This document shows positions 1 through 64,000 of a stretch of 64,000 nt of DNA, one piece after another; positions within the stretch are counted from its first letter, which is position 1; each line of letters starts with the position of its first letter. A program made the translations under genes and the position numbers. Source of the DNA: Flavobacterium beibuense F44-8. Its GTDB lineage: Bacteria; Bacteroidota; Bacteroidia; Flavobacteriales; Flavobacteriaceae. The stretch covers positions 1 through 64,000 of the forward strand of contig NZ_JRLV01000016.1 of NCBI RefSeq assembly GCF_000769915.1. The letters are read 5' to 3'. Under the pieces are notes generated by a model, which made no database searches, was not told where the DNA came from, and worked only from the letters and a program-made list of their open reading frames with translations.

Positions 1-5
1 TATTC

Positions 6-3000
6 TTAGTTCTCTTCTCTGTTAATGTAAATCCAACCGGTTTTACTATCGCCACTTACACGCTCAATCGCATAATAGTAAGTACCTGTTGGCAGCTCTT
101 TACCATTATCACTTTGTCCATACCATTCGTCGATATAGTTAGACTTGCTATAAACTTCTTCACCATAACGGTTAAAGATGCTTAGTTTAGACACATTAAA
201 CCCTGTAAGATCGAAGTTGTCATTCTTATCATCGCCGTTTGGAGAGATACCTTTTTGAATCATACAATTTGGATTCTCTACTTCGTATTCCATAACAAAC
301 GGACAAGCTTCATCATATTCACTTGGCGTTATAGTTACCTGATATGCACCCTGCATAGTTGCCACAGCAGTAGTTTCTGTTGTTAGAGTAGCCCCAGTTG
401 GGTCAAACCACTCATACATTACATTAGCATTACTATAAGTACCATCCAGGAAGTTAACCTGAAGTACAAATTCATTGTTTATACAGTCTCCTGTTACCTC
501 AAATTGAGGAGCTGGAACTACGGTTACCATAAAGCTGCTCTCATCAGAACAATCTGTACCAGGAACCTGAGCGAAGATGTAAACAGTTTGATCTGCCATT
601 ATCTCATCTCCCACAGCAAGCATATCTCCTGTTCCGCCGGCGCCAGTATAATAGTTATTGTTTTCGCTTAGCGCAGGAAGCACATAAGCACCACATGAAG
701 TTAAATCTACTATAACATCAGCCACAGGCATTTCAACTAAATTAACCTCTATTGCAGCAGTACTTAAACATCCGTTATTATTTACAGTAACTTCATAAAT
801 ACCTCCTTCTGTAACCGAGATACTTGCTGTAGTATCTGCTAATCCTTCGTCATTACGGGTCCAGCTTATTGTTACATCAGCTAAATCAAAATCAACCGGA
901 GTTACAGTAATAGTTCCTGATGTTCCTTCACACATAGAGAAATCATCAGTAACTGTAAATTGTGGCGGATTATCTTCTACAACAACATTAAACGGTTTTA
1001 CAGAAACACATCCGGTAACAAGACCTACAACTCTTGCGAATAACGGCTGACCAAACTGAACTGTATTTGTAAATGAAGCATCTACCGCATTCTCCTCTGC
1101 TAAAGCATCTTCTTCTGTAAGGTAATAAGTAACCTCATAATCAGCTGCATTGAAACCTGCAAGAATTACCGCTTCATTTTGTGTTAAATCAAAAGTATCG
1201 AATCCTGAGCTATCACAAGCAAATAAATCTACTGCTTCATTAACCGAAGGGAAATACTCTATAACTACAGAGTCATTACCTATACATGTTGAAGATAAAT
1301 ATGTAGCACTAATAGTATATGTACCCGGCTCTGTAACAACAACAGTAGCACCAGTATCTTCCAGTTGGGTTTCAACACCATTAACATCTGTATGAGTCCA
1401 GATTATTTCATAGTCATCCGGGTTTAGAGCTGACTCCAGCACATATTCTCCTCCTTCACATAATGCATTACCATTTTCCACAAGTAAGTCATCACCAAGA
1501 TTAATCTGACCAATATCAAACGGACCGATAAATACTGCAGAGTCCATTGAGTTATCATTTCTGTCTGCAATTACAAGTTTAATATGGTAAGTGTTACCCA
1601 TAACAACATCTGCCTGAGCAGACATTAATACAGTATTACCATTATAGTTGATTGGAGCAGACATATCTCCTAATTCATAGTAACTGTCAAAATAATCAAC
1701 ATTTGCATCACCACAGCCTGAGTTGTACATACTATTTCTAATAGTTACAACCGAAACAGGAATATCTGTACTCGGAATTACCGCAAGGTTCTCAGTTGGT
1801 GTGTTATTCGTAATATCCGTAAGGAAGAAAGCAAATGCATCTGAATAAGAACACTGGAATGTACCATACTCTTCAGAAGCAAACACGAATGGGAAACTAA
1901 TATGATTAGTTAACGGAACAAAGTCAAACTCCAGAACCGTAGCATCGTTATAACTAAATATACCTGGGTCAATTCCAGAATCTACGATATAATTATATAA
2001 ATCATCATCACCAGGCCAGTAACCTTCACTTAAAGTATTTGTATTAGGACCAGGAGAACTCATAGCATTACCTGTTGCAAGGATAACACCTTTTTGCATA
2101 GGGAAGGCAGACATGCCTTTATCAAACATTGCAATACCGTTTTCACCACCCCAGCCGTTTGAAGTACCTGTAGACCATGTAATGTTACTTACCTGAGCAC
2201 ATTCTGAAGTTATAAGCACTTCTGTTACTATTTCCTCTACAGAGTATGTTGTATTATCTGCAATAATTGATGCAGGTGTTAACACACAAAGTTCAAATGA
2301 AGTTGGTGCTGATGGATTATTAAGATAATCTGCAAACACCTGTATATAATAAGTTTCACCCGGTGTAAGTCCTGATACTGTAGTTGCTGTATCATAACCA
2401 CAGTAAATATCTGTTAAAGTATCACAGTCGGCACCTTCATAAATATTCATATAGTAATAACCACCTTCCATGTTACTAAGCGAAATACTATGCGTAGCAT
2501 CTGTTGCTGTAAATGAATACCAAACATCATAAGCCGGTGCCTGCCAGTTACAACTAGCCATAGTACCTGAAGAGGTCGCTCCTGTTACAGTACCGGTAAC
2601 ACTATCAAGGCAATCTACACCTGGGTTAACCGGTGCTTCTGTAGCATTAGCACAATCGTTATTTTCAATAGCTGTAGTAAACACAAACGGACCAGACCAA
2701 GTACTGTAACCGTCTTCATCTCCACAGTTTGCTCTTACATAGAATACATAAGGAGTACCTGAATCTAAAGTCTCAGCTAAATATGGATTATCTGTGGTAA
2801 CCACTCCCGGCTCTGTAGGCTCAGGAGATCCGTAAGGAAGTACCCATATCTCCCATGTATCTGCAGTACCCATTTCATCCCAACCAAGCAATGCCGAGTT
2901 AAGCTGTAAATCAGTAGCTGTTAAGTTTTGTGGTTTAGGGCATGGTGGCGGATCACAAGATACCGGACCTTCAATAACAATAGTACCCTGAGTCTCTGTA

Positions 3001-5417
3001 CCAGGAGTCATAGTATAAACATCTTCAGCAAACGGACTGTAGATTACAAGACCTTTCTCATAATCATCCCATCCGCCTACATTCCAAAATACCTCAATCT
3101 CAACATCCGGACATAACGGAATTTCAACCGTACCGGAGTAACCCCATGTAAATGAACTACCAATAGTCGCTACAGGAACTCCGCCCTGGGAAACAGTCAT
3201 GGTATTACTTTCCCATCCCCAGCCATTAACACTGGTCATTTCAAACACAAAAGTACATTTGTCTTCCGGGTTACAAACCTCAGTATTGAAAGCAAACGGA
3301 CCTGCCCATGCACTGTTTTCAGTGTCAGAACAAACGTATCTCACATAGTACTCATAGTTTGTTGCAGCTTCTAAGCCATCTGCAGTCACAGGATTTTCTG
3401 TAGTAGAAGTACCTTCTGTAGCATCAGTAGGAGCATCTCCTCCTGCTTCAACTATATAGTAATCCCACTCGCCTGTTTCAGTACCTAACCAGCTTAAATC
3501 AACAGTATTCATAGTTTCATTAGAAACTGCTAAGCTTGTTGGAGGAAGACACATTGGAGTATCACAGTTTACTGTTTCAGAATAAAGTAAAGTACCTGAC
3601 GTACCTTCTCCTATTGCTTTCTCATATATAATTTGATCAAACGAGTTTCTGATAGCCACACCAACCTGGTTAGACCATCCACCTGCATTCCAGAATAAAT
3701 CTACAGGCATACCGTTACAAACCTGTACATCTACCTCTACAGGACCTGTACCATCTTCCCATGTAAAATCAGGACCAAGAACAGCAAGTGTAACTCCGTT
3801 TTGAGAAACATTCATTGTATTATCATCAAAACCTCCCCATTGAGAAGTTAATATAAATGTAAGTGTACACTGGTCTTCAACCTCACAAACCATAGTATTA
3901 AACAGGTAAGGACCTGCCCATGCACTAAATGTACCGTCACCACAGTCTGCTCTTACATAGTACTCATAAGGAGTAGCTGCCGTTAAACCTGAAACCGTAA
4001 ATTCTGTATTAGAATCGGCTGTAGTACCGGCACCTGCAGGAACACCTGATCCCGGAGCCTGAACAACATACTCCCATGATGTAGCCGTACCCATTTCATC
4101 CCATGAAAGATCTACCGAAGTAAGACCAATATTTGTTGTAGGTAATCCTACAGGCTCACTACAATGTACTTCCTGAATTACAAGATTATAAGGAGTAGTT
4201 TGTGGCCAAGGACCCCAACTTGAAATAACAAAATAATAAGTAGTACCTGCTGTAACAGCAAATTCAGGAATTGAAACAGGAGTTCCGTCCCACGAGAAAA
4301 TACCACCATCAAGACAGTCTGTACCTATACCGGCACAAGAGTCATAAATAAAAATGGCCGCATCAGAAACAGCATCTGTCATATCAACACTAATAGTTCC
4401 GTCTGCCGGAGCAGTATAAGAATATACAACATCATCACCATTTAGGTATTCCTGCCAGTCTCCATCAACACATGACATACCTGGAATTCCACTATAGTCA
4501 TTACCATAGTTCATAGTATTATCTACTGTTGAGAATGGTAATGAAGTAATTTCAAGCGGTGCAGCACAAGTATCTCCTAAACCTACCGTACTAAAAAAGT
4601 ATGGTCCAGCCCAGTCACTCTCGTTAACACCCGCTTCACATACAGCTTTTACATAAAACTTATAATCTGTATCTTCGGTTAAAGTATTAGGATCATATTC
4701 TGCAGCACCTGTAACACTAACACCTGTACCTGTAGCAGCATCATCAACAGGAAGCACTTCTACCTCCCAGGCTGTAGCAGCACCGGCATCCCATGTTAAA
4801 TGAGCAGTAGTAAGACCCATATCTGCTGCCATAAGGTTTTCAGGAACAAGACATTCCTCAACAACAGAAACATTATCCACTAACCAACGATCTGCATTAT
4901 TACCTTCCATTACAAAAGCAATATATACGTTTGTACTGGCAGCAAAACTTGAAAGTGAAACAACAACTTCGTTATATTCTGTCTGAACAGGATTTAAATC
5001 AAGCTCCTCCCATTCAATAACCTCAGTATAAGCATCTAAATCTGAAGCATCAGTACTCGTAGATACCATTATGCGATATAAACCTCCGTTATCTCCATTA
5101 AGAGTTAACCTTGAGAAAAAGCGCAATTGTGCATTTGCAGGAAGAGATACTAATGGCGTAACTAACCAGTCCTGAGGAGTATCATTCCCGGGCATTGCAG
5201 TTTCCCTATCTACAAAAGCAGCATAAGTACCCTCATGAGGAGGGTAAAAAGTATTAAGAGGATCTGTGTGTTTCCAGGATTGCACCAACCCTGACCCATT
5301 GTTGTAAATACCCCAGCCCGTAGGTGGCCAGGTCCCCTCAAACCCTTCTTGGGCAAGTTGCGAGTAACCGCTCATTGCCGCTAAGAGCATGAAAAGCAAT
5401 AGCGTAATTTTTTTCAT
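6..5417 (-). CDS. Giant modular T9SS type B-sorted surface protein
   Basis: Predicted secreted or cell-surface adhesin-like protein of 1803 residues; substrate unknown. A signal peptide covers about residues 1-19. Then come a choice-of-anchor J-like region (about 20-190), fibronectin type III modules (near 190-280, 420-510, 620-715 and 825-920, with recurring WAGP and YYVRA-like signatures), two pre-peptidase-C-like blocks, two copies of an unnamed ~105-residue module (starting near 515 and 720), and a choice-of-anchor L domain (about 1055-1305). Ig/PKD-like repeats follow. The C-terminal ~80 residues, opening with GISPNGDDKND, fit the gliding-associated type B sorting domain that T9SS recognises. 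It is a single-gene unit with an ATG start. The family assignment of the tail is firm; the cargo function is unknown. Confidence 0.88.
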   Translation of the reverse strand: MKKITLLLFMLLAAMSGYSQLAQEGFEGTWPPTGWGIYNNGSGLVQSWKHTDPLNTFYPPHEGTYAAFVDRETAMPGNDTPQDWLVTPLVSLPANAQLRFFSRLTLNGDNGGLYRIMVSTSTDASDLDAYTEVIEWEELDLNPVQTEYNEVVVSLSSFAASTNVYIAFVMEGNNADRWLVDNVSVVEECLVPENLMAADMGLTTAHLTWDAGAATAWEVEVLPVDDAATGTGVSVTGAAEYDPNTLTEDTDYKFYVKAVCEAGVNESDWAGPYFFSTVGLGDTCAAPLEITSLPFSTVDNTMNYGNDYSGIPGMSCVDGDWQEYLNGDDVVYSYTAPADGTISVDMTDAVSDAAIFIYDSCAGIGTDCLDGGIFSWDGTPVSIPEFAVTAGTTYYFVISSWGPWPQTTPYNLVIQEVHCSEPVGLPTTNIGLTSVDLSWDEMGTATSWEYVVQAPGSGVPAGAGTTADSNTEFTVSGLTAATPYEYYVRADCGDGTFSAWAGPYLFNTMVCEVEDQCTLTFILTSQWGGFDDNTMNVSQNGVTLAVLGPDFTWEDGTGPVEVDVQVCNGMPVDLFWNAGGWSNQVGVAIRNSFDQIIYEKAIGEGTSGTLLYSETVNCDTPMCLPPTSLAVSNETMNTVDLSWLGTETGEWDYYIVEAGGDAPTDATEGTSTTENPVTADGLEAATNYEYYVRYVCSDTENSAWAGPFAFNTEVCNPEDKCTFVFEMTSVNGWGWESNTMTVSQGGVPVATIGSSFTWGYSGTVEIPLCPDVEIEVFWNVGGWDDYEKGLVIYSPFAEDVYTMTPGTETQGTIVIEGPVSCDPPPCPKPQNLTATDLQLNSALLGWDEMGTADTWEIWVLPYGSPEPTEPGVVTTDNPYLAETLDSGTPYVFYVRANCGDEDGYSTWSGPFVFTTAIENNDCANATEAPVNPGVDCLDSVTGTVTGATSSGTMASCNWQAPAYDVWYSFTATDATHSISLSNMEGGYYYMNIYEGADCDTLTDIYCGYDTATTVSGLTPGETYYIQVFADYLNNPSAPTSFELCVLTPASIIADNTTYSVEEIVTEVLITSECAQVSNITWSTGTSNGWGGENGIAMFDKGMSAFPMQKGVILATGNAMSSPGPNTNTLSEGYWPGDDDLYNYIVDSGIDPGIFSYNDATVLEFDFVPLTNHISFPFVFASEEYGTFQCSYSDAFAFFLTDITNNTPTENLAVIPSTDIPVSVVTIRNSMYNSGCGDANVDYFDSYYELGDMSAPINYNGNTVLMSAQADVVMGNTYHIKLVIADRNDNSMDSAVFIGPFDIGQINLGDDLLVENGNALCEGGEYVLESALNPDDYEIIWTHTDVNGVETQLEDTGATVVVTEPGTYTISATYLSSTCIGNDSVVIEYFPSVNEAVDLFACDSSGFDTFDLTQNEAVILAGFNAADYEVTYYLTEEDALAEENAVDASFTNTVQFGQPLFARVVGLVTGCVSVKPFNVVVEDNPPQFTVTDDFSMCEGTSGTITVTPVDFDLADVTISWTRNDEGLADTTASISVTEGGIYEVTVNNNGCLSTAAIEVNLVEMPVADVIVDLTSCGAYVLPALSENNNYYTGAGGTGDMLAVGDEIMADQTVYIFAQVPGTDCSDESSFMVTVVPAPQFEVTGDCINNEFVLQVNFLDGTYSNANVMYEWFDPTGATLTTETTAVATMQGAYQVTITPSEYDEACPFVMEYEVENPNCMIQKGISPNGDDKNDNFDLTGFNVSKLSIFNRYGEEVYSKSNYIDEWYGQSDNGKELPTGTYYYAIERVSGDSKTGWIYINREEN

Positions 5418-5783
5418 ATTAAATATTTTAGCAGTTTGTTTAACAACTCCGAAAATACTAAAATTTTAAATGATAAAAATTTAACACTATGTTTATTTTG
5501 TGATTTTTGTTAAAAAAAACAAAATAACACCCCAATGTTATAATTTTATTTGTTTTATCGTTTTTTAAACAAACAATAGATTTTCTTTAAAAAAAGATGG
5601 ATATATTTGATTTTTAACACAAAATAACAACTTTCAGCACTTATACTTCAAAACCCGACAATGGATAAAATCTTACAAAAAAAATACTAAAAAATATGGA
5701 TTCTATAAATTTGTCAATAAAACGACTTAAGATTAAATAAAGTTAACATTACACCAAAGTCGTATTTTTTAGTTTTACAAAAC
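5418..5783. other. AT-rich intergenic region upstream of the giant surface protein
   Basis: About 370 bases without a supportable gene. It is very AT-rich with many homopolymeric A/T runs. It should hold the promoter of the leftward surface-protein gene. The best candidate I see is an imperfect TAnnTTTG-like element (TATTTTCG read on the minus strand, near 5450). I see no RNA gene or repeat. Confidence 0.5.
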
Positions 5784-5824
5784 AAACAAGCGCCACCGAT
5801 TTTAATAACCAATGACGCTTGTTT
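5784..5824 (-). terminator. Terminator of tRNA-Arg
   Basis: An inverted repeat with arms at 5784-5795 and 5813-5824 (12 pairs, one mismatch, 17-base loop). On the minus strand it is followed by a T-rich run. It starts three bases past the tRNA 3' end, so it most likely ends the tRNA-Arg transcript. Confidence 0.75.
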
Positions 5825-5826
5825 TG

Positions 5827-5900
5827 CGACCGCGGAGGGGTTCGAACCCCCAACCCTCAGAGCCGAAATCTGATATTCTATCCAGTTGAACTACGCGGCC
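5827..5900 (-). tRNA. tRNA-Arg (anticodon UCG)
   Basis: A 74-base cloverleaf. The 7-bp acceptor stem GGCCGCG pairs with CGCGGTC (one G-T). The anticodon stem TCAGA/TCTGA encloses loop TTTCGGC, so the anticodon is UCG, reading CGA. The T arm carries GGTTCGAACCC. CCA is not encoded and must be added enzymatically. It sits 37 bases downstream of the yqeY-like gene on the same strand and may be cotranscribed with it. Confidence 0.97.
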
Positions 5901-5937
5901 TACCAAAAATTATATACAATATATAAATTGCTTTATT

Positions 5938-6387
5938 TTAAGAAAGAAGCCTTTTAACAACAGATGAAATCGTTTTACCGTCTGCCGAACCGGCAAGTTC
6001 TTTACTAGCAGCACCCATGGTTTTACCCATATCTGCCATACCAGAGAAGCCGTTAGCCTCTATAATAGCCTTAACTTTAGCTTCAACCTCCTCTTCTGTT
6101 AACTGTGCCGGAAGGAACTGTTCTATAATAGCAGCCTGGTCAAGTTCCGGCTTTGCAAGATCTTCTCTACCCTGCTCTACATATATAGCTGCACTGTCTT
6201 TTCTTTGTTTAACCAGCTTTTGTAAAAGTTTAATTTCTTCTTCCTGAGCCACATCTTCTTTAGCACCGCTCTCTGTTTGAGCAAGTAGTAAAGCCGACTT
6301 AACAGCTCTAAGCGCCTCTAGCGCTACTGTATCTTTCGCCTTCATGGCTGTTTTCATGGCGTCCATGATTTCCGTTTGTAAACTCAT
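5938..6387 (-). CDS. GatB/YqeY domain protein
   Basis: A 149-residue, full-length member of the YqeY family, which shares a helical domain with the tail of the GatB subunit of tRNA amidotransferase and is thought to bind tRNA. Its exact role is unsettled. The N-terminal half is helical and charged; the C-terminal end has the conserved GFSGMADMGKTMG stretch typical of the family. The start is ATG. It lies between the ftsZ terminator and tRNA-Arg. A near-consensus promoter element (TATATTCG on the minus strand, about 6413-6420) lies upstream. Confidence 0.92.
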   Translation of the reverse strand: MSLQTEIMDAMKTAMKAKDTVALEALRAVKSALLLAQTESGAKEDVAQEEEIKLLQKLVKQRKDSAAIYVEQGREDLAKPELDQAAIIEQFLPAQLTEEEVEAKVKAIIEANGFSGMADMGKTMGAASKELAGSADGKTISSVVKRLLS

Positions 6388-6426
6388 AAGTACAGGTTTT
6401 TAAAATGTGATGCGAATATAAAAAAA

Positions 6427-6459
6427 TTAACCCGAAAGTTATTAAGGCTTTCGGGTTAA
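6427..6459 (-). terminator. Rho-independent terminator behind ftsZ
   Basis: A perfect 12-bp stem (arms 6427-6438 and 6448-6459, both built on TTAACCCGAAAG) with a 9-base loop. On the minus strand a run of seven T follows. It marks the 3' end of the dcw transcript. Confidence 0.92.
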
Positions 6460-6479
6460 AGAATCACATTTGGGTTAGT

Positions 6480-8516
6480 TTAATCTACATTATCGTGAAG
6501 GAAAGAATTGTTGGAACGTAGCTGTAAATCATCATTACTGTCTGTTCCTAACGAAAATCTTGACTTACTGTTGTCTGCCTTAGACGCATCAAGATCAATT
6601 CCCATCCTTTTGTAAGCAGGCTCTTTTTCAATCTCATCAATCTTTGCAGAACTGTTGTGGAATTTATAATTAAACTCCTTCATTTTCTTTCTGCGTTCCT
6701 CTGCTCTTAGCCTTAAGGTCTCCTCAATAGTCATCTCTACCGGAGAAAGCTCATTAAAGCTTTGCTGTGGATTAGCCGGCTCTTCAGTTTTCTTAAGCGT
6801 TATATTAAGTGCCTCTTCAACAGGCTCTTCTTTTGCTTTATCCTGAGGTTTAGAATCCAGTAGCTCGTTTTCTTTTTCAAGGTACTCCTCTAAAGAATAC
6901 CTGACAACACCACTTTCATTAACCTCTGTGACCGGAACTACCTGTACCGGATCTTTCACCTTTATATCCTTTACTTCCTCGTCAAGAGAGAAAAGTGTTT
7001 TTTGTTCTTTTAGCTCTTCTCTTTTTACGTTTTCTGCGCTATTAAGATCAAAAGAGAAGCTTATCTGTTCTTCTTTAGGAGCCACAACAAACTCCGGATC
7101 TACAACTTCAATATCTCTAATATCCCTTACTTTGGTTTTAGCCTCAACAATTTCAGGTTCAAAAGCCTTTGGCTGCTCTTTTTGCGGCGAAACTATTTCA
7201 AAGAACACATCAAGGTTATTGATGTAATCAGTAGTAGGAACCAGTTCGTTCTCTACCTCTACACTGGTTTCGGCTACAGGCTGTGACACCTGAAACTCTT
7301 CCTCTTCATCATCCTCCAGTGTAAAAACTATCTTTTTTTCTTCCTGAGACTCTTCAGCTTTAACCTCTTCTACAACTTCTGCCTTAGGCTCATCAGTAGC
7401 AGTTTCCGGCTTTGTAGCAAAATCAAAAGATGACATTACCGATCTTTGATTTAATTCGCTTTCAAGCTTTTGCTCTTCCTCAAGGGCATGGATAATCTTT
7501 TTAGGCTCGGTATTTACTATCTCGTTTTGTTGCTCAACATTAAAGCCTGTAGCAATAATGGTCACAGAGATAGCCTCTCCTAAAGACTCGTCTTCACCAA
7601 CACCCATAATGATGTTAGCATTGTACCCCGCCTCTGTTTGGATATGATCGTTAATCTCACCTATCTCATCGATGGTTATTTCATTAGTACCCGAAACGAT
7701 TAGTAACAGCACGTTTTTAGCTCCTGTAATTTTATTATCATTAAGTAGCGGAGAATCTAATGCATCTACAATAGCATCTTTAGCACGGCTTTCGCCTGAT
7801 GATACTGCCGATCCCATTATTGCTGTACCGCTGTTTGCCAATACAGTTTTGGCATCCTTAAGGTCAATATTTTGAGTATAGTGGTGTGTAATAACCTCTG
7901 CAATACCTCTTGAGGCTGTAGCTAACACCTCGTCGGCTTTAGAGAACCCAGCTTTAAAACCAAGGTTACCATATACTTCTCTTAATTTATTATTGTTGAT
8001 AACGATTAAAGAATCCACCTGCTTTCGAAGCCTTTCAACTCCAAGCATGGCTTGTTCTGAGCGCACTTTACCCTCAAACTGGAATGGTATGGTAACAATA
8101 CCCACGGTAAGCACATCTCGCTCTTTGGCAAGTTTTGCAATTACCGGAGCTGCACCTGTACCGGTACCACCACCCATACCTGCTGTAATAAATACCATTT
8201 TGGTATTAGTATCCAGCATTTTTTCTATTTCCTCTATACTCTCTAAAGCAGACTGTTGTCCAACTTCTGGGTTAGCCCCTGCCCCAAGACCTTCAGTAAG
8301 GCTTACACCTAACTGTATCTTGTTTGGAACTGTACTGTTTTGCAGCGCCTGTGAATCAGTATTACACACTACAAAATCTACTCCCTTGATTCCCTGCTTA
8401 AACATGTAATTGATAGCGTTGCTTCCGCCACCTCCTACACCAATTACCTTGATTACGTTTGACTGGTTCTTTGGTAAATCAAACGAAATGCTTCCAAATT
8501 CTTCATTGCTCATCAT
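6480..8516 (-). CDS. ftsZ: Cell division protein FtsZ
   Basis: Tubulin-like GTPase that polymerises into the cytokinetic Z ring. The N-terminal GTPase domain (about residues 20-330) shows GGGGSNA near the start and the tubulin signature GGGTGTG near residue 116. The protein is about 678 residues, against ~380-400 in E. coli. The extra length is a long acidic, low-complexity linker (about 340-640), followed by a conserved tail with YKRMGIDLD. Starts at ATG 8516 (MMSNEEF) or 8513; an in-frame TTG at 8522 adds only two residues and is less likely. It is the last gene of the dcw cluster, 13 bases after ftsA, and is followed by a strong terminator. Confidence 0.97.
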   Translation of the reverse strand: MMSNEEFGSISFDLPKNQSNVIKVIGVGGGGSNAINYMFKQGIKGVDFVVCNTDSQALQNSTVPNKIQLGVSLTEGLGAGANPEVGQQSALESIEEIEKMLDTNTKMVFITAGMGGGTGTGAAPVIAKLAKERDVLTVGIVTIPFQFEGKVRSEQAMLGVERLRKQVDSLIVINNNKLREVYGNLGFKAGFSKADEVLATASRGIAEVITHHYTQNIDLKDAKTVLANSGTAIMGSAVSSGESRAKDAIVDALDSPLLNDNKITGAKNVLLLIVSGTNEITIDEIGEINDHIQTEAGYNANIIMGVGEDESLGEAISVTIIATGFNVEQQNEIVNTEPKKIIHALEEEQKLESELNQRSVMSSFDFATKPETATDEPKAEVVEEVKAEESQEEKKIVFTLEDDEEEEFQVSQPVAETSVEVENELVPTTDYINNLDVFFEIVSPQKEQPKAFEPEIVEAKTKVRDIRDIEVVDPEFVVAPKEEQISFSFDLNSAENVKREELKEQKTLFSLDEEVKDIKVKDPVQVVPVTEVNESGVVRYSLEEYLEKENELLDSKPQDKAKEEPVEEALNITLKKTEEPANPQQSFNELSPVEMTIEETLRLRAEERRKKMKEFNYKFHNSSAKIDEIEKEPAYKRMGIDLDASKADNSKSRFSLGTDSNDDLQLRSNNSFLHDNVD

Positions 8517-8529
8517 AATCAACCGGGTT

Positions 8530-9921
8530 TTACTCTGCGTTATCTAAAAATTCTTTAATCCTATCTATATACTTATCAAAAAACGACTTCTTAACTTTTC
8601 TCTCTGTTGAGTCGTCACTACTCTTCTCTTTGTTTTCCTTTTCAACCGATACTTCTTCCATTTCCTGTACCGGTACTGTAGCGTTTGCCTGCACAGTTAC
8701 TTCAGGTTGTTTTACCGGCTCCGGCTCCCTAACTTCACCTATTGGTGTTGCACTGCGCGTGTTGTTTCTCAAACTGTTCATTACAAGACCAACTGCCGTA
8801 GCATAAAGCGGACTTGATATTTCCTCGTCTGAGTTTCCTGCAAGGTGCTCGTTAGGATACCCTATTCTGGTATCCATACCTGTTATGTACTCTACTAATT
8901 GCTTAATATGCTTAAGCTGAGAACCACCTCCTGTTAGCACTATACCTGCTATCAGTTTTTTGCGCGGATCTTCGTGCCCGTAAGCCTTAATCTCTGCAAA
9001 CACCTGCTCTACAATCTCCACTACTCTGGCATGGATGACTTTAGACAGGTTTTTAAGTGAAATCTCTTTTGGCTCCCTACCTCTTAAACCAGGGATGGAA
9101 ACAATCTCGTTATCCTTGTTTTCACCCGGCCAAGCCGAACCAAATTTTACTTTAAGCAACTCTGCCTGCTTCTCTATAATAGAGCAGCCCTCTTTTATAT
9201 CCTCAGTTATTACGTTTCCGCCAAATGGCACTACTGCCGTGTGGCGAATTATTCCGTCTTTAAATATGGCAAGATCTGTTGTACCACCCCCTATATCAAT
9301 AAGTGCTACACCTGCCTCTTTCTCTTCCTGACTTAATACCGCATCAGCCGAAGCTAATGGTTCCAGTGTTAAACCTGAAAGATCTAACCCCGAACTCTTA
9401 ATACACCTGCCCACATTCCTTATGGAAGAAGCCTGACCTACCACAACATGGAAGCTTGACTCCAGCCTGCCACCATACATACCAATAGGTTCTTTTATCT
9501 CTGTTTGCCCGTCTATTTTAAACTCCTGCGGCAATACATGGATAATTTCCTCTCCCGGCAACATAGCCAGTTTGTGTACCTGGTTTATTAAAAGATCGAT
9601 ATCTGCATCACCAATCACCTCTTCAGGATTATGCCTGCTGATGTAATCACTGTGCTGAATACTCCTTATGTGCTGGCCGGCAATACCTACCACTACATCA
9701 TTTATTTTATATCCGCTATCTGCCTCAGCTTCCTGTACGGCCTGCTGTATAGACTGGATAGTTTGTGTAATATTATTAACAACTCCTCTGGCAACACCAA
9801 GGCTTTTGGATTTACCAACACCCAAAATTTCAAGCTTCCCGTACTCATTTCTTTTACCTATCATGGCAACAATCTTTGTTGTCCCGATATCCAGACCTAC
9901 TGCAATGTTATCTTTTTCCAT
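8530..9921 (-). CDS. ftsA: Cell division protein FtsA
   Basis: Actin-like ATPase that tethers FtsZ filaments to the cytoplasmic membrane and recruits later divisome proteins. It has 463 residues. Phosphate-binding motifs DIGTTK (near residue 11) and DIGGGTTD (near 208), and the SHS2-type insertion between them, are present. A variable acidic linker leads to a C-terminal amphipathic helix (SFFDKYIDRIKEFL), the expected membrane-targeting sequence. It sits 3 bases behind ftsQ and 13 before ftsZ, so it is translated from the same message. Confidence 0.97.
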   Translation of the reverse strand: MEKDNIAVGLDIGTTKIVAMIGKRNEYGKLEILGVGKSKSLGVARGVVNNITQTIQSIQQAVQEAEADSGYKINDVVVGIAGQHIRSIQHSDYISRHNPEEVIGDADIDLLINQVHKLAMLPGEEIIHVLPQEFKIDGQTEIKEPIGMYGGRLESSFHVVVGQASSIRNVGRCIKSSGLDLSGLTLEPLASADAVLSQEEKEAGVALIDIGGGTTDLAIFKDGIIRHTAVVPFGGNVITEDIKEGCSIIEKQAELLKVKFGSAWPGENKDNEIVSIPGLRGREPKEISLKNLSKVIHARVVEIVEQVFAEIKAYGHEDPRKKLIAGIVLTGGGSQLKHIKQLVEYITGMDTRIGYPNEHLAGNSDEEISSPLYATAVGLVMNSLRNNTRSATPIGEVREPEPVKQPEVTVQANATVPVQEMEEVSVEKENKEKSSDDSTERKVKKSFFDKYIDRIKEFLDNAE

Positions 9922-9924
9922 ATC

Positions 9925-10647
9925 CTAATTTTTGGTGCACACAACCTGTTGTGTAAATTTCAGATTTATCGTTTTGTAATTCTCTATCAATGTATCCTTC
10001 ACCGCATTTTGAAAAAATGCTTTATAATTATTAAACTTCTTCTCTACATTTACCATCCTGCCAAAAAGTATCACATAACTATAATTGCGATTCATCATTT
10101 TTAGCGATCCGTTTGGTGTTACTTCTATCCCAATAATGTTCTTTCTTAAAAAGGCATCATCATAGATATATTTAACTAACGAATAAAGCTTACTTTTATC
10201 AACGACGTTAAGGGCTCCGTTTAACAACAAAACCCTGGCGGTTGAATTCTCAGATAACGGCATTTCAGCCCCTTTGTAATCAATGTAGTACGACTCTCCC
10301 CCTTCATAAACCCTTGCCACAGGAACTCTTTGCCTCACAACAGCCTTCAGCCTGCCGTCTACCGTAGCGAATACCTCTGCATCATCAATCATAGGATTGG
10401 ATTCGAGTCTTTTCTCCACGCTATTCAAATCTAATTTTTCTTTCGTTATGCTCGCAACACTGTTAAAATTTTGTATCAACAACTTATTAACTTTCTCCGG
10501 GGTAATAAACTCCTCAGTATCCGCAAATTCGACATCAGCAGCTACAAAATGCCTGCTTCCGTTCCTTTTTGAAGAGAAGGAATAAAGGAAAATAACCACT
10601 CCCACGATTACAAAAAGCCTTATATTATCCCAGTTAATTTTTTTCAT
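9925..10647 (-). CDS. ftsQ: Cell division protein FtsQ/DivIB
   Basis: Bitopic divisome protein linking early and late division proteins. It has 240 residues: a short cytoplasmic N-terminus, one membrane segment (about residues 10-25) and a periplasmic region that should contain the POTRA and beta domains. Identity rests on position (murC-ftsQ-ftsA) and topology more than on conserved residues, as is usual for this fast-evolving family. The start is ATG 10647 (MKKINW); a TTG at 10650 is the alternative. Its first 14 bases overlap the end of murC, suggesting translational coupling. Confidence 0.9.
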   Translation of the reverse strand: MKKINWDNIRLFVIVGVVIFLYSFSSKRNGSRHFVAADVEFADTEEFITPEKVNKLLIQNFNSVASITKEKLDLNSVEKRLESNPMIDDAEVFATVDGRLKAVVRQRVPVARVYEGGESYYIDYKGAEMPLSENSTARVLLLNGALNVVDKSKLYSLVKYIYDDAFLRKNIIGIEVTPNGSLKMMNRNYSYVILFGRMVNVEKKFNNYKAFFQNAVKDTLIENYKTINLKFTQQVVCTKN

Positions 10648-11986
10648 CAAGCACCTTTTTTATTTCCGGAACCATCTCACCAATATCACCTGCTCCAATG
10701 GTAATAACCACGTCGGCATCGGTAATTCTCAAAAACGGAATCACATCCTTTTTTGAAATCAGTTTTTTGTTTGGATTCTCTATTTTATCCAATAGCCATT
10801 TTGAAGTTACTCCTTCAATAGGCAGTTCCCTTGCCGGATAAATATCCAGCAGTACTATATTTTTAAAAGCCGAAAGGCTCTTAGCAAAACCATCAATAAA
10901 ATCTCGTGTACGGCTAAACAAGTGCGGCTGAAATATTGCCAGTACTTTTTTATCAGGATACAATTCTGTCACCGCCTGATGCACGGCATCAATCTCGGTT
11001 GGGTGGTGCGCATAGTCATCTATATATACCATATCCGGTTTTTTAACCTGATATGAAAAACGTCTTTTCACTCCCTTAAAACTTTCAAGCGCCGCTTTTA
11101 TATCGTTATCTACCACTCCGTAGGTTTTTGCCATAGCCAGCGCCATAAGTGCATTGGTTAGGTTGTGCCTTCCCGGTAAAGCAAATCGTATATCTGTAAT
11201 TTTTCCTGATGGTGTTTCGGCATCAAAAACATACCAGCCGTTTTTCACCCTTATATTTACCGCATTGTAATCACTACCATTCTCCACACCTACAGTTACT
11301 CCTTTAAGCGGAAGATCTTTAGTAACAAACAATTTGGTTTTATCTTCAACCTTATTGGCAAATTCAGTAAACGAAGCCTCTATAGCCGTACTGTCTCCAT
11401 AAATATCAAGATGATCGGCATCCATAGAAGTTACACAAGCCATATTAGGGTGTAGATGAAGAAACGAACGGTCAAACTCATCAGCTTCGGCAACTGTAAC
11501 GGTTTTACCTTCGCCAATTACATTAGAGTTATACCCTTCTACAATCCCACCTAAAAATGCAGTAACATCTACCTTGCTTTCATACAGCACATGCCCAAGT
11601 ATGCTCGATGTAGTAGTTTTACCATGTGTCCCCGCTACTGCAAAGCAGTAAGTACCTTTAGTAATTATACCCAACACCTCGGCTCTTTTCTTAACTACAA
11701 AACCGTTTTTAATAAAGTAGTTCCACTGGAAGTGCTCTTTAGGCACCGCCGGGGTAACCACAACCAGCGTATTGCTCTTGTTAAGAAACGGAAGATCTAT
11801 AAGTGCGATACTGTCATTAAAATGAACACGTATTCCGTTTTTCTTAAGCTCATCGGTAAGTTGTGTAGAAGTACGGTCGTACCCTGCCACATTTTTACCT
11901 ATAGATTTAAAATAGCGGGCAAGGGCACTCATGCCTATCCCTCCAATACCTATAAAATAAACGTTATGTATCTGGTTTAAATCCAT
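10634..11986 (-). CDS. murC: UDP-N-acetylmuramate-L-alanine ligase
   Basis: Cytoplasmic ATP-dependent ligase adding L-alanine to UDP-MurNAc, the first amino-acid step of the stem peptide. It has 450 residues, normal for MurC. The N-terminal UDP-binding domain has GIGGIGMSALA (residues 13-23), the central ATP site has GTHGKTTT (119-126), and DDYAHHPTEI, a MurC hallmark, lies in the C-terminal third. ATG start 13 bases after murG; its 3' end overlaps ftsQ. No ddl gene follows it, unlike in E. coli. Confidence 0.97.
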   Translation of the reverse strand: MDLNQIHNVYFIGIGGIGMSALARYFKSIGKNVAGYDRTSTQLTDELKKNGIRVHFNDSIALIDLPFLNKSNTLVVVTPAVPKEHFQWNYFIKNGFVVKKRAEVLGIITKGTYCFAVAGTHGKTTTSSILGHVLYESKVDVTAFLGGIVEGYNSNVIGEGKTVTVAEADEFDRSFLHLHPNMACVTSMDADHLDIYGDSTAIEASFTEFANKVEDKTKLFVTKDLPLKGVTVGVENGSDYNAVNIRVKNGWYVFDAETPSGKITDIRFALPGRHNLTNALMALAMAKTYGVVDNDIKAALESFKGVKRRFSYQVKKPDMVYIDDYAHHPTEIDAVHQAVTELYPDKKVLAIFQPHLFSRTRDFIDGFAKSLSAFKNIVLLDIYPARELPIEGVTSKWLLDKIENPNKKLISKKDVIPFLRITDADVVITIGAGDIGEMVPEIKKVLDEKN

Positions 11987-11999
11987 ATATGCTTAAGCG

Positions 12000-13091
12000 C
12001 TACTTAATCAGTTTTATAATTTCTTCTACTATATCTTTTGTGGCATTTACCTTAGCCAGTTTTTTTATGTTTTCACTCAGTTCCTGCTGTTGCTCATTGT
12101 TAGCAAGCAGTGCTGAGAATGTACTTTCAAATTCAGCATCAAGTTGTGATTCCTTTAAAAGCAGTGCCCCGCCTTTGCTCACAACAGCCTGGGCATTTTT
12201 GGTTTGGTGATCCTCTGCAACGTTTGGCGAAGGTATAAACACTACCGGTTTACCTACTATACACAGCTCTGACACTGATGATGCCCCCGAACGCGATATA
12301 ATCATATCGGCGGCGGCATATACCAAATCCATCCTGTCTATAAACGACATCACCTGAACCTGCTTACCGTCGTGATAGTGCCTGTATTCCTCAAAATACA
12401 GCCTGCCACACTGCCACAACACCTGCACTCCCTGCTCCAGTAGCCAACCCAGTTCTTTTGCGATTAGTTGGTTTATGCGCCTTGACCCTAAGCTTCCGCC
12501 TAAAATCAGGAGTGTTTTTTTATTTGGGTCAAGCTCAAAATGTTTTATGGCTTCCTCCCTTTTATCCTCTACATTAATCAAATCCTGTCTTACAGGGTTT
12601 CCTGTAAATACAATTTTTGAAGCCGGAAAAAACCTGTCAAGATTATCATAGGCAACACATATTACATTAGCCTTTTTAGAGAGCCACTTATTAGTAATAC
12701 CCGGATAGGAATTTTGCTCCTGTATCACTGTAGGCACCCCCATAGATTCTGCCGCCCTTAATAACGGACCACTCGCAAAACCTCCGGTTCCTATAGCCAC
12801 ATCAGGTTTAAACTCCCTGATTATTTTTCTTGACCTGAACAGGCTGTTTATAAGTTTTACAGGAAACAGAGCATTATCAAACGTAAGCCTCCTTTGAATT
12901 CCTGCTATCCACAAGCCTTTTATTTTATATCCTGCCTGCGGTACTTTTTGCATCTCCATTTTGTCCTGCGCACCAACAAAAAGTATTTCACAATCAGGGA
13001 AACGTGTTTTTAACTCGTTTGCAATGGCAATGGCAGGATAGATATGTCCTCCTGTGCCTCCTCCGCTCAATATGAATCGTTTTGCTGCCAT
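12000..13091 (-). CDS. murG: Undecaprenyl-PP-MurNAc-pentapeptide GlcNAc transferase
   Basis: Peripheral GT-B glycosyltransferase converting lipid I to lipid II. It has 363 residues. The glycine loop [11 protein letters not shown] (residues 10-20) binds the lipid-linked acceptor. The C-terminal half holds a second glycine-rich loop ([10 protein letters not shown]) and the UDP-GlcNAc site around [10 protein letters not shown] and [14 protein letters not shown] start, 34 bases after ftsW. Confidence 0.97.
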
Positions 13092-13125
13092 TGTTACTTA
13101 TATTATTCTTTACTTCGTTTATATA

Positions 13126-14430
13126 TCAGGGTTTCCCCATTACCGCATGCATCGGATTTTTTGTTCCGTCCTCTATTGAGTATGCTGCCGATGTTTCTGC
13201 ATCTTCCGCACCTTCTGCTTCCTCTTCCAGGTGTTTATCTATCATTCGTTGCAAGGCTGCTTCACGCTCTTCCTTCTCCAGTCTTTCCTGTTCTACCTCC
13301 TCATCCTTTTTGGTTACGCTTAGTATAATACCCACCGCAACACAGGTCATCCAGATGGAACTACCACCACTACTAATAAGCGGAAGTGTTTGCCCCGTTA
13401 CAGGCAGTAGCTCTACCGCTACCCCCATATTGATAAGTGCCTGAAATATTATGGGGAATCCAAGCCCCACAATGAGCAACTTACCAAACAGTGTTTTTGC
13501 CTTGTGTGCCGAGACCAAAAATCTAAAGAACAACATAAGGTACAGGAACAGCACCCCAATTCCGCCTAACAATCCGTACTCTTCCACAATGATTGCGAAA
13601 ATGAAATCGGAAGACGACTGTGGCAAAAAGTTTTTCTGTACACTTTTCCCCGGCCCAAGTCCGTAAACCTTACCCGTTGCTATAGCAATTTTTGCTTTCT
13701 CAATCTGGTAATCATCTTCACTTGGCTCATCTGAGGTAAACCTCTCAATCCTCGATATCCAGGTATCTACCCTGTTAGGCATAGCCTTAGGGAACGCCTT
13801 AGCAAACGTCACAAAAAACAGTAACATAAATACTCCCATACCTATTACCGTACCCAGGTATTTTAACGGATACTTACCCACAAATACCAGCATGCAAATC
13901 ATACTGAATATTAATGCGGTGGTAGAGAAGTTTGCCGGAAGGATTAGCGCCAGCACTATAAATACCGGAATCCACAACTCAATGAACGACGATTTGAAGG
14001 TTATTTCTTTCCCTTCAATCTTAGCAAGGTACCTCGCCACATACACCATTAGCACTATTGAGGCTAAGGCCGATGTTTGAAAGGTTACCCCAACAAACGG
14101 TACTTTTATCCAGCGGCTAGCGTTAGCCCCGTCTATAACCGTACCCTGAAAAAAGGTATATACCAGCAACAGCGCCACTATAGGCAACAGTATTTTGGAC
14201 AACCCCTTATAGTAATGATAAGGCACTTTGTGTACAAAATAAATAAGGGTAAAACCTATAAAAATATGTACCAAGTGCTTAACCAGATAACCTATGGTAG
14301 AACCCTTACCGATTACATATACAAGGTTTGCACTTGCACTGAAAACCGGCATGAACGATATAAGAGCCAGTAGTACTACAAACGACCAGATCCCTTTATC
14401 TCCCTTTAGGCTATTGATTAATTGTTTCAT
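13126..14430 (-). CDS. ftsW: FtsW, septal peptidoglycan glycosyltransferase
   Basis: SEDS-family polytopic membrane protein that polymerises glycan strands at the septum with its partner FtsI. It has 434 residues with about ten hydrophobic segments. Family motifs include LGPGKSVQKNFLPQSSSDFIF and the late ISSGGSS segment. It ends in a ~60-residue charged, mostly acidic cytoplasmic tail. FtsW is preferred over RodA because of its place between murD and murG. Its ATG lies 91 bases after murD; that gap holds the dispersed-type repeat at 14444-14510. Confidence 0.95.
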   Translation of the reverse strand: MKQLINSLKGDKGIWSFVVLLALISFMPVFSASANLVYVIGKGSTIGYLVKHLVHIFIGFTLIYFVHKVPYHYYKGLSKILLPIVALLLVYTFFQGTVIDGANASRWIKVPFVGVTFQTSALASIVLMVYVARYLAKIEGKEITFKSSFIELWIPVFIVLALILPANFSTTALIFSMICMLVFVGKYPLKYLGTVIGMGVFMLLFFVTFAKAFPKAMPNRVDTWISRIERFTSDEPSEDDYQIEKAKIAIATGKVYGLGPGKSVQKNFLPQSSSDFIFAIIVEEYGLLGGIGVLFLYLMLFFRFLVSAHKAKTLFGKLLIVGLGFPIIFQALINMGVAVELLPVTGQTLPLISSGGSSIWMTCVAVGIILSVTKKDEEVEQERLEKEEREAALQRMIDKHLEEEAEGAEDAETSAAYSIEDGTKNPMHAVMGKP

Positions 14431-14443
14431 CTTTACTCATTTT

Positions 14444-14510
14444 TGTCATCCCAACGAAGGAAGGACCTTTACAGATTCTTCAGCTTCATTACATTCCGCT
14501 CAGAATGACA
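14444..14510. repeat. Dispersed-type intergenic repeat between murD and ftsW
   Basis: A 67-base block bounded by TGTCAT (14444-14449) and ATGACA (14505-14510), with inner text such as CATTCCGCTCAGAATGAC and CAACGAAGG. From memory, this resembles short dispersed intergenic repeats common in Bacteroidota. It fills the only wide gap of an otherwise tightly packed cluster. I find no second copy in this window, so its repeat status is inferred from sequence type. Confidence 0.6.
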
Positions 14511-14521
14511 CCGGTTACTTT

Positions 14522-15853
14522 CTATAAATTTTGCACGGCTGCCTTAAACTGCTTTCCGCGCTCTTCATAATTTTCAAAAAGGTCAAAGCTTGCACATGCC
14601 GGAGACAGTAAAACCGTATCTCCTTTTTCAGCAAGACTTTGTGCTATTCTTACCGCCTCAGTCATATTTGTGGTTTCAACCATCACGTCTACCACATTAC
14701 TAAAGGCATTCATTATTTTATGATTATCTACACCAAGGCATATAATAGCCTTAACTTTCTCTCTTACAAGCGACATCAACTCATCGTAGTCGTTACCCTT
14801 ATCCACACCGCCTACAATCCATACCGTAGGAGTAGTCATACTATCAAGCGCAAAAAACGTAGCGTTTGTATTAGTTGCCTTAGAGTCGTTTATATACTGA
14901 ACGTTTTGTATTTTCAATACTTTCTCCAAACGGTGTTCAACCCCCTGAAAGTTTGAAAGACTCTCCCTAATGGTGTCTTTCCTTATGCGCATAAGTTGCG
15001 CTACTGCCGTTGCTGCCATAGCATTTTTTACGTTGTGCTTTCCTTCTAGTGATAATTCATTAATCGGCATAGTAAATTCTTCTTTATTGATGGTTGAAAT
15101 AATCGTATTGTCTTTTACATAAATCCCTTCTTTTACTTTTCCCGACAGCGAAAAAGGGATGGTTTTCGCTTTGGTTTTATTCTTTTTGAGCCATTTGTTA
15201 ATCTCTTCGTCATCGGCATCATAAATCAGGTAATCATCTTTTGTCTGATTCATGGTGATCCTGAACTTCGCTTCTATATACAGCTCATAATTGTATTCGT
15301 ACCTGTCCAAATGATCCGGACTTAAATTTGTTATCACTGCTATGTTAGGACTATAAGTCTCTATACCGTCCAGCTGAAAACTACTTAACTCCAGCACATA
15401 ACCCTCATGCTTGTTCTCGGCTACCTGCCATGCAAAACTTTTTCCTATGTTACCTGCAAGCCCCATGTTTAAACCTCCCTGCTTTATCAGGTAATGCGTT
15501 AGCATGGTAGTGGTAGTTTTCCCATTACTCCCTGTTATACCTATAGTTTTATAATCCATAAACCTATAGGCAAACTCAATTTCAGATATCACAGGGATAC
15601 CTTTCTTTTTAAGCAACTTTACAATGGGCGACTTATCCGGGATACCGGGGCTTTTCATTACCACATCGGCATTAAGGATTAGCTCCTCAGTATGCTGCTC
15701 CTCTTCCCATTCCAGTTTATTAAGTGCAAGAACTTCTTTATAATTGTTTTTTATTTTCCCGAAATCAGATACAAACACGTCATATCCTTTTTTCTTTCCT
15801 AAGATTGCGGTTCCTACTCCGCTTTCTCCACCGCCTAAAACTACTAACCTCAT
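14522..15853 (-). CDS. murD: UDP-MurNAc-L-alanine-D-glutamate ligase
   Basis: Cytoplasmic Mur ligase adding D-glutamate to UDP-MurNAc-L-Ala. It has 443 residues. The N-terminal Rossmann-type domain starts with VVLGGGESGVG; the ATP loop GSNGKTTTT is at residues 108-116; NLSPDHLDRY and the C-terminal SPACASFDLFENYEERG are MurD signatures. ATG start, one base after the mraY stop codon, so coupled translation is likely. Confidence 0.97.
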   Translation of the reverse strand: MRLVVLGGGESGVGTAILGKKKGYDVFVSDFGKIKNNYKEVLALNKLEWEEEQHTEELILNADVVMKSPGIPDKSPIVKLLKKKGIPVISEIEFAYRFMDYKTIGITGSNGKTTTTMLTHYLIKQGGLNMGLAGNIGKSFAWQVAENKHEGYVLELSSFQLDGIETYSPNIAVITNLSPDHLDRYEYNYELYIEAKFRITMNQTKDDYLIYDADDEEINKWLKKNKTKAKTIPFSLSGKVKEGIYVKDNTIISTINKEEFTMPINELSLEGKHNVKNAMAATAVAQLMRIRKDTIRESLSNFQGVEHRLEKVLKIQNVQYINDSKATNTNATFFALDSMTTPTVWIVGGVDKGNDYDELMSLVREKVKAIICLGVDNHKIMNAFSNVVDVMVETTNMTEAVRIAQSLAEKGDTVLLSPACASFDLFENYEERGKQFKAAVQNL

Positions 15854-15854
15854 A

Positions 15855-17081
15855 CTACCTTAGTTTTAATGAAACCAGTGAGAAAATGGCTAACAGTATT
15901 CCCACAATCCAGAAACGGGCAACAATCTTACTTTCATGGTATCCCTTTTTCTGGTAATGATGGTGCAGTGGCGACATCAGGAATATCCGTCGGCCTTCAC
16001 CGTATTTCTTTTTCGTATACTTAAAGTATCCTACCTGTAGCACTACCGAAAGGTTTTCTGCAAGGAAGATTCCGCATAAAATCGGTATCAGTAATTCCTT
16101 TCTTACCGCAATAGCCATAACCGCTATTATACCTCCTATGGTAAGACTACCCGTATCTCCCATAAATACCGATGCCGGATAAGTATTATACCAAAGGAAA
16201 CCTATAAGCGACCCCACAAATGCCGAGATAAACACCGTCATCTCCCCCGAGTTGGGTATATACATTATATTGAGGTAATTTGAGAAAATGATATTACCCG
16301 AAACGAATGCAAATATCCCGAGGGTGAGCACTGCTATGGCCGAAGTTCCTGCCGCAAGCCCGTCAATACCATCGGTAAGGTTAGCTCCGTTAGATACCGC
16401 TGTAACAATAAATATTACCATTGGTATAAATATTAACCACGCATAATTTTTATAGTTATCGCCTGTCCAGGCTAACAGCTCAGCATAATCAAATTCATTA
16501 TTTTTAAAGAACGGGATAGTAGTTGCTGTAGACTTCTCTTCCTGTGGTTTTACGTTTGACTCTACCTGCTCAGTACTGTAAATATTACCTTTAGAAGTAT
16601 CTGTTCTTACCGTAACTCCGGGATGGAAATACAGTATGTATCCCACTATAAGACCAAGACCAACCTGACCTACTACCTTAAATCTACCTTTAAGACCTTC
16701 TTTATCTTTTTTGAATATCTTGATATAGTCATCAATAAACCCGATGGTTCCCATCCAGAGTGTAGTGACTATAAGCAGCATTACATAAATATTATCCAGC
16801 TTTGCCAAAAGGATTACCGGAATAAGGGTTGCCATAATAATTATTAATCCACCCATGGTAGGTGTACCCGCTTTTTGAGCCTGTCCTTCAAGTCCAAGCT
16901 CCCTTACGGTCTCACCTATTTGCTGTCTTCTTAAAAAGTTGATAATCTTTTTACCGAAAACAGTTGATATAAGCAATGAAAGGATTACCGCCATACCCGA
17001 ACGGAAGGTAATGTACTGAAACACCCCTGCCCCCGGAACGTCAAAATGTTTGTCTAAATAATCAAATAAATAATACAGCAT
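15855..17081 (-). CDS. mraY: Phospho-MurNAc-pentapeptide transferase
   Basis: Polytopic membrane enzyme transferring phospho-MurNAc-pentapeptide to undecaprenyl phosphate to form lipid I. It has 408 residues, about 50 more than E. coli MraY. The extra length is a hydrophilic insertion at about residues 155-205 between membrane segments. Catalytic signatures are present: [19 protein letters not shown] near residue 232, FMGDTGSL, and [14 protein letters not shown] start, 9 bases after murE. Confidence 0.97.
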
Positions 17082-17090
17082 AAAGAGCGC

Positions 17091-18557
17091 TTATTTGTTT
17101 AGTTCTTTTAAAATTTCCTTTACTATTTGCATATCATCAAAATCATGGCGAACACCTTTTATCTCCTGATAGGTTTCATGTCCTTTGCCCGCTATGAGTA
17201 TAATGTCGTTCGGTTTAGCCAGTTGGCATGCTATTTTTATAGCCTGCTTTCTCTCAACCACCGAAAGTGTCTTTTTGTAATTTTGAGGCTCTACGCCTTT
17301 TTCCATATCCTCTATAATATCTACAGGATCTTCGCTTCGCGGATTGTCCGATGTGAAAATAGCAACATCACTTTTTGATGAAGCTATATGTGCCATTACC
17401 GGACGTTTAGTTTTGTCTCTGTCCCCGCCACAGCCTACAATAGTTATAAGCTGTTCGTTCCTTGTTCGTATATCCTCTATCGTCTTTAAAACATTGTCAA
17501 GCGCATCGGGTGTGTGAGCGTAGTCAACAATTGCCGTGATTTGTGAAGGCCCCGAAACGATAAACTGAAAACGTCCTGAAACACTTTCCAGCTCACTCAT
17601 TAGTCGAAGTACCTCCATATCTTCCAGCCCTAAATTGATAGCTGCTGCATATATAGCCAGTAGGTTGTACGCATTAAAAGCCCCTATAAGCTTAACCCAA
17701 ACTTCCTGATCGTTTATTTTTAATAACAGTCCCGAAAACTGGCTTTCCAGTATCTGAGCCCTGTAATCGGCATAGGTTTTTAGCGCATAGGTTAGCTTTT
17801 TGGCTACCGTATTCTGCAACATTACCAGTCCGTTCTTATCATCAATATTGGTAAGGGCAAACGCCGATTTTGGCAACTTGTCAAAAAACGATTTTTTCAC
17901 ATCCCTGTACTCACTGAATGACTTATGGTAATCCAGGTGATCATGACTAAGGTTGGTAAAAATCCCCCCTGCAAAATGCAGTCCCTCAGTCCTTTTTTGG
18001 TGAATACCGTGCGAACTCACCTCCATAAAGCAGTACTCCACTCCGTCCTGTTGCATTTCGCTCAGGTAGCGATTAATGGTTAGTGAATCTGGCGTTGTAT
18101 GTGTTGCTTTGTATTCCTTATCGCCTACCAGTATTTTTACTGTAGAAAGTAATCCTACTTTATAGCCTGCCTTTTTAAACAACTGGTATAGCAATGTTGC
18201 TATAGTAGTTTTACCGTTTGTACCGGTTATACCAACCAGTTTAAGATTATTAGAAGGATTACCATAAAAGTTAGCTGCCATAAAAGCCAGTGCCTTATGG
18301 CTGTTTTTGACCAGTACATAGGTAACATTTTCGCTAAGTTCATCCGGAAACTCCTCACAAACTATAGCTTTTGCACCCAGGCTTATAGCTTTATTTATAT
18401 AATCATGCCCATTAGAAACCGTACCGTTTATGGCAACAAAAACATCTCCCTTACCTATTTGGCGGGAGTCAAACTCAACTTTATTCACAGTAATATCGGT
18501 TGAACCTTTTACTGCTTCAAGAGAGGCTTTGTATAATATGTCTTTTAATACCTTCAC
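17091..18557 (-). CDS. murE: UDP-MurNAc-tripeptide synthetase (meso-DAP adding)
   Basis: Cytoplasmic Mur ligase adding the third stem-peptide residue. It has 488 residues. The ATP loop is GTNGKTT (residues 112-118). The substrate motif is DNPR (404-407), which in this family marks meso-diaminopimelate, not L-lysine, specificity. The start is GTG at 18557; its GTGA overlaps the ftsI stop codon by four bases, a classic coupling arrangement. murF does not follow it; mraY does. Confidence 0.96.
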   Translation of the reverse strand: MKVLKDILYKASLEAVKGSTDITVNKVEFDSRQIGKGDVFVAINGTVSNGHDYINKAISLGAKAIVCEEFPDELSENVTYVLVKNSHKALAFMAANFYGNPSNNLKLVGITGTNGKTTIATLLYQLFKKAGYKVGLLSTVKILVGDKEYKATHTTPDSLTINRYLSEMQQDGVEYCFMEVSSHGIHQKRTEGLHFAGGIFTNLSHDHLDYHKSFSEYRDVKKSFFDKLPKSAFALTNIDDKNGLVMLQNTVAKKLTYALKTYADYRAQILESQFSGLLLKINDQEVWVKLIGAFNAYNLLAIYAAAINLGLEDMEVLRLMSELESVSGRFQFIVSGPSQITAIVDYAHTPDALDNVLKTIEDIRTRNEQLITIVGCGGDRDKTKRPVMAHIASSKSDVAIFTSDNPRSEDPVDIIEDMEKGVEPQNYKKTLSVVERKQAIKIACQLAKPNDIILIAGKGHETYQEIKGVRHDFDDMQIVKEILKELNK

Positions 18558-20563
18558 GATGATAATTCTAATGTTATAATTTGGTGCCTTTCATAAGGCT
18601 GCCCGGCAGCCACCGATTGTTTTTTTACCTTACCCATACCTTTTACCTCTACTTTGAGCCCCATGTTCCCTAAAAGAGCTACAGCATCCATTCCGCTCAT
18701 ACCAACAAGGTTAGGTATAGTATTGTATTTTTTTTGAGACTTGGTATAGTACGACTCATATTTTTTATCCTGTTGCTCTACTTCCCTGTCAAGGTTATCT
18801 ACCTGATTAGTAGAAGGCACATCTGTAAATATCTTTTGGGCTATCCTTTTAAATACAGGCCCCGATACATCGGCACCATAATACCCTTTGTAAATACTAG
18901 GCTTATGTATAACCACTATACAGGAATACTTAGGGTTATCTGCCGGAAAATAACCTGCAAAAGACGACGAGTAATACATACCGTTATCCTTACCTTTTCC
19001 GCGACCGTAATTCACCTGAGCCGTGCCTGTTTTACCTGCCATCGAGAAATCTTCTGAATACAGTTTAGATCCCGTACCTTTTTTCACTACGTTTTCCAGT
19101 ACAGCCTTTACCTTATCAATAGTTTCCTGAGAACATATTTTTGGGTTTAAAACCTCTTTATCAAACTTCTTTATCGTTTTGTTCCACTCTTTTATCTCCT
19201 GAACAAAAAGCGGTTTAACCATCTCCCCGTCGTTTGCCACAGCATTATACAGTGCCAGTGTTTGCAGCGGAGTCATACTCACACCATAACCAAAAGCCAT
19301 CCATGGTAGTGATATACCAGACCACGACTTGTCTCCCGGTTGCGGGATTCTTGGTCTTCCTTCCCCTTTAATGGAAACTCCAAGCCTGTTGTTTAACCCG
19401 AAAGCATTAATGTGATCTACAAACTGCTTAGGGTTATCTTTATAATTATCATATACCGCCTGTACAAGTACAGTATTTGAAGAGAGTTCAAAACCTCTTG
19501 CCAGCGATATTTTACCGTAACCGCCCTTACGCGAGTCACGTACTTTTCTTTTATAATAGGTCACTATACCATCATGGGTATCATACACTTCACTGGTGTC
19601 TACTTTTTTATCTTCAAGCAAAGTAATAAGCGATGCTAACTTAAATGTAGACCCAGGCTCCTGCGACTCTCCTACAGCATAATTAATTGTCTCGTAGTAC
19701 GAACCATCATTAGCCCTACCTAAATTAGAAATAGCCCTTACATAACCGGTTTTGGTCTCCATAACCACCACACAACCATGATCGGCCTCATAATATTCCA
19801 ACTGCTTTAATAAAGCATGGTGAGCAATATCCTGTATATATACATCTATAGTCGAAACAATATCACAACCGTCAATAGGCTCTATCTGATTGTTATCCCC
19901 TATTGGTTTCCATTGGTTTTTAGCAATCTTCTGCATCATCTGCTTACCATCTTTACCATCAAGGTATTCGGCAAAAGCACCTTCAATCCCCACTTCGCGT
20001 TCGTTCCCGCTACTATCCAGCCTATCGTAACCTATGGTTCTTTTTGCAATTTTACCTATAGGATGTTCCCTAACGGTACGTTGCTCTGTAATCATCCCAC
20101 CCTTGTACGCCCCAAGATTAAACAGCGGAAAGCTTTTCACCCTCATATACTGAGTATAGCTTAACCCTCTCGCAATAAACAGGTACCTGTTATGGTTATT
20201 ACGTGCCCTTTTTAGCGTATTGTAATAATAGCCGGATGGCTTGCCAAACATTACCGAAAGTGAATCTGACAACGGTTTTAAATACTGCTTAAAGTTTTCA
20301 CTTTTAGAAGCCATTGCATCAAACCTTATATCATAATTAGGTATTGATGTTGCCAGCAAACTTCCGTCAGACGAGTACACATTCCCCCTGTTAGCCGGTA
20401 TGGTTATTTCCCTAACCGTACGTTTTTGCGCCAGTTCACGGTAATATTCACCTTCAACCCATTGAATATTGGTGAGCTTTACAGCTACAAGAACAGCCAT
20501 CACAAAAACTGTGAAGGCTACCAGGTATATTCTGTAAGAGATATGTTTATCTTCAGCTCCCAT
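18554..20563 (-). CDS. ftsI: FtsI/PBP3-type peptidoglycan D,D-transpeptidase
   Basis: Monofunctional class B penicillin-binding protein cross-linking septal peptidoglycan in the periplasm. It has 669 residues: one N-terminal membrane anchor (about 11-31), a pedestal domain, then the transpeptidase domain with nucleophile motif STFK (S305), SSN (361-363) and KTG (511-513). A PASTA domain occupies about residues 610-669, absent from E. coli FtsI but found in other phyla. ATG start 16 bases after ftsL; overlaps murE. Confidence 0.96.
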   Translation of the reverse strand: MGAEDKHISYRIYLVAFTVFVMAVLVAVKLTNIQWVEGEYYRELAQKRTVREITIPANRGNVYSSDGSLLATSIPNYDIRFDAMASKSENFKQYLKPLSDSLSVMFGKPSGYYYNTLKRARNNHNRYLFIARGLSYTQYMRVKSFPLFNLGAYKGGMITEQRTVREHPIGKIAKRTIGYDRLDSSGNEREVGIEGAFAEYLDGKDGKQMMQKIAKNQWKPIGDNNQIEPIDGCDIVSTIDVYIQDIAHHALLKQLEYYEADHGCVVVMETKTGYVRAISNLGRANDGSYYETINYAVGESQEPGSTFKLASLITLLEDKKVDTSEVYDTHDGIVTYYKRKVRDSRKGGYGKISLARGFELSSNTVLVQAVYDNYKDNPKQFVDHINAFGLNNRLGVSIKGEGRPRIPQPGDKSWSGISLPWMAFGYGVSMTPLQTLALYNAVANDGEMVKPLFVQEIKEWNKTIKKFDKEVLNPKICSQETIDKVKAVLENVVKKGTGSKLYSEDFSMAGKTGTAQVNYGRGKGKDNGMYYSSSFAGYFPADNPKYSCIVVIHKPSIYKGYYGADVSGPVFKRIAQKIFTDVPSTNQVDNLDREVEQQDKKYESYYTKSQKKYNTIPNLVGMSGMDAVALLGNMGLKVEVKGMGKVKKQSVAAGQPYERHQIITLELSS

Positions 20564-20579
20564 ATCTTCAATTTATTTT

Positions 20580-20900
20580 TTAATCTTCCGTTTTATAAAC
20601 CTTTATCTTCTTTGGCGGAACCGATGCGGGATAAATTCCCTTCGGCTCCATTTTTTTTGATATTGTAGATTCCATTTTGAGCTTCATTAACTGAGACCTC
20701 ATATCCACAAATTCAGATCGCAGCTTTTTAACCTCATCATTCAGTTCGGTTTTACGATATACCTTTTGCTCATAATTGTGCGAATTTGCAATAAGCACCA
20801 TGGCAACTAAAATAAGGAACACAATAAAGCGCCAGTTTTTAACCGACCCTTCATCTACCAGATATTTAGCTTTCAGTAAACTGTAAACACCACCTTTCAT
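20580..20900 (-). CDS. ftsL: FtsL-like divisome membrane protein
   Basis: A 106-residue bitopic protein: basic N-terminus, one membrane segment at about residues 24-41, then a heptad-like coiled coil (about 45-80) and a basic tail. Topology, size and position between rsmH and ftsI match FtsL, which forms a complex with FtsB and FtsQ. FtsL sequences diverge too far for residue-level proof, so the name rests on context and architecture. Confidence 0.85.
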   Translation of the reverse strand: MKGGVYSLLKAKYLVDEGSVKNWRFIVFLILVAMVLIANSHNYEQKVYRKTELNDEVKKLRSEFVDMRSQLMKLKMESTISKKMEPKGIYPASVPPKKIKVYKTED

Positions 20901-20904
20901 GACC

Positions 20905-21813
20905 TTATAGTTTTTCTGCTATTCTCAACTTGGCACTTCTTGCCCTGTTATTCACTTCTATTTCTTCCTCTGTAGGAACTATCAGTTTACCAACCGCTTT
21001 TAAAGGCACTTCAAAATTCCCAAACATATCACGCTCAGGTTCACCTTCAAACATTCCGTTTCTTATAAAGCGTTTTACCAACCTGTCTTCAAGCGAGTGG
21101 TATGATATAACACTCAGTCTTCCGCCCGGCTTTAACACCTCCAGAGTTTGCTCTAAAAACTCTTTAAGCACATCAATCTCCTGGTTCACCTCTATACGAA
21201 TAGCCTGATAGATTTGCGCCAGTATCTTATTACTTTTATGAGCCGGTAAAAAACGGCTAAGCACCTGCTTAAGCTGCTCAGTACTCTTTATACTATTATC
21301 GCGTCTTGCATTTACAATTGTATTTGCCAGTGCGCCTGCATTTTTAAGCTCGCCATACTCAAAAAACATTTTTTTAAGCTGCTGCTCCTCATACTCATTC
21401 ACCACATTGTAAGCACTAACAGCACTTTTTTGATTCATGCGCATATCCAGCCCGGCATCAAAACGGGTAGAAAAACCACGCTCCGCCACATCAAACTGAT
21501 GTGAAGAAACACCAAAGTCTCCAAGCACCCCGTCTACCTCCTTAATACCATAAAACCTCAAGTATCTTTTTAAGAACCTGAAGTTTTCCGGAATCAAAGT
21601 AAACCTGTCGTCCTGTATTACATTTGCCTGCGCATCCTCATCCTGATCAAAAGCAAACAGTTTCCCGTTAGGGCCCAGCCTGCTCATTATCTCCCTGGAG
21701 TGCCCTCCGCCACCAAAAGTGACATCCACATACACCCCGTCCGGTTTTATATCGAGTCCGTCTACGGTTTCTTTCAGCAAAACCGGGTTATGATATTCCA
21801 TCGTCGTCATCAT
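20905..21813 (-). CDS. rsmH: 16S rRNA (cytosine(1402)-N4)-methyltransferase
   Basis: SAM-dependent methyltransferase making m4C1402 in 16S rRNA (formerly MraW). About 300 residues, normal for the family. The SAM loop DVTFGGGGHS lies near residues 29-39; YHSLEDRLVKRF and the terminal NNRARSAKLR motif are diagnostic. Two starts are possible: ATG 21813 (MMTTMEY) or ATG 21801 (MEYHNP), the latter matching the usual family N-terminus. Either overlaps the end of mraZ by 14-26 bases. Four bases separate it from ftsL. Confidence 0.97.
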   Translation of the reverse strand: MMTTMEYHNPVLLKETVDGLDIKPDGVYVDVTFGGGGHSREIMSRLGPNGKLFAFDQDEDAQANVIQDDRFTLIPENFRFLKRYLRFYGIKEVDGVLGDFGVSSHQFDVAERGFSTRFDAGLDMRMNQKSAVSAYNVVNEYEEQQLKKMFFEYGELKNAGALANTIVNARRDNSIKSTEQLKQVLSRFLPAHKSNKILAQIYQAIRIEVNQEIDVLKEFLEQTLEVLKPGGRLSVISYHSLEDRLVKRFIRNGMFEGEPERDMFGNFEVPLKAVGKLIVPTEEEIEVNNRARSAKLRIAEKL

Positions 21814-22261
21814 TTAAATTCCCCATTACTTCTTCTGCAAGATCAGCAAAATCAACAACCGAGTCGTCTATTGATTTTTCATACTTATCTTTGTCCCAAA
21901 TCTCAACAATGTTAACCGCCGAAGAAAGCACAATCTCTTTATCAATCCCTGCAAAAGCAACAAGATCTTTTGAAATCAACAGCCTTCCGGCAGCATCTAT
22001 CTCCACGATTTTCACACCAGCAGTAAACCTGCGGATGAAATCGTTATTCTTCTTCACAAAACGATTCAGCTTATTTATTTTCTGCATCATTTTATTCCAC
22101 TCTGTCATTGGATACAATTCAAGACATGGCTGAAAAACCGAACGTTTTAAAACAAAACCATCTTCCAGACCGGCATGCAGCTGTTTCTTCAAAGGGGCAG
22201 GAATCATCAGCCTTCCCTTCGAATCTACCTTACATTCGTATGTCCCTACAATGGTATTCAA
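21788..22261 (-). CDS. mraZ: MraZ, transcriptional regulator of the dcw cluster
   Basis: DNA-binding regulator with two SpoVT/AbrB-like halves, each with its DxxGR signature (DSKGR and DAAGR). It represses its own operon in enterobacteria. The start is set at TTG 22261, giving 157 residues beginning (M)NTIVGTYECKVD, which matches the family N-terminus. An in-frame ATG at 22312 would add 17 residues unlike MraZ, lies inside the operator boxes and upstream of the promoter element at 22289-22296, so it cannot be translated from that promoter. First gene of the cluster. Confidence 0.95.
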   Translation of the reverse strand: MNTIVGTYECKVDSKGRLMIPAPLKKQLHAGLEDGFVLKRSVFQPCLELYPMTEWNKMMQKINKLNRFVKKNNDFIRRFTAGVKIVEIDAAGRLLISKDLVAFAGIDKEIVLSSAVNIVEIWDKDKYEKSIDDSVVDFADLAEEVMGNLNDDDDGIS

Positions 22262-22288
22262 GCAGTTACGTTTTGGGTTGTTTATTAG

Positions 22289-22296
22289 CAAATATA
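22289..22296 (-). promoter_or_regulatory. dcw cluster promoter (-7 element)
   Basis: Read on the minus strand this is TATATTTG, a perfect match to the Bacteroidota -7 consensus TAnnTTTG. It lies 28 bases before the mraZ TTG start, leaving a leader of about 20 bases. No TTTG -33 element is apparent; that zone is occupied by the MraZ-type boxes. Confidence 0.8.
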
Positions 22297-22305
22297 TGGA
22301 AATAT

Positions 22306-22364
22306 TTACCACTTATTACCACTTTCTACCACTTTGTTAATAAGTTTTACCCACCTACACCCAC
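22306..22364 (-). promoter_or_regulatory. MraZ operator array (five boxes)
   Basis: Three head-to-tail decamers in exact 10-bp register: TAAGTGGTAA (22306-22315), AAAGTGGTAA (22316-22325) and AAAGTGGTAG (22326-22335), read on the minus strand. Two more GTGGG cores lie at 22350-22354 and 22360-22364, again 10 bp apart. Spacing and core match known MraZ sites (TGGGN repeats in E. coli, AAAGTG-type repeats in mollicutes). The array covers the -33 region of the promoter, which predicts autorepression. Confidence 0.85.
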
Positions 22365-22629
22365 ATGACAGAATTTTCTGCTACTTATCTCATTACTAAC
22401 CTTTAAATAAATTTTAGCTTTTAAAAAGATATAATGAGGATTTTTTATTTTTTTAAGATTTATTAACACCCGTACTGAAAAAATTTAATTTTTTGAGAAT
22501 AGATTATTTTTTTAACATTAAAAATTAAAAATCAGGTATTTACACTCCAAAAAAGAGTTAAGTGATGCTTACTGAATAAATTTCACATGCATGCATAAAA
22601 ATAAAGCCCGAATATTATCTATAATATTA
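22365..22629. other. Intergenic region between mraZ and the hydrolase gene
   Basis: A divergent, strongly AT-rich spacer between the MraZ boxes and the promoter of the rightward hydrolase gene. I see no gene, RNA or clear repeat in it, apart from a short TGCATGCA palindrome near 22588. Confidence 0.5.
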
Positions 22630-22637
22630 TATATTTG
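22630..22637 (+). promoter_or_regulatory. Promoter of the hydrolase gene (-7 element)
   Basis: TATATTTG, a perfect TAnnTTTG match, 29 bases before the ATG at 22667. No convincing -33 TTTG. Confidence 0.7.
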
Positions 22638-22666
22638 TGCATATTTGAAATTGTTACAAATTTAAC

Positions 22667-23428
22667 ATGCATACCACCAAGAAAGAAGGTAAATACACTT
22701 ATTATGAAGCCGGTGAAGGCACTCCGATAATCATACTTCATGGCCTCATGGGAGGACTGAGTAACTTTGACGGTGTTGCAAAATACTTCCCGAAAGAAGG
22801 TTATAAGGTGGTTATTCCGGAACTGCCTATATACACACAGAGTATTTTAAAGACTAATGTAAAGGCTTTTGCTAAGTGGGTTAAAGACTTTATTACCCAT
22901 ATGGGATATGACAGGGTTATAATGCTGGGCAACTCCCTTGGAGGTCATATTGCATTATACCATACTAAAATGTATCCTGAAAAAATGCTGGGACTTATCA
23001 TAACAGGTAGCTCAGGATTATATGAAAGCGCAATGGGCGACAGCTACCCAAGACGCGGCGACTATGAATACATTAAGAGAAAAGCTCAGGATGTATTTTA
23101 TGACCCGGCGGTAGCTACAAAGGAAATTGTAGACGAGGTTTTTGAAACAGCAAACGACCGACTGAAGCTTATAAAAACCCTAACGATTGCAAAAAGCGCC
23201 ATACGCCATAACATGGCTAACGACCTACCTAAAATGCATATCCCTACCTGTATAATATGGGGACGAAACGATAAGGTTACTCCTCCTGAAGTTGCAGAAG
23301 AGTTCCATAGCCTGCTACCAAACTCAGACCTTTACTGGATTGAACAGTGCGGACATGCAGCCATGATGGAGCATCCGGATGAGTTTAACAGACTAATGCA
23401 CGAATGGCTTAAAAAGTCAAACATATAA
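22667..23428 (+). CDS. Alpha/beta-fold hydrolase
   Basis: A 253-residue cytoplasmic alpha/beta hydrolase with no signal peptide. Visible features are the oxyanion-hole segment HGLMGG (residues 25-30), nucleophile elbow GNSLGGH (Ser90), probable acid Asp202 in GRNDKV, and catalytic His230 in CGHA. The substrate cannot be told from sequence; carboxylesterases and C-C hydrolases share this layout. Monocistronic, with its own promoter and terminator. Confidence 0.92.
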   Translation: MHTTKKEGKYTYYEAGEGTPIIILHGLMGGLSNFDGVAKYFPKEGYKVVIPELPIYTQSILKTNVKAFAKWVKDFITHMGYDRVIMLGNSLGGHIALYHTKMYPEKMLGLIITGSSGLYESAMGDSYPRRGDYEYIKRKAQDVFYDPAVATKEIVDEVFETANDRLKLIKTLTIAKSAIRHNMANDLPKMHIPTCIIWGRNDKVTPPEVAEEFHSLLPNSDLYWIEQCGHAAMMEHPDEFNRLMHEWLKKSNI

Positions 23429-23436
23429 AAACACAG

Positions 23437-23459
23437 AATCCGGCTCCTGCCGGATTTTT
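23437..23459 (+). terminator. Terminator of the hydrolase gene
   Basis: Perfect 8-bp stem AATCCGGC/GCCGGATT with a TCCT loop followed by T residues, 9 bases past the stop codon. Confidence 0.9.
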
Positions 23460-23500
23460 AATATAATCCCGACACATAATCCCGTTTATATATTTATACC

Positions 23501-23508
23501 TAAATTTG
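23501..23508 (+). promoter_or_regulatory. Promoter of engB (-7 element)
   Basis: TAAATTTG matches TAnnTTTG and lies 40 bases before the engB ATG, just after the preceding terminator. Confidence 0.65.
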
Positions 23509-23547
23509 CAGGCATACGGCCTGGCCGGGAAACCAAATTTTTAAAAG

Positions 23548-24168
23548 ATGAAGATAGATACCGCCGAATTTATTATCAGTAACTCTGACGTAAGCAAATG
23601 CCCTAAAGAACCACTTCCTGAGTATGCCTTTATAGGACGCTCTAACGTTGGAAAGTCGTCTCTTATAAATATGCTTACCAATAATAAGAATCTGGCTAAA
23701 ACTTCATCTAAGCCCGGAAAAACACAGCTTATAAACCATTTCAAAATAAACAGCAACTGGTTTCTTGTCGATTTACCCGGGTACGGTTACGCAAAGGTTT
23801 CTAAACACACCAAGCAGGTTTTCCAAAAGTTTATTACTGAATATTTTGAGAAACGAGAACAGCTGGTATGCGCTTTTGTTTTAATTGACATTAGGCACGA
23901 AGCCCAAAAAATTGACCTTGAGTTTATTAACTACCTTGGTGAAGCAGAAGTACCTTTCTGTATTATTTTTACGAAAGCCGATAAAATAAGTAAAGGAAAA
24001 ATAGGTCAGCACATTGCAGCTTATAAAAAACAGTTACTGGCGAATAACTGGGAAGAAATGCCTCCGCACTTTGTAACCTCATCACAGGATGGTACAGGTC
24101 GCGATACATTATTAGAGTATATAGACGAAGTAAACCAGTCGATATTCAATAATACCGACTTTGTATAA
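23548..24168 (+). CDS. engB: Ribosome biogenesis GTPase EngB/YsxC
   Basis: TRAFAC-class GTPase needed for large-subunit maturation. It has 206 residues. G1 loop GRSNVGKSS (residues 30-38), G2 region SKPGKTQ, G3 [10 protein letters not shown] and G4 TKAD are in the right order. ATG start with its own promoter. The stop codon directly abuts the stop codon of the convergent acetyltransferase gene (24168/24169), with no terminator between them. Confidence 0.96.
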
Positions 24169-24633
24169 TTACAACAGCTTTTCCATAAAATAATTGGTTA
24201 GCACCTGTCCGTTTCGCTCCACCTGCTGTTGTTTCAGCACAATATAACCGTGCTTTTCAAAAAAAGGTTTTGCTGTTACCGAAGCCGCCACTGTTATCCT
24301 GCTGATACTATTAGCAAGCGCATATTGTTCTATAGTCTCTTTTATTAAAGTAGCTATACCACACCCCTGATGATCTTTATGCACAAACAAATGATCAAAA
24401 TATCCTGAGGCATCAATATCACCAAAGCCTGCAATAATACCGTTATGCTGCACCACTACTGTATAGTTTTGAGACAGCACCTTAGCCCAGCGCTCATAAT
24501 CCAGTTCGGCAGGGGCCCAGGCCTCCAATTGTGCATCGGTGTAATCTTTTTTATTTACTGCATGTACAGTTTGATAAAACAGCGTTACCACCTCATTGCA
24601 GTCTTCCTCTTTATATTGGCGAATAGTATACAT
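24169..24633 (-). CDS. GNAT family N-acetyltransferase
   Basis: A 154-residue single-domain acetyltransferase. The acetyl-CoA loop is in the segment DHQGCGIATLI, and FFEKHGY is the usual late GNAT motif. Start taken at ATG 24633 (MYTIRQY); a TTG four codons upstream is in frame but unlike the family. Substrate unknown. It lies just downstream of the gldC terminator. Confidence 0.9.
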   Translation of the reverse strand: MYTIRQYKEEDCNEVVTLFYQTVHAVNKKDYTDAQLEAWAPAELDYERWAKVLSQNYTVVVQHNGIIAGFGDIDASGYFDHLFVHKDHQGCGIATLIKETIEQYALANSISRITVAASVTAKPFFEKHGYIVLKQQQVERNGQVLTNYFMEKLL

Positions 24634-24636
24634 ATA

Positions 24637-24665
24637 TAAAAACAAAAAGCGGCCGGAGCCGCTTT
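24637..24665 (-). terminator. Terminator of gldB-gldC
   Basis: Perfect 8-bp stem (24646-24653 with 24658-24665, AAAGCGGC/GCCGCTTT) and a four-base loop. On the minus strand a T-rich tract follows. It lies between gldC and the acetyltransferase start. Confidence 0.88.
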
Positions 24666-24667
24666 AA

Positions 24668-25015
24668 TTAATTATCGTCTTTTTTAAGCTCAAGCTTCTC
24701 TGCAAAATAATCACAAAAATCTCTCATGGTCTCAGCCATTTTAGTTTCGGTAGTAGCACGCTCAAAAGTATGTGACATGGAAACCAGCGTTTGGTGGAAA
24801 AACACCTTCATTTCATCTACCGGCATATCCTTAGTCCATAAATCAATACGCATGCTTTCCTGGCTTTTAGGATCCCAAACCGAAAGCATCATAGCTTTGG
24901 TTTCCTGATTCACCACACCACCATCTCGGGCAGTCCAGCTTAGTTTCTCAGGAACCCTGTTCTCATCAAGCTCAACATTTACTTTTATCTCTGATTTAAG
25001 TGTATTCTTAGACAT
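24668..25015 (-). CDS. gldC: Gliding motility protein GldC
   Basis: A 115-residue soluble protein without signal peptide, matching GldC of gliding Flavobacteriia. GldC is genetically linked to GldB and enhances, but is not strictly required for, gliding; its biochemistry is unknown. Features are the SWTARDGG stretch and the acidic C-terminus. Its ATG overlaps the gldB stop codon by one base (TAATG), so the pair is coupled. Confidence 0.93.
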   Translation of the reverse strand: MSKNTLKSEIKVNVELDENRVPEKLSWTARDGGVVNQETKAMMLSVWDPKSQESMRIDLWTKDMPVDEMKVFFHQTLVSMSHTFERATTETKMAETMRDFCDYFAEKLELKKDDN

Positions 25016-25977
25016 TATTTTTTGGGTTTGTATTTAGAGTTATCAAAAATTGTTTTTGCATCCGTGTTTAAAAGATTCTGCAAAGTTACATCTTTATTGT
25101 TTTCCATGTATGCCCTAACAATTTGCCATCCCATCCAAACACCTAACCTGCCCGGAGACTCGTTATCCAGCTCAAGATAAAACTTAGAGAAAGGTGCCGG
25201 GTTTACAAAGCGTGATGCCAGTTTAGCATCGGTATCAAATAAAACTTTATTCTCTATAAAATAACGCCAAATTTCAGATTCGTTTTCCTCTGCCCAAAGC
25301 TCCTGCTCATCGGTATACCCCATTTTTACAGCATCTGTAGCATTAGGGATAATAACATCTTTCATATACAGCTCTTTACCAAAATACACTATAAGCGCAA
25401 GGAACGTTCTGTTTTTAGGGGGAGCAATATAATCTGTCGCAAAAGATGAAACCACATCGGGCACTATCTGGTTTGGCTCAAAAGTCTGCACCTGATAACT
25501 TGGCAAACCGTCATATAGTTTATTATCCTTACCTAAGTACAGGTTAATAGGTATAGCCACTACCTCTGGTGAGTATACCGCTCTTTGATTTTCATTGTCA
25601 GATATAATAGTAAACACCTCGGGCGTACTGAAATCATTAAAATAATATTTCATGTGTTTGAATGCCGACTCTAAATCTGCCTCAAGGGTATTGAATTTAG
25701 CGAACTCCTTATCAGTCTCCTCTTTTAGCTGACGCATAAAAGGATCGTTCATATTATTTACCCAAACCGAGTCGGGGAAGTTTTGAGGAAAAAAGTACGG
25801 ATAAGCCTCTTTCAGTTTAGGTAAATCTTCGGGCTTGCTGTTGTAAAACACATCGTCAAACCTTACAATTTTCACCTCACCTACCTCTACATTTTCAATT
25901 TCTTTTTCAATTTCACTCTTGCCGTTGCACGATATTAATACTAACGGAAAGATTAAAAGCAGAAAATATTTCTTCAT
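25015..25977 (-). CDS. gldB: Gliding motility lipoprotein GldB
   Basis: Membrane-anchored lipoprotein essential for gliding in Flavobacterium johnsoniae. The lipobox LISC puts the lipidated cysteine at residue 17 when translation starts at ATG 25977 (MKKYFLL). An ATG five codons upstream (25992) is less likely because it lengthens the n-region. The mature part, about 300 residues, shows IVRFDDVFY and a C-terminal LGVWMGWQIVRAYM segment typical of GldB. Divergent from nadE, with back-to-back promoters. Confidence 0.95.
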   Translation of the reverse strand: MKKYFLLLIFPLVLISCNGKSEIEKEIENVEVGEVKIVRFDDVFYNSKPEDLPKLKEAYPYFFPQNFPDSVWVNNMNDPFMRQLKEETDKEFAKFNTLEADLESAFKHMKYYFNDFSTPEVFTIISDNENQRAVYSPEVVAIPINLYLGKDNKLYDGLPSYQVQTFEPNQIVPDVVSSFATDYIAPPKNRTFLALIVYFGKELYMKDVIIPNATDAVKMGYTDEQELWAEENESEIWRYFIENKVLFDTDAKLASRFVNPAPFSKFYLELDNESPGRLGVWMGWQIVRAYMENNKDVTLQNLLNTDAKTIFDNSKYKPKK

Positions 25978-26006
25978 AATTTGTGTTATCATTTAAAGTT
26001 TTCCTG

Positions 26007-26039
26007 TTTGGAATTATTTACTTTTATAAAGTATTTTTG
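26007..26039 (+). promoter_or_regulatory. nadE promoter (-33 and -7 elements)
   Basis: TTTG at 26007-26010 and TATTTTTG at 26032-26039 are separated by 21 bases, fitting the Bacteroidota promoter (TTTG, 17-23 bases, TAnnTTTG). The nadE ATG lies 37 bases further on. Confidence 0.78.
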
Positions 26040-26041
26040 TG

Positions 26042-26071
26042 CAAATATACATTACTAAACCTAATACCAAA
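26042..26071 (-). promoter_or_regulatory. gldB promoter (-33 and -7 elements)
   Basis: On the minus strand TTTG (26071-26068) is followed 18 bases later by TATATTTG (26049-26042). It lies within three bases of the oppositely oriented nadE -7 element, so the two promoters overlap. A second TATATTTG (26075-26068) abuts it. Confidence 0.75.
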
Positions 26072-26075
26072 TATA

Positions 26076-26882
26076 ATGGCTGCATCCCGAAAATTTAAAA
26101 CCGAAACTGCAAACGAATATATAGTAAACTGGCTGCGTGATTATGCAACTAACGCAAAAGTAAAAGGTTTTGTTGTAGGGATATCGGGCGGAATTGATTC
26201 GGCAGTAACATCCAGCCTTTGCGCCCAAACCGGTTTACCTACATTATGTGTAGAAATGCCAATACACCAGGCAGAAAACCAGGTTAGCCGAGGCAGGGAG
26301 CATATAAAGCAGCTTATGGGTAGGTTTGATAACGTATCTACAGTAGAAGCTGACCTTACCCCTGTTTTTGAAACTTTCAGAAAACAGGTTCCCGAAACCG
26401 AAAACCAATACCTGCAGGACTTAACCCTTGCTAATACAAGAGCCCGACTACGAATGACAACCCTGTACTACTTTGCAGGAATAAACAGTGCTCTTGTAGC
26501 AGGAACAGGTAATAAGGTAGAAGATTTTGGGGTTGGTTTCTTTACCAAATATGGTGATGGTGGTGTAGATCTTAGCCCTATTGCCGATTTAATGAAGTCG
26601 GAAGTACGGGAGCTTGCCAAATTCCTTAAAGTTCCGGAGAGTATTATTGCCGCAAAACCTACTGACGGATTGTTTGGTGATGACCGTAGTGATGAGGATC
26701 AATTAGGAGCAAGTTATGACGAATTGGAATGGGCAATGCTCCAAGCTGAAAAAGGAAAAAAACACGACGACTTTACCGGAAGGCAAAAAGAGGTTTTTAA
26801 CATTTATTTAAGACTAAACGCTATTAACCAGCACAAAATGAACCCAATACCGGTGTGTGAGATACCATTAAATTTGAAATAA
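26076..26882 (+). CDS. nadE: NAD+ synthetase
   Basis: Adenine-nucleotide alpha-hydrolase enzyme converting deamido-NAD to NAD. About 268 residues from ATG 26076 (MAASRKF). The PP-loop GISGGIDSA is at residues 35-43, and the later GTGNKVEDFGVGFFTKYGDG segment matches the family. No glutaminase domain is present, so it should use ammonia or an external donor. A longer in-frame start (25983) would lie upstream of the promoter and is rejected. Confidence 0.96.
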   Translation: MAASRKFKTETANEYIVNWLRDYATNAKVKGFVVGISGGIDSAVTSSLCAQTGLPTLCVEMPIHQAENQVSRGREHIKQLMGRFDNVSTVEADLTPVFETFRKQVPETENQYLQDLTLANTRARLRMTTLYYFAGINSALVAGTGNKVEDFGVGFFTKYGDGGVDLSPIADLMKSEVRELAKFLKVPESIIAAKPTDGLFGDDRSDEDQLGASYDELEWAMLQAEKGKKHDDFTGRQKEVFNIYLRLNAINQHKMNPIPVCEIPLNLK

Positions 26883-26968
26883 AATTCTTTCATTCACAAT
26901 ACTTTAAGATTTTAATAAGATTTTAATTGCTAACTTTACTGTAAGTTTTAACTCAAAAAATAGCAATT

Positions 26969-27598
26969 ATGATCAAACTATGCTTAGCGGATAATCATCC
27001 TGTAGTACACTACGGAATGAAGGCCTATTTTAGCGAAAATCCGGAAATCAGCTTTGCAGGGGTGGTAAACAATCTGGAAGGACTTATGGACGTGCTGAAA
27101 AAAAAGACTGTTGACGCCGCCATTATTGACCTGGAGTTAGACGGCTTAACGAGTATAAGCTCTGTTAAATCTCTTGTTAAGGACTATCCCGACACCAAGA
27201 TTGTGATTTTTACCAATCTTGCCGAACAGATATATGCCCCAAATGCCTTAAAGGCCGGAGTATCGGCCTATGTGCATAAAAACGCAAGAATGGAAGACCT
27301 TGAAAATGCCATTAAAAAGGTAATGCAAGGTGAAGTAGTATTTAGCGATCTTGTTAAAAAGAACCTAGCACTGCTTAATAAGGGTAAAAAATCTGAGAGA
27401 CTGTACAGGAAACTTTCTTCACGAGAAATTGAAGTATTACGCTACTTAAGTGAGGGTAAAAAGAATAAGGAAATTGCAAAACTCCTTGACCTTAACGAGA
27501 AAACTATAAGTACCTATAAATTAAGGTTACTTACCAAACTACATGTTACTAACCTAGTAGACTTAGTTAACAAAGCTAAAACGCTGGAAATAGTTTAA
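26969..27598 (+). CDS. Orphan NarL/FixJ-type response regulator
   Basis: A 209-residue transcription factor: receiver domain (about 1-125) with phospho-acceptor Asp54 in IIDLELDGL, a conserved Thr in IFTNLAEQ and Lys in VHKN. The C-terminal LuxR-type helix-turn-helix (about 140-205) has LSSREIEVLRYL and NEIAK-like signatures. The usual acidic pair is D8-N9 rather than two aspartates. No kinase lies beside it. It sits between nadE and dnaG; target unknown. Confidence 0.93.
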   Translation: MIKLCLADNHPVVHYGMKAYFSENPEISFAGVVNNLEGLMDVLKKKTVDAAIIDLELDGLTSISSVKSLVKDYPDTKIVIFTNLAEQIYAPNALKAGVSAYVHKNARMEDLENAIKKVMQGEVVFSDLVKKNLALLNKGKKSERLYRKLSSREIEVLRYLSEGKKNKEIAKLLDLNEKTISTYKLRLLTKLHVTNLVDLVNKAKTLEIV

Positions 27599-27709
27599 CC
27601 CTAACATTCATTCCGGGAACACAACTCTACCAAACCAATCACCTTTTATATTATCGGATTTTTTTGAGATGCTTTATACCATTATAAACGCATCGTGGAA
27701 GTGTATTGC

Positions 27710-29686
27710 CTATGTGGTACGTATACGCTCTATACGTTTAAGTACGTTTTTATTAAGCTCGGTATAATCCATAATATCCTGCATGGTATCCCTGTTATCA
27801 CCATCTGGGGTAATTTGCGCTATAAGCTCGTGTATAAGTTTTGTAATAAGGCGTGACCTCAAATCAAAAATGATTTGGGTTACGTGTTCCTCCACAGTCA
27901 TATGCTTAAGCTTTACCGGAATTTGCTGCTTGTCTTCCCACTCACTAAGCAAATACCTGTCGTCATCCATATAAATATCAGACACCACATTTTGCAATTC
28001 AGACGGAAGATGGTTAACAAAGTTTTCCTGCTTGATTTCCTTATTAAGATAAATATCTATAAGCTCTTTATAAAGGGAACTAAATGTAGGATGAGTAAAT
28101 TCTACCTCATCCTCCTGCAAGTTAAGATAAACCCACTCATACACTTTACAGGCCTGGGTTTCGGTAAAGTTTACCTCATCCCCAAATTCGTTATACTTGG
28201 TAAATACGTTTTTAAACTCACAATCTTTGTCTCCATATAACTGTAACGCCTTTACAATTTCATATTCAATCCCGCTTAAGTCATCCGGCTTAATTTTCTG
28301 CTCCGTTGACATCTCTTCCACCACAGGCTGTAAGGCTTTAGCCTTTTGCTCCTCCTTCATTTTCTTACCGGCATCCGCTATATCCTTTTGTACCAGCTGG
28401 GCCAGTGTACTGATAAGCACCTGCTCAGATATATCCATGATACGGGCACACTCCTGTATGTATACCTCCTGCTGAATTCTATCGGGGATTTTAGAAATAC
28501 TGTTTACAATATCCCTTATAAGTCCGGCTTTTTTTACAGGATCGTTTTTAGCCTCATCCATAAGCAGGGAAGCCTTGAACTGTATAAAATCCTTCGCATT
28601 ATTCTGCAAATAAGCAATAAGCTCATCATACGATGATTTTTTAGCAAAACTATCAGGATCTTCCCCGTCAGGGAATGTACAAACCTTTACGTTCATACCT
28701 TCCTCCAGGATAAGATCAATACCCCTAAGCGATGCACGAAGACCTGCCGCATCTCCATCAAAAAGTACCGTAATGTTTTTGGTAAGCCTGTTTACCAAAC
28801 GAATCTGATCGGGCGTTAAAGCCGTACCGGAAGACGCCACAACGTTCTCCACTCCTGCCTGATGCAACTGTATCACATCGGTATATCCTTCAACAAGGAA
28901 ACAGTTATCCAGTTTGGCTATAGCCTGCTTTGCATGATAAATACCATACAATACTTTACTTTTATGGTAAATATCACTCTCGGGAGAGTTAAGGTATTTA
29001 GCTACCTTTTTATCATTACCCAAAATACGTCCGCCGAATCCTAAAACACGACCCGACATACTTTGTATAGGGAACATAACGCGTCCGCGGAACCTATCGG
29101 CATTCCTGCCATCCTCGCGCACTATGGTTAACCCTGTTTTTTCAAGAAATTCAAGATTATACCCTTTACCCAGTGCCTCTTTGCTAAAAGCATCCCACTC
29201 TTCAGGCGAATACCCCAAACCAAACTTCTTGATGGTTTCTCCGCTAAATCCTCTTTCCTTGAAATAGGAATATCCAATAGCCTGACCTTCGTCGGTATTT
29301 AAAAGTGTACTGTGAAAATATTTTTGTGCAAATTCGGAAACCAGATACATGCTCTCCCTTTCATTGGCTACTGCCTTCTGCTCATCAGTCTGTTCTGTTT
29401 CCTCAATTTCAATATTGTATCTTTTTGCTAAGTAGCGAATAGCCTCAGGATACGAGAAATGTTCGTGCTCCATAAGGAAAGCAACAACATTACCACCTTT
29501 ACCCGAACTGAAATCTTTCCATATTTGTTTTACGGGAGACACCATAAACGAAGGCGACTTCTCATTACTAAACGGACTAAGCCCTTTAAAGTTGCTACCT
29601 GCGCGCTTAAGGTTTATAAAATCGCCTATTACCTCCTCAACACGGGCAGTCTCAAAAACAGTATCTATGGTACTTTGTGAAATCAA
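27710..29686 (-). CDS. dnaG: DNA primase DnaG with substituted zinc ligands
   Basis: Synthesises RNA primers at the replication fork. It has 658 residues, typical length. The N-terminal CHC2-like region keeps the fold motif (PF-NEKSPSFMVS, GKGGNVVAFLM), but the four zinc ligands read S37, S40, D58 and S61 instead of Cys/His/Cys/Cys. The TOPRIM core is intact (VEGYTDVI, LFDGDAAGL). A C-terminal helicase-interaction region follows. The only reasonable start is TTG 29686, giving (M)ISQSTIDTVFETARVEEV, the family N-terminus. Convergent with the preceding regulator gene. Confidence 0.95.
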   Translation of the reverse strand: MISQSTIDTVFETARVEEVIGDFINLKRAGSNFKGLSPFSNEKSPSFMVSPVKQIWKDFSSGKGGNVVAFLMEHEHFSYPEAIRYLAKRYNIEIEETEQTDEQKAVANERESMYLVSEFAQKYFHSTLLNTDEGQAIGYSYFKERGFSGETIKKFGLGYSPEEWDAFSKEALGKGYNLEFLEKTGLTIVREDGRNADRFRGRVMFPIQSMSGRVLGFGGRILGNDKKVAKYLNSPESDIYHKSKVLYGIYHAKQAIAKLDNCFLVEGYTDVIQLHQAGVENVVASSGTALTPDQIRLVNRLTKNITVLFDGDAAGLRASLRGIDLILEEGMNVKVCTFPDGEDPDSFAKKSSYDELIAYLQNNAKDFIQFKASLLMDEAKNDPVKKAGLIRDIVNSISKIPDRIQQEVYIQECARIMDISEQVLISTLAQLVQKDIADAGKKMKEEQKAKALQPVVEEMSTEQKIKPDDLSGIEYEIVKALQLYGDKDCEFKNVFTKYNEFGDEVNFTETQACKVYEWVYLNLQEDEVEFTHPTFSSLYKELIDIYLNKEIKQENFVNHLPSELQNVVSDIYMDDDRYLLSEWEDKQQIPVKLKHMTVEEHVTQIIFDLRSRLITKLIHELIAQITPDGDNRDTMQDIMDYTELNKNVLKRIERIRTT

Positions 29687-29760
29687 GGCTTAGTCAAATA
29701 TTAAAAAGGGGTGTAAAGTTACAAAGAAATACAGTGATTTAAAGATAGTAATTACCGAGA

Positions 29761-31182
29761 TTACTCTTTGCCTGCCAAACTATCTATCATACCGTTAAAA
29801 ATAAAGTAATGAAACGGCAGCACAGAATACCAGTACAACCTGCCCCATAAGCCTTTAGGCCTAAAAACGGCTCTTTGCCACAACTTGCCCTTCTCTATCC
29901 TGAATTCAAGCCAAGCCTCCCCCGGCAGTTTCATTTCGGCATAAAGCAACAGCCGTTTCTCTTCTTTATCAGCAAAAAGCACACGCCAAAAATCGAGGGC
30001 ATCACCCGGTTGTAGTTTAGAAATATGGGTGCGACCTCTTCGTAGTCCTATACCGCCAAACATCTTATCCATAAAACCCCTTGCTTTCCATAAAAAATCG
30101 CCATAGTACCAACCTGTTTGTCCTCCAAGAGCCCATATACGGTTAAGTACTTCTTCCTCATTGGTCACTTTCCTGAATTTTATATCCTTAAAACAGCCGT
30201 ATTTTGGAATGGTAATATATTTGGATATCTTTTCACTAAAACGCCCGCTAATTATAGAGTCTTTCCAACTGGAGAGTATGGCATCTTCCTCTATTTTCTG
30301 GAAAGCCTTTTCAACCGCTTCCCTGTAAGTTATAGGGTGTACATCGAGTATTTCACTAAGGTTATTGGGACGTCCTACAATGGTGATTTTCATACTATCC
30401 ACCAGTGATGCTGCTAGCTTAAACGTGGTAGAGGTCACAAAATACAACCAGTAAGATGATAGTTTAGGCGTCATTACCGGCAGCGTAAGTATATAGCGTT
30501 TAAGACCCCTTACTTCGGCAAAAATGAGCAGCATTTTTTTATAGGTAAGCACTTCGGGGCCATATATATCGTAGTTGTTATTGTAGAGTTGTTTATTTCC
30601 TGCTGCTTTAGAGAGGTAACTGAGTACATCCCTTATGGCAATAGGCTGTGTTTTTGTATTAAGCCACTTCGGGGTAACCATAACCGGAAGCTTCTCCACC
30701 AGGTCTCTTATAATCTCGAAGGATGCACTACCACTCCCTACTATTATGCCTGCCCTGAAAGCGGTAAGGGCATAATTACCTTTGCCAAGTACCTGCTCTA
30801 CCTGTTTCCTGGAACGTAAATGTTTAGAAAGTACATCTTCATTCACTATACCGCTTAGGTAGATAACCTGTTGTAGCGATGTGTTTTTTACATAATCGAT
30901 AAAATTATAGGCGCATGCCAGTTCCTGTTTTTCAAAATCGGCGGAAGCCGACATGGAGTGCATTAAATAATAGGCAACATCTATATCTTTAGGTATCTGT
31001 ACAGCCGAAGAATACATTAGGAAATCAACCTCTATAAAGGTTAGGGATTCCTGATCTTTGAACTCCTCAGGTATCCTGTTTAAATCTCTCACACAGCATA
31101 CCAGTTCATGTCCTGCTTCCAGCAGAAACGGAATTAGTCTTTTACCGATATAACCTGTAGTACCTGTAACAAGAATTTTCAT
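29761..31182 (-). CDS. SDR family oxidoreductase with C-terminal DUF2867
   Basis: A 473-residue protein. Residues 1 to about 300 form an atypical/extended short-chain dehydrogenase-like Rossmann domain with glycine motif G7-x-x-G10-x-x-G13. Residues about 320-470 match the DUF2867 region often fused to it (SKLQPGDALDFWRV, LLYAEMKLPGEAWLEF). It probably binds NAD(P); the substrate is unknown. ATG start; monocistronic between dnaG and the two-component pair. Confidence 0.88.
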   Translation of the reverse strand: MKILVTGTTGYIGKRLIPFLLEAGHELVCCVRDLNRIPEEFKDQESLTFIEVDFLMYSSAVQIPKDIDVAYYLMHSMSASADFEKQELACAYNFIDYVKNTSLQQVIYLSGIVNEDVLSKHLRSRKQVEQVLGKGNYALTAFRAGIIVGSGSASFEIIRDLVEKLPVMVTPKWLNTKTQPIAIRDVLSYLSKAAGNKQLYNNNYDIYGPEVLTYKKMLLIFAEVRGLKRYILTLPVMTPKLSSYWLYFVTSTTFKLAASLVDSMKITIVGRPNNLSEILDVHPITYREAVEKAFQKIEEDAILSSWKDSIISGRFSEKISKYITIPKYGCFKDIKFRKVTNEEEVLNRIWALGGQTGWYYGDFLWKARGFMDKMFGGIGLRRGRTHISKLQPGDALDFWRVLFADKEEKRLLLYAEMKLPGEAWLEFRIEKGKLWQRAVFRPKGLWGRLYWYSVLPFHYFIFNGMIDSLAGKE

Positions 31183-31262
31183 GATGTAAGAATAATTCTT
31201 ATAAAGTTAGTCAGAACTTTATAAAAACACACCATAAACAATTGTTATTTAATTACTAAAGA

Positions 31263-31925
31263 CTAGCTTAAATCTTCCACATCAAGCAGGTTGTGCTTAA
31301 GGGCAAATACAATAACACCAATAAAGTTTTTGGCTCCTACCTTTGTTATCATACGTTGCCTGTGGGTTTCAACAGTACGCTGGTGAATAAAAAGCTCTTC
31401 GGCTATTTCGGCAGAGCTTTTCCCTTTACAGATAAGCTGAATAACCTCTTTCTCACGGTCACTTAAAAAATCTTTATCGGGCTGGAATTCGTTACCTCCC
31501 TGCTGGTACAGCATAAGGTCTTTTAATACCGAACCCAGCTCAGGTCCCAAATAAAAACCACTGGTATCGAGATTACGAATAGCCAGTTCCAACTGTTCGG
31601 GTTCAGAGTTTTTAGTTACAAAGCCATGAGCACCGCTTTGCATTACATGTCTTATGGTTTCTTTACTGGAAAGCTGAGAAATCATAAGTACTTTTATACT
31701 GTCATGTACCTTTAGTACTTTACCGCAAAGTGTATAGCCATCCATTTCGGGCATCTGGATATCCAAGAGGGCTATATCTACATTTTTATTCTCTTTAAGG
31801 TGTGATAAGAAGTCCTTACCGCTGTCGCTTTCATAAACTACCTCAACACCTTCAAAAGTACCTATAAGGGCAGCGAGGCTTTTCCTGAAAAGCTTATGAT
31901 CGTCTACCAGGGCTACTTTAAGCAT
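31263..31925 (-). CDS. NarL/FixJ-type response regulator
   Basis: A 220-residue regulator. Receiver domain with acidic pair D8-D9, phospho-acceptor Asp55 in LLDIQMPEMDG, and Lys in VTKNSEP. A LuxR-type HTH lies at the C-terminus (SDREKEVIQLICKGKSS, QRTVETHRQRM). Its start overlaps the end of the adjacent kinase gene by 8 bases, so the pair forms one two-component system. The signal and regulon are unknown. Confidence 0.95.
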   Translation of the reverse strand: MLKVALVDDHKLFRKSLAALIGTFEGVEVVYESDSGKDFLSHLKENKNVDIALLDIQMPEMDGYTLCGKVLKVHDSIKVLMISQLSSKETIRHVMQSGAHGFVTKNSEPEQLELAIRNLDTSGFYLGPELGSVLKDLMLYQQGGNEFQPDKDFLSDREKEVIQLICKGKSSAEIAEELFIHQRTVETHRQRMITKVGAKNFIGVIVFALKHNLLDVEDLS

Positions 31926-32685
31926 GGTTTATGTTTTTTATGGTTATGGTAAATTGGTTTCCTTTTGGTTTTTCTTCATTTTGAACTATAGTACCACCTA
32001 TAGCGTGTAGCCTTGAGGTAATATTTTTAAGTCCGCTTGCATTTGGTTTAGCTAAATTCTCTTTAAAGTTAAACGGAACACCGTTATCGCTTATTTCGAT
32101 TTTAAGGCTATCTTTTTCCAATAACAAATTTATCTCACTCTTACTAACATTACCATACTTAATCATGTTAGTAGTAAGTTCCTGCAGTACCCTAAAAAGC
32201 TGGTATGCTACAAGAGGCGGAAGCTGATCAACTCCGTTTGTGATAACCTCAAACTCTATTTGAGCTTTAGGTCCTACATTGTTCAAATGATTTTTAAGTG
32301 CCGGCACCAAGCCTTCAGTTTCCAATAAAGGCGGCATAAGATTATGTGATACGGCACGTGTATTTTGCAGGGCAGCATCTACCCCTTCTTTAATCTCATC
32401 AAAAATGGTTTGATTAACAGATTCTTTTTTAGCTAAAACACTAAGGTAATTCTTAATAGCACTTAAGTCCCCCGAAACTCCGTCATGTAAATCAGCTGCA
32501 ATACGGGCGCGTTCGTTTTTTTCGCTCTCCAGGCTAACCCTGAGCATATTTTCGGCCTCCTTACGTTTCATCCTGAAAAAATGTCTTTGGTAAGTAACTA
32601 CTATAAACATTAATCCAAAAGCCAGGAACAGCATTATTGCTGTACCTATATAAAATAATGATACTACTTCTTCCCCCTGTCCCAT
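31918..32685 (-). CDS. NarL-type sensor histidine kinase
   Basis: A 255-residue membrane kinase: one N-terminal membrane helix (about residues 8-30), a short linker, a HisKA_3 dimerisation domain with DLHDGV (phospho-acceptor His67), and a HATPase domain with N box NMIKYGN and G box EISDNGVPF. There is almost no extracytoplasmic sensor domain, so the input may come through the membrane or a partner. The multi-spanning protein immediately upstream is a candidate. Transcribed with the regulator at 31263. Confidence 0.94.
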   Translation of the reverse strand: MGQGEEVVSLFYIGTAIMLFLAFGLMFIVVTYQRHFFRMKRKEAENMLRVSLESEKNERARIAADLHDGVSGDLSAIKNYLSVLAKKESVNQTIFDEIKEGVDAALQNTRAVSHNLMPPLLETEGLVPALKNHLNNVGPKAQIEFEVITNGVDQLPPLVAYQLFRVLQELTTNMIKYGNVSKSEINLLLEKDSLKIEISDNGVPFNFKENLAKPNASGLKNITSRLHAIGGTIVQNEEKPKGNQFTITIKNINHA

Positions 32686-32737
32686 CGTGTTGTGTATTCT
32701 AAAAAATCAGCAAAATGGCGGATTTTGCCTCATACAT

Positions 32738-32745
32738 CAAAAATA
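32738..32745 (-). promoter_or_regulatory. Promoter of the two-component operon (-7 element)
   Basis: Read on the minus strand: TATTTTTG, a TAnnTTTG match, 52 bases before the kinase ATG and inside the gap after the membrane-protein gene. Confidence 0.6.
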
Positions 32746-32777
32746 CAATAAATATCGGGGTTTTAACACAATTTTAA

Positions 32778-33449
32778 TTACGGCTTTTTCACAGTTGCTT
32801 TTAGTAGTCCTATTATCATCATGATTCTCATAAAAGTTCCCAGAATAAGGAACACCAACCAATATTTTGTCCATAATCCTGTAGCTTTAAAAAGATGCCC
32901 TGTAAATAATACCGGAATAACTCCTCCACATAAATAAATCACAGTACCCAAAACATAATAAAATGCCGGCATTCGCCATAATGAAACAACTTCGTCTTTT
33001 TTAAATAAATCTTTAAACCATAAAATAGCCCATATAATAATAAAAACTGTTTCAATTGCACCATAATACCCCTCGACTATATTATGATTGTCAATATTCC
33101 AAAAGAAAAGAGAGGTTATGTAAAAAGTAAGAAAGACTATATTAAATGTATTGTAAAGAGTTTTGTGTTTTTTTAAGAGTTTATAAAACATATAATTAAA
33201 TGCTAAAAACTCTAACAAACTATATAATGTAGTCCAATAGGCTGTTTTAACAAAAAGGATGACAGAAAATATAACTTCATATAACTCTCCAATAAACATA
33301 AGCCATACAAAAGGTTTTATTACCTTAAATTCATTGTAAAGTTCTTTTCTTGGAGATCTAGTATAATAAAAATATATAAGTAGTATTCCACATAATAAAT
33401 ACTGAAAAACAAAAGATACCGATATGTAATACCAAATATTATTTCTCAT
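32778..33449 (-). CDS. Multi-spanning membrane protein of unknown function
   Basis: A 223-residue integral membrane protein with about seven hydrophobic segments and many aromatic residues; no recognisable catalytic motif and no signal peptide. I cannot assign a family. It lies 92 bases upstream of the kinase/regulator pair on the same strand, but a promoter candidate sits between them, so cotranscription is uncertain. The codon style is AT-rich like the surrounding intergenic DNA. It could feed the sensor-poor kinase; that is inference only. Confidence 0.75.
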   Translation of the reverse strand: MRNNIWYYISVSFVFQYLLCGILLIYFYYTRSPRKELYNEFKVIKPFVWLMFIGELYEVIFSVILFVKTAYWTTLYSLLEFLAFNYMFYKLLKKHKTLYNTFNIVFLTFYITSLFFWNIDNHNIVEGYYGAIETVFIIIWAILWFKDLFKKDEVVSLWRMPAFYYVLGTVIYLCGGVIPVLFTGHLFKATGLWTKYWLVFLILGTFMRIMMIIGLLKATVKKP

Positions 33450-33585
33450 TCCTTATCACTTTCATCCGTAAACCCTAAAAAACCCCTAAACAATATTTAT
33501 AAGACTACTTATAGTTCCAAGACTTAACACTTAGATTTATTCAACATAAATAACAGTAGCTCATTTTTGAAACACTAAAATAACC

Positions 33586-33639
33586 ATTGGTAATACAGGT
33601 TAATAGTGGATCTAAAAAACACAACACTGTATTACCAAT
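33586..33639. repeat. Long inverted repeat / hairpin behind the small gene
   Basis: Perfect 13-base arms ATTGGTAATACAG (33586-33598) and CTGTATTACCAAT (33627-33639) enclose 28 bases. Inside, GTT/AAC and GTG/CAC can extend the pairing with a small bulge. It starts 19 bases past the stop codon of the small gene at 33659-33973. It may be a 3' end structure, an atypical terminator (no strong T tract) or a repeat unit. Confidence 0.7.
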
Positions 33640-33658
33640 AATTAATTAATTTGATTTA

Positions 33659-33973
33659 CTAACTTGATAACGGACTGTTCACATCACAATTTTGAGGACA
33701 CATAACCCCTTTATCCAATAAAAGTCCGCTTGTCATATCATTCCCGTTAGCATCTACCCCAACTATTACGACATTTTGTTCATTTCTCACTACATCAAAA
33801 GCTCTGTACATACGAAGGCCTATGCAGCCGTCCTGATCTATTACTGATTGTAATTTTTCACTTCCTAAAAAGAAGCATTTAGGCTCATTAGGGAATGCGG
33901 CCTGATAAGAATTAGTCATTTCTTTTGCCTCTGTAAGGTCGATAAATTCTCCGGTGTGTTTGTCAATTGGCAT
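33659..33973 (-). CDS. Small cysteine-containing protein, function unknown
   Basis: A 104-residue soluble protein starting at ATG 33973 (MPIDKHTGEF); a TTG three codons upstream is possible. It has four cysteines (33, 50, 92, 96), the last two as CPQNC near the C-terminus. Its middle reads GCIGLRMYRAFD and VVIVGVDANGNDM. I recall similar unnamed proteins with the pattern GCxGLRxY, VGVDxxGxDM, CPxxC, PL in other Bacteroidota, but cannot name a function. Own promoter candidate at 34000-34007; flanked by a hairpin at the 3' side. Confidence 0.8.
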   Translation of the reverse strand: MPIDKHTGEFIDLTEAKEMTNSYQAAFPNEPKCFFLGSEKLQSVIDQDGCIGLRMYRAFDVVRNEQNVVIVGVDANGNDMTSGLLLDKGVMCPQNCDVNSPLSS

Positions 33974-33999
33974 ATTATTCAATTTTTAAATTTGTTATG

Positions 34000-34007
34000 C
34001 AAAGCTA
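34000..34007 (-). promoter_or_regulatory. Promoter of the small cysteine protein gene (-7 element)
   Basis: TAGCTTTG on the minus strand matches TAnnTTTG, 26 bases before the ATG at 33973. Confidence 0.65.
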
Positions 34008-34101
34008 CTAATTATGGTTTTCACTACATCATCTGCAGGAAAATACAATTTACATTTGCGGAAAATACGTAATTTATTTTTGTTAACAAAGTGTTAAAAA
34101 T

Positions 34102-34140
34102 AAAAAAAGCGCTTCCCGAATTACAAGGAAACGCCTTTTT
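34102..34140 (-). terminator. Terminator of the sigma/TM/OMP unit
   Basis: An imperfect inverted repeat (AAAAAGCGcTTCC with GGAAaCGCcTTTTT), followed on the minus strand by a long T run, 26 bases past the outer-membrane-protein stop codon. Confidence 0.7.
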
Positions 34141-34166
34141 GAAGTACAAAACTAACCCTAATTTGT

Positions 34167-35207
34167 TTAATTTAAATCAAATCTTATGCCAAGAGATACA
34201 TTATTTTGATCTATTTCATTATTTTCGAAAACCGGCTGTAAATCATATTTAAGATAAAGACTAACCGACTCATAACCAACATATGCGCTAAGCCCGTAAA
34301 CAAAATCATTTATATTATAATTACCTCTTCGTCTTTCTTTTACATCATTACCATCTGCATTCTCATATTTTAAAATTTGTTTTTCCTTCACATTTATACC
34401 GGCATACCCACCTAAACCAACTCTAAAACTGTTGTAAGTAGGGTAATAAGTTTTATCTTCGTTTACCTGTTTTTTAGTAAAATCAAACTCTAAATGAACC
34501 GGAACCACCAAGTTAACATACCTTAACCTAGCTAAATCGATATCAGTACCGCTATCAGCAAGAATAGTTTTACCCTCATCTGTTACAAAAACCTTATCGT
34601 CCTCCGGCCTTAGGTTATTGTACTGTAAAGATAGTCCGTACTTGGCATGCAGGAGATTATTATTTCTTAATATTCGGGTATTAAAAGTTAATCCCCATTC
34701 ATAAAAATCAGATCTTAATTTATAATTATCATTGTCCACTTTACCATCTGTCATCAATCGGTTAAAGCCCAAAGCAAATACAAACTGAGAGGTTGTTCTT
34801 TTGAACTCGTAATACGTTTTAACCTTAGTAGTATCCTTAAACTTAGATGTGCCCGGATCATAAGTGATTGAAAAAGAGCGAAAACTTTCTTCAATATTAC
34901 CATCTATCCTGTCCTGTACCAGTTTATCCAGTTTTTCACGTTCTACAGCAACACGTTGCTCAATATTAGCAGCCCTTTTTTCGGCAAAAGCCAGTTTTCT
35001 CTTATCTGCCTCCTCTTTAGTTATATCATCTGTTTCAAGTAGTTTATTAACTTCTTCTACCTCAATTTTAAGAGAATCTTTTTCCTCTTTGGAAATCTGG
35101 GCAATGTTATAGGAAATATCCCTAGCCCTCCTTTCAAAAGTCTGGGCTCCCATTTTACTGGCAGCAAGGCATAGTAAAGCCGTCAGATAAAAAATTATTG
35201 TTTTCAT
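34167..35207 (-). CDS. Putative outer-membrane beta-barrel protein with coiled coil
   Basis: A 346-residue exported protein with signal peptide (about 1-21, ending MGAQ). Residues about 35-105 are highly charged and helical, rich in Lys/Glu, likely a coiled coil in the periplasm. From about 110 onward alternating aromatic/hydrophobic strands (FRSFSITYDPG, FVFALGFNRL, SLYLKYDLQPVF) end in GIRFDLN, as in small outer-membrane barrels. It is the third gene of a unit with an ECF sigma factor and a single-TM protein, suggesting it belongs to an envelope-response module. Confidence 0.75.
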   Translation of the reverse strand: MKTIIFYLTALLCLAASKMGAQTFERRARDISYNIAQISKEEKDSLKIEVEEVNKLLETDDITKEEADKRKLAFAEKRAANIEQRVAVEREKLDKLVQDRIDGNIEESFRSFSITYDPGTSKFKDTTKVKTYYEFKRTTSQFVFALGFNRLMTDGKVDNDNYKLRSDFYEWGLTFNTRILRNNNLLHAKYGLSLQYNNLRPEDDKVFVTDEGKTILADSGTDIDLARLRYVNLVVPVHLEFDFTKKQVNEDKTYYPTYNSFRVGLGGYAGINVKEKQILKYENADGNDVKERRRGNYNINDFVYGLSAYVGYESVSLYLKYDLQPVFENNEIDQNNVSLGIRFDLN

Positions 35208-35238
35208 ATCCTGTTTTTGTTTTGGTATTGTTTCAAGA

Positions 35239-35952
35239 TTATTCGATGTTTCTGTTCACTACAGAAGTTTTAACCGCATTGTATTTCTCGGTTATAGTTT
35301 GCCAAGTTTTACTCCTGTAATTATTATCCAACTGATCTTCAACTTCATTTAGCAGTGAGTTGGCATTTACCTTTACAGTTGGTTTTTCTTTAGGAAGTTT
35401 TACGCTTAGCAGTGTTTCCTCTAAAAGCTTTTCGGCTTCCATATCAGGCGTTAGAGGTACAGATAAAGTAGTACCCGACACTGCTAAATCGGAAGTATTA
35501 TTAACCATTACTCCCGGCTGTGTTTTTATATGTTTTGTTTTCACCCTGCTTTCCGTTTTTTCTTTCACGGGATTTTGAGTATTTGCCACAGGCTGCTGAG
35601 CTACCATTACAGCTGGCTTAACCGCTGAAGCTTTATTATTATCCAGAATATTACCTATAGTGATACTATCTGCCCCAAGGGTCGTACTAGGCGTGATAAC
35701 AATACCATCTACGTTATCGTTAACTACCGGAACCGTTTCAGGATTTTGAGCTACTTTAAAAAATAAACTGGCTGTAAGCAATATGCCTACAAACCCAGCC
35801 GCAGCATACATCCATATACGGACCGGTTTAACCTTTTTCTTTTCGGTAACCGAAAGCATTGCATCCAGCCTGTCCCAAGCTGCATCAGTAGGCTGTATAG
35901 TCCTATTGTTTAGCTTCTTCTTAATTTCTTTCTCCCAATTATTCGGTTCCAT
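35239..35952 (-). CDS. Single-TM protein, candidate anti-sigma factor
   Basis: A 237-residue protein with a ~45-residue cytoplasmic N-terminus containing AAWDRLDAML, one membrane helix (about residues 46-66) and a low-complexity periplasmic part. This layout, and a start that overlaps the ECF sigma gene by 14 bases, suggest a membrane anti-sigma factor. No zinc-binding anti-sigma motif is present, so the assignment is contextual. Confidence 0.7.
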   Translation of the reverse strand: MEPNNWEKEIKKKLNNRTIQPTDAAWDRLDAMLSVTEKKKVKPVRIWMYAAAGFVGILLTASLFFKVAQNPETVPVVNDNVDGIVITPSTTLGADSITIGNILDNNKASAVKPAVMVAQQPVANTQNPVKEKTESRVKTKHIKTQPGVMVNNTSDLAVSGTTLSVPLTPDMEAEKLLEETLLSVKLPKEKPTVKVNANSLLNEVEDQLDNNYRSKTWQTITEKYNAVKTSVVNRNIE

Positions 35953-36499
35953 TAGAGTAACTCTTTAATTTATTAATTTGTTCCTGCAGCATTTTTCTGG
36001 CATGAGAAAGCTGCGATTTTGAAGTACCTTCGTTAATCCCTAACATTTGGGCAATTTCATGATGCTTATAACCTTCAATGATGTAGAGGTTAAATACCAT
36101 TTTGTAACCTTCGGGTAAGTTGTCTATTAAACACTGTATCTCCTCTACCGAAAGTTGCCACTCCACATCATTGAACGTTCCTTCGGTATAGTATTCGTCT
36201 TCAAGAAAATTCATCTTTTTATTTACCCTTAAATACGATATACATTCGTTAACCATAACCCTTCTTATCCAGCCTTCAAAACTACCTTTATACTCAAAGT
36301 CCTTTAGCTTTGTAAAGACCTTCATAAATGCAGTAATCATAATATCCTCTGCCTGTTGAAGGTCTTTAATATACTGCCTGCACACGCTCAACATTTTTGG
36401 GGAATAGGTAGTATATATCCTGTGCTGGGCGTGACGATTATTATCGACAGCCAGGCGGATTATATCCTTCTCTTCCTGATGTAAGGCAATTACTTTCAA
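35939..36499 (-). CDS. ECF-type RNA polymerase sigma-70 factor
   Basis: A 186-residue sigma factor with region 2 (LSVCRQYIKDLQQAEDIMITAF and FEGWIRRVMVNECISYLR) and region 4 (IDNLPEGYKMVFNLY..GYKHHEIAQMLGINEGTSKSQL). The only sensible start is TTG 36499, which gives (M)KVIALHQEEKDI, like related flavobacterial sigma factors; the next ATG would remove part of region 2. It heads a unit with the single-TM protein and the putative OMP. Confidence 0.93.
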   Translation of the reverse strand: MKVIALHQEEKDIIRLAVDNNRHAQHRIYTTYSPKMLSVCRQYIKDLQQAEDIMITAFMKVFTKLKDFEYKGSFEGWIRRVMVNECISYLRVNKKMNFLEDEYYTEGTFNDVEWQLSVEEIQCLIDNLPEGYKMVFNLYIIEGYKHHEIAQMLGINEGTSKSQLSHARKMLQEQINKLKSYSNGTE

Positions 36500-36616
36500 A
36501 GCGTTGGTTATTGGTTGTTTGTTTGATGTGGTTACAATTTAACCGACTTCTATATACATAGACGAGTACTTATCTAAAATAGTTGCATGAAAGGTAAAAA
36601 AAATTAAAATTAAAAA

Positions 36617-36645
36617 TTAAAGCCGCTGAAATTCAGCGGCTTTAA
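36617..36645 (-). terminator. Terminator behind the polyprenyl synthase gene
   Basis: A near-perfect inverted repeat built on AAAGCCGCTGAA / TTCAGCGGCTTT starting next to the stop codon, followed on the minus strand by T-rich sequence. Confidence 0.88.
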
Positions 36646-36646
36646 A

Positions 36647-37624
36647 CTATATTTTTCTATCTATAACGTAGTTTACCATGAGAGTAAGTGCATCTTTATA
36701 AGGAGAAGAAGGATAATCAGAAAGTAACATTAAGGCTTCCTGCTGGAACTCTACCATTTTCTTCTCGGCATAATCAAGTCCCTTATGCTCTTTTACAAAA
36801 GCAATAACCTGCTTAACACGTTTTTTATCTTTATTGTGATTTTTAATCGAATTGATTAACCACTTCTTCTCGTCTTTAGTACAAGTATTAAGTACATGTA
36901 TAAGCGGAAGTGTCATTTTTTGTTCCTTGATATCAATACCGGTAGGTTTACCTATAGCATCATCAGTATAATCAAAAAGGTCGTCCTTAATTTGGAAAGC
37001 CATACCTATAAGTTCTCCAAACTTCCTCATTTTCTCCACATGCTCACTATCGGGATCTACAGAACAGGCTCCAAGCGAACAACAGGCAGCTATAAGTGTA
37101 GCAGTTTTTTGACGGATAATTTCATAATACACCTCTTCGGTAATATCAAGTCTTCGGGCTTTTTCAATTTGAAGAAGTTCTCCCTCACTCATTTCCCTAA
37201 CAGCTACCGATATTATCTTTAACAAATCAAAATCACCATTATCTATAGATAGTAACAGTCCTTTTGATAAAAGATAATCTCCCACCAAAACGGCAATTTT
37301 GTTTTTCCATAATGCATTAATGGAGAAAAAACCACGACGTTTATTACTATCATCCACTACATCGTCATGAACCAGGGTTGCTGTATGTATAAGCTCTATA
37401 ACCGAAGCCCCTCTATAAGTACGCTCATTAACCGTACCTTCACTAATCATCTTAGCAGTAAGAAAAACAAACATAGGTCGCATTTGTTTCCCTTTACGGT
37501 TTACAATGTAGTAAGTAATTCTGTTAAGCAGTGCAACCTTAGATGACATGGATTCATGAAACTTCTTTTCAAAAAGTTCCATCTCCTGTAGTATAGGCTG
37601 CTTTATTTGCTCTGTGATTTTCAT
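36647..37624 (-). CDS. All-trans polyprenyl diphosphate synthase
   Basis: A 325-residue class I trans-prenyltransferase. First aspartate-rich motif DDVVDD in LVHDDVVDDSNKRRG; second in FQIKDDLFDYTDD. The best guess is an octaprenyl-type synthase making the menaquinone side chain (IspB/HepT-like); geranylgeranyl or longer-chain synthases are alternatives. ATG start with a promoter element only 8 bases upstream. Downstream of rlmN on the same strand (74-base gap). Confidence 0.92.
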   Translation of the reverse strand: MKITEQIKQPILQEMELFEKKFHESMSSKVALLNRITYYIVNRKGKQMRPMFVFLTAKMISEGTVNERTYRGASVIELIHTATLVHDDVVDDSNKRRGFFSINALWKNKIAVLVGDYLLSKGLLLSIDNGDFDLLKIISVAVREMSEGELLQIEKARRLDITEEVYYEIIRQKTATLIAACCSLGACSVDPDSEHVEKMRKFGELIGMAFQIKDDLFDYTDDAIGKPTGIDIKEQKMTLPLIHVLNTCTKDEKKWLINSIKNHNKDKKRVKQVIAFVKEHKGLDYAEKKMVEFQQEALMLLSDYPSSPYKDALTLMVNYVIDRKI

Positions 37625-37632
37625 TGAGGTTT

Positions 37633-37640
37633 CAAAGATA
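37633..37640 (-). promoter_or_regulatory. Promoter of the polyprenyl synthase gene (-7 element)
   Basis: TATCTTTG on the minus strand matches TAnnTTTG. It ends 9 bases before the ATG, implying a leader of only a few bases. Confidence 0.6.
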
Positions 37641-37698
37641 GAAAATTGTTTGCTGTGATTACAACAAGAAACCGTAGTAAAACAAGGTTAATGCAAAA

Positions 37699-38754
37699 TT
37701 AATTTATTGCTGCTTCATTTTTATTAGCAAGCTGACCGCACGCTGCATCAATATCCTTACCTCGACTTCGCCTAACTTTTGCCACTATACCGTTATTTTC
37801 AAGAGCCGTAATATAATCTTCTATTGCCTGGGGTGATGCCTGTTGAAACTCACCATCATCTATAGGATTATACTCAATAAGGTTAACCTTACACGGCACA
37901 TACTTACAAAACTTAACCAATGCATCTATATCACGCTTGGAATCGTTTATACCTTTCCAAACCACATACTCATAGGTAACACGGCTTTTGGTTTTACTGT
38001 ACCAGTATTCCAGCGACTCCCTTAAATCCTTTAACGGAAAACTTTTACTAAACGGCATTATTTGAGATCTAACCTCGTCTACCGCCGAATGCAGTGATAC
38101 TGCCAGTTTAAACCTAACCTCGTCATCTGCAAGTTTTTTAATCATTTTAGGCACCCCCGATGTAGAAACAGTAATACGCTTAGGCGACATTCCCAACCCT
38201 TCGGGTGATGTAATCATGTCTATAGCAGCAATTACATTATTGTAATTCATTAAAGGCTCACCCATTCCCATAAAAACAATATTAGAAAGAGGCCTGTCAT
38301 GATATAGTCGGCTTTCGTTATCTATCGCCGCTACCTGATCATAAATTTCATCAGGATTAAGATTACGCATGCGTTTAAGCCTTGCAGTTGCACAAAAGTT
38401 ACAGTCAAGGCTGCATCCTACCTGGCTGGACACACAGGCTGTAGTACGGGTCTCGGTAGGTATCAGTACCGATTCTACCACCAGTCCGTCATGTAAACGA
38501 ACGGCATTTTTTACAGTACCGTCGCTACTCTTTTGCATTTGGTCTACCCTTATATGATTGATCACAAAGTTGTCTTCCAGCATTTGCCTGGTTGTTTTAG
38601 ACACATTGGTCATATCATCAAAACTGTGTACACGCTTGCTCCACAGCCACTCATATACCTGATTGCCGCGAAATGCTTTGTCTCCATTTGCTACAAAAAA
38701 ATCACGAATCTGTTCTTTTGTTAGCGCCCTTATATCTTTCTTTTGCGTTTGCAT
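37699..38754 (-). CDS. rlmN: 23S rRNA A2503 / tRNA A37 methyltransferase RlmN
   Basis: Radical SAM enzyme making m2A2503 in 23S rRNA and m2A37 in tRNAs. It has 351 residues. The [4Fe-4S] cluster motif C114xxxC118xxC121 (GCSLDCNFC) is intact, and the C-terminal CGQLA matches the methyl-carrying cysteine region. ATG start. A TAnnTTTG element ends four bases before the ATG, so the mRNA may be leaderless. Confidence 0.96.
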   Translation of the reverse strand: MQTQKKDIRALTKEQIRDFFVANGDKAFRGNQVYEWLWSKRVHSFDDMTNVSKTTRQMLEDNFVINHIRVDQMQKSSDGTVKNAVRLHDGLVVESVLIPTETRTTACVSSQVGCSLDCNFCATARLKRMRNLNPDEIYDQVAAIDNESRLYHDRPLSNIVFMGMGEPLMNYNNVIAAIDMITSPEGLGMSPKRITVSTSGVPKMIKKLADDEVRFKLAVSLHSAVDEVRSQIMPFSKSFPLKDLRESLEYWYSKTKSRVTYEYVVWKGINDSKRDIDALVKFCKYVPCKVNLIEYNPIDDGEFQQASPQAIEDYITALENNGIVAKVRRSRGKDIDAACGQLANKNEAAIN

Positions 38755-38758
38755 GGCG

Positions 38759-38766
38759 CAAAGTTA
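38759..38766 (-). promoter_or_regulatory. rlmN promoter (-7 element)
   Basis: TAACTTTG on the minus strand, a TAnnTTTG match. Only four bases separate it from the rlmN ATG, so the transcription start should coincide with the start codon. Confidence 0.62.
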
Positions 38767-38786
38767 GCAAGTATTAATTAAAAAAA

Positions 38787-38812
38787 TTAGCCCTTAATGA
38801 ATTAAGGGCTAA
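38787..38812 (-). terminator. Terminator of the T9SS protease gene
   Basis: 12-bp stem TTAGCCCTTAAT/ATTAAGGGCTAA with a two-base loop as drawn (larger in practice), followed on the minus strand by seven T residues. Confidence 0.88.
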
Positions 38813-38842
38813 AAACTTATTTTTAAAAGGATATATTACTCC

Positions 38843-40492
38843 TTATCTTTTTACTATTTTTTGAGAGTAAGCACTATTAGTATCAGTATTTATCATTCTT
38901 AATATATAAATACCGTTACTATTATTAGTAAGATCTATACTGTTGTTAGACTCGGTAACTTTACCGGCTTTCACTACCTGACCTAACACATTATATACTT
39001 CATACTGTAATGAAGAAACAGTATCGGTAAACTGAACAGAGAATACTCCGTTTGACGGGTTAGGATATACTTTTATCTCTTTTACAGGAGTAATTACATC
39101 TTCAAGACCAAGCGTACCGTCATAATAATCAAGAGTCATTGCATTTGTACCTGCCGGGTCTAACCAGTTTCTAAGTCGGGTAGAATTTGTACCTCCACCA
39201 TTCCAAGAAGAATTTAATCTTCCGTACACATCATACTGTCCGTTTCCATTAGTACCGTTACAGGCAGATTCTCCACCATAAAGCTGACCTCTTATTCTAC
39301 CATTATTATCAAATAACGGAGAACCTGATGAACCACCTTCGGTTACACCTTTTTCCCAATTATTAATAAGCCATACATCAGCTCCTCCAGTTGAAGTAGA
39401 AGAAGGAGAGTCTTCATCCACCGAAACCTTCATTATATCTCCGTCAGGATGATGAATACTATAAGTATTTGACGGTGTTGTGGTGCTTCTGTCCCATCCG
39501 GCATAAACCAAATCCCATTCATCATCTATAGGGCCCGTAATTTGAAGTAAACAAAAATCACTTTCAGCTCTATGTGCTTTTAACTGAGCGCCACTCACGG
39601 TATGATAAGTTGTATTTGTAGCACTGTTTGAAGTACTTGCACAAGACGGGGTTGTACTTATCCAGTTAAAACGAAAAGACCACTGAGAAGGGTTTGATGT
39701 GCTTCCTGTTATAGGGTTTTCATAGCAGTGATTAGCTGTAAGAAAATAAGGAGTACCGTTATTATTTGTATTATTGATAAGAGCACCTGTACATAAACCT
39801 CCTCCTGCAACAATCATAGCTACAGATTTTTTATTGATATCTTTTGTAGCATCTATAGCTCCTACTGAACAGTTAACATCATAATGACAATCACCAGATG
39901 AGTTTAAAGCATTTGTATCCTGAGTACTCTTTAAAATATCTGAAGTACTTCTGTAACCGTGAACCAGTTTAAACAGTTCCAGCCTACCCTCACCTTCTTG
40001 TGCTTTAGGCTCGTAGTATTCTAACCATATATCTTCTCCTGTTACCAGCCACGTTCCTAAAACCCTTTCAGGGTTGTTTTGTTTTTCATCATAAGCCCCA
40101 AGAACATCTTTCCTGTCGTTACTGTAAAGGCACAGGCTTGCTCCTTTTGGCATGTAGAAATCACTAAAAAGGAAATTCATTGTTTTAGCTCCTTCAGAGT
40201 AAAAACGTATTCTCCAAATACGGTCGCCGTTATCAAGCGTTTGCCAGCTTCCGCTATTGTCGAGATTATAATCTACTAAAAACTCATAACCAAACCTGTA
40301 CGGAATATCTTTTCTCTTATCGTTAACCTCATCTTCCTTTTGTAAAGTTTTAAGATCAAAAGGAGGCATAACAACGGGAGCAACACCGTCCATATTTTGT
40401 ATTTCCCAGCTTACGGGAGTAAAATCATTAGATATTTGCGCTTCACATAAAGCAAATACACTAATAAAAAGCAAAGTAAGTATTCTTCTCAT
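38843..40492 (-). CDS. T9SS type A-sorted trypsin-like serine protease
   Basis: Secreted protease of 549 residues with signal peptide (about 1-19). The chymotrypsin-fold triad appears as His255 (TANHC), Asp312 (ESDFCLL) and Ser389 (GSSGSP). Flanking cysteines and the overall layout resemble lysyl endopeptidase-type proteins; cleavage specificity is not assured. The C-terminal ~80 residues (VYPNPSNGVF to QKIVKR) form a type A T9SS sorting domain that directs export and surface anchoring or release. Monocistronic, ATG start. Confidence 0.92.
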   Translation of the reverse strand: MRRILTLLFISVFALCEAQISNDFTPVSWEIQNMDGVAPVVMPPFDLKTLQKEDEVNDKRKDIPYRFGYEFLVDYNLDNSGSWQTLDNGDRIWRIRFYSEGAKTMNFLFSDFYMPKGASLCLYSNDRKDVLGAYDEKQNNPERVLGTWLVTGEDIWLEYYEPKAQEGEGRLELFKLVHGYRSTSDILKSTQDTNALNSSGDCHYDVNCSVGAIDATKDINKKSVAMIVAGGGLCTGALINNTNNNGTPYFLTANHCYENPITGSTSNPSQWSFRFNWISTTPSCASTSNSATNTTYHTVSGAQLKAHRAESDFCLLQITGPIDDEWDLVYAGWDRSTTTPSNTYSIHHPDGDIMKVSVDEDSPSSTSTGGADVWLINNWEKGVTEGGSSGSPLFDNNGRIRGQLYGGESACNGTNGNGQYDVYGRLNSSWNGGGTNSTRLRNWLDPAGTNAMTLDYYDGTLGLEDVITPVKEIKVYPNPSNGVFSVQFTDTVSSLQYEVYNVLGQVVKAGKVTESNNSIDLTNNSNGIYILRMINTDTNSAYSQKIVKR

Positions 40493-40637
40493 TTCTAATT
40501 TATGGTTTTATAGAACGGCTAAAATAAGGTTTATATGTTTGTTTTTTAACAGTTACATATCATTTTAACATGTTAAAAGCACATATTAACCGCTAACAGC
40601 ACTATATACTTTAAAACAGGAACTTGTATTTTTTATC

Positions 40638-40645
40638 TATTTTTG
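40638..40645 (+). promoter_or_regulatory. Promoter of the O-methyltransferase gene (-7 element)
   Basis: TATTTTTG, a TAnnTTTG match, 24 bases before the ATG at 40670. Confidence 0.65.
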
Positions 40646-40669
40646 CTTTATTCTAAAAAAAAATAACTT

Positions 40670-41311
40670 ATGCATTTTATTTCTGAAGAACTGGAAAATT
40701 ACGCTGCTCAACATAGTGAAAACGAACCTGATTTACTACAAAAACTAAACAGGGAAACGCATCAAAAAATACTCCAGCCTAGAATGCTTAGCGGGCATTT
40801 TCAGGGAAGGGTACTTAGTATGATTGCTAAGCTTGTTAACCCAAAAAACATACTGGAAATAGGCACCTATACCGGATATGCAGCTTTATGCCTTGCCGAA
40901 GGACTGGCTACGGATGGTGAACTGGACACTATAGATGTAAACGAGGAGCTGATTGATTTTCAAAGAAAATACTTTGACCTTAGCGATTATAAAAATCAGA
41001 TACATCAGCATTTGGGAAATGCCCTTGATATTATACCGACACTGAACAAGAAATTTGATCTTGTATTTATAGATGCCGATAAGGAAAATTACATTCACTA
41101 CTTCAATATGATAGTTCCCCTTATGAACAAAGGCGGAATTATACTCTCTGACAATGTGCTTTGGAGCGGTAAAGTACTTGAAGAGTTAAAACCAAATGAC
41201 ATTAGCACTAAAGTATTACTGGAGTACAACAAATTACTTAAAGACGACCCTAGGGTAGAAACTGTGCTTTTACCTATAAGAGACGGATTAACTGTTAGCA
41301 GGGTTATTTAA
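40670..41311 (+). CDS. Class I SAM-dependent O-methyltransferase
   Basis: A 213-residue cation-dependent O-methyltransferase of the catechol/caffeoyl-CoA type. SAM-binding LEIGTYTGYAALCLAE, metal/substrate segment DLVFIDADKENY and LSDNVLWSGKV follow in order. Soluble; the natural acceptor is unknown. Its last 24 bases overlap the convergent PAP2 gene. Confidence 0.93.
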   Translation: MHFISEELENYAAQHSENEPDLLQKLNRETHQKILQPRMLSGHFQGRVLSMIAKLVNPKNILEIGTYTGYAALCLAEGLATDGELDTIDVNEELIDFQRKYFDLSDYKNQIHQHLGNALDIIPTLNKKFDLVFIDADKENYIHYFNMIVPLMNKGGIILSDNVLWSGKVLEELKPNDISTKVLLEYNKLLKDDPRVETVLLPIRDGLTVSRVI

Positions 41312-41881
41312 TCCCTGCTTGTTTTCCGGTAGTAATTTTCGTAAAAAACGGTAAAGAATCAGTAATAGTGAAGAGGTAAATATACCCCAAACAAAACCAG
41401 AAAGTATATCTCCCGGATAATGTAGTGCCAAATATATCCTGCTGTAAGCAAATATTAAAGGCCACAGGAAAATAATCCACATGTGCTTAACATGAGGCTT
41501 TAAAACATGATATAAAAAGAAAGCACAAGCCATAGAGTTAGAAGCATGACCGGAGAAAAAACTATAGGACGAGCTGTACTTAAAGCCTCTTACAAATCCT
41601 GCTATATCAGGGTTATTAAGAGGCCTTAATCGTTGTACTGTATTTTTAAATAAATTGGTAGTCTGGTCTGTAAGGGTTATTAATAACGATAGCATTATTA
41701 TTACCAAAACAGTATTTCTCCAGCCTAGGTTTTTAAACGCAAGATATAAAAGGAAAATAAAAACCGGAATCCAGTTTAACTGCTTTGTAATAAAAAGCCA
41801 AAAACTATCAAAAGCCGGTGTTCCAAGTGAATTTAGGTAAATTAATAGATTTTTGTCTAATTCAATAAGAGAATCAAGCAT
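41288..41881 (-). CDS. PAP2-family phosphatase
   Basis: A 197-residue membrane phosphatase with about five to six membrane helices. The three PAP2 signatures are present: KNTVQRLRP, FFSGHAS, and SRIYLALHYPGDIL. Such enzymes dephosphorylate undecaprenyl diphosphate, phosphatidate or lipid A; the likely role is lipid-carrier recycling, unproven. Its ATG overlaps the tatA stop codon by one base. Confidence 0.93.
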   Translation of the reverse strand: MLDSLIELDKNLLIYLNSLGTPAFDSFWLFITKQLNWIPVFIFLLYLAFKNLGWRNTVLVIIMLSLLITLTDQTTNLFKNTVQRLRPLNNPDIAGFVRGFKYSSSYSFFSGHASNSMACAFFLYHVLKPHVKHMWIIFLWPLIFAYSRIYLALHYPGDILSGFVWGIFTSSLLLILYRFLRKLLPENKQGLNNPANS

Positions 41882-42192
41882 TATCTCATTCGTTTTATAG
41901 GTCCTGAAGCATCTTCAATATTCTCCTTAACCTGATTTATTTCTTCAGTAATATTATTCCCTAAATTCTTTGTATGCGAGGTAACATCAGAACGAACATC
42001 GTTAAATGTATTCTTGATATCATTTAAATCGGAATTTTTATTAATCTCCGACTTAATTTCGTTAGTTGCGTTCTTTAGCTGCTTCATCCCCTTACCTAAT
42101 GAACGGGCAATTTCAGGAATCTTATCAGACCCAAAAAGCATGAGTACCACAAGTATAACGAAGAAAAGTTCTCCTCCTCCTATTCCAAACAT
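41881..42192 (-). CDS. tatA: Twin-arginine translocase TatA/TatE subunit
   Basis: A 103-residue protein with N-terminal membrane helix (GGGELFFVILVVLMLFG), the conserved FG hinge, an amphipathic helix (IARSLGKGMKQL) and a charged C-terminal tail. This is the pore-forming or accessory component of the Tat exporter for folded proteins. TatB is similar, but the short amphipathic region favours TatA. First gene of a two-gene unit with the PAP2 phosphatase. No tatC lies nearby. Confidence 0.93.
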   Translation of the reverse strand: MFGIGGGELFFVILVVLMLFGSDKIPEIARSLGKGMKQLKNATNEIKSEINKNSDLNDIKNTFNDVRSDVTSHTKNLGNNITEEINQVKENIEDASGPIKRMR

Positions 42193-42211
42193 AATATGAG
42201 ATTTTATACTA

Positions 42212-42219
42212 CAAATGTA
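42212..42219 (-). promoter_or_regulatory. tatA promoter (-7 element)
   Basis: TACATTTG on the minus strand, a TAnnTTTG match, 19 bases before the tatA ATG. Confidence 0.65.
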
Positions 42220-42284
42220 ATTATAAATACGTAGCCAAAGCTTCCCCAGATGTTTAAATCTGGGTTTTTACCGTATTTTAACTA

Positions 42285-44516
42285 TTACTTCCCTTCAAAC
42301 TGGTCAAACTTAGACTGCACCTCTTCCTTAGGCCAGCTGTTATTAGTAACATCAATATCAGCAGTTAAAAGCTCTGGGTCAACTTCAATTTTCTTAACCT
42401 GCTTTTCTGTTGCAAATACACGGGCAGCCGTTTGATTGTTTTTACGCCAAATTTGTACAGGGAATTTATAATCTTCGGTAGTACCATCTTCAAAAGTAAG
42501 CCTTACCAATATAGGCATCAGCATATCGCCCGGCTTATTGAAAGTCACTTCGTAGAAATAGCTTGGCTTTTTAAGCTGAGCTTTCTCGGCAGCCGTAAAG
42601 TTGTCATCAATATAGTTTTTAAGCAACTTAATATCTTCAGCCTTTTTTGTTTTTTTAGACTTCTCGTCAACCATGTAAACAAACGGACCGTTATCTCTGC
42701 CAAATCTTCCTTTTCTGACAGAATAATCTTCCATTCCCTCAGGTCTGTCATCGGTTACATAAAACTCTTTTACATCTTCAATACCTATATCCACATAATC
42801 GGTAGAATAGAACCATCCTCTCCAAAACCAATCAAGATCTACAGCCGATGCATCTTCCATTGTTCTGAAGAAATCTTCAGGAGTAGGATGCTTAAACTTC
42901 CAGCGGTTGGCATAGGTTTTAAATGCATAATCAAACAGTTCATGCCCCATAACCACTTCCCTTAATATATTAAGTCCGGTTGCAGGCTTAGCATAAGCAT
43001 TAGAGCCAAACTGATAAATAAGCTCTGAATTGGTCATAACAGGTGCTAAAAAGTTTTGATCACCACTCATGTAAGGAACAATTTTAGCCGCAGGCCCTCT
43101 ATGTGAAGGATAATCTTTTTCAAACTCCTGCTCTGTTAAGTACTCCAGGAACGTATTAAGTCCTTCGTCCATCCATGTCCACTGTCTTTCATCAGAGTTC
43201 ACTATCATAGGAAAAAAGTTGTGCCCTACCTCGTGTATAATAACACTGGTCATACCGTATTTTATTCTTTCACTAACAAAACCGTTAGCATCAGGGCGGC
43301 CGTAATTCCAGCAAATCATTGGGTATTCCATTCCCTGATCTTCTGCCGAAACCGAAACCGCTTTAGGGTAAGGATAATCAAATGTATATTTTGAATAGGT
43401 TTTGATAGTGTGCGCCACAACCCTTGTAGACCTGTCGCCCCATAAAGGGTTACTTTCCTTAGGATAAACAGATACCGCCATTGCCGTTTTTCCCGACAAC
43501 TGCACTGCCATAGCATCATAAATAAACTTTCTTGAAGTAGAGAAGGCAAAATCTCTTACGTTAACTGCCTTAAACTTCCATGTTTTCTTTTTGTCACTAA
43601 AACTTTTTTCTGCTGCTTCGGCTTCCTCCTGTGTTACAATTACCACAGGATTATCAAAGCTTTTTGTAGCCTGCTCATATCGTTTTACCTGCTCACGGGT
43701 AAAAACATCTTCCCTGTTACTAAGCTCCCCTGTAGCTTCCATAACGTGATCTGCAGGCACTGTAATGTTTACTTCAAAATTTCCAAACGGCAGTGCAAAC
43801 TCTCCTGCACCCCAAAACTGCATGTTTTGCCATCCTTCCACATCGTTATAAACCGCCATTCTTGGATAAAACTGCGCTATTACATAAAGGTTGTTACCGT
43901 CTTTATCAAAATGTTCGTAACCTGATCGTCCGCCTATTTTTCTGTAATTATTAATATTATACCACCACTTTATAGAAAAAGACACTGTCTCTCCCGATTT
44001 TAACGGCTGAGGCAAATCTATCCTCATCATGGTTTCGTTTACCACATAGTTTAATGGTTTGCCCGAAGCATCTTTTACATACTCTATTTTAAAGCCTCCG
44101 TCAAAACCTTCCTCCATAAAACTACGGGAAAAGTTATCAGCTTTATAAGCTTTCCCTATATGCTGATTTTCTGCAAGAGGCGATTGCGATGTTCTTGATC
44201 TTCTGTTTTGATCTAACTGTACCCATAAATATTCTAAATCCTCAGGTGCGTTGTTATGATACGTTATGGTTTCAGTACCATAAAGCTTAGTGTTTTTATC
44301 ATCAAGCTCAATATCCATTTTATAATCGGCCTGCTGCTGATAGTAATCAGGTCCCGGCGCACCCGATGCGGTACGGTAACCGTTTGGGGTAGCCATTAAG
44401 TCATACATTTGGCTAAACCTGTTAGTATCATAATGCCCTTTTTCTTTTTTAGGTGCATCTTGTGCAGATAGCTGTGCCGTAGCCAATATGGCCAACAGAT
44501 ATAGTGTTTTTTTCAT
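42285..44516 (-). CDS. M1-family zinc metallopeptidase
   Basis: A 743-residue exported aminopeptidase-like enzyme with signal peptide (about 1-18). The gluzincin site is complete: H428-E-x-x-H432 (HEVGH) with third ligand Glu451 (MDEGLN). The M1 exopeptidase GxMEN motif appears as a variant, DQGMEYP, so strict aminopeptidase action is not certain. Likely periplasmic or outer-membrane-associated. Its ATG lies 3 bases after the DUF6702 gene. Confidence 0.94.
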   Translation of the reverse strand: MKKTLYLLAILATAQLSAQDAPKKEKGHYDTNRFSQMYDLMATPNGYRTASGAPGPDYYQQQADYKMDIELDDKNTKLYGTETITYHNNAPEDLEYLWVQLDQNRRSRTSQSPLAENQHIGKAYKADNFSRSFMEEGFDGGFKIEYVKDASGKPLNYVVNETMMRIDLPQPLKSGETVSFSIKWWYNINNYRKIGGRSGYEHFDKDGNNLYVIAQFYPRMAVYNDVEGWQNMQFWGAGEFALPFGNFEVNITVPADHVMEATGELSNREDVFTREQVKRYEQATKSFDNPVVIVTQEEAEAAEKSFSDKKKTWKFKAVNVRDFAFSTSRKFIYDAMAVQLSGKTAMAVSVYPKESNPLWGDRSTRVVAHTIKTYSKYTFDYPYPKAVSVSAEDQGMEYPMICWNYGRPDANGFVSERIKYGMTSVIIHEVGHNFFPMIVNSDERQWTWMDEGLNTFLEYLTEQEFEKDYPSHRGPAAKIVPYMSGDQNFLAPVMTNSELIYQFGSNAYAKPATGLNILREVVMGHELFDYAFKTYANRWKFKHPTPEDFFRTMEDASAVDLDWFWRGWFYSTDYVDIGIEDVKEFYVTDDRPEGMEDYSVRKGRFGRDNGPFVYMVDEKSKKTKKAEDIKLLKNYIDDNFTAAEKAQLKKPSYFYEVTFNKPGDMLMPILVRLTFEDGTTEDYKFPVQIWRKNNQTAARVFATEKQVKKIEVDPELLTADIDVTNNSWPKEEVQSKFDQFEGK

Positions 44517-44519
44517 AAT

Positions 44520-45023
44520 CTAAAATTGTAAATTCCCCACAGGATTATCATTAGTAAGCAAAAGACTCTTTTTGTTACTGTTAATATTAGTATTTATGAT
44601 ATTTTGCTGATCAGGGAATGATTCAAACAAGAGTGTATTTTTTATTTCAAGGTCTTTTAATTTACCTTTTGCCTCTACGGTAAAATAACCTATAAGCACA
44701 TCGTCCTCTATTTCGTGTCCTAAAAAATTAATGGCTTTTTCACGACCGTTTATCTTAATTTTTATTTTTTGAGAAAAATAAGATGCAAGATAGTCATCAA
44801 TACCTGAAACTTCTTTTTTAGTTGCCAGATAGAGTTCTTTACCATTTGTTTTTGAAAGGGCAGCATCAAGGTCGTCTACAAAAACACGGGCTGTAATTTG
44901 AAGTTGTTTTTTAGCAGGCACATGCTCTACCAAAAAAACAGCCACATAGTATTTATGTGCCGCAGCAGCAGTAAGCAGCCCGGCAAGCATAAACAGGAAC
45001 ATATATCGGGTTATAACCTTCAC
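44520..45023 (-). CDS. DUF6702-like exported protein
   Basis: A 167-residue protein with an N-terminal hydrophobic export signal, then HKYYVAVFLVEH and VFVDDLDAAL, matching the DUF6702-type proteins often paired with M1 peptidases in Flavobacteria. Function unknown; probably periplasmic. Start: GTG 45023 gives a normal signal peptide with basic n-region. A promoter element ends four bases upstream, so either the mRNA is leaderless or translation starts at ATG 45002. Confidence 0.8.
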   Translation of the reverse strand: MKVITRYMFLFMLAGLLTAAAAHKYYVAVFLVEHVPAKKQLQITARVFVDDLDAALSKTNGKELYLATKKEVSGIDDYLASYFSQKIKIKINGREKAINFLGHEIEDDVLIGYFTVEAKGKLKDLEIKNTLLFESFPDQQNIINTNINSNKKSLLLTNDNPVGNLQF

Positions 45024-45027
45024 GTTC

Positions 45028-45035
45028 CAAATGTA
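45028..45035 (-). promoter_or_regulatory. Promoter of the DUF6702-M1 peptidase unit (-7 element)
   Basis: TACATTTG on the minus strand, a TAnnTTTG match, directly upstream of the candidate GTG start at 45023. Confidence 0.6.
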
Positions 45036-45047
45036 ATAAAACTTATT

Positions 45048-45824
45048 TTATTTCTCCCTGTTATGGTATTCGTTGCTTTTATTGATTAAGTAATCAGTAA
45101 GTTCAAACTCCTTATCGGGAGCCAAAAGCAATGCCGATTCTTTACCGTTATCAGCATAAGCAAGGAACAGGTTTATTTCCTCATGCTTTAATTTCAGGGT
45201 TTCGGTAAAAAAGTAATAGGTATATTTTTCCTGTACCAGCTCACTAAAAGTCCTTCCCTGAAGGTACTCTTTAGTCATATCCTTCTGCTTTTTCTTCGGT
45301 TTAAAAATCAGGTCGTAAACCTTTACGAAATCTATACCGGGTAATCGTCTTTCATTGCTTGGAAAAGCCGGGTTTACCGGAATCGGGTCTTCAACATTAA
45401 GTCCTTCGGTAAGTACTTTTGAATTAAGGTCTGATGTAAACTTGCGCGTTTCTATACCCTTACTGTCTTCCTCAAGATTACCGGTAAGCGGAATAATAAG
45501 TATCTCATCCAGCACTGTTACATTAGGTTCCATCTTCATAACCAGTCTTTTTTCCACAAAATGAGTCTTATCCAAAATCAACATGGCAGGCCTAAAATTT
45601 ATACTCGAAAAGTACAGCGTATCTGCGGGCTGGGCATATATGCTAAAATAACCGTTATCATCGGTTATCGCCTTTATGTTAGTATTTTTATTAAGTACCG
45701 TTATATACTCTACTTTAATGGAGTCGGCAACCATTTGCCCACGGAGTATCCTCCTGCCTTCATCCTGAGAAAAAACAACAACAGGCAATAGGATAATCAG
45801 CAATAAGAAGAAAAACTTTTTCAT
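45048..45824 (-). CDS. Carboxypeptidase-regulatory-like envelope protein
   Basis: A 258-residue exported protein starting at ATG 45824 (MKKFFFLL); the upstream ATG 45878 would mask the signal peptide. Signal peptide about 1-20. Residues about 25-110 look like a carboxypeptidase D regulatory-like beta sandwich (LRGQMVADS, NGYFSIYAQPADTLYFSS, FVEKRLVMKM). The C-terminal half is charged and of unknown fold. Third of three similarly built genes in a row. Confidence 0.8.
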   Translation of the reverse strand: MKKFFFLLLIILLPVVVFSQDEGRRILRGQMVADSIKVEYITVLNKNTNIKAITDDNGYFSIYAQPADTLYFSSINFRPAMLILDKTHFVEKRLVMKMEPNVTVLDEILIIPLTGNLEEDSKGIETRKFTSDLNSKVLTEGLNVEDPIPVNPAFPSNERRLPGIDFVKVYDLIFKPKKKQKDMTKEYLQGRTFSELVQEKYTYYFFTETLKLKHEEINLFLAYADNGKESALLLAPDKEFELTDYLINKSNEYHNREK

Positions 45825-45899
45825 AGTCAGGATTTTTAATCGGGAGAGCTTATATATAAAGATACAAAAATTAGGCATTAAATAATATTAAGGTTTTGT

Positions 45900-46652
45900 T
45901 TACTCTTCCTCTTTTTCCTTTAGTATTTCAAGGTATTTAAAAGCCAGGTTACCTAGTAGGAATTTTGCCTTTTCATCGTTATTTTCACTAATAGCCATCA
46001 GCACATCGCTATCTTCTGCAGCATAATAAACAAAACCACCCACATACTCTTTAGGAATACCCAGTTTAGTATTAATATCCTCTTCGGTATATAACGAGTA
46101 GATTTGTGTCATAGCTGTAGATTTTGTTTCATACTCCAGCTCTTTTTTAAGGACCTTGGTTTTTCCTGTAATTGCATTTATTATTGCATCCAGAGATGCC
46201 ATGCCTAAAACCATAGCTACCACATCCCAAACCGATTTTATCTCTCCGGCTGTAAAAAGTCTTTTCTCGGCACGGGTATATTGTTTTTGCCCTTCAGGCA
46301 CAAGCCCTAAACTTTCGGCATTAATATCTCCGTATTTATCAATAATTACTTCTTCAAGCTCAAAAGCCCCTAAGTCTACAACAAGAATTTGCTTTAAGTT
46401 GTTTTCTCTTACTATAACACGCTTTGTATAGTAGCTGTTACTTTGTACCACTATAGTATCGTTCACCATAGCCATTATGGTAAAATTACCACTATTGTCA
46501 GACTTAGTATCTGTTCTGGAATTAAGATTAACGACTCCTCTTTCAGGTATAGGAATACCCCCTGCTACTACCCTGCCTTTTATAGGCTGCCTCTCTTGGG
46601 CATAAGTAACAAGAGTCAATAAAAAAGAAACAAACAAAAGTTTAATTTTCAT
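45900..46652 (-). CDS. Carboxypeptidase-regulatory-like envelope protein, paralogue 2
   Basis: About 250 residues from ATG 46652 (MKIKLLFV) with signal peptide. The N-terminal beta-sandwich (IKGRVVAGG, SGNFTIMAMVNDTIVV) is followed by a conserved C-terminal block with LGLVPEGQKQYTRAEKRLFTA and YVGGFVYYAAED. That block is clearly homologous to the gene at 46642-47445, marking a tandem duplication. Its start overlaps the end of that gene by 11 bases. Function unknown. Confidence 0.8.
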   Translation of the reverse strand: MKIKLLFVSFLLTLVTYAQERQPIKGRVVAGGIPIPERGVVNLNSRTDTKSDNSGNFTIMAMVNDTIVVQSNSYYTKRVIVRENNLKQILVVDLGAFELEEVIIDKYGDINAESLGLVPEGQKQYTRAEKRLFTAGEIKSVWDVVAMVLGMASLDAIINAITGKTKVLKKELEYETKSTAMTQIYSLYTEEDINTKLGIPKEYVGGFVYYAAEDSDVLMAISENNDEKAKFLLGNLAFKYLEILKEKEEE

Positions 46653-47445
46653 CTTTTTTAATATTGGTATTAGGTTTGATTTGCTGTAATGTGTCTGTCT
46701 CAATTAAAGCCCCGCTCTCATCTATAACCCCATCCTGCCTTAGTAATGAAACATATCGTACTGCCAGTTGTGTCATCAAAAACTTTGCCTGAATATCGTT
46801 TTTTTCATTTATAGCTTTGGCAAAATGCTTATCTTCAACTGCATAATAAATAAATCCCCCCACATAATCCTCAGGCACCTTAAATTCCTTAATAATCTCT
46901 TCCTCGGTATAAATGTAATTAATTTTAGCCATCAATCTTTCCTTTTTCTCATACTCTACCGCCTTCTTAAGCGCTTTCTTTTTACCGTTTAATGCGTTTA
47001 TGAGTCCGTCAATACCATTACTTGCCGTAAACAGTTTCTTCTCGGCAGGAGTGTAACGCTTTTGTCCTTTTGGCACAAGCCCTATAGATTCTGAAGTGAT
47101 ATTACCATAATCCTCTATAATAAGCTCGTCCAGTTCGGTAACCATTGCTTCGAGCTCAATAATAAAAAGTTCGGCATCAATATTTTCCTGCTGCACTTCA
47201 TACTCCCTCCCTACAATTTGTAAGGCCGAAAAAATAAGAGTATCCTTTGGTTTAACCATAAGAGAGAAGTATCCGCCACGGGCAGTGGTTACATAAGCAC
47301 CACTGGTTTTGTTCACCACATAAATCCCTTCAAGATCATCAGTAGTCGATTTAATTTTACCTTTCAAATATTTGATTTCGGCTTCCTGAGAAATAGCTGG
47401 TAATGCGGTAATAGCAAGCGTAAACAGAAAAATTATCCTTTTCAA
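46642..47445 (-). CDS. Carboxypeptidase-regulatory-like envelope protein, paralogue 1
   Basis: A 267-residue exported protein. The start is TTG 47445, giving (M)KRIIFLFTLAITALPAISQ, a good signal peptide; no ATG fits. N-terminal beta-sandwich (LKGKIKSTTDD, GGYFSLMVKPKDTLIFSA), then the shared block IGLVPKGQKRYTPAEKKLFTA and YVGGFIYYAVED. First gene of a three-gene unit; function unknown. Confidence 0.8.
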   Translation of the reverse strand: MKRIIFLFTLAITALPAISQEAEIKYLKGKIKSTTDDLEGIYVVNKTSGAYVTTARGGYFSLMVKPKDTLIFSALQIVGREYEVQQENIDAELFIIELEAMVTELDELIIEDYGNITSESIGLVPKGQKRYTPAEKKLFTASNGIDGLINALNGKKKALKKAVEYEKKERLMAKINYIYTEEEIIKEFKVPEDYVGGFIYYAVEDKHFAKAINEKNDIQAKFLMTQLAVRYVSLLRQDGVIDESGALIETDTLQQIKPNTNIKKDEN

Positions 47446-47559
47446 TAGTATAGTATAATAAAGTGATGGTGAGCAAAAAAGATAAAGTCTAAAATAAAAG
47501 CCACTCTCTCAGCTTAAAAATCTTTGTAACTTTACCTTTTGTTACAACACATAAAACGA

Positions 47560-48267
47560 ATGAAAAAAATAATTATTGCAAGTACCTCCACTTTACACGG
47601 CGGCACTTACCTTGAATATCTTACCGAAACACTTAAAGAGCATTTTAAAAACTGCAGCACCTTACTTTTTATACCTTATGCAAGGCCGGGCGGTATAACT
47701 CACGATGAGTACACCCAAAAAGCTGCCGAATTCTTTGGAAAACTGGGCATTGAAGTAAAAGGAATACATGAGTTTGAAAACCCTGTAGCAGCCGTACAAA
47801 ATGCCGAAGCTATTTTTACGGGCGGCGGAAACACCTTTTTACTGGTTACACAACTTTACCAAAACAAAGTTATGGAGGCTGTTAAAACTGCTGTCGAAAA
47901 CGGAACGCCTTACTTAGGTACTAGTGCAGGCAGTAACATTTGCGGACTCACTATGGAAACCACAAACGACATGCCTATCATTTATCCGCCAAGTTTTGAT
48001 ACTCTGGCACTGGTTCCGTTTAATATCAATCCGCATTACCTTGATCCTGTAGCCGGCTCAACACATATGGGAGAAACCCGTGAAACCCGTATTAATGAGT
48101 TTCATCATTTTAACCCTCAGCCTGTATTAGGACTTAGGGAAGGTAGCTGGCTGGAGGTAAAAGGCAACACCACTACATTAAGAGGCGACCTTGACGCGCG
48201 CCTGTTTAGACAAAACACACCACCGGAAGAAATAGCCACCGGAACCGATTTATCATGGCTTAAATAA
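47560..48267 (+). CDS. pepE: Dipeptidase E (peptidase S51)
   Basis: Cytoplasmic serine dipeptidase cleaving Asp-X dipeptides. 235 residues from ATG 47560 (MKKIIIAS); the longer ATG start at 47539 adds seven unusual residues. Nucleophile Ser122 lies in GTSAGSN; the GGGNTFLL segment and the NPHYLDP region match PepE. Four bases upstream of the exonuclease gene, so probably one operon. Confidence 0.94.
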   Translation: MKKIIIASTSTLHGGTYLEYLTETLKEHFKNCSTLLFIPYARPGGITHDEYTQKAAEFFGKLGIEVKGIHEFENPVAAVQNAEAIFTGGGNTFLLVTQLYQNKVMEAVKTAVENGTPYLGTSAGSNICGLTMETTNDMPIIYPPSFDTLALVPFNINPHYLDPVAGSTHMGETRETRINEFHHFNPQPVLGLREGSWLEVKGNTTTLRGDLDARLFRQNTPPEEIATGTDLSWLK

Positions 48268-48271
48268 AAAA

Positions 48272-48820
48272 ATGGCACAAAAATTAGATAAGATACTGGT
48301 AGTAGATATTGAAGCTACCTGCTGGAATGGTCCTATACCAGAGGGCATGACAAATGATATTATAGAAATAGGCATTTGCCTTTTAGACACCGTTAACGGC
48401 GAAATTACCGATAATAGAGGTATAATTGTAAAACCCGAACGTAGTACTGTTAGTCCGTTTTGTACTGAACTAACCACCATAACTCAGGAAATGGTAGACC
48501 AAGAAGGTATATCCTTTAGTGAAGCCTGTAAAATTTTACGCAAAGAATACCTTTCACAAAGCCGCGCATGGGCAAGTTTTGGTGCTTACGACCTAAAACA
48601 GTTCCAAAGACAATGCACAGCCCTTAACATAGGCTATCCGTTCGGACCTTCACATATTAATGTAAAAACATTATTTGCCCTTAAGCACCAACTGCAACAC
48701 GAGCAGGGAATGGCAGGAGCATTATCAATACTTAATATTCCGCTGGAAGGCACACACCACCGCGGTGTAGACGATGCAAAAAACATTGCTAAAATACTCA
48801 ACAGTATATTAAAAAAATAA
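48272..48820 (+). CDS. KapD-like 3'-5' exonuclease
   Basis: A 182-residue DEDDh-type exonuclease. Exo I has Asp12 and Glu14 (VVDIEATCW); Exo II lies in FGAYDLKQFQRQ; Exo III is HHRGVDDAKN with the catalytic His and Asp. Resembles KapD/Snipper-type exonucleases acting on RNA or DNA ends; substrate unproven. Ends at a strong terminator. Confidence 0.92.
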   Translation: MAQKLDKILVVDIEATCWNGPIPEGMTNDIIEIGICLLDTVNGEITDNRGIIVKPERSTVSPFCTELTTITQEMVDQEGISFSEACKILRKEYLSQSRAWASFGAYDLKQFQRQCTALNIGYPFGPSHINVKTLFALKHQLQHEQGMAGALSILNIPLEGTHHRGVDDAKNIAKILNSILKK

Positions 48821-48849
48821 AGCAGCCCGAAAGGCTGCTTTATTTTTTT
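48819..48849 (+). terminator. Terminator of pepE-exonuclease
   Basis: 9-bp stem AAAGCAGCC/GGCTGCTTT, loop CGAAA, followed by a T run (48843-48849). It begins within the exonuclease stop codon. Confidence 0.92.
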
Positions 48850-48865
48850 ACAAACTTCTATAAAG

Positions 48866-48895
48866 AAAAAACCCGGTCTTTTCAGATCGGGTTTT
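48866..48895 (-). terminator. Terminator of tRNA-Gly
   Basis: Stem built on AAAACCCGGTC/GATCGGGTTTT (one G-T pair) with a six-base loop. On the minus strand a T6 tract follows. It lies 7 bases past the tRNA 3' end. Confidence 0.88.
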
Positions 48896-48902
48896 GATTT
48901 TG

Positions 48903-48975
<73 letters not shown>

Positions 48976-48987
48976 ATTATTGTGGTG

Positions 48988-48995
48988 CAAATATA
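48988..48995 (-). promoter_or_regulatory. tRNA-Gly promoter (-7 element)
   Basis: TATATTTG on the minus strand, a perfect TAnnTTTG match, 12 bases before the tRNA 5' end. Confidence 0.75.
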
Positions 48996-49103
48996 CGTAA
49001 TAAGATTTGACAGATGCAAGCTTTTTTAAAAAAAAATTTTATCTCCAAACCGCATTATTACTTAAAATATTTATTATTAATTTGTTACCGTAAAAAATTT
49101 TTA

Positions 49104-49541
49104 ATGTATTCTGTAAAACAAATTAGTTCTCAGGAAACTTATCCTGTAAGACAACCGGTTTTAAGACCCGGAAAACCTATTGAATCGTGTATTTTTCCCG
49201 GAGACGACCTCCCCTCTACTACCCACTTTGGTGTTTTTGATAATAACAGACTCGTAGGAATTGCCTCTTTATTCCTCTCTGCATCTCCGGATATTGAAGG
49301 AAGCATGCAGTACCAACTGCGTGGCATGGCTGTTTTAGCAACCCATCAAAAAAAAGGACTGGGCGATATGTTGCTGGCTGCTGCCGAAAAACATGCTGTA
49401 AATCTTAATGCCGATGTTATTTGGTTTAATGCCCGCGAAGTTGCCGTTGGCTTTTACAAAAAAGCAGGTTATGAAATTGCAGGAGATATTTTCACAATCC
49501 CCGATGTAGGCCCACATTATGTAATGTTTAAATACATTTAG
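49104..49541 (+). CDS. GNAT family N-acetyltransferase
   Basis: About 145 residues from ATG 49104 (MYSVKQI); an upstream ATG at 49014 would add 30 basic/aromatic residues unlike the family. Visible parts are the acetyl-CoA loop HQKKGLGDMLL and the late motif FYKKAGYEIAG. Substrate unknown. Confidence 0.88.
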   Translation: MYSVKQISSQETYPVRQPVLRPGKPIESCIFPGDDLPSTTHFGVFDNNRLVGIASLFLSASPDIEGSMQYQLRGMAVLATHQKKGLGDMLLAAAEKHAVNLNADVIWFNAREVAVGFYKKAGYEIAGDIFTIPDVGPHYVMFKYI

Positions 49542-49597
49542 CTGATATTTAGATAAAAACAATAATTATTTAACTAAAACGATATAGTTATATAGCT

Positions 49598-49620
49598 TAA
49601 TTTTGTAATTTTATTACAAA
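49598..49620 (+). promoter_or_regulatory. Promoter and overlapping dyad upstream of L,D-transpeptidase
   Basis: TAATTTTG (49598-49605) matches TAnnTTTG. A perfect 8-bp dyad TTTGTAAT-TTT-ATTACAAA (49602-49620) overlaps it and spans the expected transcription start, as an operator or 5' hairpin would. The ATG is at 49631. Confidence 0.6.
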
Positions 49621-49630
49621 CCTCAACCCC

Positions 49631-51220
49631 ATGATTTTAAAAGTCTTAATAACAGGCTTTACACTTTTATTGTTAGGGTGTGCTAAAGACCCTCACACAG
49701 GCAAAAATTTGCCCGCTGCAAAAGCCGAAGTGGCAACACTTCACCCCAACAATAACACCTTTACTATAGACAGCAGTTATTTTAGTAATGAGACGAAAGA
49801 GATAAAAAGTTATTATAAAAACAAAAACTATAACACCTTGTGGGCTAATGAAAGCGACAGGAAAACCCTGCTGCTTTGCATAGCCGCTGCAAAACAGGAT
49901 GGCCTGCAGCCAAACGACTATAACTATGACGCGCTTGCCGCTTTTGAAAAAAACAAAAGGCTCTCTGCCAAAGAGAGTATGGCATACGATTTATTGTTAA
50001 CACAGTCGTTTTACAAACTGGCACTACACTTATTTAAGGGTAAAACAGAAGCAACAGGAGTTTATGAAGATTGGGCATTACAGCAAAAAAAGCTGGACAT
50101 AAACCCACTGCTTGAAGAGGCTCTTAATAATCACACAGTTGATAAAATTATGGATCGCTGCAGGCCTCCTCATAAAGTATACGAAAGCTTACGCAAAAGC
50201 CTTGTTTACCTTAACAGCCTTCCGGATGACAGTAATTTGGAAAAAATAGTTATTGAAGAATCCGTTAAGGAAAATGACTCTCTCCCTCAGGTAGCATTAA
50301 TTAAAAAGAGACTAACCTACTGGAAAGACCTTGAGGGTAGCGACAGTATTACCTGCGTGTATGACACCAAAGCTATTGAGGCGGTTAAAAAATTTCAGAA
50401 AAGACATGGTTTTTACCCTGACGGTGTGGTAGGCAAAAAAACCGCCGAAGCTTTAAATATCTCGCTTGAAGAACGAAAAAAACAGGTTATTGTAAACCTT
50501 GAACGATGGAGGTGGTTTACACATGATTTCGGTCAAAGTGCCGTTATAATCAACATACCTGATTATACTCTGGCTTTAATCAACAACAATGATACTATTG
50601 CCACTCATAAAGTAGTAGTAGGTAAGCCTGACAGGCCTACACCTGTACTGGATTCAAAAATGAATTACCTTGTTATCAATCCTACATGGACAGTACCTCC
50701 CACTATACTTAAAAAAGATCTTACTCCAAAAGCTAAGGCCGACCTTAATTATTTTGCAGAAAATAACATGCGAATTTTTGATAAGGAGAATAACGAGGTA
50801 TTACCGGAAGAATGGAACCCAAAACTGGCCGATACTTACAGATATGTACAAAACCCGGGCAACAGTAATGCCTTAGGCAATATAAAGTTTAATTACTATA
50901 ACCGTTTTTCTGTATACCTGCATGACACCAATCACAGGGAAATGTTCAGCAGGCCACAACGTGCTTTAAGCTCAGGCTGCATAAGAGTACAGAATCCGTT
51001 AGAACTGGCTGAAAAGATCCTGTCTAAAGAAGACAGCGAATGGAATACAGATAAGCTAAACGAAATGATAGCCGAAGGTGAAACCGAAAAGATTTACCTT
51101 AAAAACACTAATAACGTGCATCAGCTATACTGGACCGCCTGGATGGACAAGAACGGCCTGCAGTTTAGAAGCGATATTTACAATCTGGATAAAGTGCTCT
51201 ATCAAAAATTAAGAAACTAA
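49631..51220 (+). CDS. L,D-transpeptidase (YcbB/LdtD-like lipoprotein)
   Basis: A 529-residue peptidoglycan enzyme forming 3-3 cross-links. A lipoprotein signal (lipobox LLGC, Cys17) anchors it to a membrane. It carries a large N-terminal scaffold, a peptidoglycan-binding domain (AIEAVKKFQKRHGFYPDG), then the YkuD catalytic domain with His431 (YLHDTN) and nucleophile Cys450 (SSGCIRV). Its 3' end overlaps the convergent transpeptidase-like gene by 12 bases. Confidence 0.93.
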   Translation: MILKVLITGFTLLLLGCAKDPHTGKNLPAAKAEVATLHPNNNTFTIDSSYFSNETKEIKSYYKNKNYNTLWANESDRKTLLLCIAAAKQDGLQPNDYNYDALAAFEKNKRLSAKESMAYDLLLTQSFYKLALHLFKGKTEATGVYEDWALQQKKLDINPLLEEALNNHTVDKIMDRCRPPHKVYESLRKSLVYLNSLPDDSNLEKIVIEESVKENDSLPQVALIKKRLTYWKDLEGSDSITCVYDTKAIEAVKKFQKRHGFYPDGVVGKKTAEALNISLEERKKQVIVNLERWRWFTHDFGQSAVIINIPDYTLALINNNDTIATHKVVVGKPDRPTPVLDSKMNYLVINPTWTVPPTILKKDLTPKAKADLNYFAENNMRIFDKENNEVLPEEWNPKLADTYRYVQNPGNSNALGNIKFNYYNRFSVYLHDTNHREMFSRPQRALSSGCIRVQNPLELAEKILSKEDSEWNTDKLNEMIAEGETEKIYLKNTNNVHQLYWTAWMDKNGLQFRSDIYNLDKVLYQKLRN

Positions 51221-51940
51221 TTTTGAAGTAGAAACATAGTTTTTAGACGGGTGATAGATAAACAGACATGATTTCCCTTTGATAAGATCAATCACCTCTT
51301 TAGATATCCTGTTAGGAAGCGCAGGACACCCTAAGCTTCTTCCCAGTCTTTTATGTTGTTTAATAAAACCTTCGCTTACATAATCAGCACCATGAATCAC
51401 TACAGCTCTGCTACGCGCATTACTGTTAATTCCTTTTTCAAGTCCGTCAAGACGAAGCGAGGTACCGTGCTTACCTATGTAAACTTCTCCCGTTGCATAA
51501 AAACCTAAACTACTCTTATTAGAGTTAGCAGCGTTAGAGAAAGCCGTAGCAAACTCATTACCACTGTTTCTTCCGTGAGCCACAAGAGTGTTATACAATA
51601 CGGTTTTGGTACTCATATCAATAATCCAAAGTCTTTTGGTATTAGATGACTTGCTGAAATCAACAAGTGTAAGTAAGTCTTTTTTGATTTTACCCTGCTC
51701 CTTTAAAAGTATATAGCCTTCAAAAGCTCTTTCAAACGATTCATAATCCGGTAAGGAAAGGGAATTGGCATCAAGCTGGTTATACACTCCGCTTGCAGTT
51801 GCTACAGTAGTAGCTTCAGCAATAAGTGGTGCAGCTTTGGTTTCAGAAACGGTTTTGGTATTGGTGGTAATAGTAACAGGTGAGTTTACAGCTGACAGTA
51901 AAAATAAAATAGAGGTAAAAAAGTTGTAAATCATCTTCAT
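51209..51940 (-). CDS. L,D-transpeptidase catalytic domain protein (YkuD_2 type)
   Basis: A 243-residue exported protein with signal peptide (about 1-20). The second half holds a YkuD_2-type domain: VAHGRNSGNEFATAFSN, VVIHGADYVS and nucleophile Cys205 in GRSLGCPALP. Probably a murein-acting enzyme, different in subfamily from its neighbour. ATG start at 51940; the third codon is also ATG. Confidence 0.88.
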   Translation of the reverse strand: MKMIYNFFTSILFLLSAVNSPVTITTNTKTVSETKAAPLIAEATTVATASGVYNQLDANSLSLPDYESFERAFEGYILLKEQGKIKKDLLTLVDFSKSSNTKRLWIIDMSTKTVLYNTLVAHGRNSGNEFATAFSNAANSNKSSLGFYATGEVYIGKHGTSLRLDGLEKGINSNARSRAVVIHGADYVSEGFIKQHKRLGRSLGCPALPNRISKEVIDLIKGKSCLFIYHPSKNYVSTSKLVS

Positions 51941-52300
51941 TAATAGTTTTGTGTTTCTAACAGGTTGGCTAAAATAAATTAAAGTTTTCTAAACAAAAAA
52001 CACCAACAGTGTTAAAATCAGTTATTTAACATTTTCATACGTAGCGAGCAAAAATATCACTACTTCCTTCACACACAATAACGTTTTAACAGCAAATCTA
52101 TTATATTTTTAATAATAAAAAGTTAATTATTGCGATTTGCCTAATATTATACAAAGACCTTACCAAAAGCCAGAATAATTCAAATTTTATGAAAATATAC
52201 TCAAATTTAACATTTATATACACCCCTATCCAAACACATTTTAATGGAAAATAGTACTTTTAACGAAATTTAATTTAATCCGCAGAAATTATAATAAGTC
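51941..52300. other. Divergent intergenic region between YkuD_2 gene and gpmI
   Basis: 360 AT-rich bases without a supportable gene. A weak -7-like TACTTTTA (52255-52262) is the best gpmI promoter candidate. No clear element is seen for the leftward gene, and no RNA gene, riboswitch or repeat is recognisable. Confidence 0.45.
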
Positions 52301-53821
52301 ATGAATAAAAAAGTAATCCTCATGATACTTGACGGTTGGGGTAAATCACCAGACCCAAAAGTATCTGCAATAGACAATGCAAACACTCCTTTTATAGACA
52401 GCCTTTATACTAAATACCCAAATGCAAGCCTTCGTACCGACGGACTTAACGTAGGTTTACCGGAAGGACAAATGGGTAACAGTGAGGTAGGACACATGAA
52501 CCTAGGTGCCGGCCGTATTGTATATCAGGACCTGGCAAAAATTAACCTGGCTGTACAAAACAAAACACTTAATACCGAAAAACCTCTTGTTGATGCGTTT
52601 AACTACGCTAAACAAAACAATAAAAAAGTACATTTTGTAGGCCTGCTTTCTAACGGTGGTGTACACTCACACATTGATCACCTTAAAGGACTGGTTGATG
52701 CTGCTCAGAAAGCGGGAGTTAATCACTCTTACATCCATGCTTTTACAGACGGACGTGATGTTGATCCTAAATCAGGGCTTGGTTTTGTTACCGATATTGA
52801 ACAATATATTAAAGACACCCCTACCCAACTGGCTTCAATAGTAGGGCGTTACTATGCCATGGACCGCGATAAGCGTTGGGAAAGGGTAAAACTTGCTTAC
52901 GACCTGTTAGTACACGGTTTAGGTATACCTAGCACCAATGCAGAACAAAGCATACAGCAAAGTTATAACGAAGGTGTTACAGATGAGTTTATCAAACCCA
53001 TTGTGATTACTGAAGACGGAACTAACCCTATTGCTATTATTGAAGACAATGATGTAGTTATCTTCTTTAACTTCAGGACAGACAGGGGAAGACAGCTTAC
53101 TGAAGCACTTACCCAAACCGATTTCCACGAACAGAACATGCACAAAATGAACCTGTATTATGTTACCATGACCAACTATGATGACAATTACAAAAATGTT
53201 CATGTAATTTATGATAAAGACAACCTAACCGAAACGCTTGGTGAGGTAGTTGCCAAAAATGGTAAAAAACAAATACGTATTGCTGAGACCGAAAAGTATC
53301 CGCACGTAACCTTCTTCTTCTCGGGCGGCCGTGAAGAGCCTTTTGAAGGAGAATCAAGAATACTTTGCGCTTCACCTAAAGTTGCGACTTATGACCTACA
53401 ACCGGAAATGAGTGCTTACGATCTTACCAATGCCCTTGTACCGGAACTGAAGAAAAAAGAGGTGGACTTTGTTTGCCTTAACTTCGCTAACGGAGACATG
53501 GTAGGACATACGGGCGTTATGGAAGCTGCTATTAAAGCATGTGAAGCAGTAGATGCCTGCGTAAAACAGGTTATTGAAACAGCTTTAGAAAATGATTATA
53601 CTACTATAGTAATTGCCGATCACGGCAACTGTGACACCATGGTAAACCCTGACGGTAGCCCTAACACGGCACACACCACTAACCCGGTGCCTATTATTTT
53701 AGTAGACAAAGACCTTAAACACGTAAAAGACGGTATACTGGGAGACATTGCCCCAACCATTTGCGAGTTGATGGGTATACCACAACCGGAAGCTATGACA
53801 CAACATTCATTAGTATCCTAA
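52301..53821 (+). CDS. gpmI: 2,3-bisphosphoglycerate-independent phosphoglycerate mutase
   Basis: Manganese-dependent glycolytic enzyme interconverting 3- and 2-phosphoglycerate. It has 506 residues, normal. The phosphatase-like core begins ILMILDGWG, with nucleophile Ser61 in QMGNSEVGH. Late metal ligands lie in NFANGDMVGHTG and IADHGNCD. ATG start; ends at a bidirectional terminator. Confidence 0.97.
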   Translation: MNKKVILMILDGWGKSPDPKVSAIDNANTPFIDSLYTKYPNASLRTDGLNVGLPEGQMGNSEVGHMNLGAGRIVYQDLAKINLAVQNKTLNTEKPLVDAFNYAKQNNKKVHFVGLLSNGGVHSHIDHLKGLVDAAQKAGVNHSYIHAFTDGRDVDPKSGLGFVTDIEQYIKDTPTQLASIVGRYYAMDRDKRWERVKLAYDLLVHGLGIPSTNAEQSIQQSYNEGVTDEFIKPIVITEDGTNPIAIIEDNDVVIFFNFRTDRGRQLTEALTQTDFHEQNMHKMNLYYVTMTNYDDNYKNVHVIYDKDNLTETLGEVVAKNGKKQIRIAETEKYPHVTFFFSGGREEPFEGESRILCASPKVATYDLQPEMSAYDLTNALVPELKKKEVDFVCLNFANGDMVGHTGVMEAAIKACEAVDACVKQVIETALENDYTTIVIADHGNCDTMVNPDGSPNTAHTTNPVPIILVDKDLKHVKDGILGDIAPTICELMGIPQPEAMTQHSLVS

Positions 53822-53828
53822 CAACACA

Positions 53829-53858
53829 AAACCCTGCCAATTGGCAGGGTTTCTTTTT
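53829..53858. terminator. Bidirectional terminator after gpmI
   Basis: A perfect 24-base palindrome (53829-53852; half-site AAACCCTGCCAA) followed by a T-rich run on the plus strand and an A-rich run before it. It serves gpmI and probably the convergent CoA-transferase gene. Confidence 0.88.
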
Positions 53859-53874
53859 CAAAATTATCAATGCA

Positions 53875-55149
53875 CTACATTCGTTTGAATGCTTCGTAGT
53901 AGCCTCTTTCAACAGATTCCCTATGATCCGGGTGAGCAATTTTAACCAGTTCCTTAACTCTTTGTTTCAGGTTTTTACCATACAGGTCGGCTATACCGTA
54001 TTCGGTTACCACATACTGCACGTGAGAACGGGTAGTTACCACACCACCTCCCTGTTTTAGGAACGGTACAATTTTACTGTCTCCGTTTTTGGTAACAGAC
54101 GGTAACGCTATAATAGCCTTACCCCCGTCACTTAACGACGCTCCGCGGATAAAATCCATTTGCCCGCCAACACCCGAATACATGCGGTATCCGATAGAGT
54201 CGGCACTTACCTGCCCGGTAACATCTACCTCAATAGCAGAGTTAATGGCAATCATTTTTGGGTTTCTTCGTATTATCGATGTATCATTCACAAAAGAAGA
54301 CTCCCTCATTTCGATAAAAAGGTTATCATCAACAAAATCATACAGCCTTTTAGACCCTATCAGGAAAGTAGCCAACGCCCTGCCTTTTGCTACTCCCTTA
54401 TAATTACTGTTTATTACATTACTCTCTATAAGATCGATAACCCCGTCTGAAAACATTTCGGTATGCAATCCTAAATCTTTATGGTTTACCAGTTTTTTAA
54501 GGGCGGCATTAGGAATGGAGCCTATACCCATTTGCAGGGTACTCCTGTCCTCAATAAGTGATGCTACATATTCACCTATCTTATCTTCCTGCTCACTGAT
54601 TGGCGCAGGTTCATGTCCAAATAAAGGTACATCAACCTCAACCATATAATCAATTTCTGAAATATGAATCAATCCGTCACCAAATGTACGTGGCATATTA
54701 GGGTTAACCTGTGCAATAACCGTTTTAGCATTTTCTATAGCTGCCACAGTACCCTCTACCGAAACACCCAGCGAACAGTATCCGTGACTGTCGGGAGGTG
54801 TTACATGGATAAACACCACATCAAGCGATAATACCTGCTTTCTGAAAAGCCTTGGCAGCTCACTCAAAAATACCGGAGTGTACGATCCGTTTCCGGCAGC
54901 AATGGTATGCCTTACATTTTTTCCTATAAAAAAAGAATTGACAAAAAAACTATCACTCAGTTCGGGGTTTGCATAAGGTGCATCGCCTTCAGTATGCAGA
55001 TGGCACACCTCTACATCACGAAGTTCACCTGCCCTTTCGGCAAGTACTTTGGTTAACACTCCCGGCGTGGCAGCCGCAGCCTGCACATACACCCTGTTAC
55101 CCGACTGTACTGCTTTTACCGCCTCTTCGGCAGTTACATATTTTCCCAT
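53875..55149 (-). CDS. Acetyl-CoA hydrolase/CoA-transferase family protein
   Basis: A 424-residue class I-type CoA-transferase similar to 4-hydroxybutyrate or acetate CoA-transferases. N-terminal RVYVQAAAATPG, middle HVTPPDSHGYCSLG, and C-terminal VTEYGIADLYGKN with HPDHRE match the family. It likely swaps CoA between acyl-CoA and acetate or another acid; specificity cannot be read from sequence. Own promoter; divergent from map. Confidence 0.92.
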   Translation of the reverse strand: MGKYVTAEEAVKAVQSGNRVYVQAAAATPGVLTKVLAERAGELRDVEVCHLHTEGDAPYANPELSDSFFVNSFFIGKNVRHTIAAGNGSYTPVFLSELPRLFRKQVLSLDVVFIHVTPPDSHGYCSLGVSVEGTVAAIENAKTVIAQVNPNMPRTFGDGLIHISEIDYMVEVDVPLFGHEPAPISEQEDKIGEYVASLIEDRSTLQMGIGSIPNAALKKLVNHKDLGLHTEMFSDGVIDLIESNVINSNYKGVAKGRALATFLIGSKRLYDFVDDNLFIEMRESSFVNDTSIIRRNPKMIAINSAIEVDVTGQVSADSIGYRMYSGVGGQMDFIRGASLSDGGKAIIALPSVTKNGDSKIVPFLKQGGGVVTTRSHVQYVVTEYGIADLYGKNLKQRVKELVKIAHPDHRESVERGYYEAFKRM

Positions 55150-55166
55150 ACCTAAAAATTTTACTG

Positions 55167-55174
55167 CAAAGTTA
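55167..55174 (-). promoter_or_regulatory. Promoter of the CoA-transferase gene (-7 element)
   Basis: TAACTTTG on the minus strand, a TAnnTTTG match, 17 bases before the ATG. Confidence 0.62.
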
Positions 55175-55248
55175 TCGTCACATAAATTTACAAAACATGA
55201 TAAAACTCATGCTTTAAAGGGCATTAAAAATAATCCGTTAGAAAGTTG

Positions 55249-55256
55249 TACTTTTG
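55249..55256 (+). promoter_or_regulatory. map promoter (-7 element)
   Basis: TACTTTTG, a TAnnTTTG match, 20 bases before the map ATG. Confidence 0.65.
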
Positions 55257-55276
55257 TGGCGGAAAAATTTTAGCAT

Positions 55277-56095
55277 ATGATTATCCAAAAGACCAGAGAA
55301 GAAATAGAACTGATGCGCGAAAGTGCCCTGATTGTTTCTAAAACACTAGGTATGATCGCCTCTGAAATAAAAGAGGGTGTAACCACCCTTCACCTTGACA
55401 GGCTTGCCGAAGAGTTTATTCGTGACCACGGTGCCGTACCGGGATTTAAAGGACTTTACAACTGTCCGTCAACCCTTTTAACCAGCGTTAACGAACAGGT
55501 TGTACACGGATTACCTACTAACAGACCTATTGAGGATGGCGACATCGTATCTGTTGATTGTGGCGCTCTTAAAAACGAGTTTTACGGAGACCATGCCTAT
55601 ACATTTGAAATAGGTAATGTTGCCGAAGAAACCCGCAAGCTATTAAAAGTTACTAAAGAATCACTTTACATAGGTATAAGAGAATTTAAAATGGGGAACC
55701 GCGTGGAAGACGTGGGTCATGCCATACAACAATATACCGAAGGTCACGGCTATGGCGTAGTTAGAGATCTTGTAGGTCATGGACTTGGAAAAAAAATGCA
55801 CGAAGATCCAAACATGCCTAACTACGGTAAACGCGGTCGTGGTAAAAAGTTCATTGAAGGTATGGTGGTTGCCATTGAACCTATGATTAACATGGGCACC
55901 AAAAATGTAAAGCAACTTAAAGACGGCTGGACAATTGTAACTGCCGATAAAAAGCCAAGCGCTCACTTTGAGCACGATGTAGCCCTTGTAGACGGCAAAC
56001 CAGAACTGCTTTCTACTTTTGCTTATGTATACAAAGCTTTAGGAATTGAGTCTAACGAAGAAGATGAGTTTAGGACTGTACCTTTAGTGCTGTAA
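55277..56095 (+). CDS. map: Type I methionine aminopeptidase
   Basis: Cotranslational removal of initiator methionine. It has 272 residues. Metal-binding segments are in place: VSVDCGALKNEFYGDHAY (two Asp), GHGLGKKMHEDP (His), VAIEPMI (Glu) and EHDVALV. No N-terminal zinc extension. Its stop codon overlaps the ATG of the following methyltransferase gene by one base (TAATG). Confidence 0.97.
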   Translation: MIIQKTREEIELMRESALIVSKTLGMIASEIKEGVTTLHLDRLAEEFIRDHGAVPGFKGLYNCPSTLLTSVNEQVVHGLPTNRPIEDGDIVSVDCGALKNEFYGDHAYTFEIGNVAEETRKLLKVTKESLYIGIREFKMGNRVEDVGHAIQQYTEGHGYGVVRDLVGHGLGKKMHEDPNMPNYGKRGRGKKFIEGMVVAIEPMINMGTKNVKQLKDGWTIVTADKKPSAHFEHDVALVDGKPELLSTFAYVYKALGIESNEEDEFRTVPLVL

Positions 56096-56862
56096 TGAAA
56101 AAACTGTTTAAATTAGTTCTCAATACCATACCACGGCCATTGCTTATTAGGTTAAGCTATGTGGTTAGACCTGTAGTTGCACTAGCCTTAAAAGGTAATA
56201 CATATACCGACCCGATAGACGGCAAAAGCTTTAAAAGCTTTTTGCCGTACGGTTACGGGCATCAGCGTAATAATGTATTGGCACCCGGCACCCTTTCCCT
56301 GGAAAGGCACCGCCTGCTATGGTTATACCTTAAAAACGAGACTGATTTTTTTACAGGTCACAAAAAAGTACTTCACTTTGCTCCTGAACAGGCTTTTTAC
56401 AAACGCTTTAGGAACCAGAAAAATTTAGATTACACGACTACCGACCTTAACTCTCCCCTTGCAGATGTTAAGGCAGATATATGTAACCTCCCATTTAAGG
56501 ATAACAGCTACGATTTCATATTGTGTAACCACGTTTTGGAACACATCCCGGATGATACCAAAGCCATGCAGGAGCTGTACCGCATAATGAAGCCGGGAGG
56601 CATGGGTATTTTCCAGATTCCGCAGGATTTGAACCGCGAAACTACTTTTGAGGACGATTCTATTACCGACCCAAAAGAACGTGCCAGAATATTTGGCCAA
56701 TATGACCACGTAAGGGTATACGGTCGTGATTATTTTGACAAATTGCGAAGTATTGGTTTCCGTGTTGTTGAGGAAGATTACACAAAAAAAATCGCCCCAG
56801 CTGATGTGGAGCGATTTTGTCTTGCCAAGGGAGAAATTATCCCTGTTTGTTATAAAGATTAA
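56095..56862 (+). CDS. SAM-dependent methyltransferase
   Basis: A 255-residue class I methyltransferase. VLHFAPEQ stands in for the usual GxG loop, TTTDLNS is the acidic end of strand 2, and LPFKDNSYDFILCNHVLEHIPDD is a strong Methyltransf_11 signature. The substrate is unknown. Translationally coupled to map; its last four bases overlap the convergent M16 gene. Confidence 0.9.
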   Translation: MKKLFKLVLNTIPRPLLIRLSYVVRPVVALALKGNTYTDPIDGKSFKSFLPYGYGHQRNNVLAPGTLSLERHRLLWLYLKNETDFFTGHKKVLHFAPEQAFYKRFRNQKNLDYTTTDLNSPLADVKADICNLPFKDNSYDFILCNHVLEHIPDDTKAMQELYRIMKPGGMGIFQIPQDLNRETTFEDDSITDPKERARIFGQYDHVRVYGRDYFDKLRSIGFRVVEEDYTKKIAPADVERFCLAKGEIIPVCYKD

Positions 56863-59675
56863 TTTGCTTCTTCCGGCATAAGCATTGCCACTACCTTATC
56901 TTTAGTAAGATATTTTTTAGCAACAGCCTGTAAATCTTTAGTTGTAAGAGCATTTACTTTACTTTCAACCTTAAATATATCACTAAGGTCATCTCCGGTA
57001 TTGAAACACCAGTTAAAGTAACTCATCCAGTAACTGTTCTCTTTTATTTTCTTTTTATAATCCAGAAGCTCACCTTCCTTAAACTTATTAAGGTCTTTCT
57101 CTTCAGGTCCGTTTGCTATAATCTTGTCAAGCTCCCTAAGCGCTGACTCTGTTAGCTTTTCAGCATTTTCAGGACCACAAGGGAAACCTATATTAAAACT
57201 ATACCAGGCATAAGGAACCTTACCTATACTACCACTGGCATTAACTCCATATACTCCGCTTTCATTTTCCCTTAGTTCTTCTAAAAGTTTAATAGTTAGT
57301 ACTTCGCCCAAAGCTCTCATGGCAAGCGCTTCGTTTGCATCATACTTTGTTGGTTCTCCATAAAACATAATCCTAACAGTACTCTTAGGATCTGTGCCTT
57401 TGTTAACCACTTTTTTATGCTCTCCGCTTAAAAGCCTAAAACCTAAATCGGTCATTTTTTCTTTCTCACCTTTAACAGCCGGTAGCGATGCTATATATTT
57501 AGCTGCATATTCTTCCATTTTAGCATCATCAATGTTACCCACGAAGTAAAACTCAAAGTCGGCTGCATTTGCAAAACGCTCTTTATACTTATCATAAGCC
57601 AGTTTATAATCGGCTTCTGCCCATGTTTCTTTTGTTGGAATAATACCGTTAAACCTTGGATTATCTTTATATAAAAAAGAATAAAGCTCCTGTTGGAAAT
57701 AGAAAGAAGGCTGTGAAGCCATGTTATCAAAAAACGCCGACTGCTTTTGCTTATAGCTGTTAAAAGCCTCTTCATCATAATTCAAATCAGTAAAATAGGC
57801 ATACATCATCTGCATCATATACTCCATGTCTTTTGGTGTACAACTGCCGTCCATTTGCTCTGTAGTACCACCAACAAAAGGAGAAACCCTCGCAATTTTA
57901 CCTGTCATGAATTTATTAATATCGTTGAGATTTAAACCTGAAAAACCAGCTTCATTAAGCCCGTTCATAGCAAACTGGATTTTTTTATACTCTTCATTAG
58001 AATATAGGTTATTCCCACCAAAGCTTATCGCTTTCATTATAATCTCATCATTTTTAAAGTCGGTTTTCTTATAAACCACTTTAGCTCCGTTAGAAAGATA
58101 TAATGTTGTAGTACCCACTTCATCATCCTGTTCTTTTTTCACTACAGACCCGGGAGTCACCTCATTTCTCAAAAGACTTGAAGCAATCTCCTTGTCTTCA
58201 TAAGGAGTAATGTTATCGGCAGACATATCTATTATAGAAAGTATCTCTTTCTCAGTAGGCTTTTTAAGTCCTTCTTTTTCAGGCCCCGTAAAAATCACTA
58301 CCCTGTTATCCTTTTTAAGGTATTTACCCGCCAGGGCATTAATGTTTTCAAGAGAAGCCTTATCCAACAGTTCTTTAGTCGCATTATATTCCCACTCTAT
58401 ACCTGGCATAGGTTCCTTTTCCAAAAAATGTGACTGGTATTCACCTACAAAACGAGATGAATAGGTTTTATCCCTTTCGTTATAACTTTTCTCAAGATAG
58501 GCAAGTCGTTCTGTTTTTGCTCTTTCAAGCTCATTTTGAGAGAATCCGTACTTCCTCACCCTTTCACTTTCTTCAACCAACACCTTTAAGGCATCAAGTT
58601 GCTTGTCTTCAGATGTCATTGCAAAAGACATATAAGCCTCTTTAGACCTTACCATTGCACCTCCATGATAGCTATATCCAAAAGTAAACGGCGGATTTGG
58701 TGAATTTCTAATTTCCTCTAACCTGTTATTTAGCATTGTAGCAAATAACGATCTTTCCAGAGACTCCTTGTAATCATTAACCGTTACCATTTTTTTAGGC
58801 TCGGTATAATCCTTATAAAGCACCTGTACCTGAGAACCCGAAGCCTCTTTATCTGTCTCTACACAAACAAAAGTTTCTTCATGATTAGGCACATCAAATA
58901 CTTTTCTCGGGCGTTCGTTTTTAGGGTTTTTATACGATGCAAAATGTTTCTTTACTTTCTTTTCCATCTCATCCACATCGATATCTCCCACTACAATAAC
59001 AGCCATAAGATCCGGTCTGTACCAGTCTTTATAAAAACTCGTAATCTTATCGTAGGTAAAGTTTTCCAGTATCTCCTTTTTACCAATAGGCATACGGTTA
59101 GCATAATGCGACTGATACATCACTTTTGGCATAAACTGTTTCCTCATTCTGTCATCGGCCCCAAGTCCAAGGCGGTATTCCTCCAGCACTACACCTCTCT
59201 CTTTGTCAATTTCTTCGGGAGTCAGTACCGCATTAAAAGCCCAGTCTTCTATAATACTAAAGCCTTTTTCAAGCTTTTCGGGATCATCAGAAGGAATAGG
59301 AAGAAAATAAACCGTTTCATCAAAACTGGTATAGGCATTAAGGTGCTGTCCAAACTTTACCCCTATACTTTGCAGATAGTCTACCAGTTTGTTTTTAGGA
59401 AAGTTTTTTGTGCCGTTAAAACACATGTGCTCCATAAAGTGAGCAAGTCCCTGCTGGTCGTCATTTTCCAAAATAGAACCTGCATTAATTACAAGCCTCA
59501 GGTCTACTTTATCTTCCGGCTTATTGTTTTTCCTGATGTAATAGGTAAGTCCGTTTTTAAGTTTCCCGGTTCTTACATCCGGATCCAGGGGAATCGGGCT
59601 GTCGCCCTGAAGATCCTGAGCCGTCCCTAACAAAGGCGCAGCAACCAGGAACATCCATAGTCGAAGGTGTTTCAT
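56859..59675 (-). CDS. M16-family (pitrilysin-like) zinc peptidase
   Basis: A 938-residue exported two-lobed M16 protease with signal peptide (about 1-19). The inverted zinc motif HxxEH is at residues 79-83 (HFMEH), with the downstream Glu in the ERGVVLEEYR region. Two M16 plus M16_C halves fit the length. Likely periplasmic peptide turnover; substrate unknown. ATG start. Confidence 0.95.
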   Translation of the reverse strand: MKHLRLWMFLVAAPLLGTAQDLQGDSPIPLDPDVRTGKLKNGLTYYIRKNNKPEDKVDLRLVINAGSILENDDQQGLAHFMEHMCFNGTKNFPKNKLVDYLQSIGVKFGQHLNAYTSFDETVYFLPIPSDDPEKLEKGFSIIEDWAFNAVLTPEEIDKERGVVLEEYRLGLGADDRMRKQFMPKVMYQSHYANRMPIGKKEILENFTYDKITSFYKDWYRPDLMAVIVVGDIDVDEMEKKVKKHFASYKNPKNERPRKVFDVPNHEETFVCVETDKEASGSQVQVLYKDYTEPKKMVTVNDYKESLERSLFATMLNNRLEEIRNSPNPPFTFGYSYHGGAMVRSKEAYMSFAMTSEDKQLDALKVLVEESERVRKYGFSQNELERAKTERLAYLEKSYNERDKTYSSRFVGEYQSHFLEKEPMPGIEWEYNATKELLDKASLENINALAGKYLKKDNRVVIFTGPEKEGLKKPTEKEILSIIDMSADNITPYEDKEIASSLLRNEVTPGSVVKKEQDDEVGTTTLYLSNGAKVVYKKTDFKNDEIIMKAISFGGNNLYSNEEYKKIQFAMNGLNEAGFSGLNLNDINKFMTGKIARVSPFVGGTTEQMDGSCTPKDMEYMMQMMYAYFTDLNYDEEAFNSYKQKQSAFFDNMASQPSFYFQQELYSFLYKDNPRFNGIIPTKETWAEADYKLAYDKYKERFANAADFEFYFVGNIDDAKMEEYAAKYIASLPAVKGEKEKMTDLGFRLLSGEHKKVVNKGTDPKSTVRIMFYGEPTKYDANEALAMRALGEVLTIKLLEELRENESGVYGVNASGSIGKVPYAWYSFNIGFPCGPENAEKLTESALRELDKIIANGPEEKDLNKFKEGELLDYKKKIKENSYWMSYFNWCFNTGDDLSDIFKVESKVNALTTKDLQAVAKKYLTKDKVVAMLMPEEAN

Positions 59676-59776
59676 TTTAAAATATTTAGTTGGTTTAGTT
59701 TACTAACTCTAAAAGCCTTTATTTTATTGTATTGTTTTCCACAACAGGCGTTTAAATATAAATTTAGGGCACAGGT

Positions 59777-59809
59777 TTTGATAAACATTACTATGAAATA
59801 ATATATTTG
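59777..59809 (+). promoter_or_regulatory. Promoter of the T9SS plug gene (-33 and -7 elements)
   Basis: TTTG (59777-59780) and TATATTTG (59802-59809) separated by 21 bases, a full Bacteroidota promoter, 35 bases before the ATG. Confidence 0.78.
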
Positions 59810-59844
59810 CTATATTTACTACCCTTATAAATAGTAATTAAGAC

Positions 59845-61107
59845 ATGCTTAAAGCCCGTTTACGACTTATTTGCCTCGCTTTCCTTATACAGTTATCATA
59901 TGCTAATGCACAGGTATTAGAAGAAATGGCACCTCCTTACAACATCAAAACAGCCTCATTTATGCAAAACGGGGAAAATGTATATCCGTTTTTCAGGCTG
60001 GGCGAAAATTTTACTTTCGCTTTCGATGATCTTTTTGGTAACGAAGCTAATTACTATTACACACTTACACATTGTAATTACGACTGGACCAAGTCACAGT
60101 TAACAGTAAATGAATACATTTCGGGGTTTGACAACCAGCGTATACAAAACTATCAAAACTCGTTTAACACACTGCAAATCTATTCGCATTACGTATTATC
60201 ATTCCCTAACAGATTTACACGTATACAGCTAACAGGAAACTACATACTTAATATACTTAATGAGGACAGGGAAGTTGTAATGTCCCGTCGTTTTGTGGTA
60301 TATGAAGAAAAAGTATCGGTCCCGTTACAGGTTAAAAGAGCTAGAGGAATGAACGAAATTCAGGAAAAACACAACATGGATTTTGCCATAAAAACCAATG
60401 CTTTTATTTTCCAGATGCCACAGCAAAACGTTAAGGTAGCACTTTTCCAAAACGGAAGGTTTGACAATGCCATATATAACGTAAAACCACAATACACTAT
60501 AGGTAACGACCTGATATACAAATACGACAAAGAAACCCAGTTTTGGGCCGGTAACGAATACCTTTACTTTGACAATAAAGACATTCGTAATGCCGTAAAC
60601 AATGTATTGAGGGTAACCGGTGGCGAGATATACAACAATATACTATATGCAAACGAAGCCCGAGGCAGTAAACCCTACACTTACTACCCCGATATTAACG
60701 GCAACTTTGTAACCAACAATAGCAACCTAAACGTTACCGATGTAACTCTGGAGGCCGACTATGCATGGGTTTTCTTTAAGCTGAGCGCCCCAGCCTATTT
60801 TGAGAAAGATGATATTTACATAGGTGGTATGTTTAATAACTATACCAAGACCGATGAATATAAAATGGAGTACAACGAAAAAACAGGCATGTATGAAAAA
60901 GCCGTTATGATAAAACAGGGCTTTAATAACTATATGTATATCCCTGCCAACTCTAAAGGAAAAGTGAACGGAGGGGCTTCTCCCGACGGGAATTTCTTCC
61001 AGACAGAAAACGATTATAACGTAATTGTATACTATAGGGAAAACAACGAACGTTATGATAGGGTAATAGGTTTTGGACAAGCTAACTCCGAAGATATTAT
61101 CAACTAA
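59845..61107 (+). CDS. T9SS plug-family protein (DUF5103)
   Basis: A 420-residue exported protein (signal peptide about 1-22) of the DUF5103 family. From memory, this family includes the Plug protein found bound to the SprA translocon in F. johnsoniae, where it seals the periplasmic side of the channel. Visible features are PPYNIKTASF, LTHCNYDW, the beta-rich N-terminal domain and YIGGMFNNY in the second domain. Single gene with its own promoter. It fits the two T9SS cargoes and gld genes in the window. Confidence 0.85.
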   Translation: MLKARLRLICLAFLIQLSYANAQVLEEMAPPYNIKTASFMQNGENVYPFFRLGENFTFAFDDLFGNEANYYYTLTHCNYDWTKSQLTVNEYISGFDNQRIQNYQNSFNTLQIYSHYVLSFPNRFTRIQLTGNYILNILNEDREVVMSRRFVVYEEKVSVPLQVKRARGMNEIQEKHNMDFAIKTNAFIFQMPQQNVKVALFQNGRFDNAIYNVKPQYTIGNDLIYKYDKETQFWAGNEYLYFDNKDIRNAVNNVLRVTGGEIYNNILYANEARGSKPYTYYPDINGNFVTNNSNLNVTDVTLEADYAWVFFKLSAPAYFEKDDIYIGGMFNNYTKTDEYKMEYNEKTGMYEKAVMIKQGFNNYMYIPANSKGKVNGGASPDGNFFQTENDYNVIVYYRENNERYDRVIGFGQANSEDIIN

Positions 61108-61178
61108 AAATCAACAACTTAAAAAATATTTTTTGTTAATTTAATATCCTGAATGAAACTACAACAATATTAAATTCG

Positions 61179-61186
61179 TATTTTTG
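61179..61186 (+). promoter_or_regulatory. apaG promoter (-7 element)
   Basis: TATTTTTG, a TAnnTTTG match, 23 bases before the ATG. Confidence 0.65.
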
Positions 61187-61209
61187 TTTAGAAAACGTTG
61201 TGAAAATTT

Positions 61210-61596
61210 ATGGTTACACAAATTACAAGAGGCATAAAGATATCTGTTTCGACTAGTTTTGAAGGCACTTACTTCAAGAACTACAAGATTCATTTTGCCT
61301 TTACTTATGAGGTAACCATAGAAAACCAAAGCAAAGACTCTGTACAGCTAAATTCCCGCCACTGGGAAATCTATGACTCCCTAAATGATATTGAAGTAGT
61401 AGACGGCGAAGGCGTAATAGGCAAAAAACCCGTACTAAAACCGGGTGAAAAGCATACTTACAGCTCAGGCTGCCTGCTGGCATCTCCTTTTGGAGCTATG
61501 AGAGGTTACTTTAATATGATTAACTTTACCTCAACAAGAACTTTCAGGGTAATAATACCTACTTTCAGGTTAAGCGCTCCTTTCGCTCTTAATTAG
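61210..61596 (+). CDS. apaG: ApaG-domain protein
   Basis: A 128-residue single beta-sandwich protein of the ApaG family. The signatures VTIENQSKDSVQLNSRHW, VDGEGVIGKKP and YSSGCLLASPFGAMRGYF are all present. ApaG is annotated in some databases as a Co/Mg efflux factor, but the biochemical role is unsettled. Own promoter; separate from pruA. Confidence 0.95.
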   Translation: MVTQITRGIKISVSTSFEGTYFKNYKIHFAFTYEVTIENQSKDSVQLNSRHWEIYDSLNDIEVVDGEGVIGKKPVLKPGEKHTYSSGCLLASPFGAMRGYFNMINFTSTRTFRVIIPTFRLSAPFALN

Positions 61597-61631
61597 TATA
61601 TTTTCAGGCATAAGCATTTATTGATGATTTT

Positions 61632-61667
61632 TTTGCAATTAAAGAGGAGAATATTTCCGTATATTTG
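61632..61667 (+). promoter_or_regulatory. pruA promoter (-33 and -7 elements)
   Basis: TTTG (61632-61635) and TATATTTG (61660-61667) with a 24-base spacer, slightly long; ATG at 61709. Confidence 0.68.
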
Positions 61668-61708
61668 CATTACTAAAAATTTTTTAATTGCTTAAATTAT
61701 AAATTATT

Positions 61709-63340
61709 ATGCCAAAAGGAATATACAATGTACCCGAGGCTTTTAACGAACCCGTTAAATCGTATGCTCCGGGAACTCCCGAAAGAGAGCAGGTTCTGGC
61801 CACTTTTAAAGAACTATACAACAGTACTGTTGATGTGCCTTTATACATTGGTACGGAAGAGATCCGTACAGGTAAAACCAAAACAATAAACCCTCCTTTT
61901 GACCACAAAAAAACGGTAGGTACTTACCACGAAGCCGAAAAGGAACATGTGGTAAAAGCTATTGATACTGCACTTGCTGCCAGAACAAAATGGGCTGCAA
62001 TGGCATGGGAACAAAGAGCTTCAATATTCCTTAAAGCTGCCGACTTACTTGCAGGCCCATACCGTGCAAAAATAAACGCAGCTACCATGATAGCTCAGGC
62101 TAAAACCGTTCACCAGGCAGAGATTGATGCTGCTTGTGAGTTTATTGATTTCCTTCGTTTTAACGTAGAGTTCATGACTCAGATATATGCTGAACAGCCT
62201 GTATCTTCAGACGGAATATGGAACAGAATGGAGCACCGCCCATTAGAAGGTTTCATTTATGCAATTACTCCTTTTAACTTTACAGCTATCGCAGGTAACC
62301 TTCCTGCCTCTCCTGCCCTTATGGGTAATGTAGTGGTATGGAAACCTAGTGCGGCTCAGGTATACAGTGCTAACGTAATCATGGAAGTATTTAAACTTGC
62401 GGGATTACCAGATGGTGTAATTAACATGGTTCACGGTGACCCTGTTATGATAACAGACACTCTTTTAGAAAGCCCTGATTTTGCAGGAATACACTATACA
62501 GGATCTACAGCTGTATTTAACGGTATTTGGGCAAAAATAGGTCAGAATATGGGTAAAGGTATCTATAAAACCTACCCAAGAATTGTAGGTGAAACAGGTG
62601 GTAAGGATTTTGTTATCGCTCACCCGTCATCTATACCTGCACAGGTAGCAACAGCGCTTTCAAGAGGTGCTTTTGAATTCCAGGGGCAAAAATGTTCGGC
62701 TGCTTCAAGAGCTTACATCCCTCAGTCAATATGGCCGGAGGTTAAAGAAAAGCTTGTTGCTGATATTGCTTCAATGAAAATGGGTTCTCCTGAAGATCTT
62801 TCAAACTTTATTACTTGTGTTATTCACGAAGGATCGTTTGACAAGCTGGCAAGCTATATTGATGCTGCTAAAAATGCATCTGATGCCGAAATCATTGCCG
62901 GTGGTAAATATGATAAATCAGTAGGTTACTTTATAGAGCCAACAGTTATTTTAACTACAAACCCTCAGTATGAAACTATGCATACTGAACTTTTTGGCCC
63001 TGTATTAACCATCTATGTATACGAAGATGCTAAATGGGAAGAAACACTTACCCTTGTAGACCAAACTTCTCCATACGCATTAACGGGAGCTGTTTTCAGC
63101 CAGGATCGTTACGCTATAGAGCAGGCTACAAAAGCGCTTGAAAACTGCGCAGGTAACTTCTACATTAACGATAAACCAACAGGTGCCGTTGTAGGACAGC
63201 AGCCTTTTGGTGGTGCGAGAGCATCGGGAACAAACGACAAAGCAGGATCTGTACTAAACCTGTTACGTTGGGTTTCTCCAAGAACAATCAAGGAAACTTT
63301 TGTTCCGCCAACAGATTACAGATATCCTTTCCTAGGATAA
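61709..63340 (+). CDS. pruA: L-glutamate gamma-semialdehyde dehydrogenase
   Basis: Second enzyme of proline catabolism, oxidising glutamate semialdehyde (P5C) to glutamate with NAD. It has 543 residues, like the monofunctional P5C dehydrogenases. Catalytic Cys329 lies in GQKCSAASR; the general-base Glu lies in VGETGGKDF; cofactor segments TPFNFTA and HYTGST are present. No proline dehydrogenase gene is adjacent. ATG start. Confidence 0.96.
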   Translation: MPKGIYNVPEAFNEPVKSYAPGTPEREQVLATFKELYNSTVDVPLYIGTEEIRTGKTKTINPPFDHKKTVGTYHEAEKEHVVKAIDTALAARTKWAAMAWEQRASIFLKAADLLAGPYRAKINAATMIAQAKTVHQAEIDAACEFIDFLRFNVEFMTQIYAEQPVSSDGIWNRMEHRPLEGFIYAITPFNFTAIAGNLPASPALMGNVVVWKPSAAQVYSANVIMEVFKLAGLPDGVINMVHGDPVMITDTLLESPDFAGIHYTGSTAVFNGIWAKIGQNMGKGIYKTYPRIVGETGGKDFVIAHPSSIPAQVATALSRGAFEFQGQKCSAASRAYIPQSIWPEVKEKLVADIASMKMGSPEDLSNFITCVIHEGSFDKLASYIDAAKNASDAEIIAGGKYDKSVGYFIEPTVILTTNPQYETMHTELFGPVLTIYVYEDAKWEETLTLVDQTSPYALTGAVFSQDRYAIEQATKALENCAGNFYINDKPTGAVVGQQPFGGARASGTNDKAGSVLNLLRWVSPRTIKETFVPPTDYRYPFLG

Positions 63341-63348
63341 GACATAAC

Positions 63349-63380
63349 AAAAAAGGCTTCCGAAACGGAAGCCTTTTTTT
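63349..63380. terminator. Bidirectional terminator between pruA and rsmG
   Basis: Stem AAAAAAGGCTTCCG with CGGAAGCCTTTTTT around an AAA loop; T tracts on both strands. It lies between convergent pruA and rsmG and ends at the rsmG stop codon. Confidence 0.93.
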
Positions 63381-64000
63381 ATACTTTATATTTCATTGCC
63401 AGGTGCACCACCTTTTTAGTTTCGAAAAATTCATCATTAAAATAATCTGAAAGATCGTAAAGTGTAGCTCTTTGAAAAACAGAAAGCTCTTCAGTGAGGT
63501 CACCACCTTTTAAATATAATATACCATTTGGCAAATCATGGTTTTGGTCCTTTTTAATTTTACCTCTCACCCATTTCACAAAATCAGGCATATTAGTCAC
63601 GGCACGACTTACAATAAAATCGAAATCCTCACCTACCTTTTCGGCACGCATTTGCTCTGCCTTAACATTGGTAAGCCCCAAAGCTTCTGCCACCCCATTC
63701 ACTACCTTTATTTTTTTGGCAATAACATCTATAAGGTAAAACTGAGTCTCAGGAAACAGTATCGCCAATGGTATCCCCGGGAAACCTCCTCCGGTACCTA
63801 CATCCATAACCTTTGCTCCCGGTTTGAACTCCATAACCTTTGCAATACCAAGCGAATGCAATACGTGTTTTGTATATAACGACTCTATATCCTTTCTGGA
63901 AATCACATTGATTTTTGAATTCCAGTCAATATAAAGTTCTTCAAGTTGTGCAAACTGCTCCTTCTGCCTCTCGGTAAGATTAGGAAAATATCTAACAATC
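63379..64000 (-). CDS. rsmG: 16S rRNA m7G527 methyltransferase RsmG (5' end outside window)
   Basis: SAM-dependent methyltransferase (GidB) acting on G527 of 16S rRNA. The reading frame stays open to the right edge. Upstream of an internal GTG at 63906 the in-frame residues include RYFPNLTERQKEQF, LEELYIDW and NSKINV, so that GTG is a valine codon and the true start lies beyond 64000. Visible motifs are KVMDVGTGGGFPGIPLAI (SAM loop) and SRAV. About 206 residues are in the window. Confidence 0.95.
   Translation of the reverse strand, partial: IVRYFPNLTERQKEQFAQLEELYIDWNSKINVISRKDIESLYTKHVLHSLGIAKVMEFKPGAKVMDVGTGGGFPGIPLAILFPETQFYLIDVIAKKIKVVNGVAEALGLTNVKAEQMRAEKVGEDFDFIVSRAVTNMPDFVKWVRGKIKKDQNHDLPNGILYLKGGDLTEELSVFQRATLYDLSDYFNDEFFETKKVVHLAMKYKV

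Follow-up and report, generated by a model that had tools for sequence, protein, structure and literature searches.

A predicted DnaA box between MraZ boxes 3 and 4 in the mraZ operator of the flavobacterial dcw cluster

Results and Discussion

Genes at the locus

The window, by which we mean the whole 64,000-nucleotide stretch of Flavobacterium beibuense F44-8 DNA analysed here, carries a dcw cluster on its minus strand, with the following genes and open reading frames (ORFs).

17091–18557, minus strand: murE-like ORF, putative, named from its sequence (ORF list)
18554–20563, minus strand: ftsI-type penicillin-binding protein with a PASTA domain (PF00905, PF03717, PF03793)
20580–20900, minus strand: small ORF, putative ftsL by position only (ORF list)
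20905–21813, minus strand: mraW/rsmH, cluster gene 2 (PF01795)
21788–22261, minus strand: mraZ (PF02381, E 2.7e-27), with a TTG start codon at 22261

Assignment of the last gene as mraZ, made in the original prediction, was borne out by PF02381, whose profile matches the product in two stretches (95 bits), corresponding to the two repeats of the MraZ protein. Solved MraZ chains match the product at E 1.6e-16. The host had been correctly recognised as a flavobacterium, the mraZ product being 100% identical to a protein of F. rakeshii.

Two sets of relatives were used for comparison. The first consists of the 80 closest mraZ loci (67 titled Flavobacterium, and 13 metagenome bins with broader or wrong titles). 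The second consists of 66 promoters (58 from genomes with a search match, and 8 more), mostly one per genus and including that of the window's own genome. The TTG codon (22259–22261 of the window) is the aligned residue 1 of mraZ in 79 of the 80 closest loci (L003–L082), and a TTG or GTG start of mraZ follows 49 of the 66 second-set promoters. A conserved weak start codon of this kind may keep the level of MraZ low.

The MraZ box array and the core promoter

The promoter region upstream of mraZ contains the following elements.

22289–22296, minus strand: −7 element TATATTTG (consensus TAnnTTTG), read in the sequence
22309–22312, minus strand: MraZ box 1, core GTGG, about −25 to −28 with the −7 motif placed at −12 to −5
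22319–22322, minus strand: MraZ box 2, core GTGG, about −35 to −38
22329–22332, minus strand: MraZ box 3, core GTGG, about −45 to −48
22335–22343, minus strand: predicted DnaA box TTATTAACA, about −51 to −59, the core of a conserved block AAACTTATYAACAAA (22333–22347)
22351–22354, minus strand: MraZ box 4, core GTGG (within GTGGG, 22350–22354), beyond the predicted DnaA box, about −67 to −70
22361–22364, minus strand: MraZ-like core 5 (within GTGGG, 22360–22364), lineage-specific

Three GTGG cores in exact 10-bp register had been predicted upstream of mraZ, and they were confirmed at 22309, 22319 and 22329, the proposed core AAGTGGTA being valid for these three inner boxes. Both outer GTGGG cores are present as well; since box 4 lies 22 bp from box 3, boxes 4 and 5 begin 42 and 52 bp from box 1, or about four and five helical turns. 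A search for the triple, allowing up to one mismatch, returned one match in the window, an exact one, for 0.12 expected from shuffled sequences. In the whole 3.8-Mb genome it returned a single match, and the reversed control pattern none. The repeats are kept beside mraZ in relatives: the triple register was exact in 78 of the 80 closest promoters and had one mismatch in 2, each base of the three cores being kept in at least 99% of them. In the second set it was exact in 56 of 66, with one mismatch in 9 and two mismatches in 1. The finder of the MraZ start motif missed 30 of 149 loci, 21 of these outside the order Flavobacteriales; of the 81 promoters there, 60 were located and form the basis of the counts outside the order. 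An exact 10-bp GTGG pair was found in 39 of these 60, and an exact triple in 11. GTGG arrays before mraZ are thus common across the phylum, and the array in the window is therefore an ordinary MraZ operator. We infer that MraZ binds it and controls its own cluster.

An exact GTGG 21 or 22 bp from box 3, the place of box 4, occurs in 72 of the 80 first-set and 12 of the 66 second-set promoters; box 4 is present also in families f36, f40 and f43, and its bases are kept at 91–96% in the first set. An exact GTGG 29–32 bp out, the place of box 5, was found in 35 of the 80 closest loci, and the offset pair (22,32) in one of the 80, that of F. rakeshii. The original prediction had treated the five boxes as one unit. 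That part did not survive, because box 5 is lineage-specific and a non-MraZ element occupies the slot between boxes 3 and 4.

The −7 consensus of the group, TAnnTTTG, is given in excerpts of PMC9723704 and PMC6847099, and the former places the motif at −12 to −5. It lies 11–12 bp after box 1 in 79 of the 80 and 63 of the 66 promoters (142/146). A TTG or TTTG at a spacing of 15–23 from it was absent in 69 of the 80 and 62 of the 66 (131/146), which agrees with the earlier proposal that the boxes overlie the −33 region. As far as sequence can tell, the array takes the place of the −33 element and keeps an almost constant distance to the −7 element.

This nearly fixed distance fits repression by occlusion and activation by contact alike. 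We therefore considered that MraZ could be an activator, its array substituting for the missing −33 element and touching RNA polymerase while DnaA modulates the outcome, and we give this reading appreciable but minority weight. The constant position of box 1 and the scarcity of −33 motifs described above speak for it. So does the placing of the array upstream of the −7 element and over the −33 region, whereas in Burkholderia, as in E. coli, the array is found downstream of −10, according to an excerpt of PMC7761207. However, overlap with parts of the core promoter can fix the sites of a repressor, too. The alternative concerns only the sign of MraZ action and is compatible with the DnaA-box explanation developed below.

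A conserved nine-mer between boxes 3 and 4

The gap between boxes 3 and 4, overlooked in the original prediction, contains AAACTTATTAACAAA (22333–22347, minus strand). Its exact form has a single match in the genome. Allowing up to one mismatch gave 14 matches, and the reversed control also 14; at that length it is not a repeated genomic motif, since the two counts are equal. Across the first set, AAACTTATNAACAA is kept at 99–100% per base except at N, which equals the conservation of the MraZ cores and exceeds that of box 4. The nine-mer TTATNMACA begins 11 bp (79 promoters) or 12 bp (one promoter) upstream of box 3 in all 80. It stands 11–12 bp before box 3 in 59 of the 66 second-set promoters, so that a DnaA-box-like site lies inside the mraZ promoter region and is conserved with it in 139 of 146 cases; the reversed pattern was found in 0 of 146. 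The seven misses in the second set comprise two promoters with the nine-mer inverted at the same place, two with a one-mismatch form and three with neither, leaving 5 of 66 without the nine-mer or its inverse, 2 of these 5 having the one-mismatch form. In family f2, box 3 is degenerate in both mraZ promoters, yet the nine-mer still stands where it should with respect to boxes 1 and 2.

To follow the arrangement across genomes, a composite pattern was defined as TTATNMACA followed within 1–13 bp by a GTGG pair. It was present in 210 of 296 genomes of the order Flavobacteriales, against 13 of 296 for the reversed control (counted from the match table), and in 71 of the 73 genomes of the window's own family. 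The small-genome family f45 gave no match in any of its 57 genomes, and without them the order stands at 210 of 239. If f45 represents Blattabacterium and its kin, these negatives agree with the report, in an excerpt of PMC2768785, of a Blattabacterium genome without dnaA and DnaA boxes. Twenty composite matches were fetched with their surroundings, and all 20 sit directly before mraZ; these regions were picked from composite-positive genomes and show only where those matches lie. Together with three loci obtained earlier, they cover seven families. Outside the order, TTATNMACA occurs near mraZ, on either strand, in 3 of the 60 located promoters and is absent from 57. The nine-mer is no MraZ box and can hardly be a passive spacer.

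The nine-mer at the predicted replication origin

GC skew of the complete Flavobacterium genome G136 was sampled in 20 windows and then followed over 446 kb in 10-kb bins, which placed the minimum at about 2,542,000. Four exact copies of TTATTAACA lie within 320 bp in the AT-rich gap between rpiB and rnr, 5 kb from this minimum. The same stretch holds one other group of three boxes in 300 bp, in three different forms. We then queried 20 genomes of the family for the region before rnr; one gave no match and one a partial match, and the remaining 18 were counted. The 800 bp before rnr in these 18 genomes (14.1 kb) contain 31 copies of TTATYAACA, where 200 dinucleotide shuffles gave a mean of 1.9 and a maximum of 8, and the reversed pattern was found once. 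At least one copy is present in 14 of the 18 genomes and at least two in 9. Because the other four (G059, G021, G108 and G025, the last with just 545 bp before rnr) have none, the predicted-origin assignment, for which skew comes from one genome, is not uniform.

A minus-oriented box followed 134–135 bp on by a plus-oriented one (TTATNMACA) was found in five of the pre-rnr genomes and in the partial locus of G035. Among the 40 most recurrent nine-mers before rnr, those containing C or G were mostly TTATYAACA or its shifts; a related GTTGTTAAC set was shared by 3 genomes, and a few further nine-mers by 2. G025, whose single contig is linearised beside the predicted origin stretch, has its rnr match starting at base 588 (L362).

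Several other candidate origin signals were discarded. The textbook sequence TTATCCACA gave 29 matches in G136 without a cluster, below the 52 of its reversed control. Inverted-pair patterns did not yield the predicted origin, which came from the skew scan. In many Flavobacterium loci a TTATTAACA stands some 490 bp before dnaA, but it was dropped because the site reads as the coding frame of the neighbouring gene. For comparison with an origin published at mnmG (see below), the G136 stretches examined were also scanned for a MnmG motif, and none was found.

The nine-mer before other chromosome genes

Twelve genomes of the family were searched for direct pairs of the nine-mer, 20–22 bp apart. 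All 12 have one before hup, and 5 have one before dnaB. In 4, the interval between dprA and an HU/SPOR gene carries a pair, at a closer spacing and in one case inverted. Gene names at these pairs come from Pfam for one genome each and from N-terminal sequence for the others. All three direct pairs in the window's own genome stand at these places, before hup, before dnaB and at dprA/HU-SPOR, and an inverted pair precedes gyrB in G136. Overall, the direct-pair pattern matched 51 times in 13 genomes and its reversed control 34 times; since this is little enrichment, only the recurrent places carry weight. Twenty of the 51 are the hup, dnaB and dprA places, and some of the remainder are scattered.

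Two sites were set aside. At the start codon of hup, TTATGAACA belongs to the coding sequence (ATGAAC...) and was excluded from the counts. A pair in G040, TTATCAACA/TTATTAACA 11 bp apart (L276, 3001–3020), was rejected as a dGTPase promoter site because the ORF runs towards it; two converging ORFs end on either side of the pair, so that boxes are not confined to promoters.

Identity of the nine-mer

The E. coli DnaA box has the consensus TTATNCACA. The nine-mer of the window, TTATTAACA, fails to match it, having A and not C at position 6. It resembles the E. coli box in its length of nine bases, its variable position 5 and its apparent clustering at a predicted origin, and the exact textbook box TTATCCACA is found at some orthologous sites. 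In the mraZ promoter, TTATCCACA takes the place of the nine-mer in G132, G387 and five genomes of family f36, and it replaces the nine-mer also before dnaB of G182 and at dprA of G032. The f2 genome G174 has a dense cluster of TTATCCACA, five within 170 bp of one intergenic stretch (L285, 3001–3168). Three boxes stand before a parA-like gene of the same genome (L299, 3001–3060). Its mraZ promoter carries TTATTAACA, and there is no TTATYAACA before its rnr. As G174 shows both motifs, the two may be DnaA sites that differ in strength, or the variant may belong to another factor.

The DnaA recognition helix reads DHAT in four Flavobacterium proteins and DHTT in four aligned solved DnaA chains (1j1v, 8btg, 2hcb and 1l8q), which we take to be those of E. 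coli, B. subtilis and Aquifex. The residue at this place of the helix contacts bases. From the apparent clustering of the nine-mer at the predicted origin and its presence ahead of HU, dnaB and other chromosome genes, we infer that it is a DnaA box of the order. Hence the mraZ operator of the dcw cluster probably includes a DnaA box, TTATYAACA, set between MraZ boxes 3 and 4. The MraZ array itself is a further case of a known operator, and the composite operator, kept in much of an order, appears to be new; the open-licence literature searched gave no description of a DnaA box in a Bacteroidota mraZ promoter.

TTATYAACA could instead be the site of another regulator of replication or the cell cycle in the Flavobacteriales, acting at the origin, hup, dnaB and the dcw promoter. 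The same set of genes would be expected of it, the nine-mer differs from the E. coli box by its A at position 6, and both motifs occur in f2. We regard it as unlikely, given that the exact E. coli box TTATCCACA swaps in at orthologous sites and that this motif and its shifts make up most of the recurrent pre-rnr nine-mers with C or G. Plain MraZ autorepression, as originally predicted, would have the array block the −33 region, and the conserved AT-rich interval separating box 3 from box 4 would serve only as operator spacer or bend. This reading accounts for the clear MraZ boxes and the nine-mer abutting them and accords with the repression by E. coli MraZ of its own cluster (an excerpt of PMC8475190, citing Eraso 2014), but it is quite improbable as the whole explanation, because the nine-mer is found independently of mraZ as well (before hup and dnaB, at dprA and at the predicted origin), is inverted in two promoters, stays put where box 3 of f2 decays and is missing from nearly all MraZ promoters located outside the order.

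A proposed model for DnaA action inside the MraZ operator

On the DnaA-box reading, the predicted box fills one slot of an otherwise regular MraZ array. It abuts box 3 with 2 bp between them, so that DnaA and the outer MraZ array would compete for DNA or share it. Proteins on the DnaA box and on box 3 would interfere or cooperate, and we judge competition most likely. DnaA occupancy would then set how fully MraZ covers the promoter, and dcw transcription would follow the state of DnaA; we lean towards a DnaA that weakens MraZ control. In its full form the proposal is that DnaA of the Flavobacteriales directly controls the whole dcw cluster from inside the MraZ operator, with a small regulon of hup, dnaB, dprA with the HU/SPOR gene, and gyrB. 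The box would have drifted to TTATYAACA in much of the order, losing the GTGG that TTATCCACA, in reverse complement, has in common with the core of MraZ boxes. We offer this tentatively, being almost evenly divided about it.

Comparison with known systems shows which parts are shared. The arrays of E. coli, Mollicutes and Burkholderia are likewise direct repeats with a GTG core and a 10-bp period upstream of mraZ. The Mollicutes repeats, AAAGTG[T/G], occur once in M. genitalium in the account available from PMC8475190, and the triple is similarly single-copy in the genome of the window. Unlike the known arrays, that of Flavobacterium has its box 4 separated by a predicted DnaA box. In E. coli, transcription of mioC falls about 12-fold when MraZ is overexpressed, and the site bound by MraZ overlaps the mioC DnaA box, as stated in PMC4446571 citing Eraso 2014; MraZ and DnaA are thus reported to meet on E. 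coli DNA. The Flavobacterium promoter is alike in having MraZ and DnaA sites together, as predicted here. The mioC target, however, adjoins oriC, whereas in the flavobacteria the target would be the dcw cluster, and the arrangement persists through much of an order.

Origins in other members of the group have also been predicted by skew and DnaA-box counts, in Elizabethkingia meningoseptica (an excerpt of PMC8994065) and Algorimicrobium (an excerpt of PMC12843772). The boxes of the former are reported there as TTATCCACA with at most one mismatch, unlike TTATYAACA. The origin of Algorimicrobium, another member of the Flavobacteriaceae, was placed at mnmG by Ori-Finder and skew, which speaks against the pre-rnr stretch predicted here.

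If the model is right, the start of replication and the supply of the division machinery would be wired at one promoter. How division is coupled to replication is a long-standing question, and a composite operator with a mutable 9-bp site makes an answer testable in a large and genetically workable order. If the shifted box is real, tools based on TTATCCACA may miss or misplace origins of the Flavobacteriaceae; G136 shows no TTATCCACA cluster.

Related sites elsewhere

Two further sequence features were noted. CACATATTTG is present in 17 of 19 dnaA upstream regions (L127–L146), 25 to about 104 bp before the start, and is mostly preceded by TTGTT or TTGTC; the twentieth locus lacked upstream sequence. 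One of the two exceptions, L131, has TTATTCACA in its place, from which a DnaA box may overlap the −7 element of dnaA. An inverted pair, TTATAAACA...TGTTSATAA, lies at the end of a pdxA-like ORF in three genomes (L286, L287 and L289, near 3001–3024), where it precedes DUF177-like and fabH-like ORFs named from sequence alone.
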